Shown here in pieces: positions 1-38,431 of a stretch of DNA of 38,431 nucleotides. How positions within the stretch are numbered: position 1 is the stretch's first letter; every line of letters starts with the position of its first letter. The notes under the pieces are model-generated. The model was not told the origin of the DNA. It was given only the letters and a program-made list of their open reading frames with translations, and made no database searches. Made by a program: the position numbers and the translations under genes. The stretch covers positions 1,318 through 39,748 of the forward strand of contig NZ_JADWYU010000128.1 in NCBI RefSeq assembly GCF_016786325.1, read 5' to 3'. Source of the stretch: Frankia nepalensis (lineage in GTDB: Bacteria > Actinomycetota > Actinomycetes > Frankiales > Frankiaceae).

Positions 1-70
1 CATCCCCCCCCGGGGGGGGCCCCCCCCCCCCCCGCGGGGGGGGGGGGGGGGGGGGGGGCCCCCCCCCCCC
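1..70. other. G/C homopolymer block, probably unreliable sequence
   Basis: After the first three bases this stretch is only G and C, in long alternating homopolymer runs, one G run exceeding 20 bases. It abuts a hairpin repeat whose complete copy at 15154-15208 has an ordinary GGGGG/CCCCC hairpin in the equivalent place. The likeliest reading is that a strong hairpin was miscalled or mis-assembled here. No gene is supported. Confidence 0.7.
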
Positions 71-104
71 GACACGGGGGTTCCAGGGGGTCGCCCCCCT
101 GGGC
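71..104. repeat. 34-bp hairpin repeat downstream of tRNA-Val(CAC)
   Basis: This is identical over 34 bases to 15175-15208, which lies downstream of tRNA-Val(GAC). It contains the arms CCAGGGGG and CCCCCTGG around a short loop, so it folds as a GC hairpin. There is no T run on either side, so a simple intrinsic terminator is not obvious. It may be a mobile palindromic element, or a processing or termination structure of tRNA transcripts. Confidence 0.75.
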
Positions 105-164
105 AGACATCGCGGCCTCTGGCGAAGGCGGCCAACGGCCGCCGAGCAGGATGAGGCCGGCTCG

Positions 165-236
165 TGGGCGTACGTGGTTTCGAACCACGGACCTCTGCCG
201 TGTGAAGGCAGCGCTCTACCACTGAGCTATACGCCC
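165..236 (-). tRNA. tRNA-Val (anticodon CAC)
   Basis: The reverse strand folds as a cloverleaf: acceptor GGGCGTA pairs with TACGCCC, a D arm contains AGCTCAGTGG, the anticodon stem CTGCC/GGCAG encloses loop TTCACAC (anticodon CAC), and the T arm contains GGTTCGAAACC. The discriminator base is A. CCA is not encoded. It decodes GUG, a frequent valine codon in GC-rich genomes. A copy of the 34-bp hairpin repeat follows 60 bp downstream. Confidence 0.95.
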
Positions 237-819
237 GAGCCGCAAGCGCATCCGACTGGTTCGGCCATCTGGATCAACCACGTGGTGGTCGATCGGGGTG
301 CCGTCGATCGGTTGGCTGCGTGGTCAGCTTACACAACCCGACTGGAGGGGTGGAACGGCCCGTCCAGCGAGCCCTGTTCGCGAGACGCCTGATGTCGAGG
401 CAATGTCCAACCGATGTCCCGACGATGTCGGATCGCTGGGCATGCCATGGGTGTTCGCCGGCACTCGTCGTGATTGAGGGCCGCGTCACAGGGAACGATG
501 TCGGGGCACGGCCGCGGCAGTGGGCTCCGTGTCCGGGAGGGTCCCGGTGAGGTCCGGAACGGGCCCGACGCCACCTCCCGTGGCTCGGACCGCCGCCGGG
601 TCGCACCGACACCGGGACCTCACGGACCTGGGCACCTTCCCCAGGGATCCGCCGACGCGGCTAGATGAGGACCCCGGGTCTCCTGAGCCGGGCAACTCGC
701 TCGAACCGCCGTAACGGATGTTGTCTTGGCATAATCTTGTTTCCGACGAGACGCAGAGAGGGAACCATCTCGTTACACGGGTGCTCGCCCGCACCACCGC
801 ACCGCTGAGAGGCCGCCCG
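237..819. other. intergenic region between tRNA-Val and ssgB
   Basis: No convincing gene is seen in 583 bp. All open frames are short and lack family resemblance and ribosome sites. It must hold the tRNA-Val promoter (reverse strand) and the ssgB promoter (forward strand). A CATAAT hexamer at 730-735 could be a -10 element for ssgB, but no good -35 lies 16-18 bp upstream. The word GATGTC recurs several times between 390 and 505, with no clear spacing. Confidence 0.4.
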
Positions 820-1251
820 ATGACTATTCGTCACGACTCCATCACCGCAGAACTCGCCCTCCGGCTCGTCGTGCCCGGAGGGGCCCCGGTCCCCGTCGCC
901 GCGACGGTCCGGTACGAGCCCGACGACCCATACGCGGTCAGCATCGGGTTCCGCACCGGAGCGGACGAGGTGGTCGAGTGGACCTTCGCTCGACAGTTGC
1001 TCAGTGACGGCGTGCGCCGCCCGGCCGGCGACGGCGACGTCCAGGTCTGGCCGGCCGCGCAGTCCGGCGGACGGATCGTCTGCCTGTCACTGTCCAGCCC
1101 GTCTGGGCACGCGCTGTTCGAGATGCCTCGTTCCGAGGTTCTCGCCTTCCTGCGTCGCACCTACGCGGCGGTCCCGCTGGGCAGCGAGAGCGACGTGATC
1201 GATCTCGATGCCGAGCTGGCCCTGTTGATCTGGGGCGGCCCCGACCGGTGA
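820..1251 (+). CDS. ssgB: SsgB-type sporulation / cell division protein (SsgA family)
   Basis: The 143-residue product matches the SsgA-like family closely. Family-typical segments include LRLVVPGGAPVPVAATVRYE, DPYAVSIGFRTGADEVVEW, FARQLLSDG and a late DLDAELALL. In Streptomyces, SsgB helps position FtsZ rings during sporulation-specific division. SsgB is the member conserved in non-sporulating and sporulating actinomycetes alike, so it may have a wider division role here. The ATG at 820 is preferred over an in-frame upstream start at 718: a GAGAGG ribosome site precedes it and the protein then begins at the family boundary. A strong terminator follows 77 bp after the stop. The gene stands alone between a tRNA and a convergent amidase gene. 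Confidence 0.9.
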   Translation: MTIRHDSITAELALRLVVPGGAPVPVAATVRYEPDDPYAVSIGFRTGADEVVEWTFARQLLSDGVRRPAGDGDVQVWPAAQSGGRIVCLSLSSPSGHALFEMPRSEVLAFLRRTYAAVPLGSESDVIDLDAELALLIWGGPDR

Positions 1252-1327
1252 CGCGCACGGGTCGGGCGGTTCGCGCCCGGCCCCTGAGCATCCGGTGCGG
1301 GCACCGTCCGGCGAACGAGATCGCCAG

Positions 1328-1364
1328 GCCCGCCCGGTGGGTACCTCCACCGGGCGGGCTTTCT
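1328..1364 (+). terminator. rho-independent terminator after ssgB
   Basis: A perfect 13-bp stem, GCCCGCCCGGTGG (1328-1340) with its complement at 1347-1359, has a 6-nt loop and is followed by TTTCT. It lies between the convergent ssgB and amidase genes and could serve both, though the T run is on the ssgB strand. Confidence 0.85.
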
Positions 1365-1440
1365 CGCGTTCAGGGGCCGGTCCGCCAGCCACCGCCGGGC
1401 GAGCGGCCGCCGACCCCTCGAGCGCTGACCGCCCCGCGCG

Positions 1441-2472
1441 TCAGCGCTCGGCCAGGAAGTGCAGGATGCCGGCGGCGATGCCCTCGGCCGCGCGCTGCCG
1501 CCAGGCCGGGTCGGTCACGCGGGCGGCGTCCGCCTGGTTACGCATGTTGGCGCACTCGATGAAGACCTTGGGGGCGCTGGAAAGGTTCAGACCGCCCAGG
1601 TCGGAACGCTCGACGACGCCGTTCTGGCTTCGCAGGTAGTCCGCGGGTGGCTCCGCGGTGGCCGCCGCGAAGGTGTCCCGCAGCCGGACCGCGAGCCGGG
1701 CCGACGGTTCGACGATTCCGGGATTCACGGCGCCGGGGGCATGGGCCGGGGCGATGACATGGAAGCCGGAACCCTCCGGCGGCCCGCCGTCGGCATGGAT
1801 GGAAACCGCCAGATCCGCGTGCGCCTCGGCGGCGGCCCGGCCGCGCACGTCGACGCACGGCCCGATGCCGGCGTCGTCGGTCCTGGTCAGCACCACGGTC
1901 ACGCCACGCGCCCGGAGCAGGGCAGCCGCCCTGTTCGCCACGTCGAAGGTGAAGGCGTGCTCCGGGTAGCCGTCGTCTGTGCTGGCCCCGACGGTGTCGC
2001 ACTCCTTCTGGAAGCCGCCGGCGTCCACCAGCCGGGCGATCTGGGCGGCGGCCGCCCCGTTGCCGCCGTTGTGGCCAGGGTCGAGGACGACCACCCGGCC
2101 ACGCACGTCGGCGCTGGGAAACGCGACCGCCCCGGCCGTCGGGAAATGGCCCGCGGCCCCTCCACCGTCCCCGCCGCCACGGCCACCCGTCGCGCCGCCG
2201 ACCACCACTCCCAGCGCGCCCATGACCAGCACCGCCACCACCGCGACCAGCACCTGCGCGGGCCGGGACAGCCCGCGCCCCGCCCGCGCCGGCCGGGACG
2301 ACCCGCGGGACGCGCCGGAGCCCGTGGCGGCCGCGGCCGCCAGCGACCGCCGCCCGCCCGCCCGCGCCGGCCCGGTCCGGCTCATCGGGGCCCCGTCGGG
2401 CACCGGCGCCACGCCGGGTACGGCCCTCCCGCGGGGTGCCTCCCGCGGGAAGCCCCCCGGGCCCGCGGCCAC
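1441..2472 (-). CDS. N-acetylmuramoyl-L-alanine amidase (Amidase_3), membrane-anchored or secreted
   Basis: Predicted zinc amidase that cuts the bond between N-acetylmuramic acid and L-alanine in peptidoglycan, outside the membrane. A cytoplasmic, Arg/Ala/Pro-rich N-terminus of about 75 residues precedes one hydrophobic segment (VLVAVVAVLVMGALGVVVGG), then a Gly-rich linker. The amidase domain begins at VVVLDPGHNGGN (first zinc His), continues with GYPEH (zinc Glu) and SIHAD (zinc His), and ends with FIECANMRN (catalytic Glu). The insert with CDTVG after the first motif resembles the mycobacterial Rv3717 type. The GTG at 2472 follows the DUF3097 stop by 12 bp, with GAGGGG upstream, suggesting an operon; ATG at 2385 is an alternative start that keeps the membrane segment. 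Confidence 0.88.
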   Translation of the reverse strand: MAAGPGGFPREAPRGRAVPGVAPVPDGAPMSRTGPARAGGRRSLAAAAATGSGASRGSSRPARAGRGLSRPAQVLVAVVAVLVMGALGVVVGGATGGRGGGDGGGAAGHFPTAGAVAFPSADVRGRVVVLDPGHNGGNGAAAAQIARLVDAGGFQKECDTVGASTDDGYPEHAFTFDVANRAAALLRARGVTVVLTRTDDAGIGPCVDVRGRAAAEAHADLAVSIHADGGPPEGSGFHVIAPAHAPGAVNPGIVEPSARLAVRLRDTFAAATAEPPADYLRSQNGVVERSDLGGLNLSSAPKVFIECANMRNQADAARVTDPAWRQRAAEGIAAGILHFLAER

Positions 2473-2484
2473 GGGGCCGGCCCC

Positions 2485-3294
2485 TCAGGCGGTAACAAAG
2501 TCGATGAGCTCCTCGACGGCGCGCAGGAGACCGACCTCCAGGTCGGCGTAGCTGTCCACGGAGGCGAGTACTCGGCGCCACATCTCGGCGGGCTCGCGCA
2601 CTCCCAGCGCGCGGCACACGCCTTCCTTCCACGGCTGCCCGCGCGGCACCTCGGGCCAGGCCCGGATGCCGACCGAGGCGGGCTTCACCGCCTGCCAGAT
2701 GTCAATGTACGGGTGACCGGTGACCAGAACGTGCTCGCCCGGGACGGAAGCCGCGATCCGGCTCTCCTTGGAACCGGCGACCAGGTGGTCGACGAGCACC
2801 CCGAGGCGCCGCCCGGGGCCGGGACGGAACGCGGCCACGATCTCCGGCAGGTCGTCGACCCCGTGGAGCGGCTCGACGACGACGCCCTCGATCCGCAGGT
2901 CGTCGCCCCACACCCGCTCGACGAGCGCCGCGTCGTGCAAACCCTCGACGTAGATCCGGCTGGCCCTGGCGACCCGCGCGGGCGCCTCGGGCACCGCGAT
3001 CGAGCCGGAGGCGGTCCGCGCGGAGCCGGCCGGCTTCGCGCGCCGTGGGCGAACCAGCGTCACCCGCCTGCCCTCGAGCAGGAACGCGCCCTCTTCCAGC
3101 GGGAAGAGCCTGCGGACGCCGAACCGGTCCTCGAGCGTGACGCCGTCCGCGTCGACCCCGACCACCGCTCCGCAGAAGCCGCTCACCGGGTCCTCGACGA
3201 CCAGATCGGGTTCTATCTCGACGACGGGAACCGGCGCTGGCGCCTTCTTCGCGGACGGGGCCAGCACATCTCGCCCATAGTCGCGGCTACGCAT
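2485..3294 (-). CDS. DUF3097 family protein
   Basis: The 269-residue product matches the actinobacterial DUF3097 family over its whole length. Recognisable segments are MRSRDYGRDVLAP at the start, VVEDPVSGFCGAVVG, VTLEDRFG, RTASGSIAVPEAPARVARASRIYVEG, then VWGDDLRIEGVVVEPLHGVDDLP and LGVLVDHLVAGSKESRIA. The central part looks Toprim-like (IYVEG followed by LGVLVDHL), which would suggest nucleic-acid metabolism, but no function is established. ATG at 3294 is chosen because the family starts there; longer open frame upstream is Arg/Ser-rich without similarity. It is divergent from the nicotinamidase-like gene and probably co-transcribed with the downstream amidase. Confidence 0.88.
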   Translation of the reverse strand: MRSRDYGRDVLAPSAKKAPAPVPVVEIEPDLVVEDPVSGFCGAVVGVDADGVTLEDRFGVRRLFPLEEGAFLLEGRRVTLVRPRRAKPAGSARTASGSIAVPEAPARVARASRIYVEGLHDAALVERVWGDDLRIEGVVVEPLHGVDDLPEIVAAFRPGPGRRLGVLVDHLVAGSKESRIAASVPGEHVLVTGHPYIDIWQAVKPASVGIRAWPEVPRGQPWKEGVCRALGVREPAEMWRRVLASVDSYADLEVGLLRAVEELIDFVTA

Positions 3295-3356
3295 GCGAAC
3301 AAGCCTAGGATCGCTGCAGGAGGGCACCCAACGGGGCCGTGGGAGGCGCCAGACCG

Positions 3357-3959
3357 ATGACGACCTACGGGCCCGAAGTGGCGTTGATCGTCGTGGACCT
3401 GCAGAACGACTTCGCGACACCCGCGGGCAGCCTCTACGTCCGCGGCGGCGAGGAGATCGTCGGGGCGGTGAACGACGAGGTTTCGGCCGCCGTGGCCGCC
3501 GGCTCACCGGTCTTCTGGACCCAGGACTGGCACCCTTCGGTCACGCCGCACTTCGTGACGTCCGGCGGCGTCTGGCCGCCACACTGCGTGGCGGGGACGC
3601 CGGGAGCGGAGTTCCACCCGCGGGCCCTGGTGACCGGCGAGATCATCCGTAAGGGCGCGGACGGCGCGGACGGCTACTCGGGCTTCTCCGTGCGCGACCC
3701 CGAGTCCGGCGAGCAGCGGTCCACGGTGCTCGGCGACCGGCTCGCCACGGCCGGCTGCCGCGAGGTCGTGGTCGTCGGCCTCGCCGGCGACTACTGCGTG
3801 AAGGAGACCGCGCTCGACGGCCGCCGCCTCGGGCTCGACGTCGTCGTCCCGCTAGCGCTGACCCGCTTCGTGAACCTCGAGCCCGGCGACGACACGGCGG
3901 CCATCGCCGAGCTACGCGCCGCTGGCGTCCGGGTCGAGCCAGCGGCCAGCGCGGCCTGA
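3357..3959 (+). CDS. pncA: nicotinamidase / isochorismatase-family hydrolase
   Basis: The 200-residue product is a cysteine hydrolase of the isochorismatase superfamily, most like PncA, which deamidates nicotinamide to nicotinate for NAD salvage. The triad is visible as Asp14 (VVDLQNDF), Lys99 (IIRKGADG) and Cys147 (GDYCVKET). Likely metal ligands are in TQDWHP (Asp57, His59) and WPPHC (His76). The usual ATDYCV is GLAGDYCV here, a mild change. GGGAGG lies about 10 bp before the ATG. It is divergent from DUF3097, with 62 bp between starts, so the two promoters must sit close together. Confidence 0.9.
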   Translation: MTTYGPEVALIVVDLQNDFATPAGSLYVRGGEEIVGAVNDEVSAAVAAGSPVFWTQDWHPSVTPHFVTSGGVWPPHCVAGTPGAEFHPRALVTGEIIRKGADGADGYSGFSVRDPESGEQRSTVLGDRLATAGCREVVVVGLAGDYCVKETALDGRRLGLDVVVPLALTRFVNLEPGDDTAAIAELRAAGVRVEPAASAA

Positions 3960-4131
3960 CGTCACCGCCGGCCGCGGCGGCTGGGTCAGAGCCGGCGGCC
4001 GGCGGCCTCGCGCCCGCCCACGGCCGAGGCCGCGGCGCCGAACGCGCATGGCCCACCCGGATCGCCGCCGACGGTGGCGGCGACCGCGGTGGGCCAGCTG
4101 ATCAGATCTGTTCTGAGGTTTGGTCAGGCGC

Positions 4132-4248
4132 CCCCGGCCGTAGCCGCGCGAAAATGGCGAAGCCTCGCGCGGCGGAGGCCGTCAGGCGGCCCCGGCCGTA
4201 GCCGCGCGAAATATGGCGAAGCCTCGCGCGGCGGAGGCCGTCAGGCGG
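4132..4248. repeat. 58-bp tandem duplication covering the DUF4193 stop codon and hairpin
   Basis: Two head-to-tail copies, 4132-4189 and 4190-4248, differ by one inserted base (GAAAATGG versus GAAATATGG). Each contains arms GCCGCGCGA and TCGCGCGGC, which form a 9-bp hairpin with a further GGC/GCC pairing on the reverse strand, and each carries TCAGGCGGC, the reverse complement of the last codons and stop of DUF4193. It therefore duplicates a probable terminator between two convergent genes. Confidence 0.85.
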
Positions 4249-4534
4249 CGCAGTCGCGGCAGATCATCCGGCGGGAGTCGACCAGCTGGCTGCGATGGTG
4301 AACCAGGTAGCAGCTCGTGCAGGTGAACTCGTCGGCCTGACGGGGTAGCACCCGCAGGTTCAGCTCCTCGCCGGACAGGTCAGCGCCGGGCAGGTCGAGC
4401 TCGGTCTCGAACGGGTCGACTTCATCACCGAGGTCGGCCGCCGCGTCCGCCCGCCGCGCCTTCAGGGCCTCCAGGCTCTGCTCAGGGGCCTCCTCGAGGT
4501 CCGCGGTACGGGGGGTGTCGTAGTCGGTGGCCAC
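4241..4534 (-). CDS. DUF4193 family small zinc-ribbon-like protein
   Basis: The 97-residue product matches the actinobacterial DUF4193 family: ATDYDTPR near the start, an acidic middle with ELDLPGADLSGEELNLRVLP, then QADEFTCTSCYLVHHRSQL and a final ICRDCA. The four cysteines form two CxxC pairs, so a zinc ribbon is likely. The GTG at 4534 is supported by GGGAGA upstream and by the family N-terminus. The function is not known; the family is widely conserved and often lies near sigma-factor or dUTPase genes, which are not adjacent here. Its 3' end lies inside a 58-bp tandem duplication. Confidence 0.9.
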   Translation of the reverse strand: MATDYDTPRTADLEEAPEQSLEALKARRADAAADLGDEVDPFETELDLPGADLSGEELNLRVLPRQADEFTCTSCYLVHHRSQLVDSRRMICRDCAA

Positions 4535-4773
4535 TTCATTTCTCCCAGATGGTCGGGGCCCTGCGGAATCGGCGAAGCCGGTTTCGAAGGTCGCGCTCCT
4601 CGTGCCCAACCCACAACGCACGACTGTCCGGCAATGTGCCCACGACACCCTCCGGACTTTCCTGTGTCCTTCGCCACACGGAAGGACCGCGCCGGTGCAC
4701 AGCGTGTCCGGGTGCCGCCGCGTTGGCGCATCCCGGACCGCCGGACGCGCCGGGAACGGGCTGGGAGGCGGGG

Positions 4774-5304
4774 TCAGCCCGTGCGGCGCAGCCAGGTCAC
4801 CGGAGCGCCGTGCGCACCGCGGCGCAGCGGCTCAAGCACGTCGTCCCAGTCGGTGCCGAGCAGCCGGTGCAGGCCGCGGGCCAGGGTGTCGCGGCCCTCG
4901 CCGCGCTCCAGCAGGGCGCGCAGCGCGGCCTCGCCGATCACGACGTCACCGTTCGCGGCGATGCCGACCCGGTGCAGGCCGAGTTCGGGGGTGTAGGAGT
5001 AGCGCTCCGCGTCGCAGCCGGGAGAAGGGCCCTCGACCACCTCGAAGGTGACATGGCCGAGGCGACGCAGGCGGGTCGCCAGCCGGCCGGCGGTGGCCGG
5101 CGCCCCTCGCCATTCCAGCCCGGCGTAGAGGTAGCCGGGCCGGGCCGGCTGCGGCGACCACGTGAGCGACACCGTCGCGGAGAGCGCGCCGGACACGGCG
5201 AACTCCAGGTGTGGGCACAGCGCCGGTGGGCACGCGAGCACCGACAACATGCCCGGCACCACGTTCGACGCTGGGCCGTATGACAGCCCAGAGGCTGACG
5301 ACAT
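4774..5304 (-). CDS. DUF3145 family protein
   Basis: The product of about 176 residues matches DUF3145: CPPALCPHLEFAVSGALSATVSLTW, LYAGLEWRGAPATAGRLATRLR, FEVVEGPSPGCDAERYSYTPELGLHRVG, then GDVVIGEAALRALLE and LLGTDWDDVLEPLRR. The family is restricted to actinobacteria and has no assigned activity. The start is uncertain. GGAGG lies 5 bp before an in-frame GTG at 5310 and 11 bp before the ATG at 5304, so translation from 5310 is also plausible; ATG 5250 begins nearer the family core but lacks a ribosome site. It is a single gene with about 230 bp to the next. Confidence 0.85.
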   Translation of the reverse strand: MSSASGLSYGPASNVVPGMLSVLACPPALCPHLEFAVSGALSATVSLTWSPQPARPGYLYAGLEWRGAPATAGRLATRLRRLGHVTFEVVEGPSPGCDAERYSYTPELGLHRVGIAANGDVVIGEAALRALLERGEGRDTLARGLHRLLGTDWDDVLEPLRRGAHGAPVTWLRRTG

Positions 5305-5534
5305 GACCACGGGGACCTCCGTCGACGAGGAACGCCTTCCCCTTGCGTCTCGTCTTGGGCGGTTCACGTAGGTACGCATAGATCGTGCCATGACGCGGGG
5401 GTCCCGGCCACCCCTGGTAGGCACCAAAAAGAGCCATCTCACCGGCCGGGCCCGCCGCGGATGTCGCGGTGGCCTCCTGACGGGGCCGGCGCCGCGGTCC
5501 CGAGCCGACGACAGGCCAGGACGGCCCCGTCCAC

Positions 5535-6578
5535 CTATCCGGCGGGTGGGGCATCCCGGGCGGACGTGGGCAACGACGACTTGTTCAGCGGTCTGGTCGG
5601 GGGCGTGCCGCCCTCGGCGGGAGCGGCGGGGGCGGGCCTTTCGGCGGGCTGTCCAGCCTCCGCGGCCCGCGTGCCGAGGAGGCTGGACAGGTCGCCGAGG
5701 CCGCTGCCGAGGGCGCTGGTCAGCTCGCTGGGGACGATCCACAGCTTGCTCGCCTGGCCCTCCGCGATACGCGGCAGCGTCTGCAGGTACTGATAGGCGA
5801 GCAGCTTCGGGTCGGCGTCACCGGCGTGGATGGACGCGAAGACGGTCTCGATCGCCCGCGCCTCGCCCTCGGCCCGCAACACCTGCGCCTCCCGCTCGCC
5901 CTCGGCGCCGAGGATGGCCGCCTGCTTGGCGCCCTCGGCCCGCAGGATCGCGGCCTGCTTCTCACCCTCGGCCCGCAGGATCTCGCTCTGCCGGACGCCC
6001 TCGGCCGTCAGGATCGCGGCCCGCCGGTCCCGCTCGGCGCGCATCTGCTTCTCCATCGAGTCCTGCACCGAACGGGGCGGGTCGATCGCCTTGAGCTCGA
6101 CCCGGTTGACCCGGATGCCCCACTTGCCGGTCGCCTCGTCGAGCACGCCGCGCAGCTGGCCGTTGATCTGGTCTCGGGAGGTCAGCGTCGCCTCGAGGTT
6201 CATCCCACCGATGACGTTGCGCAGCGTGGTGACGGTGAGCTGCTCGATCGCCTTGATGAAGTTGGCGATCTCGTAGGTGGCCGCGCGCGGGTCGGTCACC
6301 TGGAAGTAGATGACGGTGTCGATCCCGACGACCAGGTTGTCCTCGGTGATCACCGGCTGCGGCGGGAAGGTGACGACCTGCTCGCGCAGGTCGATGCGCT
6401 CCCGGACCCGGTCGATGAACGGCAGGACGATGGCGAGGCCGGGGATCAGCGTGCGGTGGTAGCGGCCGAGCCGTTCGACGACCATCGCGCGCGCCTGTGG
6501 AACGATCTTGACAGCTCGGAAGACGAACACCAGGACGACGAACGACAGGACGGCAACCGCGATCAGCCCACCGCTCAT
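5535..6578 (-). CDS. SPFH/Band 7 (stomatin-like) membrane protein
   Basis: The 347-residue product is a prohibitin/stomatin relative, expected to form membrane microdomain scaffolds. One N-terminal membrane helix (LIAVAVLSFVVLVFVFRAV) is followed by a Band 7 domain containing VVERLGRYHRTLIPGLAIVLPFID, TEDNLVVGIDTVIYFQVTDP and LRNVIGGMNLEATLTSRDQIN. A helical coiled-coil stretch follows in which ILRAEGEKQA-like 11-residue units repeat about five times, then a conserved YQYLQTLPRIAEG segment and a Pro/Ala-rich tail. Its ATG overlaps the stop of the NfeD gene in ATGA, so the two are translationally coupled; NfeD and SPFH proteins commonly act as pairs. Confidence 0.92.
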   Translation of the reverse strand: MSGGLIAVAVLSFVVLVFVFRAVKIVPQARAMVVERLGRYHRTLIPGLAIVLPFIDRVRERIDLREQVVTFPPQPVITEDNLVVGIDTVIYFQVTDPRAATYEIANFIKAIEQLTVTTLRNVIGGMNLEATLTSRDQINGQLRGVLDEATGKWGIRVNRVELKAIDPPRSVQDSMEKQMRAERDRRAAILTAEGVRQSEILRAEGEKQAAILRAEGAKQAAILGAEGEREAQVLRAEGEARAIETVFASIHAGDADPKLLAYQYLQTLPRIAEGQASKLWIVPSELTSALGSGLGDLSSLLGTRAAEAGQPAERPAPAAPAEGGTPPTRPLNKSSLPTSARDAPPAG

Positions 6579-7042
6579 GGCAACTCCCCTCGCGGGACGT
6601 CGAGTCCCGGGATCTCCTCCTGGTGGACGATCGCGGTGGCACCGTCGATGCGCAGCACCCGCACGGCGCTACCGACGGGGAGCACGCTGTCCCCGGGGTA
6701 GGCGCGCGCGGACCAGATCTCACCCCTGATCTTGACCCTGCCGTCATGCCGGTCCACCGGCTCGACGACGACGCCGTCGGCACCGATCAGCGCCGCCGTC
6801 CCGGTCGCGACCTGAGGAGTGGAGATCAGGTGGCGGCGCGCGATCGGCCGCAGCCCGAACGTCAGCCCACCGGCCGCCACCACGAACGCCAGGACCTGCC
6901 AGACGACGCCCGCGCCGAGCAGTGCCACGAGGGCCGCGGCCAGCGCCGCGAGCGCCAGCATCAACAGGTAGAGACCGCCGGTCAGCAGCTCGCCCACCGC
7001 GAGCCCACCGGCGACGACGAACCAGATCAGTTCGGCGGGCAC
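6575..7042 (-). CDS. NfeD family membrane protein
   Basis: The 155-residue product has three or more hydrophobic segments in its first 75 residues (LIWFVVAGGLAVGELLTGG, YLLMLALAALAAALVALL, VLAFVVAAGGLTFGL). A soluble OB-fold-like C-terminal domain follows, with GADGVVVEPVDRHDGRVKIRGEIWSA and GSAVRVLRIDGATAIV. This is the short NfeD form that lacks the ClpP-like protease. Family members pair with SPFH proteins, and here the stop codon overlaps the Band 7 start by 4 bp. The gene is divergent from treX, with 148 bp between. Confidence 0.9.
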   Translation of the reverse strand: MPAELIWFVVAGGLAVGELLTGGLYLLMLALAALAAALVALLGAGVVWQVLAFVVAAGGLTFGLRPIARRHLISTPQVATGTAALIGADGVVVEPVDRHDGRVKIRGEIWSARAYPGDSVLPVGSAVRVLRIDGATAIVHQEEIPGLDVPRGELP

Positions 7043-7190
7043 ACCTTCATCGTAGGCCCGATGACGCGCCGCGCGACCGTTCGCTGTCGCCTGACGGACA
7101 GGACCAGCAGGGCTGTCCGCGAAGAGTTGTCAAGACCTTCGGCGAGCCGCCTCGCCGTCGGATCCCCCCAGTTCCGTAGGCTTCGCTGGT

Positions 7191-9386
7191 ATGTCGCAGG
7201 TCTGGCCTGGCCACCCGTATCCCCTGGGTGCCACCTATGACGGGTCGGGTACCAACTTCGCGCTCTTCTCCGAGGTGGCGGAGAAGGTCGAGCTGTGCCT
7301 GTTCGACGAGGCCGGCGCCGAACGCCGGGTCGAGCTGCACGAGAAGGACGCCTTCGTCTGGCACGGCTACCTGCCCGGCGTCCTGCCGGGGCAGCGCTAC
7401 GGCTACCGGGTGCACGGCCCGCACGACCCCGCCCGCGGGCTGCGCTGCAACCCGACCAAGCTGCTTCTCGACCCGTACGCGAAGGCGGTCGACGGCGAGG
7501 TCGACTGGGACCAGGCCGTCTTCGGCTACACCTTCGGCGACCCGGACACCCTGAACACCGCCGACTCCGCGCCGCGCATGCTGAAGTCGGTGGTCATCAG
7601 CCCGTTCTTCGACTGGAACGGGGACCGCCCGCCGCGCACCCCGTACGACCGGACGGTCCTCTACGAGGCGCACGTGCGCGGCCTGACGATCCGCCACCCC
7701 GGCGTTCCGGAGCGCTACCGCGGCACGTATGCCGGCGTCGCCCACCCGGTGATGATCGAGCACTACCAGAAGCTCGGGGTCACGGCCGTCGAGCTGATGC
7801 CGGTGCACCAGTTCGTGCACGACGAGCACCTCGTCAGCCGAGGGCTGCGCAACTACTGGGGCTACAACTCGATCGCCTTCCTCGCCCCGCACAACGGCTA
7901 CTCCTCCGCCGCCGCCCCCGGCCAGCAGGTGCAGGAGTTCAAGCAGATGGTGAAGGACCTGCACAACGCGGGGATCGAGGTGATCCTCGACGTCGTCTAC
8001 AACCACACCGCCGAGGGCAACCACATGGGCCCGATGCTGTGCTTCCGGGGCATCGACAACGCGGCCTACTACCGGCTGATGGCCGACGAGCCCCGCTACT
8101 ACATGGACTACACCGGCACCGGCAACACGATGCACGTCCGCCACCCGCACGTGCTGCAACTGATCATGGACTCGCTGCGCTACTGGGTGACCGAGATGCA
8201 CGTCGACGGGTTCCGCTTCGACCTGGCGGCGACGCTCGCCCGCGAGTTCTACGACGTCGACCGGCTGTCGAGCTTCTTCGACCTCGTGCAGCAGGACCCG
8301 ACCGTCTCCCAGGTCAAGCTGATCGCCGAGCCGTGGGACCTCGGCGAGGGCGGCTACCAGGTGGGCAACTTCCCGCCGCTGTGGACCGAGTGGAACGGCC
8401 AGTACCGCGACACGGTCCGCGACTTCTGGCGCGGCCAGGACCACGGCATCGCGGAGTTCGCCTCCCGGCTGACCGGCTCCAGCGACCTCTACCAGTTCAC
8501 CGGCCGCCGCCCGTCCGCCTCCATCAACTTCGTGACCGCGCATGACGGCTTCACGCTCGCGGACCTGGTTTCATACAACGGCAAGCACAACGACGCGAAC
8601 GGCGAGCAGAACCGGGACGGCGCCGACGACAACCGGTCGTGGAACTGCGGGGTCGAGGGGCCCACGGACGACCCGGCGGTACGCGCGCTGCGCGCCGCGC
8701 AGACCCGTAACCTGCTCACGACGCTGTTCCTGTCCCAGGGGGTGCCGATGCTCGTCGCCGGTGACGAGATGGCGCGCACCCAGGGCGGGAACAACAACGC
8801 TTACTGCCAGGACAACGAGACGTCGTGGCTGGACTGGTCGCTCGCCGAGGAGAACGCCGACCTGCTCCGTTTCACCGTCGAGGTGTCCCGGCTGCGCCGC
8901 GAGCACCCGGTGTTCCGCCGCCGCCGGTTCTTCCACGGCGCCCCGATCCGGGGCACCGGCGACGACGCCCGCCACGGGCTGAAGGACGACGCCCGGCAGG
9001 GCCTGAAGGACATCGTGTGGCTGCGCCCGGACGGCGCCGAGATGTCCGACGAGGACTGGGAGTCGGGGGCGGCGCGCACGCTGGCCGTCTTCCTCAACGG
9101 CCACGGCATTCCCGACCCGGACGAGCGGGGCGAGCCGGTCGTCGACGACTCGTTCCTGTTGTTCTTCAACGCGCACAGCGAGGCCGTCGACTTCCACGTC
9201 GGGCCCGTCGAGCTCGGGGACACCTGGGAGACCGTCATCGACACCCGCCCGTCCTCGCCCGCCCCACCCGGGGCCGACCTCGGTGCCGCCAGCGCCGTTC
9301 AGGAACCCCTCGACCGGCGGGTCAAGACCGGCGACCTGGTCACGCTCGACGCCCGCTCGACCGTCGTGCTGCGCCGTGCCAGCTGA
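7191..9386 (+). CDS. treX: glycogen debranching enzyme TreX/GlgX
   Basis: The 731-residue GH13 isoamylase-type enzyme hydrolyses alpha-1,6 branches of glycogen to release linear maltooligosaccharides. An N-terminal CBM48-like domain (PLGATYDGSGTNFALFSEVAEKVELCLFD) precedes the barrel. Catalytic motifs are DVVYNHTAEGN (region I), DGFRFDLA (nucleophile Asp), IAEPWD (acid/base Glu) and FVTAHDG (transition-state Asp). The typical GlgX stretch from SYNGKHNDANGEQNRDG onward is intact. The C-terminal region carries an in-frame 8-residue duplication, DDARHGLK-DDARQGLK. treY starts 45 bp downstream in the same direction, so this is the first gene of a treXY operon. No strong ribosome site precedes the ATG. 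Confidence 0.95.
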   Translation: MSQVWPGHPYPLGATYDGSGTNFALFSEVAEKVELCLFDEAGAERRVELHEKDAFVWHGYLPGVLPGQRYGYRVHGPHDPARGLRCNPTKLLLDPYAKAVDGEVDWDQAVFGYTFGDPDTLNTADSAPRMLKSVVISPFFDWNGDRPPRTPYDRTVLYEAHVRGLTIRHPGVPERYRGTYAGVAHPVMIEHYQKLGVTAVELMPVHQFVHDEHLVSRGLRNYWGYNSIAFLAPHNGYSSAAAPGQQVQEFKQMVKDLHNAGIEVILDVVYNHTAEGNHMGPMLCFRGIDNAAYYRLMADEPRYYMDYTGTGNTMHVRHPHVLQLIMDSLRYWVTEMHVDGFRFDLAATLAREFYDVDRLSSFFDLVQQDPTVSQVKLIAEPWDLGEGGYQVGNFPPLWTEWNGQYRDTVRDFWRGQDHGIAEFASRLTGSSDLYQFTGRRPSASINFVTAHDGFTLADLVSYNGKHNDANGEQNRDGADDNRSWNCGVEGPTDDPAVRALRAAQTRNLLTTLFLSQGVPMLVAGDEMARTQGGNNNAYCQDNETSWLDWSLAEENADLLRFTVEVSRLRREHPVFRRRRFFHGAPIRGTGDDARHGLKDDARQGLKDIVWLRPDGAEMSDEDWESGAARTLAVFLNGHGIPDPDERGEPVVDDSFLLFFNAHSEAVDFHVGPVELGDTWETVIDTRPSSPAPPGADLGAASAVQEPLDRRVKTGDLVTLDARSTVVLRRAS
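8961..9008 (+). repeat. in-frame 24-bp tandem duplication inside treX
   Basis: Two 24-bp units (8961-8984 and 8985-9008) encode DDARHGLK and DDARQGLK and differ at three bases. GlgX relatives usually pass from a short turn directly into LKDIVWLRPDG, so one unit looks like an expansion. It should lie in a surface loop of the C-terminal part and leaves the frame open. Confidence 0.75.
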
Positions 9387-9431
9387 CTCCTTCCGCCGAT
9401 CCGCCGGCCCGGCTCGGATAGGGGTGCCCCG

Positions 9432-11951
9432 ATGAACGACGGACCGATGGGGGACGAGCGCACCCGGGTGGTGCCGACGTCGACGTACCGGCTGCAGCTG
9501 CACCTCGAGTTCAACTTCACCGACGCCGCCGTGATCGTGCCCTACCTGGCGGCCCTCGGCGTGTCGCACCTGTACCTGTCGCCGGTGCTGGAGGCGGCGC
9601 CCGGGTCGATGCACGGCTACGACGTGGTCGAACACGGCCGGATCAGTCCCGAGCTCGGCGGCGCCGGCGGGCTGCGCCGGCTGGCCGCCGCCTGCCGGCG
9701 GGCCGGGCTCGGCCTGGTCGTCGACGTGGTGCCCAACCACATGGCGATCCCGACCCCCCAGACGGCGAACCCGGTCTGGTGGTCGGTGCTGCGCGAGGGG
9801 CCGGACTCCCCCTACGCCAGCTGGTTCGACATCGACTGGGCCTCACCCGACAACCCGGGCAAGGTGCTGATGCCCTTCCTCGGCCAGCCGCTGCGCGACT
9901 GCCTCGCCGCCGGCGAGCTCCGGCTGGTCAGGGGCGGCGACGACGCCGCGGGCGGCGGCCTCGACGGGCTGGCCCCCGACGGCGACGACGACTGGGTCCT
10001 CGTCTACCACGACCACGTCCTGCCGGTGGCGCCGGGCACCGCCGACCCGGACGACCTCGCCGGCACGCTCGACGCCCAGTACTACCGGCTGTGCTGGTGG
10101 CGCGCCGCCGGCACCGAGCTGAACTACCGCCGGTTCTTCGACATCACCACCCTGCCGGCGCTGCGGCAGGAGGACCCGGACGTCTTCGCCGCCACCCACC
10201 GGCTGCTGATCGACCTCGTCCAGGCCGGCACCGTCGAAGGGCTGCGGATCGACCACCCCGACGGGCTCGCCGACCCCGAGGAGTACCTGCGCCGGCTCTC
10301 GGACGCCACCGGCGGTGTCTGGACCGTCGTCGAGAAGATCCTCGAGGGCGACGAGTCGCTGCCCGAGTCGTGGGCCTGCGACGGCACCACCGGCTACGAG
10401 GCGCTGAACCGGGTCACCCGGCTGTTCCTCGACCCGATGGCCGCCCGCCCGCTGGCGGCGCTCTACGCCGAGGTCTCGGGCGAGGCGCCCGACTGGGCGC
10501 ACGCCGCGCACCAGGCCAAGCTGGACGTGCTCGACAACGTGCTGCGCCCCGAGCTGGACCGGCTGACCACCCTGGCGCTGACCGAGGCGCGCCGGGAACG
10601 CGCGGACCTGACCCGCACCGGGCTGCGCGAGGCGCTGCGCGAGGTGCTCGCCGGCTTCGCCGTCTACCGGGCCTACGTCCGCCCGGACGGCACCCCCTCG
10701 CTGGAGGCCCGTTCCCACGTGGTGCGGGCCTGCGAGACGGCCCGCCGGCGGCTGCCGCGCCGCTCCACCGAGATCGACCTGATCGAGGACCTCGCGCTCG
10801 GCGGCCCGGCGGAGTTCGTCACCCGCTTCCAGCAGACCTGCGGCCCGGTCATGGCCAAGGGCGTCGAGGACACCGGGTTCTACCGCTTCGGCCAGCTCAT
10901 CGCGCTGAACGAGGTCGGCGGCGACCCGGGCGCCTACCCGGCGTTCCCCTGGGGGCACCCGCGCAGCGCCGTGCACGAGTTCCACGAGGCGAACGTGACG
11001 ACGGCGCGGACCTGGCCGCTGACGATGACCACGCTGTCCACGCATGACACGAAGCGCTCGGAGGACGTGCGGGCCCGCCTGGCGGTGCTGTCCGAGGACC
11101 CCCGCGGCTGGGCGGACGTGGTCCGCCAGCTCGGCCGGCTCGGCTACCGGCACACCGACGCCGAGCGCGGCTGGCCGGACCCGGTCACCATCTACCACCT
11201 GATCCAGGCGCTGGTGGGAGCGTGGCCGATCTCCGCGGAGCGGGTTCGCCAGTACATGGTCAAGGCGGTCCGGGAAGCCAAGGCCCACACCTCGTGGACC
11301 GACCAGGACCCCGCCTACGAGAACGCGCTCACCACCTACGTCGACGCCGCCCTCGAGGATCCCGACTTCGTCGGCGCGCTGGAGAACTACGTCTCGACGA
11401 TCGTCGAGCTCGGCCGGCAGAACTCGTTGGCCGCCCGGCTGCTGCAGCTGGCCGCGCCCGGCATCCCCGACGTCTACCAGGGCCAGGAGCTCTGGGACCA
11501 CTCGCTGGTAGACCCGGACAACCGCCGTCCGGTCAACTTCGGCGAGCGCGCGAAGCTGCTCGGTGAGCTCGGCACCGACCCGGTGCTACGCCGCCCGCCG
11601 GCCCTCGACGACACGGGAGCCGCCAAGCTGCTGGTGGTCTCCCGGGTCCTGCGGGTGCGCCGGGAGCACCCGGAGTGGTTCGGCCCCGGCGCCTCCTACC
11701 GGCCGCTGTGGGCGTCCGGCTCGGCCGCCGAGCACCTGGTGGCGTTCGTCAGGGCCGAGTCGGTGGTGACCGTCGTCCCCCGTCTCGTCCTCGGCCTGCG
11801 CCGCGGCGGCGGCTGGCGCGACACCACGCTCACCCTCCCCGACGGCCGGTGGCTCGACGTCCTCACCGGCCGCCGCCACGACGGCGGCACCGCCTACGTG
11901 CTGCGCCTCCTGCGTGACTTCCCCGTCTCCATGCTCATCCGCGTCCCCTGA
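9432..11951 (+). CDS. treY: malto-oligosyltrehalose synthase
   Basis: The 839-residue GH13 enzyme converts the reducing-end alpha-1,4 bond of maltooligosaccharides to alpha-1,1, making maltooligosyl-trehalose. Family features include STYRLQLHLEFNFTDAA at the start, LSPVLEAAPGSMHGYDVV, VVDVVPNHMA, EGLRIDHPDGLADPEEYL (nucleophile region), VEKILEGDESLPESW (acid/base Glu) and LSTHDTKRSEDVRARL. The C-terminus contains the usual PGIPDVYQGQELWDHSLVDPDNRRPV block. It follows treX in the same direction. The gene ends 17 bp inside the 3' end of the convergent DUF4287 gene. treZ is not adjacent but lies 6.5 kb away on the other strand. Confidence 0.95.
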   Translation: MNDGPMGDERTRVVPTSTYRLQLHLEFNFTDAAVIVPYLAALGVSHLYLSPVLEAAPGSMHGYDVVEHGRISPELGGAGGLRRLAAACRRAGLGLVVDVVPNHMAIPTPQTANPVWWSVLREGPDSPYASWFDIDWASPDNPGKVLMPFLGQPLRDCLAAGELRLVRGGDDAAGGGLDGLAPDGDDDWVLVYHDHVLPVAPGTADPDDLAGTLDAQYYRLCWWRAAGTELNYRRFFDITTLPALRQEDPDVFAATHRLLIDLVQAGTVEGLRIDHPDGLADPEEYLRRLSDATGGVWTVVEKILEGDESLPESWACDGTTGYEALNRVTRLFLDPMAARPLAALYAEVSGEAPDWAHAAHQAKLDVLDNVLRPELDRLTTLALTEARRERADLTRTGLREALREVLAGFAVYRAYVRPDGTPSLEARSHVVRACETARRRLPRRSTEIDLIEDLALGGPAEFVTRFQQTCGPVMAKGVEDTGFYRFGQLIALNEVGGDPGAYPAFPWGHPRSAVHEFHEANVTTARTWPLTMTTLSTHDTKRSEDVRARLAVLSEDPRGWADVVRQLGRLGYRHTDAERGWPDPVTIYHLIQALVGAWPISAERVRQYMVKAVREAKAHTSWTDQDPAYENALTTYVDAALEDPDFVGALENYVSTIVELGRQNSLAARLLQLAAPGIPDVYQGQELWDHSLVDPDNRRPVNFGERAKLLGELGTDPVLRRPPALDDTGAAKLLVVSRVLRVRREHPEWFGPGASYRPLWASGSAAEHLVAFVRAESVVTVVPRLVLGLRRGGGWRDTTLTLPDGRWLDVLTGRRHDGGTAYVLRLLRDFPVSMLIRVP

Positions 11952-12285
11952 CCTCACCCGCGCCGCCCGCGGCGGCGCCCTCCTCGACGGCGCCCCTCCC
12001 GCCGCCGCGCGCGACGGCGGCTCCCTTCCGGGCGTCGTCCCGCGGCGGCGCGCCCGACGGGCCGGCCGGCGTGACGACGCCCGCCGGGGCGGTGCCCTTG
12101 AGCACGGCCACGATGGCCATCGCGTGTCCACGGCCAAGCCCGTAGTCGGCGGCCAGCCAACGGATCACGTCACCGGCCTTGACCGCGGGCCCGGTCAGCC
12201 CCCGGTCAGCGGCGAGGCGAACGAAGTCGTCGGGCCCGAGACCCGTCCTGTCCTTGATCGTCCGCAGGTATCCCTCGAAGGTCAT
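11935..12285 (-). CDS. DUF4287 domain protein
   Basis: The 116-residue product begins with a DUF4287 domain (TFEGYLRTIKDRTGLGPDDFVRLAADRGL, then KAGDVIRWLAADYGLGRGHAMAIVAVLKG). A low-complexity Gly/Ala/Arg tail follows and reads antisense into treY. The domain is common as a small stand-alone protein in soil bacteria and has no firm function. The last 17 bp overlap treY tail to tail. The gene lies 76 bp downstream of the sigma-factor gene in the same direction and could be the third gene of that operon. Confidence 0.85.
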   Translation of the reverse strand: MTFEGYLRTIKDRTGLGPDDFVRLAADRGLTGPAVKAGDVIRWLAADYGLGRGHAMAIVAVLKGTAPAGVVTPAGPSGAPPRDDARKGAAVARGGGRGAVEEGAAAGGAGEVRGRG

Positions 12286-12361
12286 GGTTCGGTTCTCCGT
12301 TCGGATGGTGAGTTGACGAAGATCATCGGCACGCCCGCGCGGACCGGCCCGGAGATACCGC

Positions 12362-13657
12362 TCATGGCGTGTCCCGTTCTGGGTCCGCGGGCTCCCGCGG
12401 GTTCGCGCGGCCGCGCGGCAGCCCCGCGAGCTTGGCGCCGAGCACGGCCCTGTCCGCCGCGCTGTCGGTGAGGCCCAGCGCGGTCCGCAGCCGCGTCCCG
12501 GCCGCGGCGACCTCGCCGTCAGCGAGATCGAGTTCGGCCAGAGCCGCGTGGAGGAGGTGGAACCGGGTCATGCGCGCGTCGGCCAGGAGCGGCTCGAGAA
12601 TCGTCCTGCCCGCGGCGGTGCCACGCGCCTTCCAGTGGGCGATGCCGCGGTTGAGCTCGACGACGGGGCCGGGGTTGCTCGCGGCGTACGCGTCGTAGAG
12701 CCGCGCGATCTCCGCCCAGTCGGTCAGCTCCGCGCTGGGCGCGCGCGCATGGCAGGCGGCGATGCCGGCCTGAGCGGTGTAGGGGCCGCCGCCGAGCGCC
12801 CGGGCCCGCTCGAGGCCCGCCAGCCCGCGGCGAATCAGGAGCCGGTCCCACAGCATCCGGTCCTGCTCCTCCAGCAGCACCGGCCCGGTCGGGCCGTGGC
12901 GGGCCCCGAAACGGGACGCCTGGATCTCCAGGAGCGCCAGCAGGCCGTGCGCCTCGGCCACCCGCGGCATCAGGTGGGCCAGCATCCGGGCCAGCCGCAG
13001 GGCCTCCCCCGTCAGGTCCTGGCGGGTCCACGACTCTCCGGAGGTGGCCGCGTAGCCCTCGTTGAAGATGAGATACACGACCTCCAGCACCGAGGGCAGC
13101 CGCTGGGCCTGCTCGTCGGGCGTCGGATCCTCGAACGCGATCCTCGCCTGGGCGATCGCGCGCTTGCCGCGCGCGATCCGCTGGCCGGCGGTCGTGGACG
13201 GCACCAGCTGCGCTCTGGCGATCTCCTGGGTGGTCAGTCCACCGAGCAGCCGGAGCGTGAGCGCCACCCGGGTGTCTCGCCCGAGGAGGGGGTGGCAGCA
13301 GATGAAGATAAGCCGCAGCAGGTCGTCCTCGATGCGGCCGTCGACCCGCGCCTCGAGCCCTTCTTCGTCGGATGTCATCGATGCCCGCTCAGCCATCTCC
13401 CGGTATCTCGCGTCGCGGCCGGCCTCGCGGCGCACCACGTCGACCGCGCGCCGCTTCGCGACGGTCATCAGCCAGGCGCCCGGCCGGTTCGGCGGGCCGT
13501 CGACCGGCCAGTGCTCGATCGCGGTGACGAAGACGTCCTGCGCGACCTGCTCGGCGAGGCCGGGATCCCTGGTGATCCGGGTCGCTGTCGCGACGAGCTT
13601 CGGGAACTCGAGACGCCAGAGCGCCTCGAGGTCCGCGCGCCACGCCTCGCCGGTCAG
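12362..13657 (-). CDS. ECF42-type RNA polymerase sigma factor with C-terminal helical extension
   Basis: The product is about 431 residues. Region 2 (LWRLEFPKLVATATRITRDPGLAEQVAQDVFVTAIEHWP, AWLMTVAKRRAVDVVRRE) and region 4 (VALTLRLLGGLTTQEIARAQLVPSTTAGQRIARGKRAI) are followed by a long DUF6596/TPR-like extension with LIFNEGYAATSGE, MLAHLMPRVAEAHGLLALLE, LWDRLLIRRGL and LYDAYAASNPGPVVELNRGIA. This architecture, and a YCII/DGPF gene directly upstream, define the ECF42 group. No ATG, GTG or TTG lies at the family N-terminus. A CTG at 13657 (CTGACCGGCGAG) overlaps the YCII stop as CTGA and gives the expected MTGEAWRADLEALW start. The open frame continues far upstream but is antisense-like there. 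Confidence 0.88.
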   Translation of the reverse strand: MTGEAWRADLEALWRLEFPKLVATATRITRDPGLAEQVAQDVFVTAIEHWPVDGPPNRPGAWLMTVAKRRAVDVVRREAGRDARYREMAERASMTSDEEGLEARVDGRIEDDLLRLIFICCHPLLGRDTRVALTLRLLGGLTTQEIARAQLVPSTTAGQRIARGKRAIAQARIAFEDPTPDEQAQRLPSVLEVVYLIFNEGYAATSGESWTRQDLTGEALRLARMLAHLMPRVAEAHGLLALLEIQASRFGARHGPTGPVLLEEQDRMLWDRLLIRRGLAGLERARALGGGPYTAQAGIAACHARAPSAELTDWAEIARLYDAYAASNPGPVVELNRGIAHWKARGTAAGRTILEPLLADARMTRFHLLHAALAELDLADGEVAAAGTRLRTALGLTDSAADRAVLGAKLAGLPRGRANPREPADPERDTP

Positions 13658-14040
13658 CTGAAGTCCCCGGGACCACCAGGACCGCCCGGACCACCGGGAG
13701 CGGCGACCTGACGGATCTCGACCTCGCACCCACCGTCGTGGACGACGGCGAACCGGCGGCCCCATTCCTTCGCCTCGGCGAGATCCCGGGCCTCGATGAA
13801 GGCGATTCCGCCGACCAGTTCCTTCGCCTCGGCGAACGGCCCGTCGGTGACGCTGATCTCGCCGTCCTGGGCCGTGATCCGGGCCCCGGCCGAGCTGGGC
13901 AGCAACCCGTCGGCCTGCAGGAGGACCCCGGCGGCGGCCGCCTCCGCCATGAACTCGCCCATGCGGGCGAACAGCTCGGGGCTGGGCGGGTTCCCGGCCT
14001 CGAAGTCCTCGTTGGTCTTGCTCATCATCAGGAACCGCAT
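13654..14040 (-). CDS. YCII-related DGPF-domain protein, partner of the ECF42 sigma factor
   Basis: The 128-residue product has a ferredoxin-like YCII fold: MRFLMMSKTNEDFEAG at the start, a conserved GLLPSSAGARI, then the family signature SVTDGPFAEAKELVGG and ARDLAEAKEWGRRF. The tail is Gly/Pro repeats (GGPGGPGGPG). DGPF proteins sit next to ECF42 sigma factors in many actinobacteria and are thought to belong to their regulon; their biochemical role is unknown. GAGGAGG lies 8 bp before the ATG. The stop overlaps the proposed CTG start of the sigma gene, so the two are coupled. A TGTCGA-N17-CGAC promoter lies upstream. Confidence 0.92.
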   Translation of the reverse strand: MRFLMMSKTNEDFEAGNPPSPELFARMGEFMAEAAAAGVLLQADGLLPSSAGARITAQDGEISVTDGPFAEAKELVGGIAFIEARDLAEAKEWGRRFAVVHDGGCEVEIRQVAAPGGPGGPGGPGDFS

Positions 14041-14095
14041 GGACGTGGCCTCCTCGGCTGACGACAGCGCCCGCGGAGCGCGGGCGCACTACCGC

Positions 14096-14122
14096 GTCGA
14101 ACGGACATGGCCAGTTTCGACA
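14096..14122 (-). promoter_or_regulatory. ECF42-type promoter for the YCII-sigma operon
   Basis: On the reverse strand TGTCGA (14122-14117) is followed by a 17-bp spacer and CGAC (14099-14096). TGTCGA at -35 and CG(A/T)C at -10 is the motif reported for ECF42 sigma factors. It sits about 56 bp before the YCII ATG and points at the operon encoding the sigma factor itself, so positive autoregulation is expected. Confidence 0.75.
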
Positions 14123-14153
14123 TCGGTCCGCACCAAAGTTCCAGCCGCCGCGA

Positions 14154-14180
14154 TGTCGAAGCCCCGGAGTGCTGGCCGAC
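14154..14180 (+). promoter_or_regulatory. ECF42-type promoter for the DHFR-like gene
   Basis: TGTCGA (14154-14159), a 17-bp spacer and CGAC (14177-14180) give exactly the same arrangement as the opposing promoter at 14096-14122. It is 40 bp before the ATG of the reductase gene, leaving a leader of roughly 34 nt. This places the reductase in the same sigma-factor regulon. Confidence 0.75.
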
Positions 14181-14220
14181 GTACAGCCGTCAACCACCAT
14201 CCAGCCAGGAGGAGATCCGC

Positions 14221-14787
14221 ATGCGCCCCCTCACCGCCCACTACTTCGTCTCCGTCGACGGCATCGTCGACTCACCGCAGGACTGGCACTTCCCGTACGC
14301 GAATCCCGAGGTCATGAGCGTCGTCGGCGAGGCGACGGCCGGCGTCGACGCCCTCCTGATGGGCCGGCGCACGTTCGAGGAGTGGAGGGCCTTCTGGCCG
14401 GGGCAGTCCGGCTTCCCGCTCGCCGACTTCATCAACAACACGCACAAGTACGTCGTGACCGGCACCCTGTCCGACCCCGGCTGGGGACCGGCCACGATCC
14501 TCGCGGGCGACGCCGTCCCCGCGGTCAGGGATCTGAAGGACCAGCCCGGCGGGCGGATCGCCATCAACGGCAGCGGCACTCTCACCCGCGCCCTGCTGCG
14601 CGCCGGTCTCGTCGACGAGCTGCACCTGCTCGTCCATCCCGTGGTGGTCGGAGCGGGCAGGCACCTGTTCGAGGACGGCGGCGCCCCGGTCGGCCTCGAC
14701 CTCGCCGCCCAGCGGACCTTCGGCAACGGCGTCACCTACCACGTCTACAAGCCCGCGGCCGCCGACGCCGCGGCCGCCGCGGCCTGA
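14221..14787 (+). CDS. dihydrofolate reductase / RibD C-terminal family protein
   Basis: The 188-residue product has the DHFR-like fold of the RibD C-terminal family: TAHYFVSVDGIVDSPQDWHFPY, VDALLMGRRTFEEW (nucleotide-binding loop), TGTLSDPGW, GGRIAINGSGTLTRALLRAGLVDELHLLVHPVVVGAGRHLF. It is probably an NADPH-dependent reductase; the substrate cannot be read from the sequence, and such stand-alone proteins are distinct from FolA. AGGAGG lies 8 bp before the ATG. The tail is poly-Ala. The gene is divergent from YCII, and its promoter matches the ECF42 motif. Confidence 0.88.
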   Translation: MRPLTAHYFVSVDGIVDSPQDWHFPYANPEVMSVVGEATAGVDALLMGRRTFEEWRAFWPGQSGFPLADFINNTHKYVVTGTLSDPGWGPATILAGDAVPAVRDLKDQPGGRIAINGSGTLTRALLRAGLVDELHLLVHPVVVGAGRHLFEDGGAPVGLDLAAQRTFGNGVTYHVYKPAAADAAAAAA

Positions 14788-14973
14788 GAGATCACGCTCG
14801 CGGCCGGCGAACTGACGAACCGCTCCCAGCAGCACGCGCCGCGCGCGGGCCGAGCAAGGCCAGAACGTTTCCGACGGCCGCGCTCACCACCGCCATCCGC
14901 GACTTCATGGCCCCCGTTGACACCACCCCTGCCTGGCCCCCATCCACCATGCAGACCCCACCGGTACACCAAC

Positions 14974-15015
14974 GGACCCGCCGTGCCGAGAGCCTCCTCT
15001 CGGCACGGCGGGTCC
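14974..15015. terminator. perfect 19-bp inverted repeat, candidate terminator
   Basis: The arms GGACCCGCCGTGCCGAGAG (14974-14992) and their exact complement (14997-15015) enclose a 4-nt loop. It lies 187 bp beyond the stop of the DHFR-like gene and about 100 bp beyond the tRNA terminator in the other direction. There is no T run on either strand, so a factor-independent role is uncertain. The rest of 14788-15111 holds no convincing gene. Confidence 0.55.
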
Positions 15016-15111
15016 ATGGCCAGACCATCTCAAGCGCCAGCAACATCACCGAAGGACAATCGACCGAAGGACCCCCAGCCAACCCACACAAACCCGACAC
15101 CAAAGCGACCA

Positions 15112-15147
15112 CAACAAAAAGCGGCCACGTCCGAAGGACGAGCCGCT
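15112..15147 (-). terminator. rho-independent terminator of the tRNA Gly-Cys-Val operon
   Basis: On the reverse strand a stem AGCGGC/GCCGCT, with an inner CGTCC/GGACG pairing around a TTC loop, is followed directly by TTTTTGTTG. The stem spans 15120-15147. It lies about 125 bp downstream of tRNA-Val(GAC), beyond the hairpin repeat. Confidence 0.85.
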
Positions 15148-15153
15148 GGGGGG

Positions 15154-15208
15154 TGTCGGGGGACGAAGCCCCCTGACACGGGGGTTCCAGGGGGTCGCCC
15201 CCCTGGGC
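15154..15208. repeat. double hairpin repeat, second copy of the 34-bp element
   Basis: The first hairpin (15154-15178) pairs TGTC-GGGGG with CCCCC-T-GACA around ACGAAG. The second (15175-15208) is base-for-base identical to 71-104, with CCAGGGGG/CCCCCTGG arms. Both copies lie just downstream of a valine tRNA. At the left end of the window the first hairpin is replaced by a G/C homopolymer block. Confidence 0.75.
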
Positions 15209-15271
15209 CAACATAACGCGGGAGCCCGCGAGCCTCCCCGAAGGGAGGCGAGCAGAGAAGCCCCGATCGCG

Positions 15272-15343
15272 TGGGCGATACTGGGATTGAACCAGTGACC
15301 TCTACCGTGTCAAGGTAGCGCTCTCCCACTGAGCTAATCGCCC
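15272..15343 (-). tRNA. tRNA-Val (anticodon GAC)
   Basis: The reverse strand shows acceptor GGGCGAT pairing with ATCGCCC, D arm AGCTCAGTGGG, anticodon stem CTACC/GGTAG around TTGACAC (anticodon GAC), T arm with GGTTCAATCCC, and discriminator A. It decodes GUC and GUU. It is the last gene of a Gly-Cys-Val transcript, 26 bp after tRNA-Cys. Confidence 0.95.
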
Positions 15344-15369
15344 TCAAGGGTTTACACCCGAAAAGTGCG

Positions 15370-15441
15370 AGGCGGAGGCGGGAATCGAACCCGCGTACAG
15401 GGCTTTGCAGGCCCTTGCCTAAACCACTCGGCCACTCCGCC
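15370..15441 (-). tRNA. tRNA-Cys (anticodon GCA)
   Basis: The reverse strand shows acceptor GGCGGAG/CTCCGCC, anticodon stem AGGGC/GCCCT around CTGCAAA (anticodon GCA), T arm GGTTCGAATCC, and U at the discriminator position as required by cysteinyl-tRNA synthetase. It is the middle gene of the tRNA operon. Confidence 0.95.
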
Positions 15442-15487
15442 GGAGGAGGCCGTTATGGGCTGAGACCTCTTGACCTCGCTACTTCCG

Positions 15488-15560
15488 AGCGGACGACGGG
15501 ATTCGAACCCGCGACCCTCACCTTGGCAAGGTGATGCTCTACCAACTGAGCCACGTCCGC
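15488..15560 (-). tRNA. tRNA-Gly (anticodon GCC)
   Basis: The reverse strand shows acceptor GCGGACG/CGTCCGC, D arm GGCTCAGTTGGTAGAGC, anticodon stem TCACC/GGTGA around TTGCCAA (anticodon GCC), T arm GGTTCGAATCC, and discriminator U. It is the first gene of the Gly-Cys-Val operon and lies 13 bp downstream of a candidate -10. Confidence 0.95.
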
Positions 15561-15573
15561 GTGTGCTGACCAC

Positions 15574-15602
15574 TCTACAGGACCGGAGTCCCGTTTCGGC
15601 AA
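15574..15602 (-). promoter_or_regulatory. candidate promoter of the tRNA operon
   Basis: On the reverse strand TTGCCG (15602-15597), a 17-bp spacer and TGTAGA (15579-15574) resemble a housekeeping promoter; shifting by two bases gives TAGAGT as the -10. Transcription would begin just before tRNA-Gly. The match is fair, not perfect. Confidence 0.5.
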
Positions 15603-16015
15603 CCAGGTTGGCCACCCGGTTGCCATCGTGGATCTTTACCTTGCGCCTCAGAAGCTTACCAGAAGGTTTCCAACCGCTTTGTTCGGTGTGGTTTGCCTTC
15701 GTTTGGCTCGCTCCCGTCGGGCGCAAGTAGCACTCTAGCGGACGAGGAGGCCGATCGTCGAACCTCGCGCGAGCGTCGTCCAGATGTTGCGCGACACTCC
15801 ACGCCATCGGTCGGCCGTGGACGGATGCGTGGGCGCCGACACCGGTGCCGCGGCGGCGGCGAGGCGGCCGCGAGGCGCCGGACCCGCCAGGACACGCCCG
15901 GTCCCGGGCCTTGATCCCCAGATGTGAGCCCGGGTCCGAGTCAGCGCCCTCGGGACTCGGCGCCGGCCCCAGTCTCGTCGACCACGCCGGCCACGAACCC
16001 GCCCGGCCACGCGCG
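15603..16015. other. intergenic region between tRNA operon and pheA
   Basis: No gene is supported. The first 120 bp beyond the tRNA promoter are comparatively AT-rich (stretches such as CTTTACCTTG and CTTTGTTCGG), which suggests leader or promoter DNA. The remainder is high-GC sequence with Arg/Pro/Gly-rich random frames. Confidence 0.4.
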
Positions 16016-16044
16016 GGCCCGGGCGCCGCGAGGCGCCCCGGGCC
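16016..16044 (-). terminator. GC hairpin downstream of pheA, possible terminator
   Basis: GGCCCGGGCGCC pairs with GGCGCCCCGGGCC around GCGA, with a one-base bulge. It lies about 105 bp beyond the pheA stop on the same strand. There is no T run, and such hairpins can arise by chance in this composition. Confidence 0.35.
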
Positions 16045-16149
16045 GGTCCCGGGCAGCGACGATGCCGGCCGAGGCTCGTCGGATGAGCGCGCGAGGTCCG
16101 CCCGGTGGTTCGTCGGCCCGGCACCGGGCCTCGCCGCCGAGGGGAGGAG

Positions 16150-17040
16150 TCAGCCCGCGCCGGCGCGACGGGCGGCGGCGGACTGACTGGCCATGCGCTC
16201 GCGGTAGCGGCTCGCGCGGTAGACGCCGAGGATCCGGTAGTCGGCGAAGAAGGCCAGCTCCTCGAAAGCGCGCGCCACGGCCGGCTCCTCGGGGCTGCCC
16301 TCCACGTCGGCGAGGAACTGGGTGGCGACGAACTCGCCGCTCACCATGAAGCTCTCCAGCTTCGTCATGTTGACGCCGTTGGTGGCGAAACCGCCGAGCG
16401 CCTTGTAGAGCGCGGCCGGGCGGTTCTTCACCTCGAAGAAGAACGTGGTGACGAGCTCGTGCACACCGGCGGCGGCGCGCAGGTTCTCGCCGGAGAAGAT
16501 GAGGAACCGGGTGGTGTTGTGCTCCTCGTCCTCGAGATCGGGACGCAGGATCGTCAGTCCGTAGACCTCGGCGGCCATCCGGGAGGCGATCGCGGCCCTG
16601 GTCAGGTCGCCGGACTGGGCGAGCTCACGGGCCGCGCCGGCGGTGTCCGCGTCCGGCACGGGGCGCAGGCCGAGCTCGCGCAGCGCCTCACGGCACTGGG
16701 CGAGCGCCTGCGGGTGGCTGTGCACGGTCTTGAGGCCGTCGAGCGTCGCGCCGGGCAGCGCCATGAGCTGGTGGTGCACCGGCAGGAAGAACTCGCCGAT
16801 GATGTGCGCCGTCGCCTGGGGCAGCAGATGGTGGATGTCGGCGACGCGGCCGGCGGTGGAGTTCTCCACCGGGATCATCGCCAGTTCCACCGTGCCGTCC
16901 TCGATCGAGGTGAAGCACTCCTCGAAGGTCTGGAACGGCACCGCGTCATAGTCCGGGTAGACATCCCGGCAGGCGAGATGGGAGTTCGCTCCCGGCTCTC
17001 CCTGGTAGGCGATGCGCTGCCGGGATGTGATCACGGACAC
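16150..17040 (-). CDS. pheA: prephenate dehydratase
   Basis: The 296-residue monofunctional enzyme converts prephenate to phenylpyruvate in phenylalanine biosynthesis, in the cytosol. The catalytic domain shows IAYQGEPGANSHLA, FQTFEECFTSIEDGTVELAMIPVENSTAGRVADIHHLL and a final EEHNTTRFLIF (the TRF catalytic motif). An ACT regulatory domain follows (KNRPAALYKALGGFATNGVNMTKLESF), where KNRPAALY takes the place of the usual ESRPG-type effector loop. The GTG at 17040 is chosen; a second GTG at 17034 is equally possible, and neither has a strong ribosome site. It is divergent from the DUF2231-like gene, and a dyad at 17305-17330 lies between them. Confidence 0.93.
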   Translation of the reverse strand: MSVITSRQRIAYQGEPGANSHLACRDVYPDYDAVPFQTFEECFTSIEDGTVELAMIPVENSTAGRVADIHHLLPQATAHIIGEFFLPVHHQLMALPGATLDGLKTVHSHPQALAQCREALRELGLRPVPDADTAGAARELAQSGDLTRAAIASRMAAEVYGLTILRPDLEDEEHNTTRFLIFSGENLRAAAGVHELVTTFFFEVKNRPAALYKALGGFATNGVNMTKLESFMVSGEFVATQFLADVEGSPEEPAVARAFEELAFFADYRILGVYRASRYRERMASQSAAARRAGAG

Positions 17041-17304
17041 GGTGCGGTCACGGTTCCTCGTCGTCGGCGTCGGGCGCTGGTCGTCGGCGCGCCGCGACCG
17101 GCGGCTGGGCTCCCAGGCGTCGAGCACCGACGGCGGTCGGGCTGCCCGTTCGGGCGGGCACCGCGCGGGCCGCGCCTGGAAGTCAACCGTACCGCCCACC
17201 GGCGGCCGCCCGGCGTGCCCCGCCAACGCGCCGTAGGGATCCGCTAGTCGGCATCGGGACCGGGTCCTCAGGAGATCTTCAGCCAGGCACGGGAGGCTCA
17301 TCAT

Positions 17305-17330
17305 CGGAAGTTGTAAGGACAACAGTTCCG
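17305..17330. promoter_or_regulatory. imperfect palindrome, candidate operator
   Basis: CGGAA-GTTGT-AAGG-ACAAC-AG-TTCCG has two pairs of matching arms with a 2-nt asymmetry. It lies in the 322-bp gap between divergent pheA and the DUF2231-like gene, 33 bp before the latter's start. No regulator gene is adjacent. The rest of 17041-17362 holds nothing recognisable. Confidence 0.4.
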
Positions 17331-17362
17331 GTTCCGTCCATGTCCCGTTCCTGGGAGGCCGT

Positions 17363-17866
17363 GTGCCCAACACCGTCTTCGGTCTGCCCACCCATGCCCT
17401 GGTCGTCCATGGCACCGTCGTGCTGGTGCCCTTGGCGGCGCTGCTGCTCACGGTGGCCGCGCTGTGGCCGCGACTGCGCTACTCGCTGGGGCCGCTGCCG
17501 GCACTCGGCGGCGCCGTCGGGCTCATCCTCGTCCCGATCACCACCATGTCCGGGGACAACCTGAAGGACCGGCTGGGCTTCGAGAGCCCGGCCATCACCA
17601 AGCATGCCGACCTGGGCGACGGCCTGCTGCCCTGGGTGGCGGCGCTGTTCGCGGCCGCGCTGCTCCTGCTGTGGGCGGACGGCTGGCGGCCCACGGCGTG
17701 GGCGACCCCTCGCCCCTCGGCGAGCGGGACGCGGGCCAGGCCGCGCGCGCTGACGCTGGTCGTCTCCCTGATCGTCGTCGCGCTCGCCGTGATCACGGTC
17801 GTACAGATCATCCGGATCGGGCACAGCGGCGCCGAGGCGGTCTGGCAGGGGGTCGGCTCGTCCTAG
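17363..17866 (+). CDS. DUF2231-like membrane protein
   Basis: The 167-residue product has four predicted membrane helices: HALVVHGTVVLVPLAALLLTVAALW, LGPLPALGGAVGLILVPITT, LLPWVAALFAAALLLLWADGW and LTLVVSLIVVALAVITVVQII. The motif FGLPTHALVVHGTVVLVPLAA at the start and KHADLGDGLLPW in the middle fit the DUF2231 family, whose function is unknown; conserved His residues have led to suggestions of cofactor binding. GGGAGG lies 4 bp before the GTG. A C-terminal GHSGAEAVWQG segment is typical of family members. Confidence 0.8.
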   Translation: MPNTVFGLPTHALVVHGTVVLVPLAALLLTVAALWPRLRYSLGPLPALGGAVGLILVPITTMSGDNLKDRLGFESPAITKHADLGDGLLPWVAALFAAALLLLWADGWRPTAWATPRPSASGTRARPRALTLVVSLIVVALAVITVVQIIRIGHSGAEAVWQGVGSS

Positions 17867-18084
17867 ACGCCGGGAGGGCCGCCGCCGGTCGGCCGGCCCT
17901 GGCACCCGTGGACCACGATCGTGGGGCCGGCCGCGCCATCGGTGCCACGGTCCGGCGGCAAAAGCCACGCCGACAGGGTTTGACGGTCGACGAGCGGGGG
18001 ACCAATGCGCTCAGCAACGGAGCGGCGACGCACCGGAGGCGACCCAAGTTTCTCGACACGGGAAGGTCCGGCGAGGATAGACGC

Positions 18085-18192
18085 ATGGCAACGTACGTAA
18101 TCCTGCTGGTGGTGGTCCTGTTCCTCGCGCTGGGCCTGCTGGCACTGCTGTACTTCGTGCTCAGCCGGACCGAGGAACAGAGCCGCCGCTAA
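18085..18192 (+). CDS. 35-residue single-span membrane peptide
   Basis: ATG at 18085 opens a 35-codon gene: a two-residue polar start, one strong membrane helix (YVILLVVVLFLALGLLALLYFVL) and a basic/acidic tail, SRTEEQSRR. GAGGATAG lies just before the ATG. Small peptides of this shape are real in many actinobacteria but give no family match by eye. The clean hydrophobic span, ribosome site and polar ends argue for a gene. A 68-nt foldable element begins 43 bp after the stop. Confidence 0.6.
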   Translation: MATYVILLVVVLFLALGLLALLYFVLSRTEEQSRR

Positions 18193-18235
18193 GACCCTAC
18201 CGTGGATCTCGCGGGGCCCGCTCGACCGCCGGTCC

Positions 18236-18303
18236 GCGCACACATCCGATGATCACCAGCCCACGGAAGCCCGACAGCTTCCTTGATCGTCAGTTGTGTG
18301 CGC
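18236..18303 (+). ncRNA. 68-nt stem structure, candidate structured RNA or elaborate terminator
   Basis: Three nested helices can form on the forward strand: GCGCACACA/TGTGTGCGC (18236-18244 with 18295-18303), GATGATCA/TGATCGTC (18248-18255 with 18284-18291, one G-U pair) and GGAAGC/GCTTCC (18265-18270 with 18277-18282) around hexaloop CCGACA. Internal loops are TCC/AGT and a 9:1 asymmetric loop. The G-U pair becomes A-C on the reverse strand, which favours forward transcription. CGTTTTGTCC follows 15-25 nt later. The rest of 18193-18509 holds only a 17-bp direct repeat (GCCGCGGACCCCCTGGG) near 18452-18488. Confidence 0.5.
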
Positions 18304-18509
18304 CATCCGGCGATCTCCGTCCGTTTTGTCCCCCCGAATCGCGTGCGGATCTGGTGATCTACCGGGGATACCGGGCCGGGGCGGGCCGATGATCGATGGT
18401 TGTGCGCGCGGATCGGCGGTCCGAGACCCCGGAACATGATCCATGAAAAACGCCGCGGACCCCCTGGGCCGCGGACCCCCTGGGCCGAACGACCGCGCCG
18501 GGCCGGGCG

Positions 18510-20408
18510 TCAGTGGCGCCCCCGCGGCCGGCGCGGGAGCAGCCGGGCGATGACCACCGACTCGCCATCGGTCTCGACCCGGTCCGGCTGATAGACGAAC
18601 CCCGGCGTGGATGCCGCGAGGACGTCGAGCACCACCTCGCCGGGAGCGGCCGGCTCGGGCTCCTCACCGCCGGTCGCGCCGACCGGGATCGACTGGCGCA
18701 CCGCGGACAGGTTGCACACGACGGCGACCCCGGCGGGCGGCCCTCCCCGGTACAGCACGAACCAGCCCGCGTGCTCGTCGTACGCGCAGCGTGCCGACGC
18801 CCAGTCCGGGTCGGCGAGCTCGGGCACCGCCCGGCGCAGCGCCACCAGCCGCCGGTACCAGTCGAGCAGGCCGCGGTGAGGCTCGGTGGCCGGCTGCGAC
18901 CAGTCCAGCTTCGACCTCGTGAACGTGGCCTCGGCCTGCGGGTCGGGCACGTCCGCCGGGCCCCAGCCGTGGGCGGCGAACTCGGCCCGCCGGCCGTCGC
19001 GGACCGCCTGGGCGAGCCAGTCCGGGCCGTGGTCGGTGAAGTAGGCCCACGGGGTGGTGGCGCCCCACTCCTCGCCCATGAACAGCATCGGGGTGAACGG
19101 CCCGGCCAGCAGCAGCGCCGCCCCGACCCGCAGCAGCCCGTCGGACAGCGTCGCCGCCGCCCGGTCGCCGATGGCGCGGTTGCCGACCTGGTCGTGGTCC
19201 TGCAGGAAGGCGACGAGCCGGGATGCCGGCACGGACTTCGGGATCGGCCGGCCGTGCGCGCGGCCCCGGAACGCCGAGTAGGTCCCGTCGTGCACGAACC
19301 CCTGCTCGAACGCCTTCGCGAGCGTCGCGTACGCGCCGAAGTCGCCGTAGTAGCCCTGCCGCTCGCCGGACAGCGTCGCCCACAGGGCGTGGTGGATGTC
19401 GTCGGCCCACTGGCCGTCCATGCCGTGTCCCCCGGCCTGCGGTGGGCTGATCACCCGCGGGTCGTTGAGGTCGGACTCGGCGATGAGGAACAGCGGGCGG
19501 CGCTGCTGCGCGCCGAGCCGGTGCACCGCGTCGCTCAGCTCCTCGAGGACGTGGACGGCGCGGCTGTCGCGCAGCGCGTGCACCGCGTCCACCCGCAGGC
19601 CGTCGCAGTGGTAGTCGCGCAGCCAGGACAGCGCGTTGTCGACGGCGAAGGCTCGGACCTCGTCGGAGTCGACGTCGTCGAGGTTGACCGCCGAGCCCCA
19701 CGGCGTGCGGTAGTTGTCCGTGAAGTACGGGCCGAACCGGCCCAGGTAGTTCCCGTCCGGGCCAAGATGGTTGTAGACGACATCCATGATCACGCCGAGG
19801 CCGTGGGCGTGGGCGGCGTCGACGAATCGCTTCAGCCCGTCGGGCCCGCCGTAGGGGTCGTGTGGGGCGAACAGGCCGACCCCGTCGTAGCCCCAGCCAT
19901 GGCGCCCTGGGAAGGCGTTCACCGGCAGCAGTTCCACCGCGTCGATCCCGAGGTCGACGAGGTGCCCGAGGCGGCCGATGGCGGCGTCGAACGTCCCCTC
20001 GGGGGTGAACGTGCCGACGTGCAGCTCGTAAAGCACGCTGCCGGCGAGCGGCACGCCCCGCCAGGCTCCGTCGGTCCAGCCGAACCTGCCGTGGTCGACG
20101 ACCCGGGAGCGGCCGTGCACCCCGTACGGCTGCCAGGGCGAGCGCGGGTCGGGCAGCTCCTCGGCGGCGCCGTCCAGCCGGAAGGCGTAGTCGGTGCCGT
20201 GCCCGGCGCCAGGCACCTCGGCCGTCCACCAACCGGAGGCGCCCGCCACCAGCTGGGTGACCCGGTCGTCGGCCCGGGTGCCGGCGCCCGGGCGTTCGCC
20301 CAGGCCCGCCTGTTCGCGGGTGCTGGCGGGTTCGCCGGCGTCCTCGGGTTCGGCGGTGACGACGGCGACCGACCTCGCGTGTGGGGCCCAGACCCGGAAC
20401 GTGCTCAC
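18510..20408 (-). CDS. treZ: malto-oligosyltrehalose trehalohydrolase
   Basis: The 632-residue GH13 enzyme releases trehalose from maltooligosyl-trehalose, the last step of the TreXYZ route. FRVWAPHARSVAVVT marks the N-terminal beta domain. The barrel has YELHVGTFTPEGTFDAA, DVVYNHLGPDGNYL (region I), DGLRVDAVHAL (nucleophile Asp), FLIAESDLNDP (acid/base Glu) and FLQDHDQVGNRAIGDR (transition-state Asp). LFMGEEWGATTPWAYFTDH near the C-terminus is TreZ-typical. An acidic, Gly/Arg-rich insert follows the first 30 residues (VTAEPEDAGEP onward). It lies 6.5 kb from treXY and on the opposite strand, so it is transcribed separately. Confidence 0.95.
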   Translation of the reverse strand: MSTFRVWAPHARSVAVVTAEPEDAGEPASTREQAGLGERPGAGTRADDRVTQLVAGASGWWTAEVPGAGHGTDYAFRLDGAAEELPDPRSPWQPYGVHGRSRVVDHGRFGWTDGAWRGVPLAGSVLYELHVGTFTPEGTFDAAIGRLGHLVDLGIDAVELLPVNAFPGRHGWGYDGVGLFAPHDPYGGPDGLKRFVDAAHAHGLGVIMDVVYNHLGPDGNYLGRFGPYFTDNYRTPWGSAVNLDDVDSDEVRAFAVDNALSWLRDYHCDGLRVDAVHALRDSRAVHVLEELSDAVHRLGAQQRRPLFLIAESDLNDPRVISPPQAGGHGMDGQWADDIHHALWATLSGERQGYYGDFGAYATLAKAFEQGFVHDGTYSAFRGRAHGRPIPKSVPASRLVAFLQDHDQVGNRAIGDRAAATLSDGLLRVGAALLLAGPFTPMLFMGEEWGATTPWAYFTDHGPDWLAQAVRDGRRAEFAAHGWGPADVPDPQAEATFTRSKLDWSQPATEPHRGLLDWYRRLVALRRAVPELADPDWASARCAYDEHAGWFVLYRGGPPAGVAVVCNLSAVRQSIPVGATGGEEPEPAAPGEVVLDVLAASTPGFVYQPDRVETDGESVVIARLLPRRPRGRH

Positions 20409-20537
20409 GGTCCCTGTCTATCGTCGCCTCCCGATGGTCGCCGCACCGACCCGCGTCGGCCCGCCCACCGGTTGCGAGAGCGTTACGCGCCACAGCCCCG
20501 GGCGGCCGGGACCAGGGCCGGGCATAGGGTCGGTGCG

Positions 20538-21290
20538 GTGCGCCGACTGCTGCCCGGGCCCGCGAGCGGGCCGCTGAGCCAGGACGAGCTTGACGCCGCC
20601 TACACGCCCCCGGCCGTCCCGCCGGGAGCGGTCCACCTCCGGATGAACTTCGTCTCCTCGGCGGACGGCGCGGCCGAGATCGAGGGCCGCTCCGGGACGC
20701 TCGGCGGCCCGGGTGACCGCCAGGTGTTCCGCGTGCTGCGCTGGCTCGCCGACGTGGTGCTCGTCGGGGCGGGCACCGCGCGCGCCGAGGACTACGGCCC
20801 GGCGGTCGTGCCAGCCGAGCGGCGGGAGATCAGGGTCGCGGCCGGGCTCGCGCCCGTGCCGCCGGTCGCGGTGGTCTCCGGCTCCCTCGAGTTCGACCCG
20901 ACGGCCCGGCTGTTCGGCGGCGAGGTCCGCCCGCTGCTGCTCACCCGGGCCAGCGCCCCGCCGGAACGGGTGGCGGCGCTGCGGGCGGTCGCGGAGGTCG
21001 TCACCTGCGGCGAGGACCGGGTCGAGCCGGCGCTGGTGCTGGCGGAGCTGGCGGCCCGCGGCCTCGGCCGGGTCCTCTGCGAGGGCGGTCCGATGCTGCA
21101 CGCCCAGCTGGCCGGCGCCGGCCTGCTCGACGAGCTGTGCCTGACGGTCGAGCCGGTGCTCGCCGGCCCGGGCCACCTCGGCATCGTCGCTGGCGCGCCA
21201 TGGCTGGCCGCGTGCCCGCTGGAGCTGGCGCACGTCCTCGAGGAGGACGGGTCCCTCTTCCTGCGCTACCGCGTCCCCCGCGAGCCCTGA
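20538..21290 (+). CDS. pyrimidine reductase family protein (RibD C-terminal domain)
   Basis: The 250-residue product belongs to the RibD-C/DHFR fold: VHLRMNFVSSADGAAEIEGRSGTLGGPGDRQVFRVLR, ADVVLVGAGTARAEDYGP, PPVAVVSGSLEFDP, then LGRVLCEGGPMLHAQLAGAGLLDELCLTVEPVLAG. These segments match the actinobacterial pyrimidine-reductase group, related to the riboflavin enzyme that reduces the ribosyl side chain. It lacks a deaminase domain, and no other riboflavin genes are nearby, so the substrate is open. GTG at 20538 is the first start after the divergent treZ gene; the open frame upstream is merely antisense to treZ. Confidence 0.87.
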   Translation: MRRLLPGPASGPLSQDELDAAYTPPAVPPGAVHLRMNFVSSADGAAEIEGRSGTLGGPGDRQVFRVLRWLADVVLVGAGTARAEDYGPAVVPAERREIRVAAGLAPVPPVAVVSGSLEFDPTARLFGGEVRPLLLTRASAPPERVAALRAVAEVVTCGEDRVEPALVLAELAARGLGRVLCEGGPMLHAQLAGAGLLDELCLTVEPVLAGPGHLGIVAGAPWLAACPLELAHVLEEDGSLFLRYRVPREP

Positions 21291-21310
21291 TCCGGCGGTT
21301 ACGCACCGCC

Positions 21311-21337
21311 ATATCCACAGGTCAAGGCCTGTCCACA
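21311..21337. promoter_or_regulatory. two DnaA-box-like sequences
   Basis: ATATCCACA (21311-21319) and CTGTCCACA (21329-21337) lie in direct orientation, 18 bp apart, in a 123-bp intergenic gap. Each differs by one base from known DnaA boxes (TTATCCACA and TTGTCCACA). Two sites alone do not make an origin; they could serve DnaA titration or regulation of the following gene, or be chance. Confidence 0.3.
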
Positions 21338-21413
21338 GGCGATGGCGGCGGCCTTCCAGGCGGGCCGGCGGCGGGCTAACGTGCCGCCGGCTCCCTTCGA
21401 AGGGCGGTGGACC

Positions 21414-21821
21414 ATGACAGGTGTCTCGACGGGCCCGGGCATGCCCGATCCGGCGGTGCCGCCGGCCGCCGGCCCGGCGGTGCCGCCGTCCAGTGCGCTG
21501 GTGGCCGCCGGACTGGTGGCCAACGAGCGGCGCGCCGCCCTGTTCGACGCCGCGGCCGCGCTCACCGCCGCGGGCGTCGAGGTGGCCGCGGCCTTCGACC
21601 AGGTGATCGCGGCGCTCACCGCGGGCGCCTGGCGGGGCCCGGCCGCCGACGACTGGGGGCGCGAGCTCGGCCGGGCGCGCGCCGACGTCACCGGGGCGCT
21701 CGACGAGGCGGCCCGCGGCTGCGCCTGGAAGGCCGCGGCCCAGCCCGAGCGGGTCCGCGCCGACGACCCGCGGGCACGCCGGCCGGCGCCCCTGCCCGGC
21801 TTCCAGCTCGACGGGCGGTGA
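21414..21821 (+). CDS. WXG-motif small helical protein of unknown function
   Basis: The 135-residue product resembles WXG100-type proteins. A disordered Pro/Ala/Gly N-terminus of about 28 residues is followed by a long helix (LVAAGLVANERRAALFDAAAALTAAGVEVAAAFDQVIAAL), a W-R-G turn at residues 73-75, a second helix (AADDWGRELGRARADVTGALDEAAR) and a Pro/Arg-rich tail. WXG100 proteins are usually about 100 residues and are often secreted by type VII systems; no EccC or other secretion gene is in view. It lies 6 bp upstream of a 758-residue gene, so the pair is surely one operon. The homology is judged by shape and motif only. Confidence 0.65.
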   Translation: MTGVSTGPGMPDPAVPPAAGPAVPPSSALVAAGLVANERRAALFDAAAALTAAGVEVAAAFDQVIAALTAGAWRGPAADDWGRELGRARADVTGALDEAARGCAWKAAAQPERVRADDPRARRPAPLPGFQLDGR

Positions 21822-21827
21822 GCCGCG

Positions 21828-24104
21828 GTGCCCGGCCCGAGCGAGCGCGTGGTCTTCGATCTGGCCCTGGCGGACGCGCTGGTCACCCGGCTCGCCGCGC
21901 TGCGCGGCCTGTTGTGGCGGTACTCGCGGACGGCGGCGGCGCTGCTCGCCCCGCTCGGCTGGCCGGTCGACCCGGCGGGAGCGCTGCGCCAGGGCGCCGG
22001 CTGGGCGGACGCCTCGGCGACGGCGCTGACGCGCCGGCTCGCGTTGGCGCGGGCGGCGGACGTGCCGCCGCCGGGCCAGGCCGCCGGCGGCCTGGTCTCG
22101 CTGACGTCGCGGCCCGACCCGTTCGCCGGCGATTCGGACGCGGCGCGGGCCGCCGGGGCCGGTCTCGGCCGCGAGCTGGTCGGCGCCGCCCTGCGGCCCC
22201 GCCCCGATCCGGCGGTCCTGGCCGACCTGGCCACGCGGCTGCGCGCCGGCGCCGCCGACCCGGAACTGGTGGCCGGCTTCGTCGAGGCCGTCGGCGCGGC
22301 CCGGCTCGCCGCCGTCCTGCGTCGGGCCGAGGGCGTGCCGGGTGGCGGGTTCCGGATTGACGCGACCGCCGGCTACCAGGTCCACGCGACCCGCGGCGGA
22401 CCTCGTCCGGCCGCGGACGTTCGCGGCTGGCGGCTGCCACCGGCGGTGGGCGACGCGTTGACCGCCGCCCTCGGCGCGGCGCTCGCCACCTTCAGCCGGG
22501 CGGGGCGGCTGACAGCCGACTGGCTGGGCCGTTTCAACGCCCGCGGCGAACCCGGGGCGGCGGAGGTGACGCTGCTCGGCCCGCTGCTCGGACACGGCCG
22601 GTTCGCGCCGGCCACGCTGCGGCTGCTCGGCGACGCGCTGTTCGCCGGCACCGCCGTCGGCGGCGACCGGTACGGCGTCCGTCCCGCCCCGCTCGGCCAG
22701 CCGGGCACGGCCGGCGAGGCCGGTGCCGTCCGTGGGGTCATCGAGATCACCGACGTCGGCCTGTTCGGCGACGAGCCGACCGGGCCCCGCCGCGCCCGCT
22801 ATGCCGCCGCGCTGCTGCGCGCCATCGCCGACACGCCGGCGATCGCGGCGTCCTTCGCCGCCGACCACGTCGAGAAGATCCTGGCCGGCTCCCGGCTGGG
22901 CGCCCTCCCGGCGCCGATCCGGCACGGCGTTCCCGAACCCGTCGCGCGCGCCTGGGAGCACCTGGTCGCGCGGGCCGGCGGTGCCGAGGCCCGGCGGGCC
23001 GACCCCGCCGGCGCGGCGACGTTCGCCGCCCGGCTCGCGCTCACCGTCTACCTGTACCGGGGCGCGCACGAGGACCCGGCACACCGCCGGGACACCTCCT
23101 GGCCGCCGCCGCCCGGCATGCGCGCCGCGTTCGGCGAGGTCGTGCGCACCTGGCGAGCCGAGCTGTACGCGTCGGTCGTCAGCCTGCTCCCCGCGGGCAC
23201 CGTCCCACGACCCGCTCCCGGCGCCGGGCCCGGCGCGACCGGACCGGCGCTCGGCCCCTGGGGGAGACGCCCGGCCGGCTCCCGGGACGCGGCGCGGATC
23301 CCCGCCGAGGTCTGGGCCGCGTTGCTCGGCGAGGCGCTGGCCGCCGGCGGGCCGGGCGCCGCGGCGCTCGCCGCCGACGCGGCGCTCGCCGCCCAGGAGC
23401 TGGAACAGTCGGTCTGGGCGGCGACCCGGGGCTACCGCGGCGACGGGCACGTCGCCTACCCGGCGAGCCCACGCGCGCTCGGGCGCCTCCAGCAGGCCGC
23501 GCTGCTGTCCTTCTTCCTCGCCACACTGGCCGACACCGCCGCCGCGCTGACCCTGCGCGCCGAGCTCCAGGCGGGCGACGAGGCCCGCCGCCTCGGCCTG
23601 ATGGTCGACGAGCTCGCCGCGATCGCCCGGGCCATCAGGCCCACCGACCCGATCGGCACGCTCACAGGGCTCGCGGTCACCGTCCCGGTGGCCGACGCCG
23701 CCGCGGCGGCCAGGCCCACCGGCCAGCCCGTCCCGTCGCGGCCGGCGCTCGCGGCGATCGAGGCCGTGCTGGCCGCGGGGTCCGTCGCGCCCGGCTGGCG
23801 GGCCGCCTACCGGACGTCCGCGACGGCGGTCTGGCTGCGCCGGGCCGACGACCCGATCCTGCCCGTCGAGGTCACCGACGCGGCCGGCCACCGCCGCCGC
23901 TACACCGGGGACCCACGCGCCGACGGCTTCATCACCGGCGCCGCCGACGACTTCCTCGACCCGTCCGGCGACCCCCTCGACGAGGGGCGCATGTCGCCCG
24001 CCCAACGCGGGGCCTACCTGCGCTGGCTCGCCAGTCCCGCGATCGTCGCCAACAACGACAACATCCCCGTGATCCCCGTGCTCGCCGCCCGCCCCGGCGA
24101 CTGA
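21828..24104 (+). CDS. large Ala-rich helical protein of unknown function, partner of the WXG protein
   Basis: The 758-residue product has no confident family by eye. It is almost entirely alpha-helical, Ala/Arg/Leu-rich, without signal peptide or membrane span. Residues 1-75 look like another WXG-like hairpin (two helices around GAGWAD). Middle segments such as LVAGFVEAVGAARLAAVLRR, LLGHGRFAPATLRLLGDALF, AALLRAIADTPAIAASFAADHVEKILAG and FGEVVRTWRAELYASVVSL recall the repeated architecture of DUF6571-type proteins of streptomycetes, which also lie beside WXG-like genes. The C-terminus (GDPRADGFITGAADDFLDPSGDPLDEGRMSPAQRGAYLRWLASP) is more acidic. GTG at 21828 follows GGTGAGCC. It ends 10 bp from the convergent ligC. 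Confidence 0.6.
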   Translation: MPGPSERVVFDLALADALVTRLAALRGLLWRYSRTAAALLAPLGWPVDPAGALRQGAGWADASATALTRRLALARAADVPPPGQAAGGLVSLTSRPDPFAGDSDAARAAGAGLGRELVGAALRPRPDPAVLADLATRLRAGAADPELVAGFVEAVGAARLAAVLRRAEGVPGGGFRIDATAGYQVHATRGGPRPAADVRGWRLPPAVGDALTAALGAALATFSRAGRLTADWLGRFNARGEPGAAEVTLLGPLLGHGRFAPATLRLLGDALFAGTAVGGDRYGVRPAPLGQPGTAGEAGAVRGVIEITDVGLFGDEPTGPRRARYAAALLRAIADTPAIAASFAADHVEKILAGSRLGALPAPIRHGVPEPVARAWEHLVARAGGAEARRADPAGAATFAARLALTVYLYRGAHEDPAHRRDTSWPPPPGMRAAFGEVVRTWRAELYASVVSLLPAGTVPRPAPGAGPGATGPALGPWGRRPAGSRDAARIPAEVWAALLGEALAAGGPGAAALAADAALAAQELEQSVWAATRGYRGDGHVAYPASPRALGRLQQAALLSFFLATLADTAAALTLRAELQAGDEARRLGLMVDELAAIARAIRPTDPIGTLTGLAVTVPVADAAAAARPTGQPVPSRPALAAIEAVLAAGSVAPGWRAAYRTSATAVWLRRADDPILPVEVTDAAGHRRRYTGDPRADGFITGAADDFLDPSGDPLDEGRMSPAQRGAYLRWLASPAIVANNDNIPVIPVLAARPGD

Positions 24105-24114
24105 CTCCCCCGGT

Positions 24115-25179
24115 TCAGCCGAGGATCTGGTTCAGGTCGTAGCGGACCGTCTCCTCCAGCTGGGCGTAGCCACAGCTTTCCGGGTCGCGGTCGGGGCGGA
24201 AGCGGACGAACTGAGCGGTGTGGCGGAAGCGCGGGCCCTCCAACTGGTCGTAGCGCACCTCGACGACCAGCTCGGGGCGCAGCGGCACGAACGACAGGTC
24301 CTTGCCCTTCCCCCAGCGGCTCTCCCCCGCCTCCCACGGTGTGCGGGTGTCACCCATCCGCTCCGGCGCCCACGGGTGGGCGGCGAGGTCGGTGACGAGC
24401 GGCGCGAGCTCGGCGGCCAGCGACCGGCGCCGCTCGAGCGGGAACGCCGACGAGACCCCGACGGCGGCCAGCGTCCGCCGCCCGTCGGGCGGGTCGGTGT
24501 ACAGGCCGAGCAGCAGCGAGCCGACCGCGGTCGGCTCCTTCGCGTACGGCCGGTAGCCCGCGACGACGCAGTCCGCCGTCCGATCATGCTTGATCTTGAA
24601 CATGACCCGCTTGTCCGGCTGGTAGGGCGCGTCCAGCGGCTTGGCGAGCAGCCCGTCGAGTCCGGCCCCCTCGAACGTCGCGAACCAGCGCGCGGCCTCG
24701 TCGGCGTCCGGAGTCGCCGGCGTGACGTGGACCGGCGCCGGAGCCGGGCCGACGCTCTCGACGAGCCGCCGCCGGCGCTCCGCGAACCCGACGTCGAGCA
24801 GCGACGCGTCCCCGAGGGCCAGCAGGTCGAAGGCGACGAACCTGGCCGGCGTCTCGGCCGCGAGCCTGCTGATCCGGCTGGCCGCCGGGTGGACCCGCTG
24901 GCCGAGCGCCGCCCAGTCCAGCCGGTCCCCCACCGGGACCACGATCTCCCCGTCCAGCACGCACCGGTCCGGCAGCCCGCGCCGGAACGCCTCGACCAGC
25001 TCCGGGAAGTACCGCCGGATCGACCGGGTGTTGCGCGACCCGATCTCGATCTCGTCCCCGTCCCGGAACACGATCGCCCGGAACCCGTCCCACTTCGGCT
25101 CGTAGCTCATCCCCGTCGGGATCTTCGCCACGGCCTTGGCCAGCATCGGCTTCACGGGCGGCAGCACAGGAAGGTCCAC
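24115..25179 (-). CDS. ligC: ATP-dependent DNA ligase, LigC type
   Basis: The 354-residue product aligns with mycobacterial LigC from end to end. DLPVLPPVKPMLAKAVAKIP starts the protein; Lys29 in YEPKWDGFR is the adenylation site (motif I). RYFPELVEA and CVLDGEIVVP are motif Ia/III surroundings, FVAFDLLA is motif IIIa, GAGLDGLLAKPL is motif IV, and MFKIKHDRTADCVVAGYR is motif V. The OB domain ends with LSFVPLRPELVVEVRYDQLEGPRFRHTAQFVRFRPDRDP. LigC seals nicks in DNA repair and is dispensable beside NAD-dependent LigA. The GTG at 25179 matches the family start; upstream frame has no similarity. LigC genes often sit with a LigD-type polymerase or Ku gene, neither of which is present here. Confidence 0.93.
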   Translation of the reverse strand: MDLPVLPPVKPMLAKAVAKIPTGMSYEPKWDGFRAIVFRDGDEIEIGSRNTRSIRRYFPELVEAFRRGLPDRCVLDGEIVVPVGDRLDWAALGQRVHPAASRISRLAAETPARFVAFDLLALGDASLLDVGFAERRRRLVESVGPAPAPVHVTPATPDADEAARWFATFEGAGLDGLLAKPLDAPYQPDKRVMFKIKHDRTADCVVAGYRPYAKEPTAVGSLLLGLYTDPPDGRRTLAAVGVSSAFPLERRRSLAAELAPLVTDLAAHPWAPERMGDTRTPWEAGESRWGKGKDLSFVPLRPELVVEVRYDQLEGPRFRHTAQFVRFRPDRDPESCGYAQLEETVRYDLNQILG

Positions 25180-25269
25180 CCACCGATGATCGCCCACCGG
25201 CCGCCGAACGGCGCACGACGGATCCACAACCCGGTGGCCGCGCCCCCACGAGGGTCCGGCCCACGCTGG

Positions 25270-26982
25270 TCATTCCGGTGACCCGGCGGGACGGCCAGGC
25301 AGGCGGCGGCTCAGCGCGAGCATCGCGAGCGCCGCGGCGGTCAGCAGGCCGAACAGCCAGGTGAGCCAGTCGCCGCCGGCCCTGGCCTGCAGCAGGCCGA
25401 GCAGGGTGATGCCCAGCGACGCGGACAGCTGGACCGACATGAACAGCGCGGTCGTCCCCTGCGGCTGTTCGGCGGGCGGCAGGATCCGGTAGATGCTGGC
25501 GAACGTCGGCGACGCCGTCAGGCCAAAGCTGAGCCCGATCGCGACGAACAGGACGAACACGGCCGCGAGCGGCAGCCGGTCGTGGGTGAGCGCGAACGTC
25601 GCCAGCCCGGCGGCGGTGGCCACGGCGCCCACCCGCACCAGCGGCCGCGGCCCGGTCCGGTCGCTGAGCCGGCCGCCCCACGACATCGAGACGAACAGGC
25701 CGAGCCCCAGCGCGCACACCAGCAGGCCCTGGCCGACGCCGCGCAGGTGGTGGTGCTCCTCCCCGAAGATCGGCAGCGCCGCCTGCTGGCTATACATGAG
25801 CAGCCCGACGCAGCTCATCACGGCGAGGCTGGCGCCGAACCCCGGCCGGCGCAGCAGCCGCAGGTCGAAGGCCGGCGCAACGGGCGACCGCAGGGCGTGC
25901 CAGGCGTAGCCGGCGAGCAGCGTGACCCCCGCGGCGGCGGCCACCGCCACGGCGGGGCCGACTCCGGCCTGGCCGGCCCTGGTGAGCGCGAGCAAGACCG
26001 CGACGTAGCCGGCGGTCAGCAGGGCGAGCCCGCGCACGTCGGCCACGGGCGCCGCGTCGCCGGGCTCGGGGGCCTCTCCGGACGCGCTCTCCCCGGCCGC
26101 CGCGCCGCCGGAAGGGGCGTCGCTGGATGCCGCGCTCTGGTCCAGGTCGCCCGGGCCGCCCGAAGCCGCCGGGGCGTCCGCGCCGCCCGCCACGGCTTCG
26201 CCGCGGGCGGCGCCCGCGCGGGCCGGGCGGTCGGGCGGGATGAACGCGAGGGCGATGGCGAGCAGGCCGAGGCAGAGCGGGATGTTCACCAGGAAGATCC
26301 ACTGCCAGTGCCCGGTGGCGAGCAGCAGGCCGCCGACGAGCGGCCCGAGCGCCGGCGCGACATTGATGATCATCGAGATCGTGCCGAGTACCCGGCCGAC
26401 CCGGCTCTGGCCCGCGAGCCGCGCGGCGAGCAGGAGCGCCGTCGGCTCGAGCAGACCGCCGCCGAGACCCTGCACCACCCGGAAGGCGATCAGCGACTCG
26501 GCCGACCACGCGAGCGTGGCGAGCGCGGAACCCAGCCCGAACAGCCCGAGCCCGGCGAGGAACACCGCCCGCCCGCCGAAGCGGGCGGTGAGCCAGCCGA
26601 GCAGCGGGAGCATCGTCGCCGCGGCGAGCAGGTAGCCGACGCTCGTCCAGACCACCGTGGTGAGCGGGGCGTCGAAGTCCTCGGCGAGCGTCCGCAGCGC
26701 GACCGAGACCACGGTGCCGTCCAGCACCGCCACCAGCGCGGCCAGCCCCAGCGCCGCCAGGGCGCCCACCGGCACGCCGGCCGGCCCCGCCGGCGGCCCG
26801 GGCGGGGCCGGGGCCGGCTCGGCCTCCCGCTGGGCGGCGTGCTCGGGGTCGGGGTCCGCGCGCGGCCGGGAGCGGGGCCGCGGCGGCCGCCAGCCGGTGT
26901 CGGGGGCGCCGGAGGTGGCCGGGCGCGTGGTCACCCGCGCACCGGTCGTCGAGTCGTCCGCGCCCTCTTCGCTTACTACCAT
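25270..26982 (-). CDS. MFS drug exporter, DHA2 (14-helix) type
   Basis: The 570-residue product is a proton-driven exporter. A disordered, charged N-terminus of about 70 residues precedes the first helix. Helix 1 carries LDGTVVSVAL, the loop after helix 2 has motif A (GWLTARFGGR), and helix 5 has the antiporter motif C (APALGPLVGG). The loop near the middle (residues about 255-315) is a long Ala/Gly/Ser/Pro-rich acidic insert, unusual for DHA2 proteins. The remaining helices run to LTWLFGLLTAAALAMLALSRRLPGR. It is divergent from the TetR gene, and a 20-bp palindrome lies 8 bp from its ATG, so repression by the TetR protein is expected. The substrate is unknown. Confidence 0.92.
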   Translation of the reverse strand: MVVSEEGADDSTTGARVTTRPATSGAPDTGWRPPRPRSRPRADPDPEHAAQREAEPAPAPPGPPAGPAGVPVGALAALGLAALVAVLDGTVVSVALRTLAEDFDAPLTTVVWTSVGYLLAAATMLPLLGWLTARFGGRAVFLAGLGLFGLGSALATLAWSAESLIAFRVVQGLGGGLLEPTALLLAARLAGQSRVGRVLGTISMIINVAPALGPLVGGLLLATGHWQWIFLVNIPLCLGLLAIALAFIPPDRPARAGAARGEAVAGGADAPAASGGPGDLDQSAASSDAPSGGAAAGESASGEAPEPGDAAPVADVRGLALLTAGYVAVLLALTRAGQAGVGPAVAVAAAAGVTLLAGYAWHALRSPVAPAFDLRLLRRPGFGASLAVMSCVGLLMYSQQAALPIFGEEHHHLRGVGQGLLVCALGLGLFVSMSWGGRLSDRTGPRPLVRVGAVATAAGLATFALTHDRLPLAAVFVLFVAIGLSFGLTASPTFASIYRILPPAEQPQGTTALFMSVQLSASLGITLLGLLQARAGGDWLTWLFGLLTAAALAMLALSRRLPGRPAGSPE

Positions 26983-26990
26983 GGCGCAAA

Positions 26991-27010
26991 ACTAAACCAA
27001 ACCGTTTAGT
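26991..27010. promoter_or_regulatory. TetR-type operator in the MFS-tetR intergenic region
   Basis: Arms ACTAAAC and GTTTAGT are exact complements around the 6-nt centre CAAACC. This 20-bp palindrome lies in the 72-bp gap between the divergent exporter and regulator genes, 9 bp from the exporter start. Size and position fit a TetR-family operator controlling both genes. The local AT content also suggests overlapping promoters. Confidence 0.8.
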
Positions 27011-27054
27011 GTGGCAACGTGCCAGTAGCGTCAACCCCGCGTTAGACTCGGACG

Positions 27055-27702
27055 ATGACGGCGACGGACACGCGGCGGGTGGCCCGGCGGGACAAGCGGC
27101 GGCTGATCCTGGACGCCGCGGCGCCGATCTTCGGTGACGAGGGCTACGAGCGGGCGAGCATCGACGCGATCGCGGCGTCCGCCGGCGTCTCCAAGCCGAC
27201 GATCTACAGCTACTTCGGCGGCAAGGAGCAGCTGTTCCGGGAGTCGGTCGCCGACTCGGCCCTCGAGCAGAACGCCCAGGTCCTGGAGGTGATCCAGCGC
27301 CTGGACCTCTCGGCGCACGGGTGGCTCGCGAGCCTGCGCGAGCTGGGCATGAAGCTCGTCGAGTGCCAGCGCACCCCGTGCGCCGTCTTCCTCGCCCGCA
27401 TGATCGCCGCCGAGACGGCGCGCGACCCCGAGGTCTACCGGGTGGTGCGGGCCAAGGCCATGACCCCGATCCTGGAGTCCCTGGCCGGCCGGCTCGCCAT
27501 GCTCGGCAACGCCGGCCACCTCACCGTGCCCGACCCGGCGCTGGCCGCCCGCCAGTTCCTCGCCCTGATCAGTGCCGAGATCCCCGAGCTCACCGAGCAC
27601 GGCACCAGGACGGTCCCCGACGACCGCGTCCGCGCCGCCGTCGACGCCGGCCTCGACACCTTCCTGCGCGCCCACGCCCGACGGGAGCAGCCGGCCCGCT
27701 GA
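27055..27702 (+). CDS. TetR/AcrR family transcriptional regulator
   Basis: The 215-residue product has a TetR N-terminal DNA-binding domain (residues about 12-62): KRRLILDAAAPIFGDEGYERASIDAIAASAGVSKPTIYSYFGGKEQLFRESV, with the recognition helix in VSKPTIYSYF. The C-terminal ligand-binding domain resembles the AcrR-like group (MIAAETARDPEVYRVV). It is divergent from the MFS exporter and most likely represses it and itself through the palindrome at 26991-27010, with release by the exported compound. Confidence 0.93.
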   Translation: MTATDTRRVARRDKRRLILDAAAPIFGDEGYERASIDAIAASAGVSKPTIYSYFGGKEQLFRESVADSALEQNAQVLEVIQRLDLSAHGWLASLRELGMKLVECQRTPCAVFLARMIAAETARDPEVYRVVRAKAMTPILESLAGRLAMLGNAGHLTVPDPALAARQFLALISAEIPELTEHGTRTVPDDRVRAAVDAGLDTFLRAHARREQPAR

Positions 27703-28113
27703 CCCCGACGGAACGAGACCGGCTCGCCCTCGGCCCATCCGTCATGGCCGCGCGGCCGCGGTCCCGCTGGGAGATCGAAAAGCGACCGGGCTCACCGCCG
27801 CCCGGGTCGGAGCCGCGCTCACGCCCTGACCGACCGGGCGCGGTGACGATGCTCGGTCCAAGGGCGTGACCGGCGCGACGCCACACCTCTCGGCCTGTCC
27901 GCGCCTGGTGGACCAGGTCATACCCGACGGGCCGAGTACCGCTGGACTCACCAGACGCCCGAGAAATGCCACGCCCCTCCCCGTCGGCCCCATTCCGACG
28001 CGGAAAGGTTCACGCCAAGCGCCAGCGGACCGGGGGCGCGCCACGCGCAATCGCGTATAGGAAGGCTTTTCGAGGGAACGACGAGTGGAACCCAGCCCCA
28101 ACTCCGACCCGCG
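27703..28113. other. intergenic region between tetR and fkbM
   Basis: No gene is supported. The sequence is high-GC without ribosome sites before any open frame. TATAGG at about 28055 is a possible -10, but no matching -35 is seen. It leads into the dyad at 28114-28133. Confidence 0.4.
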
Positions 28114-28133
28114 CCTCTACAGGCCAGTAGAGG
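28114..28133. promoter_or_regulatory. 7-6-7 inverted repeat upstream of the FkbM gene
   Basis: CCTCTAC and GTAGAGG flank AGGCCA. The dyad lies 87 bp before the FkbM methyltransferase start and is followed by TTGATTGTTC. It may be an operator or a small hairpin; no regulator can be assigned to it. Confidence 0.4.
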
Positions 28134-28220
28134 TTGATTGTTCAACGGCATTGCCAGCTCGGGTTCGACGCGAACCGGTCGCCCGGCCCACCCGGCGGGC
28201 GCCGGGTTAGGGTTCGCGGT

Positions 28221-28976
28221 ATGGCAAAGGTGACACCCCGGTGGGTCGCGCGAAACGTGGTTCGGCGAGTTCCCGTCGCGAATGCCCGACTGCCGCTGGG
28301 CATCTGGGCTGGCCTTTGGGGCGGGCCCGAAGGCCCCGGAATCGACGCCCCTTCCATCATCCGCCGGATCGCCGACCAGGCAGGCCGCCCGCTGACCGCC
28401 GTGCAGATCGGCGCGAACGACGGCAGCATGGGCGACCCGCTGCACGACACCATCGTGAAATACCGCTGGCGCGCCCTGCTCGTCGAACCGCTGCCACACC
28501 TTTTCGCGGCGCTGAAGAAGAACTACGCGGGCGTCCCGAACCTGTCGTTCGAACAGGCCGCCGTCGGCCCGGTCGACGGCGTCATGACCATGTACTCGGT
28601 CACCGCGCGCCCGGGTGACCCGGTCTGGACGACCGGGCTCAGCTCGTTCCGCCGTGACGTCATCCTGGAATCCCGGAACGAGATCCCCGACATCGCCGAC
28701 CGCGTCACGGAGGTCGAGGTCCCGGTCATGCGCCTCGACACCCTCCTGCGCAAGCACGGCATCGACCGCGTCGACGTGCTGCAGACCGACACCGAGGGCT
28801 ACGACTTCGAGATCCTCCGCCAGGTCGACTACTCCCGCTGGGCCGCGCCCCGTCACCTTGTCTACGAGGCCTGTCACCTGGACGGCCCGACCCTGGAGAA
28901 GACCCACGAGATGCTCGCCGCCGCCGACTACACCATCCTCCCGGCCGGCTACGACGAGTACGCCTACCGAGCCTGA
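28221..28976 (+). CDS. FkbM family methyltransferase
   Basis: The 251-residue product is an SAM-dependent methyltransferase of the FkbM family. AVQIGANDGSMGDPL is the SAM-binding loop, ALLVEPLPHLFAALKKNY the second strand with its acidic residue, LSFEQAAVGPVDG the third, and the family-typical VMRLDTLLRKHGIDRVDVLQTDTEGYDFEILRQVD ends the core. FkbM enzymes O-methylate sugars or polyketide-derived products; no glycosyltransferase or biosynthetic cluster adjoins, so the substrate is unknown. The ATG at 28221 has only a weak ribosome site; an upstream start at 28134 would add residues that lie in the dyad region. The stop lies in a 14-bp tandem repeat. Confidence 0.88.
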   Translation: MAKVTPRWVARNVVRRVPVANARLPLGIWAGLWGGPEGPGIDAPSIIRRIADQAGRPLTAVQIGANDGSMGDPLHDTIVKYRWRALLVEPLPHLFAALKKNYAGVPNLSFEQAAVGPVDGVMTMYSVTARPGDPVWTTGLSSFRRDVILESRNEIPDIADRVTEVEVPVMRLDTLLRKHGIDRVDVLQTDTEGYDFEILRQVDYSRWAAPRHLVYEACHLDGPTLEKTHEMLAAADYTILPAGYDEYAYRA

Positions 28977-29008
28977 CCCGCCGAGCCTGACCCGCCGAGC
29001 CGGACCGG
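28967..29008. repeat. three 14-bp tandem repeats over the fkbM stop
   Basis: CCGAGCCTGACCCG occurs at 28967-28980 and 28981-28994, and a diverged third unit, CCGAGCCGGACCGG, at 28995-29008. The first unit includes the last codon and stop of the FkbM gene, so the repeat duplicates its end without changing the protein. Confidence 0.8.
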
Positions 29009-29026
29009 CCGACAGGTCCGCCGGGG

Positions 29027-30736
29027 TCACGGGAGGAGCCAGCCCTCGGCGTGCAGGTAGGTCAGGACGGCCTCGACGGCCTCCTCCGACGACAGCCGGG
29101 AGATGTCGACGGTGACCTCGGCGTCGGTGGGTTCCTCGTAGGGGCCAGCGCCGCCGGCAGGCTCGGGGGGCGGGCCGGCAGGCGCCTCGCCGTCGAGGCG
29201 TTCACGGTCGCGGGCCTCCCGGACGTCCGGCGGGGCCGACACGTGGACGAGCACGAAACCGGCGCCGGTCGCCTCGACCCGCGCGCGGACCCGGGCGCGC
29301 ACCGACGCGGATGGCGTGATCGACGCGCACACCACGGTGCCGCCGGCGGCGGCGACCTCGGCGGCGACGAAGCCGATCCAGTCCGTGTCGATCTCATGGT
29401 CGGCCCGGGAGGAGCCGAGCCCCGCTGAGAGCGGAGTACCCGCCCCGTCGTCCAGGGCGCCGCCGTCGAGCAGGGTGACGTGCCGGTCGCCGCGTTCGAG
29501 CAGCCGGATGACCAACAGGCGGGCGAGCGTCGACCCTGGGCCGGACGGCCCGGTGAACAGCGCGACGAACCCGCGGGCATACCGCGGCGGGTAGGCGCGG
29601 GCGAGTTCGGCCGCGACGGCGGGCGGTGTCAGCTCGGCCGGGATGGGTCTGCCCGCGGCGAGCAGCGCGGTGAGCTCGGCGCGTTCGGGCGCGCCCAGCG
29701 CCGGGCCGGTGAGGCTGCCCCCGAGACCGTAGAACTCGGCCAGGTGTGCCCGCAGGGTGGCCAGCTCGGCTATCCGGTCCGCCTCGCCCGGCTCGCCGTT
29801 CGGCGCCGCGCCGCGCAGCGGCGTCGCCGTGATCCCCGGCTCGCGCGGGGCCGCGAGCTCGGGACTCGGCACCACCGGGACCAGCACCAGCAAGACGTGC
29901 GCCGGCTGCGAGCCGGTCGGCCTCGGCCCCCGCGCGAGCGGCGTCATGGGCGCGGGCGGTGTCACGCGGCCGAGCGCGGCGGGCCGGGTGGCCTCGGCCG
30001 CGAGCGCCTCGCCGACCAGCGTCGCCTCGGTCGGCCGGACCGGCTCCTCGAGCGCGTCGAGCGCCGCGTGCAGCGCGCGGACCCGCAGGTGATGACGCGG
30101 GTCGGCCGGATCCGTCCCGCCCACCGGCGCGAGCACGACGCACCGCTTGCCCTGCCGGGTGAGCGCCCGGAGGCGGGCGACGTCGGCGGTGTGCAGCAGG
30201 CTGTCGGCCCAGACCGCCCACGGCGCCCGCCCGCCCGGCGTGAGCCAGCCGCGCGCGAGCAGCTCGGCGCGCAGCTCGGCGGGGCGTGGCCGCAGGCCTG
30301 GGTAGTCCGGATGCCGAGGCAGTCGCACCCCCTCGATCCGGCCGACCAGCCGGATCATGCCGGACGGGAGGTCGCCGGCGTCCGCCTCGCCGGACCGGTG
30401 GACGAGGCCGACGCGCAACGCGGCGATCATCGCCCCGTCGCGGTCACGCAGCGCGACCGGATCGCCCGGGCCGAGCCCGGCGCCGGCCTCGTCCGGGACG
30501 AGCAGGGCCGGCAGCCGCAGCCCGTCGCGCAGCGTCTCCTCCGGGTAGCCGGGCGCGGGGCCGAAGGCGCCGAGCAGCAACAGCTCCAGGTCGGCGAGCT
30601 GGGCGAGGGTGAGTCTCAGCGACCGCCAGCCGGCGGAGGCCGCCGTCAGCTCGGCGGCACGGGCCGCGTCGGCCACCGCCGAGGAACCCGACGGCTCACC
30701 CGGCGATCCGCCTGGAGTATGCGTGATGGCGGGCAC
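29027..30736 (-). CDS. degenerate ATP-sulfurylase / APS-kinase-like fusion protein
   Basis: The 569-residue product follows the plan of bifunctional sulfate adenylyltransferase/adenylylsulfate kinases but lacks key residues. Residues about 40-115 match the PUA-like N-terminal domain (LTLAQLADLELLLLGAFGPAPGYPEE, LGPGDPVALRDRDGAMIAALRV). The middle keeps the shape of a sulfurylase (VVLAPVGGTDPADPRHHLRVRALHAALD), but no HxGH nucleotide-binding motif is visible. The C-terminal third matches APS kinase (LLDGGALDD, IGFVAAEVAAAGGTVVCASITPS), yet the P-loop reads GPSGPGST where GxSGxGKST is expected, so the Lys is missing. It may bind nucleotide or sulfate without catalysis. GTG at 30736 is the likely start. 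It is divergent from cysQ, which links it to PAPS metabolism. Confidence 0.72.
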   Translation of the reverse strand: MPAITHTPGGSPGEPSGSSAVADAARAAELTAASAGWRSLRLTLAQLADLELLLLGAFGPAPGYPEETLRDGLRLPALLVPDEAGAGLGPGDPVALRDRDGAMIAALRVGLVHRSGEADAGDLPSGMIRLVGRIEGVRLPRHPDYPGLRPRPAELRAELLARGWLTPGGRAPWAVWADSLLHTADVARLRALTRQGKRCVVLAPVGGTDPADPRHHLRVRALHAALDALEEPVRPTEATLVGEALAAEATRPAALGRVTPPAPMTPLARGPRPTGSQPAHVLLVLVPVVPSPELAAPREPGITATPLRGAAPNGEPGEADRIAELATLRAHLAEFYGLGGSLTGPALGAPERAELTALLAAGRPIPAELTPPAVAAELARAYPPRYARGFVALFTGPSGPGSTLARLLVIRLLERGDRHVTLLDGGALDDGAGTPLSAGLGSSRADHEIDTDWIGFVAAEVAAAGGTVVCASITPSASVRARVRARVEATGAGFVLVHVSAPPDVREARDRERLDGEAPAGPPPEPAGGAGPYEEPTDAEVTVDISRLSSEEAVEAVLTYLHAEGWLLP

Positions 30737-30974
30737 ACCGCGACCGTAGCGGTTACGAAGACATTGCGGAGCGTTGGCAGGCCGGCGTCGGCGGCTCGGA
30801 ACCGCGGCGACGCCGGCCCGTCCGAGGGGGCAGAATCCCTCACGACCACCGCCCCGGCCGGGCAGCGACAGCGGTGGCGGCCGGACGCCACGGGTGGGAG
30901 CCGGCCGCCAGGACCGGCGGCCCGGAGCCGTTCAGGTGATTGGTGGCAGATAACCGCCATAGAATCCGGAGCCG

Positions 30975-31751
30975 ATGACTACCGAGATCACGGATGAGCT
31001 GACCGACGCCGAGCTCGCGAGCCGGCTGGCGACCACGGCCGGGCGCCGGCTGCTCCAGATCCGCGCCGAGGTCGGCTTCGCCGACCCGAAGGCGCTGCGC
31101 GCCGCCGGCGACGCCGGCTCCCAGGAACTGCTGGCCGCTGCCCTCGACCGCTACCGCCCCAAGGACGCGGTGCTGTCCGAGGAGGCCGTCGACGACCCGG
31201 CGCGGCTGTCCGCCGAGCGGGTCTGGATCGTCGACCCACTCGACGGGACCCGGGAGTTCTCCGAGGAGGGCCGGACCGACTGGGCCGTGCACGTGGCGCT
31301 GTGGCGGGCCGGCGCGCTGGTCGCGGGCGCCGTCGCGCTGCCGGGCCTCGGCACCACGCTGTCGACCGCGACCATCACGCCGCCCCCGCCCGCCGAGCCC
31401 GGCCCGCCGCGGCTGGTCGCCAGCCGCACCCGCGCACCCAGGCTGGTCACCGACGTCGCCGAGCGGATCGGCGGCGTGGTCGTCCCGCTGGGCTCCGCCG
31501 GCGCGAAGGCCGCCGCGGTGATCCGCGGCGAGGCGGACGTCTACCTGCACGCCGGCGGCCAGTACGAGTGGGACTCGGCCGCCCCGGTCGCCGTGGCGCT
31601 CGCCGCCGGCCTGCACGCCACTCGCATCGACGGCGCCCCCCTGCGCTACAACCAGCCCGACCCGCTTCTCCCCGACCTCGTCATCTGCCGCCCAGGCCTC
31701 GCCGAAGCGGTCCTGGCCGCCATCCGCGAGTCCGACACAGCCCCGGCCTGA
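30975..31751 (+). CDS. cysQ: 3'(2'),5'-bisphosphate nucleotidase, CysQ type
   Basis: The 258-residue product belongs to the inositol-monophosphatase-like metal-dependent phosphatases. VLSEEAVDD supplies a metal-binding Glu pair, VWIVDPLDGTREFSE is the family signature (DPLDGT), and GGQYEWDSAAPVAVALAAGL carries the C-terminal Asp. The DGTREF variant and YEWDSAAP favour CysQ, which converts PAP (and PAPS) to AMP (and APS), clearing PAP formed by sulfate transfer. It is divergent from the sulfurylase/kinase-like gene. A GC hairpin follows the stop by a few bases. Confidence 0.9.
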   Translation: MTTEITDELTDAELASRLATTAGRRLLQIRAEVGFADPKALRAAGDAGSQELLAAALDRYRPKDAVLSEEAVDDPARLSAERVWIVDPLDGTREFSEEGRTDWAVHVALWRAGALVAGAVALPGLGTTLSTATITPPPPAEPGPPRLVASRTRAPRLVTDVAERIGGVVVPLGSAGAKAAAVIRGEADVYLHAGGQYEWDSAAPVAVALAAGLHATRIDGAPLRYNQPDPLLPDLVICRPGLAEAVLAAIRESDTAPA

Positions 31752-31756
31752 CCCGA

Positions 31757-31772
31757 GGCGGGCGAGCCCGCC
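31757..31772 (+). terminator. short GC hairpin after cysQ
   Basis: GGCGGG and CCCGCC pair around CGAG, starting 5 bp after the cysQ stop. There is no T run, so termination is only suggested by position. The rest of the 280-bp gap to 32031 shows no gene. Confidence 0.35.
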
Positions 31773-32031
31773 GCGCCCGCCCGGCATGGCGCCGACGCGC
31801 GGGCGCGGGCGGCGCCGCGACCACCGCCGGCGACGTCATTCGCGGTCAGGGTCGGCTGGTCTGCTCGGCTCGCCAGCGTCATTCGGCCTACGAGGTAGGC
31901 GTTCCGCGGCCGCGTCACGAGCCTGACGGAAATACCGCGGCGAACCGCCAGGGCGGTTCCTGACCGACTTTGTCCCCTCGCGTTTCGGATAGGGCAAGCT
32001 ATACCGTGACAGGGTCGAAGGGAACCGGGTC

Positions 32032-32307
32032 ATGGCGAACGAGACGGATGCCCTCACAGTCCTGCGGGGCCTCTGGAGCGGCGCGGGCGCCTCGCGTGAA
32101 GAGGTCGAGGCTGCCTGCGGCAACACCAAGGTCTGCCGCAACATGAAGCACGTCAACTTCGAGGCCGCCAACTTCCAGAGCGGGTCGGACACCGGCGCGG
32201 ACCTCGGCGCCGCGTGGCGCGCGAAGCTGGCCCGTGAGGGGAAGCTGCGCCCGGACGCCGGGAGCCTCGGCGACCTGATCAGGTCGAAGGTCGGCAAGCA
32301 GTCGTAG
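32032..32307 (+). CDS. 91-residue protein of unknown function
   Basis: I do not recognise this family. The 91-residue product is soluble: an acidic helical start (ANETDALTVLRGLW), a short middle with two cysteines (ACGNTKVCRNMKHVNFEAANFQ), and a basic helical end (AAWRAKLAREGKLRPDAGSLGDLIRSKVGKQS). There is no signal peptide or membrane span. GAAGGGAACC lies upstream at a suitable distance from the ATG. It ends 93 bp before the MoxR-like ATPase gene, in the same direction, and may be its first operon member, or a separate gene. The codon pattern (G/C in third positions) supports real coding. Confidence 0.72.
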   Translation: MANETDALTVLRGLWSGAGASREEVEAACGNTKVCRNMKHVNFEAANFQSGSDTGADLGAAWRAKLAREGKLRPDAGSLGDLIRSKVGKQS

Positions 32308-32400
32308 AGCCGTGCGCCTTTTCCGACGCCACGCCGTCCCGCGGCCGCCGTCACCCGCCACGCGGCCACGCCGCACCGGATGGATGGAAAAGGCCCGCCC

Positions 32401-33300
32401 TTGAGGGACCGCCCGGCAGACGTCGCTCACCTCACCGAACTGCTCGCCGCCGACGGTTACCTGGCCGACCGCGGTCTCGCCACCGCGGTCTTCCTCGCGC
32501 TGTCGCTGGATCGGCCGCTGCTGCTGGAGGGCGAGGTCGGCGTCGGCAAGACCGAGATCGCGAAAACCCTCGCGACCACTTTCGGCAGGAAGTTGATCCG
32601 TCTGCAGTGCTACGAGGGCATTGACGCGAGCCAGGCGCTGTACGAGTGGGACTACGCCCGCCAGATGCTGCAGATCCGGGCGATGTCGACGCGTGCCGCC
32701 GACGCGCTGGACAGCGGGTACGACGAGGACGCGGCCGTCGACGCCCTGTTCGGGCCGAAGTTCCTGATCGAGCGCCCGCTGCTGGCCGCGGTCCGCGCCG
32801 GCGACGCCGCGGTGCTGCTCATCGATGAGGTGGACCGCGCCGACGACGAGTTCGAGGCGTTCCTGCTCGAGCTGCTCTCCGACTTCCAGCTGACCATCCC
32901 CGAGATCGGGACGATCACCGCTTCCAGTTCGCCGCTGGTGATCCTCACCTCGAACCGCACCCGGGAGCTGCACGACGCGCTCAAACGCCGCTGCCTCTAC
33001 CACTGGGTGGGCTACCCCGGCGCCGCGCGCGAGGTCGAGATCGTGCTGACCCGCGAGCCCGGCGTCGCCCCGGCGCTCGCCCGCAAGGTGGTCGCCGCGG
33101 TGAACCGGTTGCGCGAACTGGATCTCGCCAAGCCGCCCGGCGTCGCCGAGACGATCGACTGGGTACGCACCCTGGGCGTGCTCCGCGCGGGCGAGCTGGA
33201 CGAGCACTCCGCGCTCGACACCCTCGGCGCCGTGGTCAAGGACCGTGACGATCTCGAGCTGGCCCAGGCACGCCTGTCGGAGATCGTCTCCGGTGGCTGA
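32401..33300 (+). CDS. MoxR-family AAA+ ATPase, CoxD-like
   Basis: The 299-residue product is a MoxR-type AAA+ ATPase: Walker A GEVGVGKT at residues 44-51, Walker B VLLIDEVDRAD at about 140-150, sensor-1 VILTSNRTREL, and an arginine-finger region DALKRRCLYHWVGYP. The stretch YLADRGLATAVFLALSLDRPLLLEGEVG is typical of CoxD, which helps mature the CO-dehydrogenase active site. TTG at 32401 is preferred because AAAAGG lies 7 bp upstream; an ATG at 32380 adds seven residues but has no ribosome site. Its stop lies 8 bp inside the VWA gene. No CO-dehydrogenase structural genes are in the window. Confidence 0.9.
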   Translation: MRDRPADVAHLTELLAADGYLADRGLATAVFLALSLDRPLLLEGEVGVGKTEIAKTLATTFGRKLIRLQCYEGIDASQALYEWDYARQMLQIRAMSTRAADALDSGYDEDAAVDALFGPKFLIERPLLAAVRAGDAAVLLIDEVDRADDEFEAFLLELLSDFQLTIPEIGTITASSSPLVILTSNRTRELHDALKRRCLYHWVGYPGAAREVEIVLTREPGVAPALARKVVAAVNRLRELDLAKPPGVAETIDWVRTLGVLRAGELDEHSALDTLGAVVKDRDDLELAQARLSEIVSGG

Positions 33301-34492
33301 CACGGCCCCCGGCGGGCACGGACCCAGCGCGTTCGGGCCCGCCGCCGAGGGCGGCGCCCACCCGGGACGGGATCTCGTCGATGTCCTCGTCGCGTTCGGC
33401 CGGCGGCTGCGGGCGGCCGGTGTGGCCGTTGGCACCGGCGACCTGCGGACCTACTGTGCCGCCGTCGCGCCGCTGGACCCGGGCGACCTGGGCGACCTCT
33501 ACTGGGCCGGGCGGGTCAGCCTGGTGAGCCGCCGGGAGGACCTGGCCGTATACGACCGGGTGTTCCGCCAGTTCTTCCTCGACGAGCCCGACGACGACCT
33601 CGGGAAGCGGATGCCACTCGCGAAGCACGCGCGCGACCAGTTGCGGGCCGCGGTCGAGGTGCCGAGGGCCGACCCGCCCGGCCCCGAACAGCGCGAGGAG
33701 CAACGCGCCGAGCTCGGGCTGGTGGCCTCGGACCTCCAGGTCCTGCGCGCCAAGGCCTTCGCGGACTGCACCGACGACGAGCTCGCGGCGCTGCGCAAGC
33801 TCATCGCCGCGATCCGGCTGACGCCGCCGCGCCGGCGCACCCGCCGGCACGTCCCGGCCCGCCGGGGCCGTGCCCCCGACCCGCGGCGCACCGCCCGCGA
33901 GACGCTGCGCCGCCACGGCGAGCCCCCTCCCCCGCGCCACCGGCGTCCTCGGCTGCGCCCGCGGCGCCTGGTGCTCGTCCTGGACGTCTCCGGCTCGATG
34001 GCCGGCTACTCCCGCAACCTGCTGCAGTTCGCGTACTCGACCACCCGCGCCCTCGACCGGGTCGAGGTCTTCTGCTTCGGCACCCGGCTGACCCGCGTCA
34101 CCCGCGAGCTCGACCACCGTGCCCCCGACGAGGCGCTCGCGCGGGCCGCCCGGACCGTCCTCGACTGGGAGGGCGGCACCCGTGTCGGAGACTGCCTGGA
34201 CCGGTTCGTGCGTGACTGGGGCCGGCGAGGGCTGTCCCGCGGCGCCGTCGTCGTGATCTGCTCGGACGGGCTGGACCGAGGCGACCCCGCGGTGCTGGCG
34301 CACGCGATGGAGCGCCTGAAGCGGCTGTCCCACGCGATCATCTGGATGAACCCGCACCGCGGCGCCGATCCGCGCCACGTGCCCGCCGCACTGGGCATGC
34401 TGGTCGCGGCGCCGCACATCGACCTGTTGCTGTCCGGGCACGACCTGGCCAGCCTGCTGGAGCTCGCGACCGCGCTGCCGCGGCTGCGGTGA
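33293..34492 (+). CDS. VWA domain protein, CoxE-like
   Basis: The 399-residue product pairs with the upstream MoxR ATPase. The N-terminal half is CoxE-like (LVAFGRRLRAAGVAVGTGDLRTYCAAV, LYWAGRVSLVSRREDLAVYDRVFRQFF). A very basic Arg-rich linker (residues about 180-225) precedes the VWA domain, whose MIDAS metal site starts at Asp231 in LVLDVSGSMAG and continues with GGTRVGDCLDRFV and VICSDGLDRGD. MoxR-VWA pairs act as chaperones that load metals or remodel enzyme complexes. GTG at 33293 overlaps the ATPase stop by 8 bp, and the stop overlaps the next start as GTGA, so translation is coupled along the operon. Confidence 0.9.
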   Translation: MADTAPGGHGPSAFGPAAEGGAHPGRDLVDVLVAFGRRLRAAGVAVGTGDLRTYCAAVAPLDPGDLGDLYWAGRVSLVSRREDLAVYDRVFRQFFLDEPDDDLGKRMPLAKHARDQLRAAVEVPRADPPGPEQREEQRAELGLVASDLQVLRAKAFADCTDDELAALRKLIAAIRLTPPRRRTRRHVPARRGRAPDPRRTARETLRRHGEPPPPRHRRPRLRPRRLVLVLDVSGSMAGYSRNLLQFAYSTTRALDRVEVFCFGTRLTRVTRELDHRAPDEALARAARTVLDWEGGTRVGDCLDRFVRDWGRRGLSRGAVVVICSDGLDRGDPAVLAHAMERLKRLSHAIIWMNPHRGADPRHVPAALGMLVAAPHIDLLLSGHDLASLLELATALPRLR

Positions 34493-34821
34493 GACACGCG
34501 GAGACGAGGATGGTCATGCGCTGGAGCGTCGCGTTGGAGGCCGAGGGCGACCGGGAGCTCACCCGCGAGGAGATCGTCGAGCTTGCCGACGCCGTCGCCG
34601 GCCACGGCGGCGTCGCCTCGGGGATCGGGACCACCCGCTACGGGACGCGGCTGGTGGTCGAGGCGGCGAGCAGGGACGAGGCGGTCGAACTCGGGACCGC
34701 CGTCTTCCGCGCGGCGGCGGCGCGGGCGGGGCTGCCCTCGTGGCCAGTGGGTCTCGTCGAGGCGGTCGGCGAGAGCGACGAGACCGAGACCGAGCAGGAC
34801 GGCTGGGTCGCGTTCCGTTGA
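34489..34821 (+). CDS. 110-residue conserved-looking protein of unknown function
   Basis: The GTG at 34489 overlaps the VWA stop (GTGA). The soluble product has a compact alpha/beta core: MRWSVALEAEGDRELTREEIVELADAVAGHGGVASGIGTTRYGTRLVVEAASRDEAVELGTAVFRAAAARAGLPSWPV. The alternation of strands and helices (RWSVALEAEG, ELADAVAGHG, TRLVVEAASRD, AVELGTAVFRAAAARAG) suggests a ferredoxin-like or ACT-like fold of about 85 residues, followed by an acidic tail. ATGs at 34510 and 34516 are alternative starts nearer the core. I assign no function. It belongs to the MoxR/VWA operon by coupling on both sides. Confidence 0.78.
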   Translation: MRHAETRMVMRWSVALEAEGDRELTREEIVELADAVAGHGGVASGIGTTRYGTRLVVEAASRDEAVELGTAVFRAAAARAGLPSWPVGLVEAVGESDETETEQDGWVAFR

Positions 34822-35267
34822 TCCGTCTCGGTTCCCTGGCCGGCTACCCGTTCGAGGGGCCACGCCTCCTCGTCGGCTGGACCGCGCCGGCCGCCGCCGC
34901 CGTGTACGCGGTCCTCTACCGGCCGCGGCCGGACACCCACCCGGAGCAGTACGCCGTCATCTACGCCGGGCACAGCGACAATCTCGCCGCCGAGGGCTTC
35001 CCGTTCCGGCATCCCCGCGCCGGCTGCTGGACGAAGCGCGCCGGCGACCGGTTCAAGGTCTACGTCGCGGTCTACGACCCGCCGGGCGCGCGGGCGGCGC
35101 ATCGCGAGCAGATCACTCAGGAACTTATCGCCGCCTACCGCCCGGGGTGTAACAGCCAGCAATACGACCAGCGCTGGGAACCGGAATGGATCGGCAGCTA
35201 CCAGGCCCCCACCGCCGACCCGCTGACCACCAGAAAACAACCGCCAGGGACCGGACCCACGACCTGA
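34818..35267 (+). CDS. 149-residue protein with GIY-YIG-like features
   Basis: A TTG at 34818 overlaps the previous stop (TTGA), giving 149 residues. Without database help the best reading is a diverged GIY-YIG fold: VYAVLY for the first strand, VIYAGHSDNL for the YIG strand and its usual Ser/Asp turn, a short strand (FKVYVAVYDPPG), and a helix REQITQELIAAYRPGCN carrying the Glu and the closing Asn. The conserved catalytic Arg is not obvious, so nuclease activity is doubtful. It is the last gene of the MoxR/VWA operon. Its final 28 codons have a gap-free counterpart at 37665-37748, 2.5 kb downstream. Confidence 0.7.
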   Translation: MIRLGSLAGYPFEGPRLLVGWTAPAAAAVYAVLYRPRPDTHPEQYAVIYAGHSDNLAAEGFPFRHPRAGCWTKRAGDRFKVYVAVYDPPGARAAHREQITQELIAAYRPGCNSQQYDQRWEPEWIGSYQAPTADPLTTRKQPPGTGPTT

Positions 35268-35374
35268 CCGGGGCGTGGCCGGAGCGTCATTTGCTCCTCG
35301 TCGTCGGCTCGTCATCGGCTAGGCTGCGGCAAACCGCCCGGCACGCTCACGGCCGCCAGCGGCCATAGCGCTGA

Positions 35375-35403
35375 TTGACAGGCACCCAAAGGCGTGCTTT
35401 AAT
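35375..35403 (+). promoter_or_regulatory. near-consensus housekeeping promoter for the secreted protein
   Basis: TTGACA (35375-35380), a 17-bp spacer and TTTAAT (35398-35403) form the best promoter match in the window. It opens an unusually AT-rich 100-bp leader (through AATTTTGAGTCATATTCG) that ends at a GGAG ribosome site, 71 bp before the gene's ATG. Confidence 0.8.
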
Positions 35404-35473
35404 TTTGAGTCATATTCGAAGACTTCTTGAAGAATAGCCAGGAAAATCACATCCAGCGGTTCGGAGTGACTTT

Positions 35474-37555
35474 ATGGTGCGACGAGGTGTCTTCGGCTTC
35501 GGCTTCGGCAGGCGGTCCTTAGTATTTGCGTCCTTGCGCGGCCGGGCGGTTCTGGCGGTCCTTGTGCTCACGCTCGGAATTACTTTTCCGTGGGCGGATC
35601 AGTACCAGGAAGCGGCGCGCGCCGCCACAACCGTCACGACGGTCGAGGACACCGTACGGGGCACCGGTAACAACCAGTTCGAGTACACCGGGACGTGGGT
35701 ACGCTGCGCCGGATGCTCGCCCGCCACGGCCAACTCCAGCTTTTACTACAACTACACGGCCGGCCAGAAGGCGACGCTGCGTTTCACCGGCACACAGGTC
35801 AAGATCTACGGTGTCAAGGAAACGCACGGGGGTATCTCCAGCTTCAGTGTCGACGGCGGCTCGCCCACAGCCGTGGACACCTATGCCGCCTCGTCGTCCG
35901 CGGCCCTCGTCTACACCAGCCCGGTACTGCCCCTGGGCAGCCACACCCTGGTCATGACCAACACCAGCCAACGCAATCCGGCGGCGGACTCCAACACGCT
36001 GTCCATCGACAAGGCCGAGGTCATAGCAGAAACCGGCCCCGCCGCGACTCTGTACGGGAGGGCGGGCACCTTCGGCAACCTGGGCACCACCCTGCCCAGC
36101 GGCCAGTCGCTCCAGACCGCGGCGGTGAGCGGCTGGGGCTTCAACGCCGGCCAGTCGGAGTTCTTCTCGACGCTGGCCGCGAACGGTGAGGTCGTGCTGG
36201 GCACCAACTCCCAGACCGACAACCAGGCCTACCCCACCGCCGACCATATGAGCATCGGAGTGTTCAACCCGTCCGCCAGGACCTTCCGCAACATCGTGGT
36301 GCCGACCTCGACGGGCGCCACCAGCGCCACCAACCCGTTCTACCCGATTGGCGGAGCCAGCGTCGAGACGCTGCTGCCGGTGACGGTCGGCGGGCAGCCG
36401 CGCGTCGCGTTCATCTCACTCGTCGCCTACCACGGCTGGAATATCACGGAGAAGGGCGAGTATCCCTCGCTGGGCTACCTGGACGCCGTCTCGGGCAGCC
36501 TGCAGTACAACGCCGGGCTGTCGAGGACCGCCGGCCAGATCCATGCCGCGGGAGGCCTGGGCGCGGCCGCCTGCCCGCGGCGCGCCAACCTGTTCGGCCA
36601 GCAGGTCGCCGACTGCCGGGGCCTCAGCGAGATGGGCGTGCTGCCGCTGTCGCAGAAGTTCATCGTCACCCAGTACTTCCCGGACACGGCGAACGGCGAG
36701 CACAGCGGCCGGCTCGTGGTACTGGGCACCGACGGCACCGTCGCCGCGAGCTACACGTACCCGAACATCCCCGACGGCAACGGCGGCTACATACAGGTGA
36801 GCCCGCGCGAAGTCGTCGTGGACCCCACCTCCAGCGGCAGCCTGGAGTACTTCACGGTGGTCTTCGACACCAGCACCGGCGGCGCGCAGAGCAGCTTCCC
36901 GCTGCAGGAGTTCGCCTACAACCGCTCGACCAACCAGATCATCCCCGTCTCCAGGCCGGTGCTGTCGGGCCAGACCAACGCCAGCGGCCAGCCCTACCGC
37001 TTCGAGACGGCCACCTACGACGCCCAGGGCAACCTGTGGGCCACCCAGGCCGTGACCAACTCGCTGGCCGGCGGCCCGATCGTGGTCTACGTCAAGAACG
37101 CCGGCAGCCGCAAGCTACAGAACACCTGCGCGGCCGGCGCCAACTGGAACGGCGCGGGCTGGGGCACGACGTGCGCTCCCGACCGCACCGCCGCCGACAC
37201 CAGCAACTACGGCCAGACCCGCAGCTTCACCCAGGACCCGGTCAGCAGGACGATGTTCGCGGCCACGCTCTCGGGTTACCTGCTGCGCGTCAAACAGACC
37301 GGAAGCGGTTCCGGGCTGACCCTCACGACCCTCCCGACCGTCAACCTCGGCCTTGATCAGCTCATTGACCGCAATACGTATCCCATCGGAATACGCAAGG
37401 GTGTGGTCGACGCCCAGAACAGGGCCCTGTACGTACCCGTCGTACAGGTGCAGAATCCGGCGAGCTGCCCCACCTGGCCCGGTTCCACGCCCTGCGCCCC
37501 GCAGCCGCTGGACCAATGGTTGTACCGGTTCGACCTGTCGGCTCTGAGTTCGTGA
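35474..37555 (+). CDS. large secreted protein with N-terminal jelly-roll-like domain
   Basis: The 693-residue product has a Sec-type signal peptide: basic start (VRRGVFGFGFGRRS, RGRAV), hydrophobic core LAVLVLTLGITFPW, and a likely ARA cleavage site near residue 50. Residues about 55-185 form a beta-rich domain (FTGTQVKIYGVKETHGGISSFSVDGG, PLGSHTLVMTNTS) of the kind that binds carbohydrate in secreted hydrolases. The rest is Gly/Ser/Thr/Asn-rich with repeated beta blades (VVLGTNSQTDNQAY, RVAFISLVAYHGW, FETATYDAQGNLWATQAV), suggesting a propeller. I see no catalytic motif. The Asn/Thr/Gln-rich composition and relatively AT-rich start differ from neighbouring genes. It stands alone under a strong promoter, between the 35-kb operon and its duplicated tail. 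Confidence 0.82.
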   Translation: MVRRGVFGFGFGRRSLVFASLRGRAVLAVLVLTLGITFPWADQYQEAARAATTVTTVEDTVRGTGNNQFEYTGTWVRCAGCSPATANSSFYYNYTAGQKATLRFTGTQVKIYGVKETHGGISSFSVDGGSPTAVDTYAASSSAALVYTSPVLPLGSHTLVMTNTSQRNPAADSNTLSIDKAEVIAETGPAATLYGRAGTFGNLGTTLPSGQSLQTAAVSGWGFNAGQSEFFSTLAANGEVVLGTNSQTDNQAYPTADHMSIGVFNPSARTFRNIVVPTSTGATSATNPFYPIGGASVETLLPVTVGGQPRVAFISLVAYHGWNITEKGEYPSLGYLDAVSGSLQYNAGLSRTAGQIHAAGGLGAAACPRRANLFGQQVADCRGLSEMGVLPLSQKFIVTQYFPDTANGEHSGRLVVLGTDGTVAASYTYPNIPDGNGGYIQVSPREVVVDPTSSGSLEYFTVVFDTSTGGAQSSFPLQEFAYNRSTNQIIPVSRPVLSGQTNASGQPYRFETATYDAQGNLWATQAVTNSLAGGPIVVYVKNAGSRKLQNTCAAGANWNGAGWGTTCAPDRTAADTSNYGQTRSFTQDPVSRTMFAATLSGYLLRVKQTGSGSGLTLTTLPTVNLGLDQLIDRNTYPIGIRKGVVDAQNRALYVPVVQVQNPASCPTWPGSTPCAPQPLDQWLYRFDLSALSS

Positions 37556-37664
37556 CCGACAGCCAGGAGATTCACCGCTCGCCAACGCCCGAGTAGTTAC
37601 CTCGCGGCGATGTCGCGCGAACAGCCACGGCCCCGGTCCTCCGCGCCGCGGCGGCGCCCGTTCG

Positions 37665-37748
37665 GAATGGACTGGCGGCTACCAGGCCCCCACCGCCGGT
37701 CCGCTGACCATCGGCGGGCAGCCGCCCGACGCGGGCCCGAGGAGCTGA
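37665..37748 (+). pseudogene. duplicated 3' fragment of the 34818-35267 gene
   Basis: These 28 codons, including the stop, align without gaps to the last 28 codons of the GIY-YIG-like gene; 17 of 27 residues are identical (EW.G.YQAPTA.PLT..QPP..GP). A 21-base block, from GCTACC to CACCGCCG, is exactly conserved. The sequence just upstream no longer matches in this frame and has no start, so it is a remnant. Together with the intact gene it brackets the secreted-protein gene. Confidence 0.75.
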
Positions 37749-38431
37749 CCTTTCCATCGCCGTGCGGGCCCGCATGGCGTCCGTCGCCACGCGGGCCCGC
37801 ACGCCCTGACCATGGAAGAGTTCCGGGCCCGGATCGAACGCGGCCGGTTCGCCCGGCTGCGGGCGCTCGATCCGCGGACGCCGGGGGGGGGGCCCCCGGC
37901 CCGGGCCCCCCCCCGGGGGGGGGGGGGGGCCGGGGGGGGGGCGGCCCCCCCCCGGCCCCCCCCCGGCTCTGGCTTGGGTGTGGGCTGTGCGGCGGGGGGC
38001 GCGGCCTGGAACTTCCGCCACCGCACGTCCAGCCGGGTCACGTCGATGACACCAGCGACCCCCCGCTTACCCCCGGCCGGCTTGACCCTGATCCACTCGA
38101 ACAGCAGGCGGTACAACGTGCGCCGCGTCGTCACCGGCAACGCCTCGACCCTGGCACGGATCTCCTTCTCGCCTGGCTGACCGGCGACCAGGCGGACGAC
38201 GAACAGCGGCACCGTGACCGTGTCGGCCTCGGTCTGGGCGGCGGTGATCTGCGGGAGTAGCTCGGCTTCGATCGCGGCAAGCCCCTCGGCGCTGATCCTG
38301 CCGGCGGCGGCGTTCGTGTAGAAGCCCGACAGCCGTCCCTGTAGCTCGGCGAGCCTGCGCCGGGCGGCCACCGCCCGGGAGTCGTCCGGCTTCGACAGGC
38401 GGGCCAGGATGTCGGGCCGGGCCAGACGGCG
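37679..38431 (-). CDS. serine recombinase, C-terminal part (runs off the window)
   Basis: Only the C-terminal region is present; the 5' end lies beyond the window. Residues encoded by 38431 down to about 38010 are convincing: RRLARPDILARLSKPDDSRAVAARRRLAELQGRLSGFYTNAAAGRISAEGLAAIEAELLPQI, then VEALPVTTRRTLYRLLFEWIRVKPAG and a final RLDVRWRKF. This matches the C-terminal helical/coiled-coil part of large serine recombinases, which integrate or excise phage and other mobile elements. Downstream of about 37970 the frame passes through a G/C homopolymer block, so the annotated end at 37679 and everything after QPTPKPEPGG are unreliable. Confidence 0.8.
   Translation of the reverse strand, partial: RRLARPDILARLSKPDDSRAVAARRRLAELQGRLSGFYTNAAAGRISAEGLAAIEAELLPQITAAQTEADTVTVPLFVVRLVAGQPGEKEIRARVEALPVTTRRTLYRLLFEWIRVKPAGGKRGVAGVIDVTRLDVRWRKFQAAPPAAQPTPKPEPGGGRGGAAPPPAPPPPRGGARAGGPPPGVRGSSARSRANRPRSIRARNSSMVRACGPAWRRTPCGPARRWKGQLLGPASGGCPPMVSGPAVGAW
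37762..37802. terminator. strong inverted repeat, candidate terminator
   Basis: GTGCGGGCCCGC and its exact complement (37762-37773 with 37791-37802) enclose a further TGGCG/CGCCA pairing around TCCGT. No T run follows on either strand. It lies between the duplicated gene fragment and the recombinase and could end transcripts from either side. Confidence 0.5.
37879..37967. other. second G/C homopolymer block, probably unreliable sequence
   Basis: Eighty-nine bases contain only G and C, in homopolymer runs up to 16. The style is identical to positions 4-70. It interrupts the 3' end of the recombinase and the beginning of a short forward open frame at 37812. Assembly or base-calling failure over a hairpin is the likeliest cause. 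Confidence 0.7.

Follow-up and report, generated by a model that had tools for sequence, protein, structure and literature searches.

Two divergent ECF42-type boxes between a YCII–sigma operon and a RibD_C reductase-family gene in Frankia nepalensis

Introduction

ECF42 sigma factors are said to recognize promoters with the motif TGTCGA / CG(A/T)C, and those of Streptomyces venezuelae reportedly control essentially their own DGPF operons. Three such factors, Sven_0747, Sven_7131 and Sven_4377, are named for this organism in PMC8999054, which puts the C-terminal extension of ECF42 factors at about 200 residues. According to PMC8999054 and PMC9023288, ECF42 factors need this extension to be active, and it is regarded as the probable sensor; YCII proteins may take part too. 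In Sinorhizobium meliloti, promoters of the ECF42 factor RpoE10 are reported ahead of two operons and of a YCII gene (PMC6180224), and in our own reading these promoters appear to contain TGTCGG and CGTC cores. Overexpression of RpoE10 raised six genes, some with glyoxalase-like domains, and brought no rise of the YCII–sigma operon (PMC6180224); autoregulation is therefore not universal among ECF42 systems. For Pseudomonas putida ECF-10 (Tettmann et al. 2014), the summaries in PMC8999054 and PMC6180224 connect the factor, by way of its knockout, with biofilm and with stress and antibiotic resistance.

A literature search on ECF42, YCII and the dihydrofolate reductase family together with sigma factors, which left subscription papers mostly outside, returned no title on a RibD_C target and no paper joining any two of ECF42, RibD and the DGPF domain. 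In the window analysed here, a 38,431-nucleotide stretch of Frankia nepalensis DNA, a preliminary description had placed TGTCGA-N17-CGAC, with the same spacer, on both strands of the gap between a YCII–sigma operon and a DHFR-like gene.

Results

A 180-bp gap separates a leftward YCII gene (13654-14040, minus strand; PF03795, 58.5 bits), the first of the sigma operon, from a rightward gene (14221-14787, plus strand) that encodes a RibD_C (DHFR-like) protein of the reductase family (PF01872, 89.6 bits, residues 4-172). The nearest solved relative of this reductase by sequence is 8jsv, a dihydrofolate reductase family protein (E 6.8e-19). The YCII gene starts at ATG 14040 behind a Shine-Dalgarno-like GAGGAGG (14049-14055, minus), and the reductase gene at ATG 14221 behind a Shine-Dalgarno-like AGGAGGAG (14207-14214, plus). 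A longer mechanical reading frame would place the reductase start at 14107, which is unlikely to be real because several homologues align from reductase residue 1 and AGGAGGAG precedes ATG 14221.

The YCII gene is followed by the gene for an ECF sigma factor with a C-terminal extension (12362-13657, minus) and by a DUF4287 gene (11935-12285, minus; PF14117, 69.3 bits), which its orientation and spacing mark as the probable third gene of the operon. No ATG, GTG or TTG was seen in the sigma frame beside the YCII stop (13654-13660, minus). The sigma start is uncertain; the nearest candidate is a CTG that overlaps the YCII stop as CTGA, and the factor may begin at this rare codon via translational coupling. 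Downstream of the reductase gene lie three consecutive tRNA genes, Val-GAC, Cys-GCA and Gly-GCC (15271-15560, minus). In another locus (L077 2120-2308) a RibD_C gene has a DUF4287 gene immediately behind it, with 57% identity to that of the window, so that the two families adjoin elsewhere too.

Pfam models, run on 12362-13660, recognize sigma regions 2 and 4 only (Sigma70_r2, Sigma70_r4_2) in the 432-residue product, followed by an extension of about 260 residues with DUF6596 at 187-286 (117 bits). The stop of the PF03795 gene in the same operon overlaps the presumed sigma start, and the operon is preceded by a TGTCGA - CG(A/T)C promoter motif, the left box, whose pattern we re-derived from 74 of 114 other loci. 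No anti-sigma gene was found among five Pfam-checked neighbours (YCII, DUF4287, RibD_C, an alpha-amylase-family gene and prephenate dehydratase), and no Pfam TPR model matched the extension at E up to 0.01. The ECF42 architecture originally assigned to the sigma factor is thus borne out in region 2, region 4, the DUF6596 extension and the upstream YCII gene, but goes beyond the Pfam result on TPR repeats.

Motif scan and matrix both place the two boxes in the gap, on both strands and with the same spacer, as had been described. The left box (14096-14122, minus) faces the YCII gene at 55 nt from its start, and the right box (14154-14180, plus), the weaker match, faces the reductase gene at 40 nt; their -35 hexamers are 31 bp apart. 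The two had been called identical, which is true of the hexamer, the core tetramer and the spacer length; their extended -10 regions differ, with CCGTTCGACG on the left and CTGGCCGACG on the right. The left -10 matches exactly the extended consensus -10 of 74 YCII boxes. The right box lacks consensus T21 and T22, the TT before CGAC, carrying G and C at positions that are T in 66 and 70 of the 74. A matrix built from these 74 independent boxes, with the window excluded, scores the left box best on both strands of the window (29.7 bits) and the right box second-best (12.9 bits), ahead of the next site at 4.6 bits; this ranking is partly circular, its sites having been chosen by the same string, and serves as description only. 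A consensus scan of 13900-14900, of a kind not suited to every promoter type, found no sigma-70-like promoter.

The class to which the window belongs is rich in ECF42-type sigma factors: 97 of its 296 genomes searched have a close match to the window's (E up to 1e-95). From the match list, in which the window and one place of the same genus also appeared, we took 126 places and sampled 120 of them as sigma loci; 114 have a YCII match upstream of the sigma gene. In 74 of these 114 loci TGTCGA-N17-CGWC stands on the sense strand no more than 250 bp from YCII, as against 0-7 loci for every other spacer from 10 to 24 (N18, 7); the remaining 40 include exact N18 forms, one-mismatch forms and some with nothing similar. 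The fit of the motif to ECF42 factors, noted in the preliminary description, is supported by these counts. The extended consensus of the 74 boxes reads TGTCGATCCGG...CCGTTCGACG and lies about 40-85 nt before the extrapolated start. Outward second boxes were found in four of the 114 loci. Two of these (L166, L235) are TGTCGA...TCGACA self-palindromes, which we rejected as evidence, and the other two face DUF998 genes (L177 and L233, the same place as L062).

Within the genus, a search with the window's sigma gave 42 places, 30 of which were examined as loci. An N17 box precedes YCII in all six of the loci L032-L037, where sigma identity is 47%; other genus loci show the box, variants or none. 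An orthologous gap was not found in the seven other genus members, in which the best sigma match is 47%, and a search of contigs for related loci returned only ten at 40-44% identity, none of them with a RibD_C match.

How readily could such boxes arise by chance? In its loose form (N15-19, CGWC) the motif matches the window 4 times where 1.9 matches would be expected, a number reached by 11 of 100 shuffles, so a single loose match means nothing; genome-wide, the loose N15-19 scan gives 1185 matches against 290 for the reversed control and is uninformative. The exact N17 form is rarer: the 10.73-Mb genome has 56 such sites, 30 on one strand and 26 on the other (reversed control, 13). From this number one would expect 0.0005 boxes per strand in a gap of 180 bp, and 0.002 divergent pairs in the whole genome. 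The window's two boxes are the sole close pair among the 56 sites, and they are not chance occurrences. A strict divergent-pair pattern, which omits pairs whose two members both have CGTC, has a single match in this genome. It is present in 3 of 396 genomes drawn from the phylum and in 3 of 393 drawn from the class; the draws overlap in genomes and both include the window's own, and the reversed-pattern control is 0 in both tables. The four distinct places so found are the window, G059 (L061), G275 (L062) and G523 (L074), and a YCII gene lies under one box in all four.

A genome-wide scan for the motif had been proposed as a check. It yielded the 56 exact sites with their one divergent pair, but the looser scans gave no readable regulon: a stricter version of these (TGTCGA-N16-18 with GNTCGWC) has 72 genome matches against 12 for the reversed control, and only 6 of the 72 have a 17-bp spacer, so that no genome-wide regulon can be read from it. 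The exact N17 sites of this genome that we inspected comprise the window's two, one at the C370 sigma locus and nine more (C92, C66, C77 and six without conclusion). At C77 (L297 1-1621) lies a CRISPR array in which 26 repeats were found at a spacing of 61 bp, with one gap of 121, and one match of the genome scan falls inside it.

RibD_C genes are repeatedly linked to boxes of this type. With the window's RibD_C protein as query, 42 of 296 class genomes gave a match (E up to 1e-35), and we compared 64 distinct RibD_C genes, the window's included, from 30 loci and 23 further stretches. Among the 13 genes in loci with a YCII or sigma match, excluding the window's, eight have TGTCG[AG]-N17-CG[AT] within 180 nt; the five boxless ones are four further RibD_C genes in boxed loci and the gene of L336, which lies tail to tail beside its sigma. 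In loci with neither match, 49 of 50 RibD_C genes are boxless and one is boxed. Of the control spacers, N13 is also frequent (5/13 and 4/50), in the boxed loci at least partly because CGT sits inside the same -10; the others give 0-2. The single boxed exception (L338; G492, contig 99) is a one-strand run of RibD_C-like genes behind an ECF42-type box, with no YCII or sigma match in 5.5 kb, and is a possible trans target.

Where RibD_C, YCII and, in most cases, sigma genes share one orientation, an ECF42-type box precedes the first RibD_C gene in nine of nine loci, counting one added from the window's genus (L046), and starts 77-128 nt upstream of it. The hexamer is TGTCGA in L095, L099, L104 and L334 and TGTCGG in L327, L332, L333, L341 and L046; no sigma match was found in L333. 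Family f91 accounts for eight of the nine and a single sigma clade for seven, so these loci are not independent. In L039 and L040, of the same genus and near L046 in the sigma tree, a box of the same kind stands straight before YCII and there is no RibD_C match, unlike L046, where RibD_C lies between box and YCII. A divergent arrangement recurs in a distant genome, G059 (L061/L349): one box faces YCII and the other, pointing away, faces RibD_C, the 4.9 kb examined show no sigma match, and the sigma locus of that genome (L348) bears a similar box, TGTCGATTCC...GTTCGTCT. Its RibD_C frame is split, and this copy may be damaged or mis-assembled; in the same family, the YCII gene was matched in 0 of 4 other genomes searched.

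Other loci share the genes and lack the boxes. In Embleya sp. NBC_00888 (L135) the layout is that of the window, with identities of 41% for RibD_C, 50% for YCII and 50% for sigma, and in G629 (L245) a DUF998–RibD_C pair diverges from YCII–sigma. Both gaps are boxless on either strand with one mismatch allowed, as is, at the same tolerance, the gap of a Streptomyces plasmid with a divergent DUF998 gene (L136). Only 2 of the 120 sampled sigma loci (L240, L245) have a RibD_C match, with a facing box in neither, and a weak RibD_C match downstream of sigma in L052 is boxless. On alignment, the Embleya (L135 3277-3659) and G629 gaps share a conserved palindrome around ATTCCCTGTC; a canonical promoter does not fit there and was rejected.

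That different palindrome in Embleya and G629, together with the inversion of the window's two TGTCGA arms, would suit a reading of these arms as an operator, bound by a dimeric activator or repressor, instead of two promoters. We regard this as highly improbable, since in 74 of 114 loci the element precedes YCII in the sense direction, always 17 bp from CGAC, and it appears on the opposite strand in only four, a bias and a spacing that fit a promoter and not an operator.

A quick tree (INDEPENDENCE) of 149 sigma proteins, from which 8 of 157 rows had been dropped, groups seven of the eight included co-oriented RibD_C loci in one clade (support 100). The eighth (L345, the same place as L095) and the G059 sigma hang from the unresolved base. 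The Embleya and G629 sigmas pair (99) within the window's large clade, apart from the window's own sigma, which is a long branch (1.21) of unsure placement. The tree suggests that RibD_C has become associated with ECF42 more than once, the place of the window's branch remaining unsure.

Does the right box work at all? The left box alone might be functional; the right would then be a copy that has decayed or is fortuitous, with another promoter serving the reductase. The missing TT and low matrix score of the right box would agree with this, as would the boxless divergent RibD_C loci of Embleya and G629 and the rarity of second outward boxes in the sampled loci. We nonetheless consider it unlikely: the right box sits at the proper distance and in the proper orientation for the reductase in a gap where chance would hardly supply one, RibD_C genes bear such boxes in other loci, and no sigma-70-like alternative emerged from the consensus scan, within the promoter types to which that scan is suited.

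Boxes also precede genes for DUF998 (L062, L177, L247, L215), DUF6069 (L047), mycothiol-S-transferase (L074), DoxX-like proteins (L140, L160) and short-chain dehydrogenases (L148, L178) and, in the genome of the window itself, a gene of the glyoxalase family (C92, L300). One member of each family, and two for DUF998 (L062, L247), were checked with Pfam, and L177, L215, L160 and L178 are named by sequence similarity. The reductase joins a mixed group of box-carrying genes, part of which is related to redox or detoxification functions.

Four sigma genes of ECF42 type are present in the window's genome, which also has a second promoter dialect, TGTCGAGAACG...GGCTCCGTC, before the YCII–sigma operon at C370 (L058), the glyoxalase-family gene at C92 and a Pfam-less reading frame of unsure start at C66 (L295). 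This dialect suggests separate sub-regulons for the paralogous sigmas. With several paralogues at hand, and with no box of its own found at the C351 sigma locus (L042), a different ECF42-type factor might read the window's boxes in a shared or crossed regulon. We think this improbable, as the left box precedes the window sigma's own operon and fits the YCII-box consensus, and the second dialect differs in its extended -10.

Discussion

In our view the adjacent ECF42-type sigma factor is likely to read the gap as a divergent promoter region, with the operon autoregulated and the RibD_C reductase co-induced. The sigma would be gated by its own C-terminal extension, not by an anti-sigma factor. 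At the left box it would direct RNA polymerase to transcribe YCII, sigma and DUF4287, hence positive autoregulation; at the right box it would direct polymerase to the reductase gene, which would thus be co-induced with the YCII protein. That the local sigma uses both boxes, and that the right box is active, we infer from sequence. The right promoter is probably the weaker because its -10 is poorer, and with the -35 hexamers so close, two polymerases may hinder each other.

The observation made in the preliminary description is confirmed, and its interpretation largely holds as a prediction. Membership of the reductase in the regulon gains from the recurrence of boxed RibD_C genes in ECF42 loci, but the boxless Embleya and G629 gaps and the 49 boxless RibD_C genes in unlinked loci count against it.

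In a wider reading, to which we give about an even chance, ECF42 systems would be small plug-in regulons, in which an autoregulated YCII–sigma core is joined by accessory genes that each gain a box of their own. RibD_C would have been recruited repeatedly (before the operon, divergently, in trans), so that YCII and RibD_C probably deal with one and the same stress or metabolite. If so, the ECF42 signal could be approached via the reductase's substrate: were RibD_C a recurrent target, the purified enzyme, whose cofactor and substrate could be assayed, would offer a handle on what ECF42 systems respond to. The comparison also yields a usable promoter description, a 17-bp spacer with the extended -10 GTTCGACG, and names further neighbours that carry a box.

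The window shares with S. venezuelae the long C-terminal extension, the adjoining YCII/DGPF gene, the lack of an anti-sigma factor and the TGTCGA / CG(A/T)C promoter, as that motif is reported; in contrast to the S. venezuelae factors, which reportedly serve their own DGPF operons, it has a second box facing a RibD_C reductase. P. putida ECF-10 resembles the window's sigma in being an ECF42 factor with a similar gene context, and we know of no reductase promoter for it. S. meliloti RpoE10 shares the YCII gene upstream of sigma and has a small regulon; it differs in that its own YCII–sigma operon is unresponsive to overexpression and that no RibD_C target appears in the passages of PMC6180224 on its regulon. 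Judged by its sequence, the window's pair is most likely a sensible, ordinary extension of the known ECF42 regulatory family, an autoregulated switch that would co-induce a reductase.
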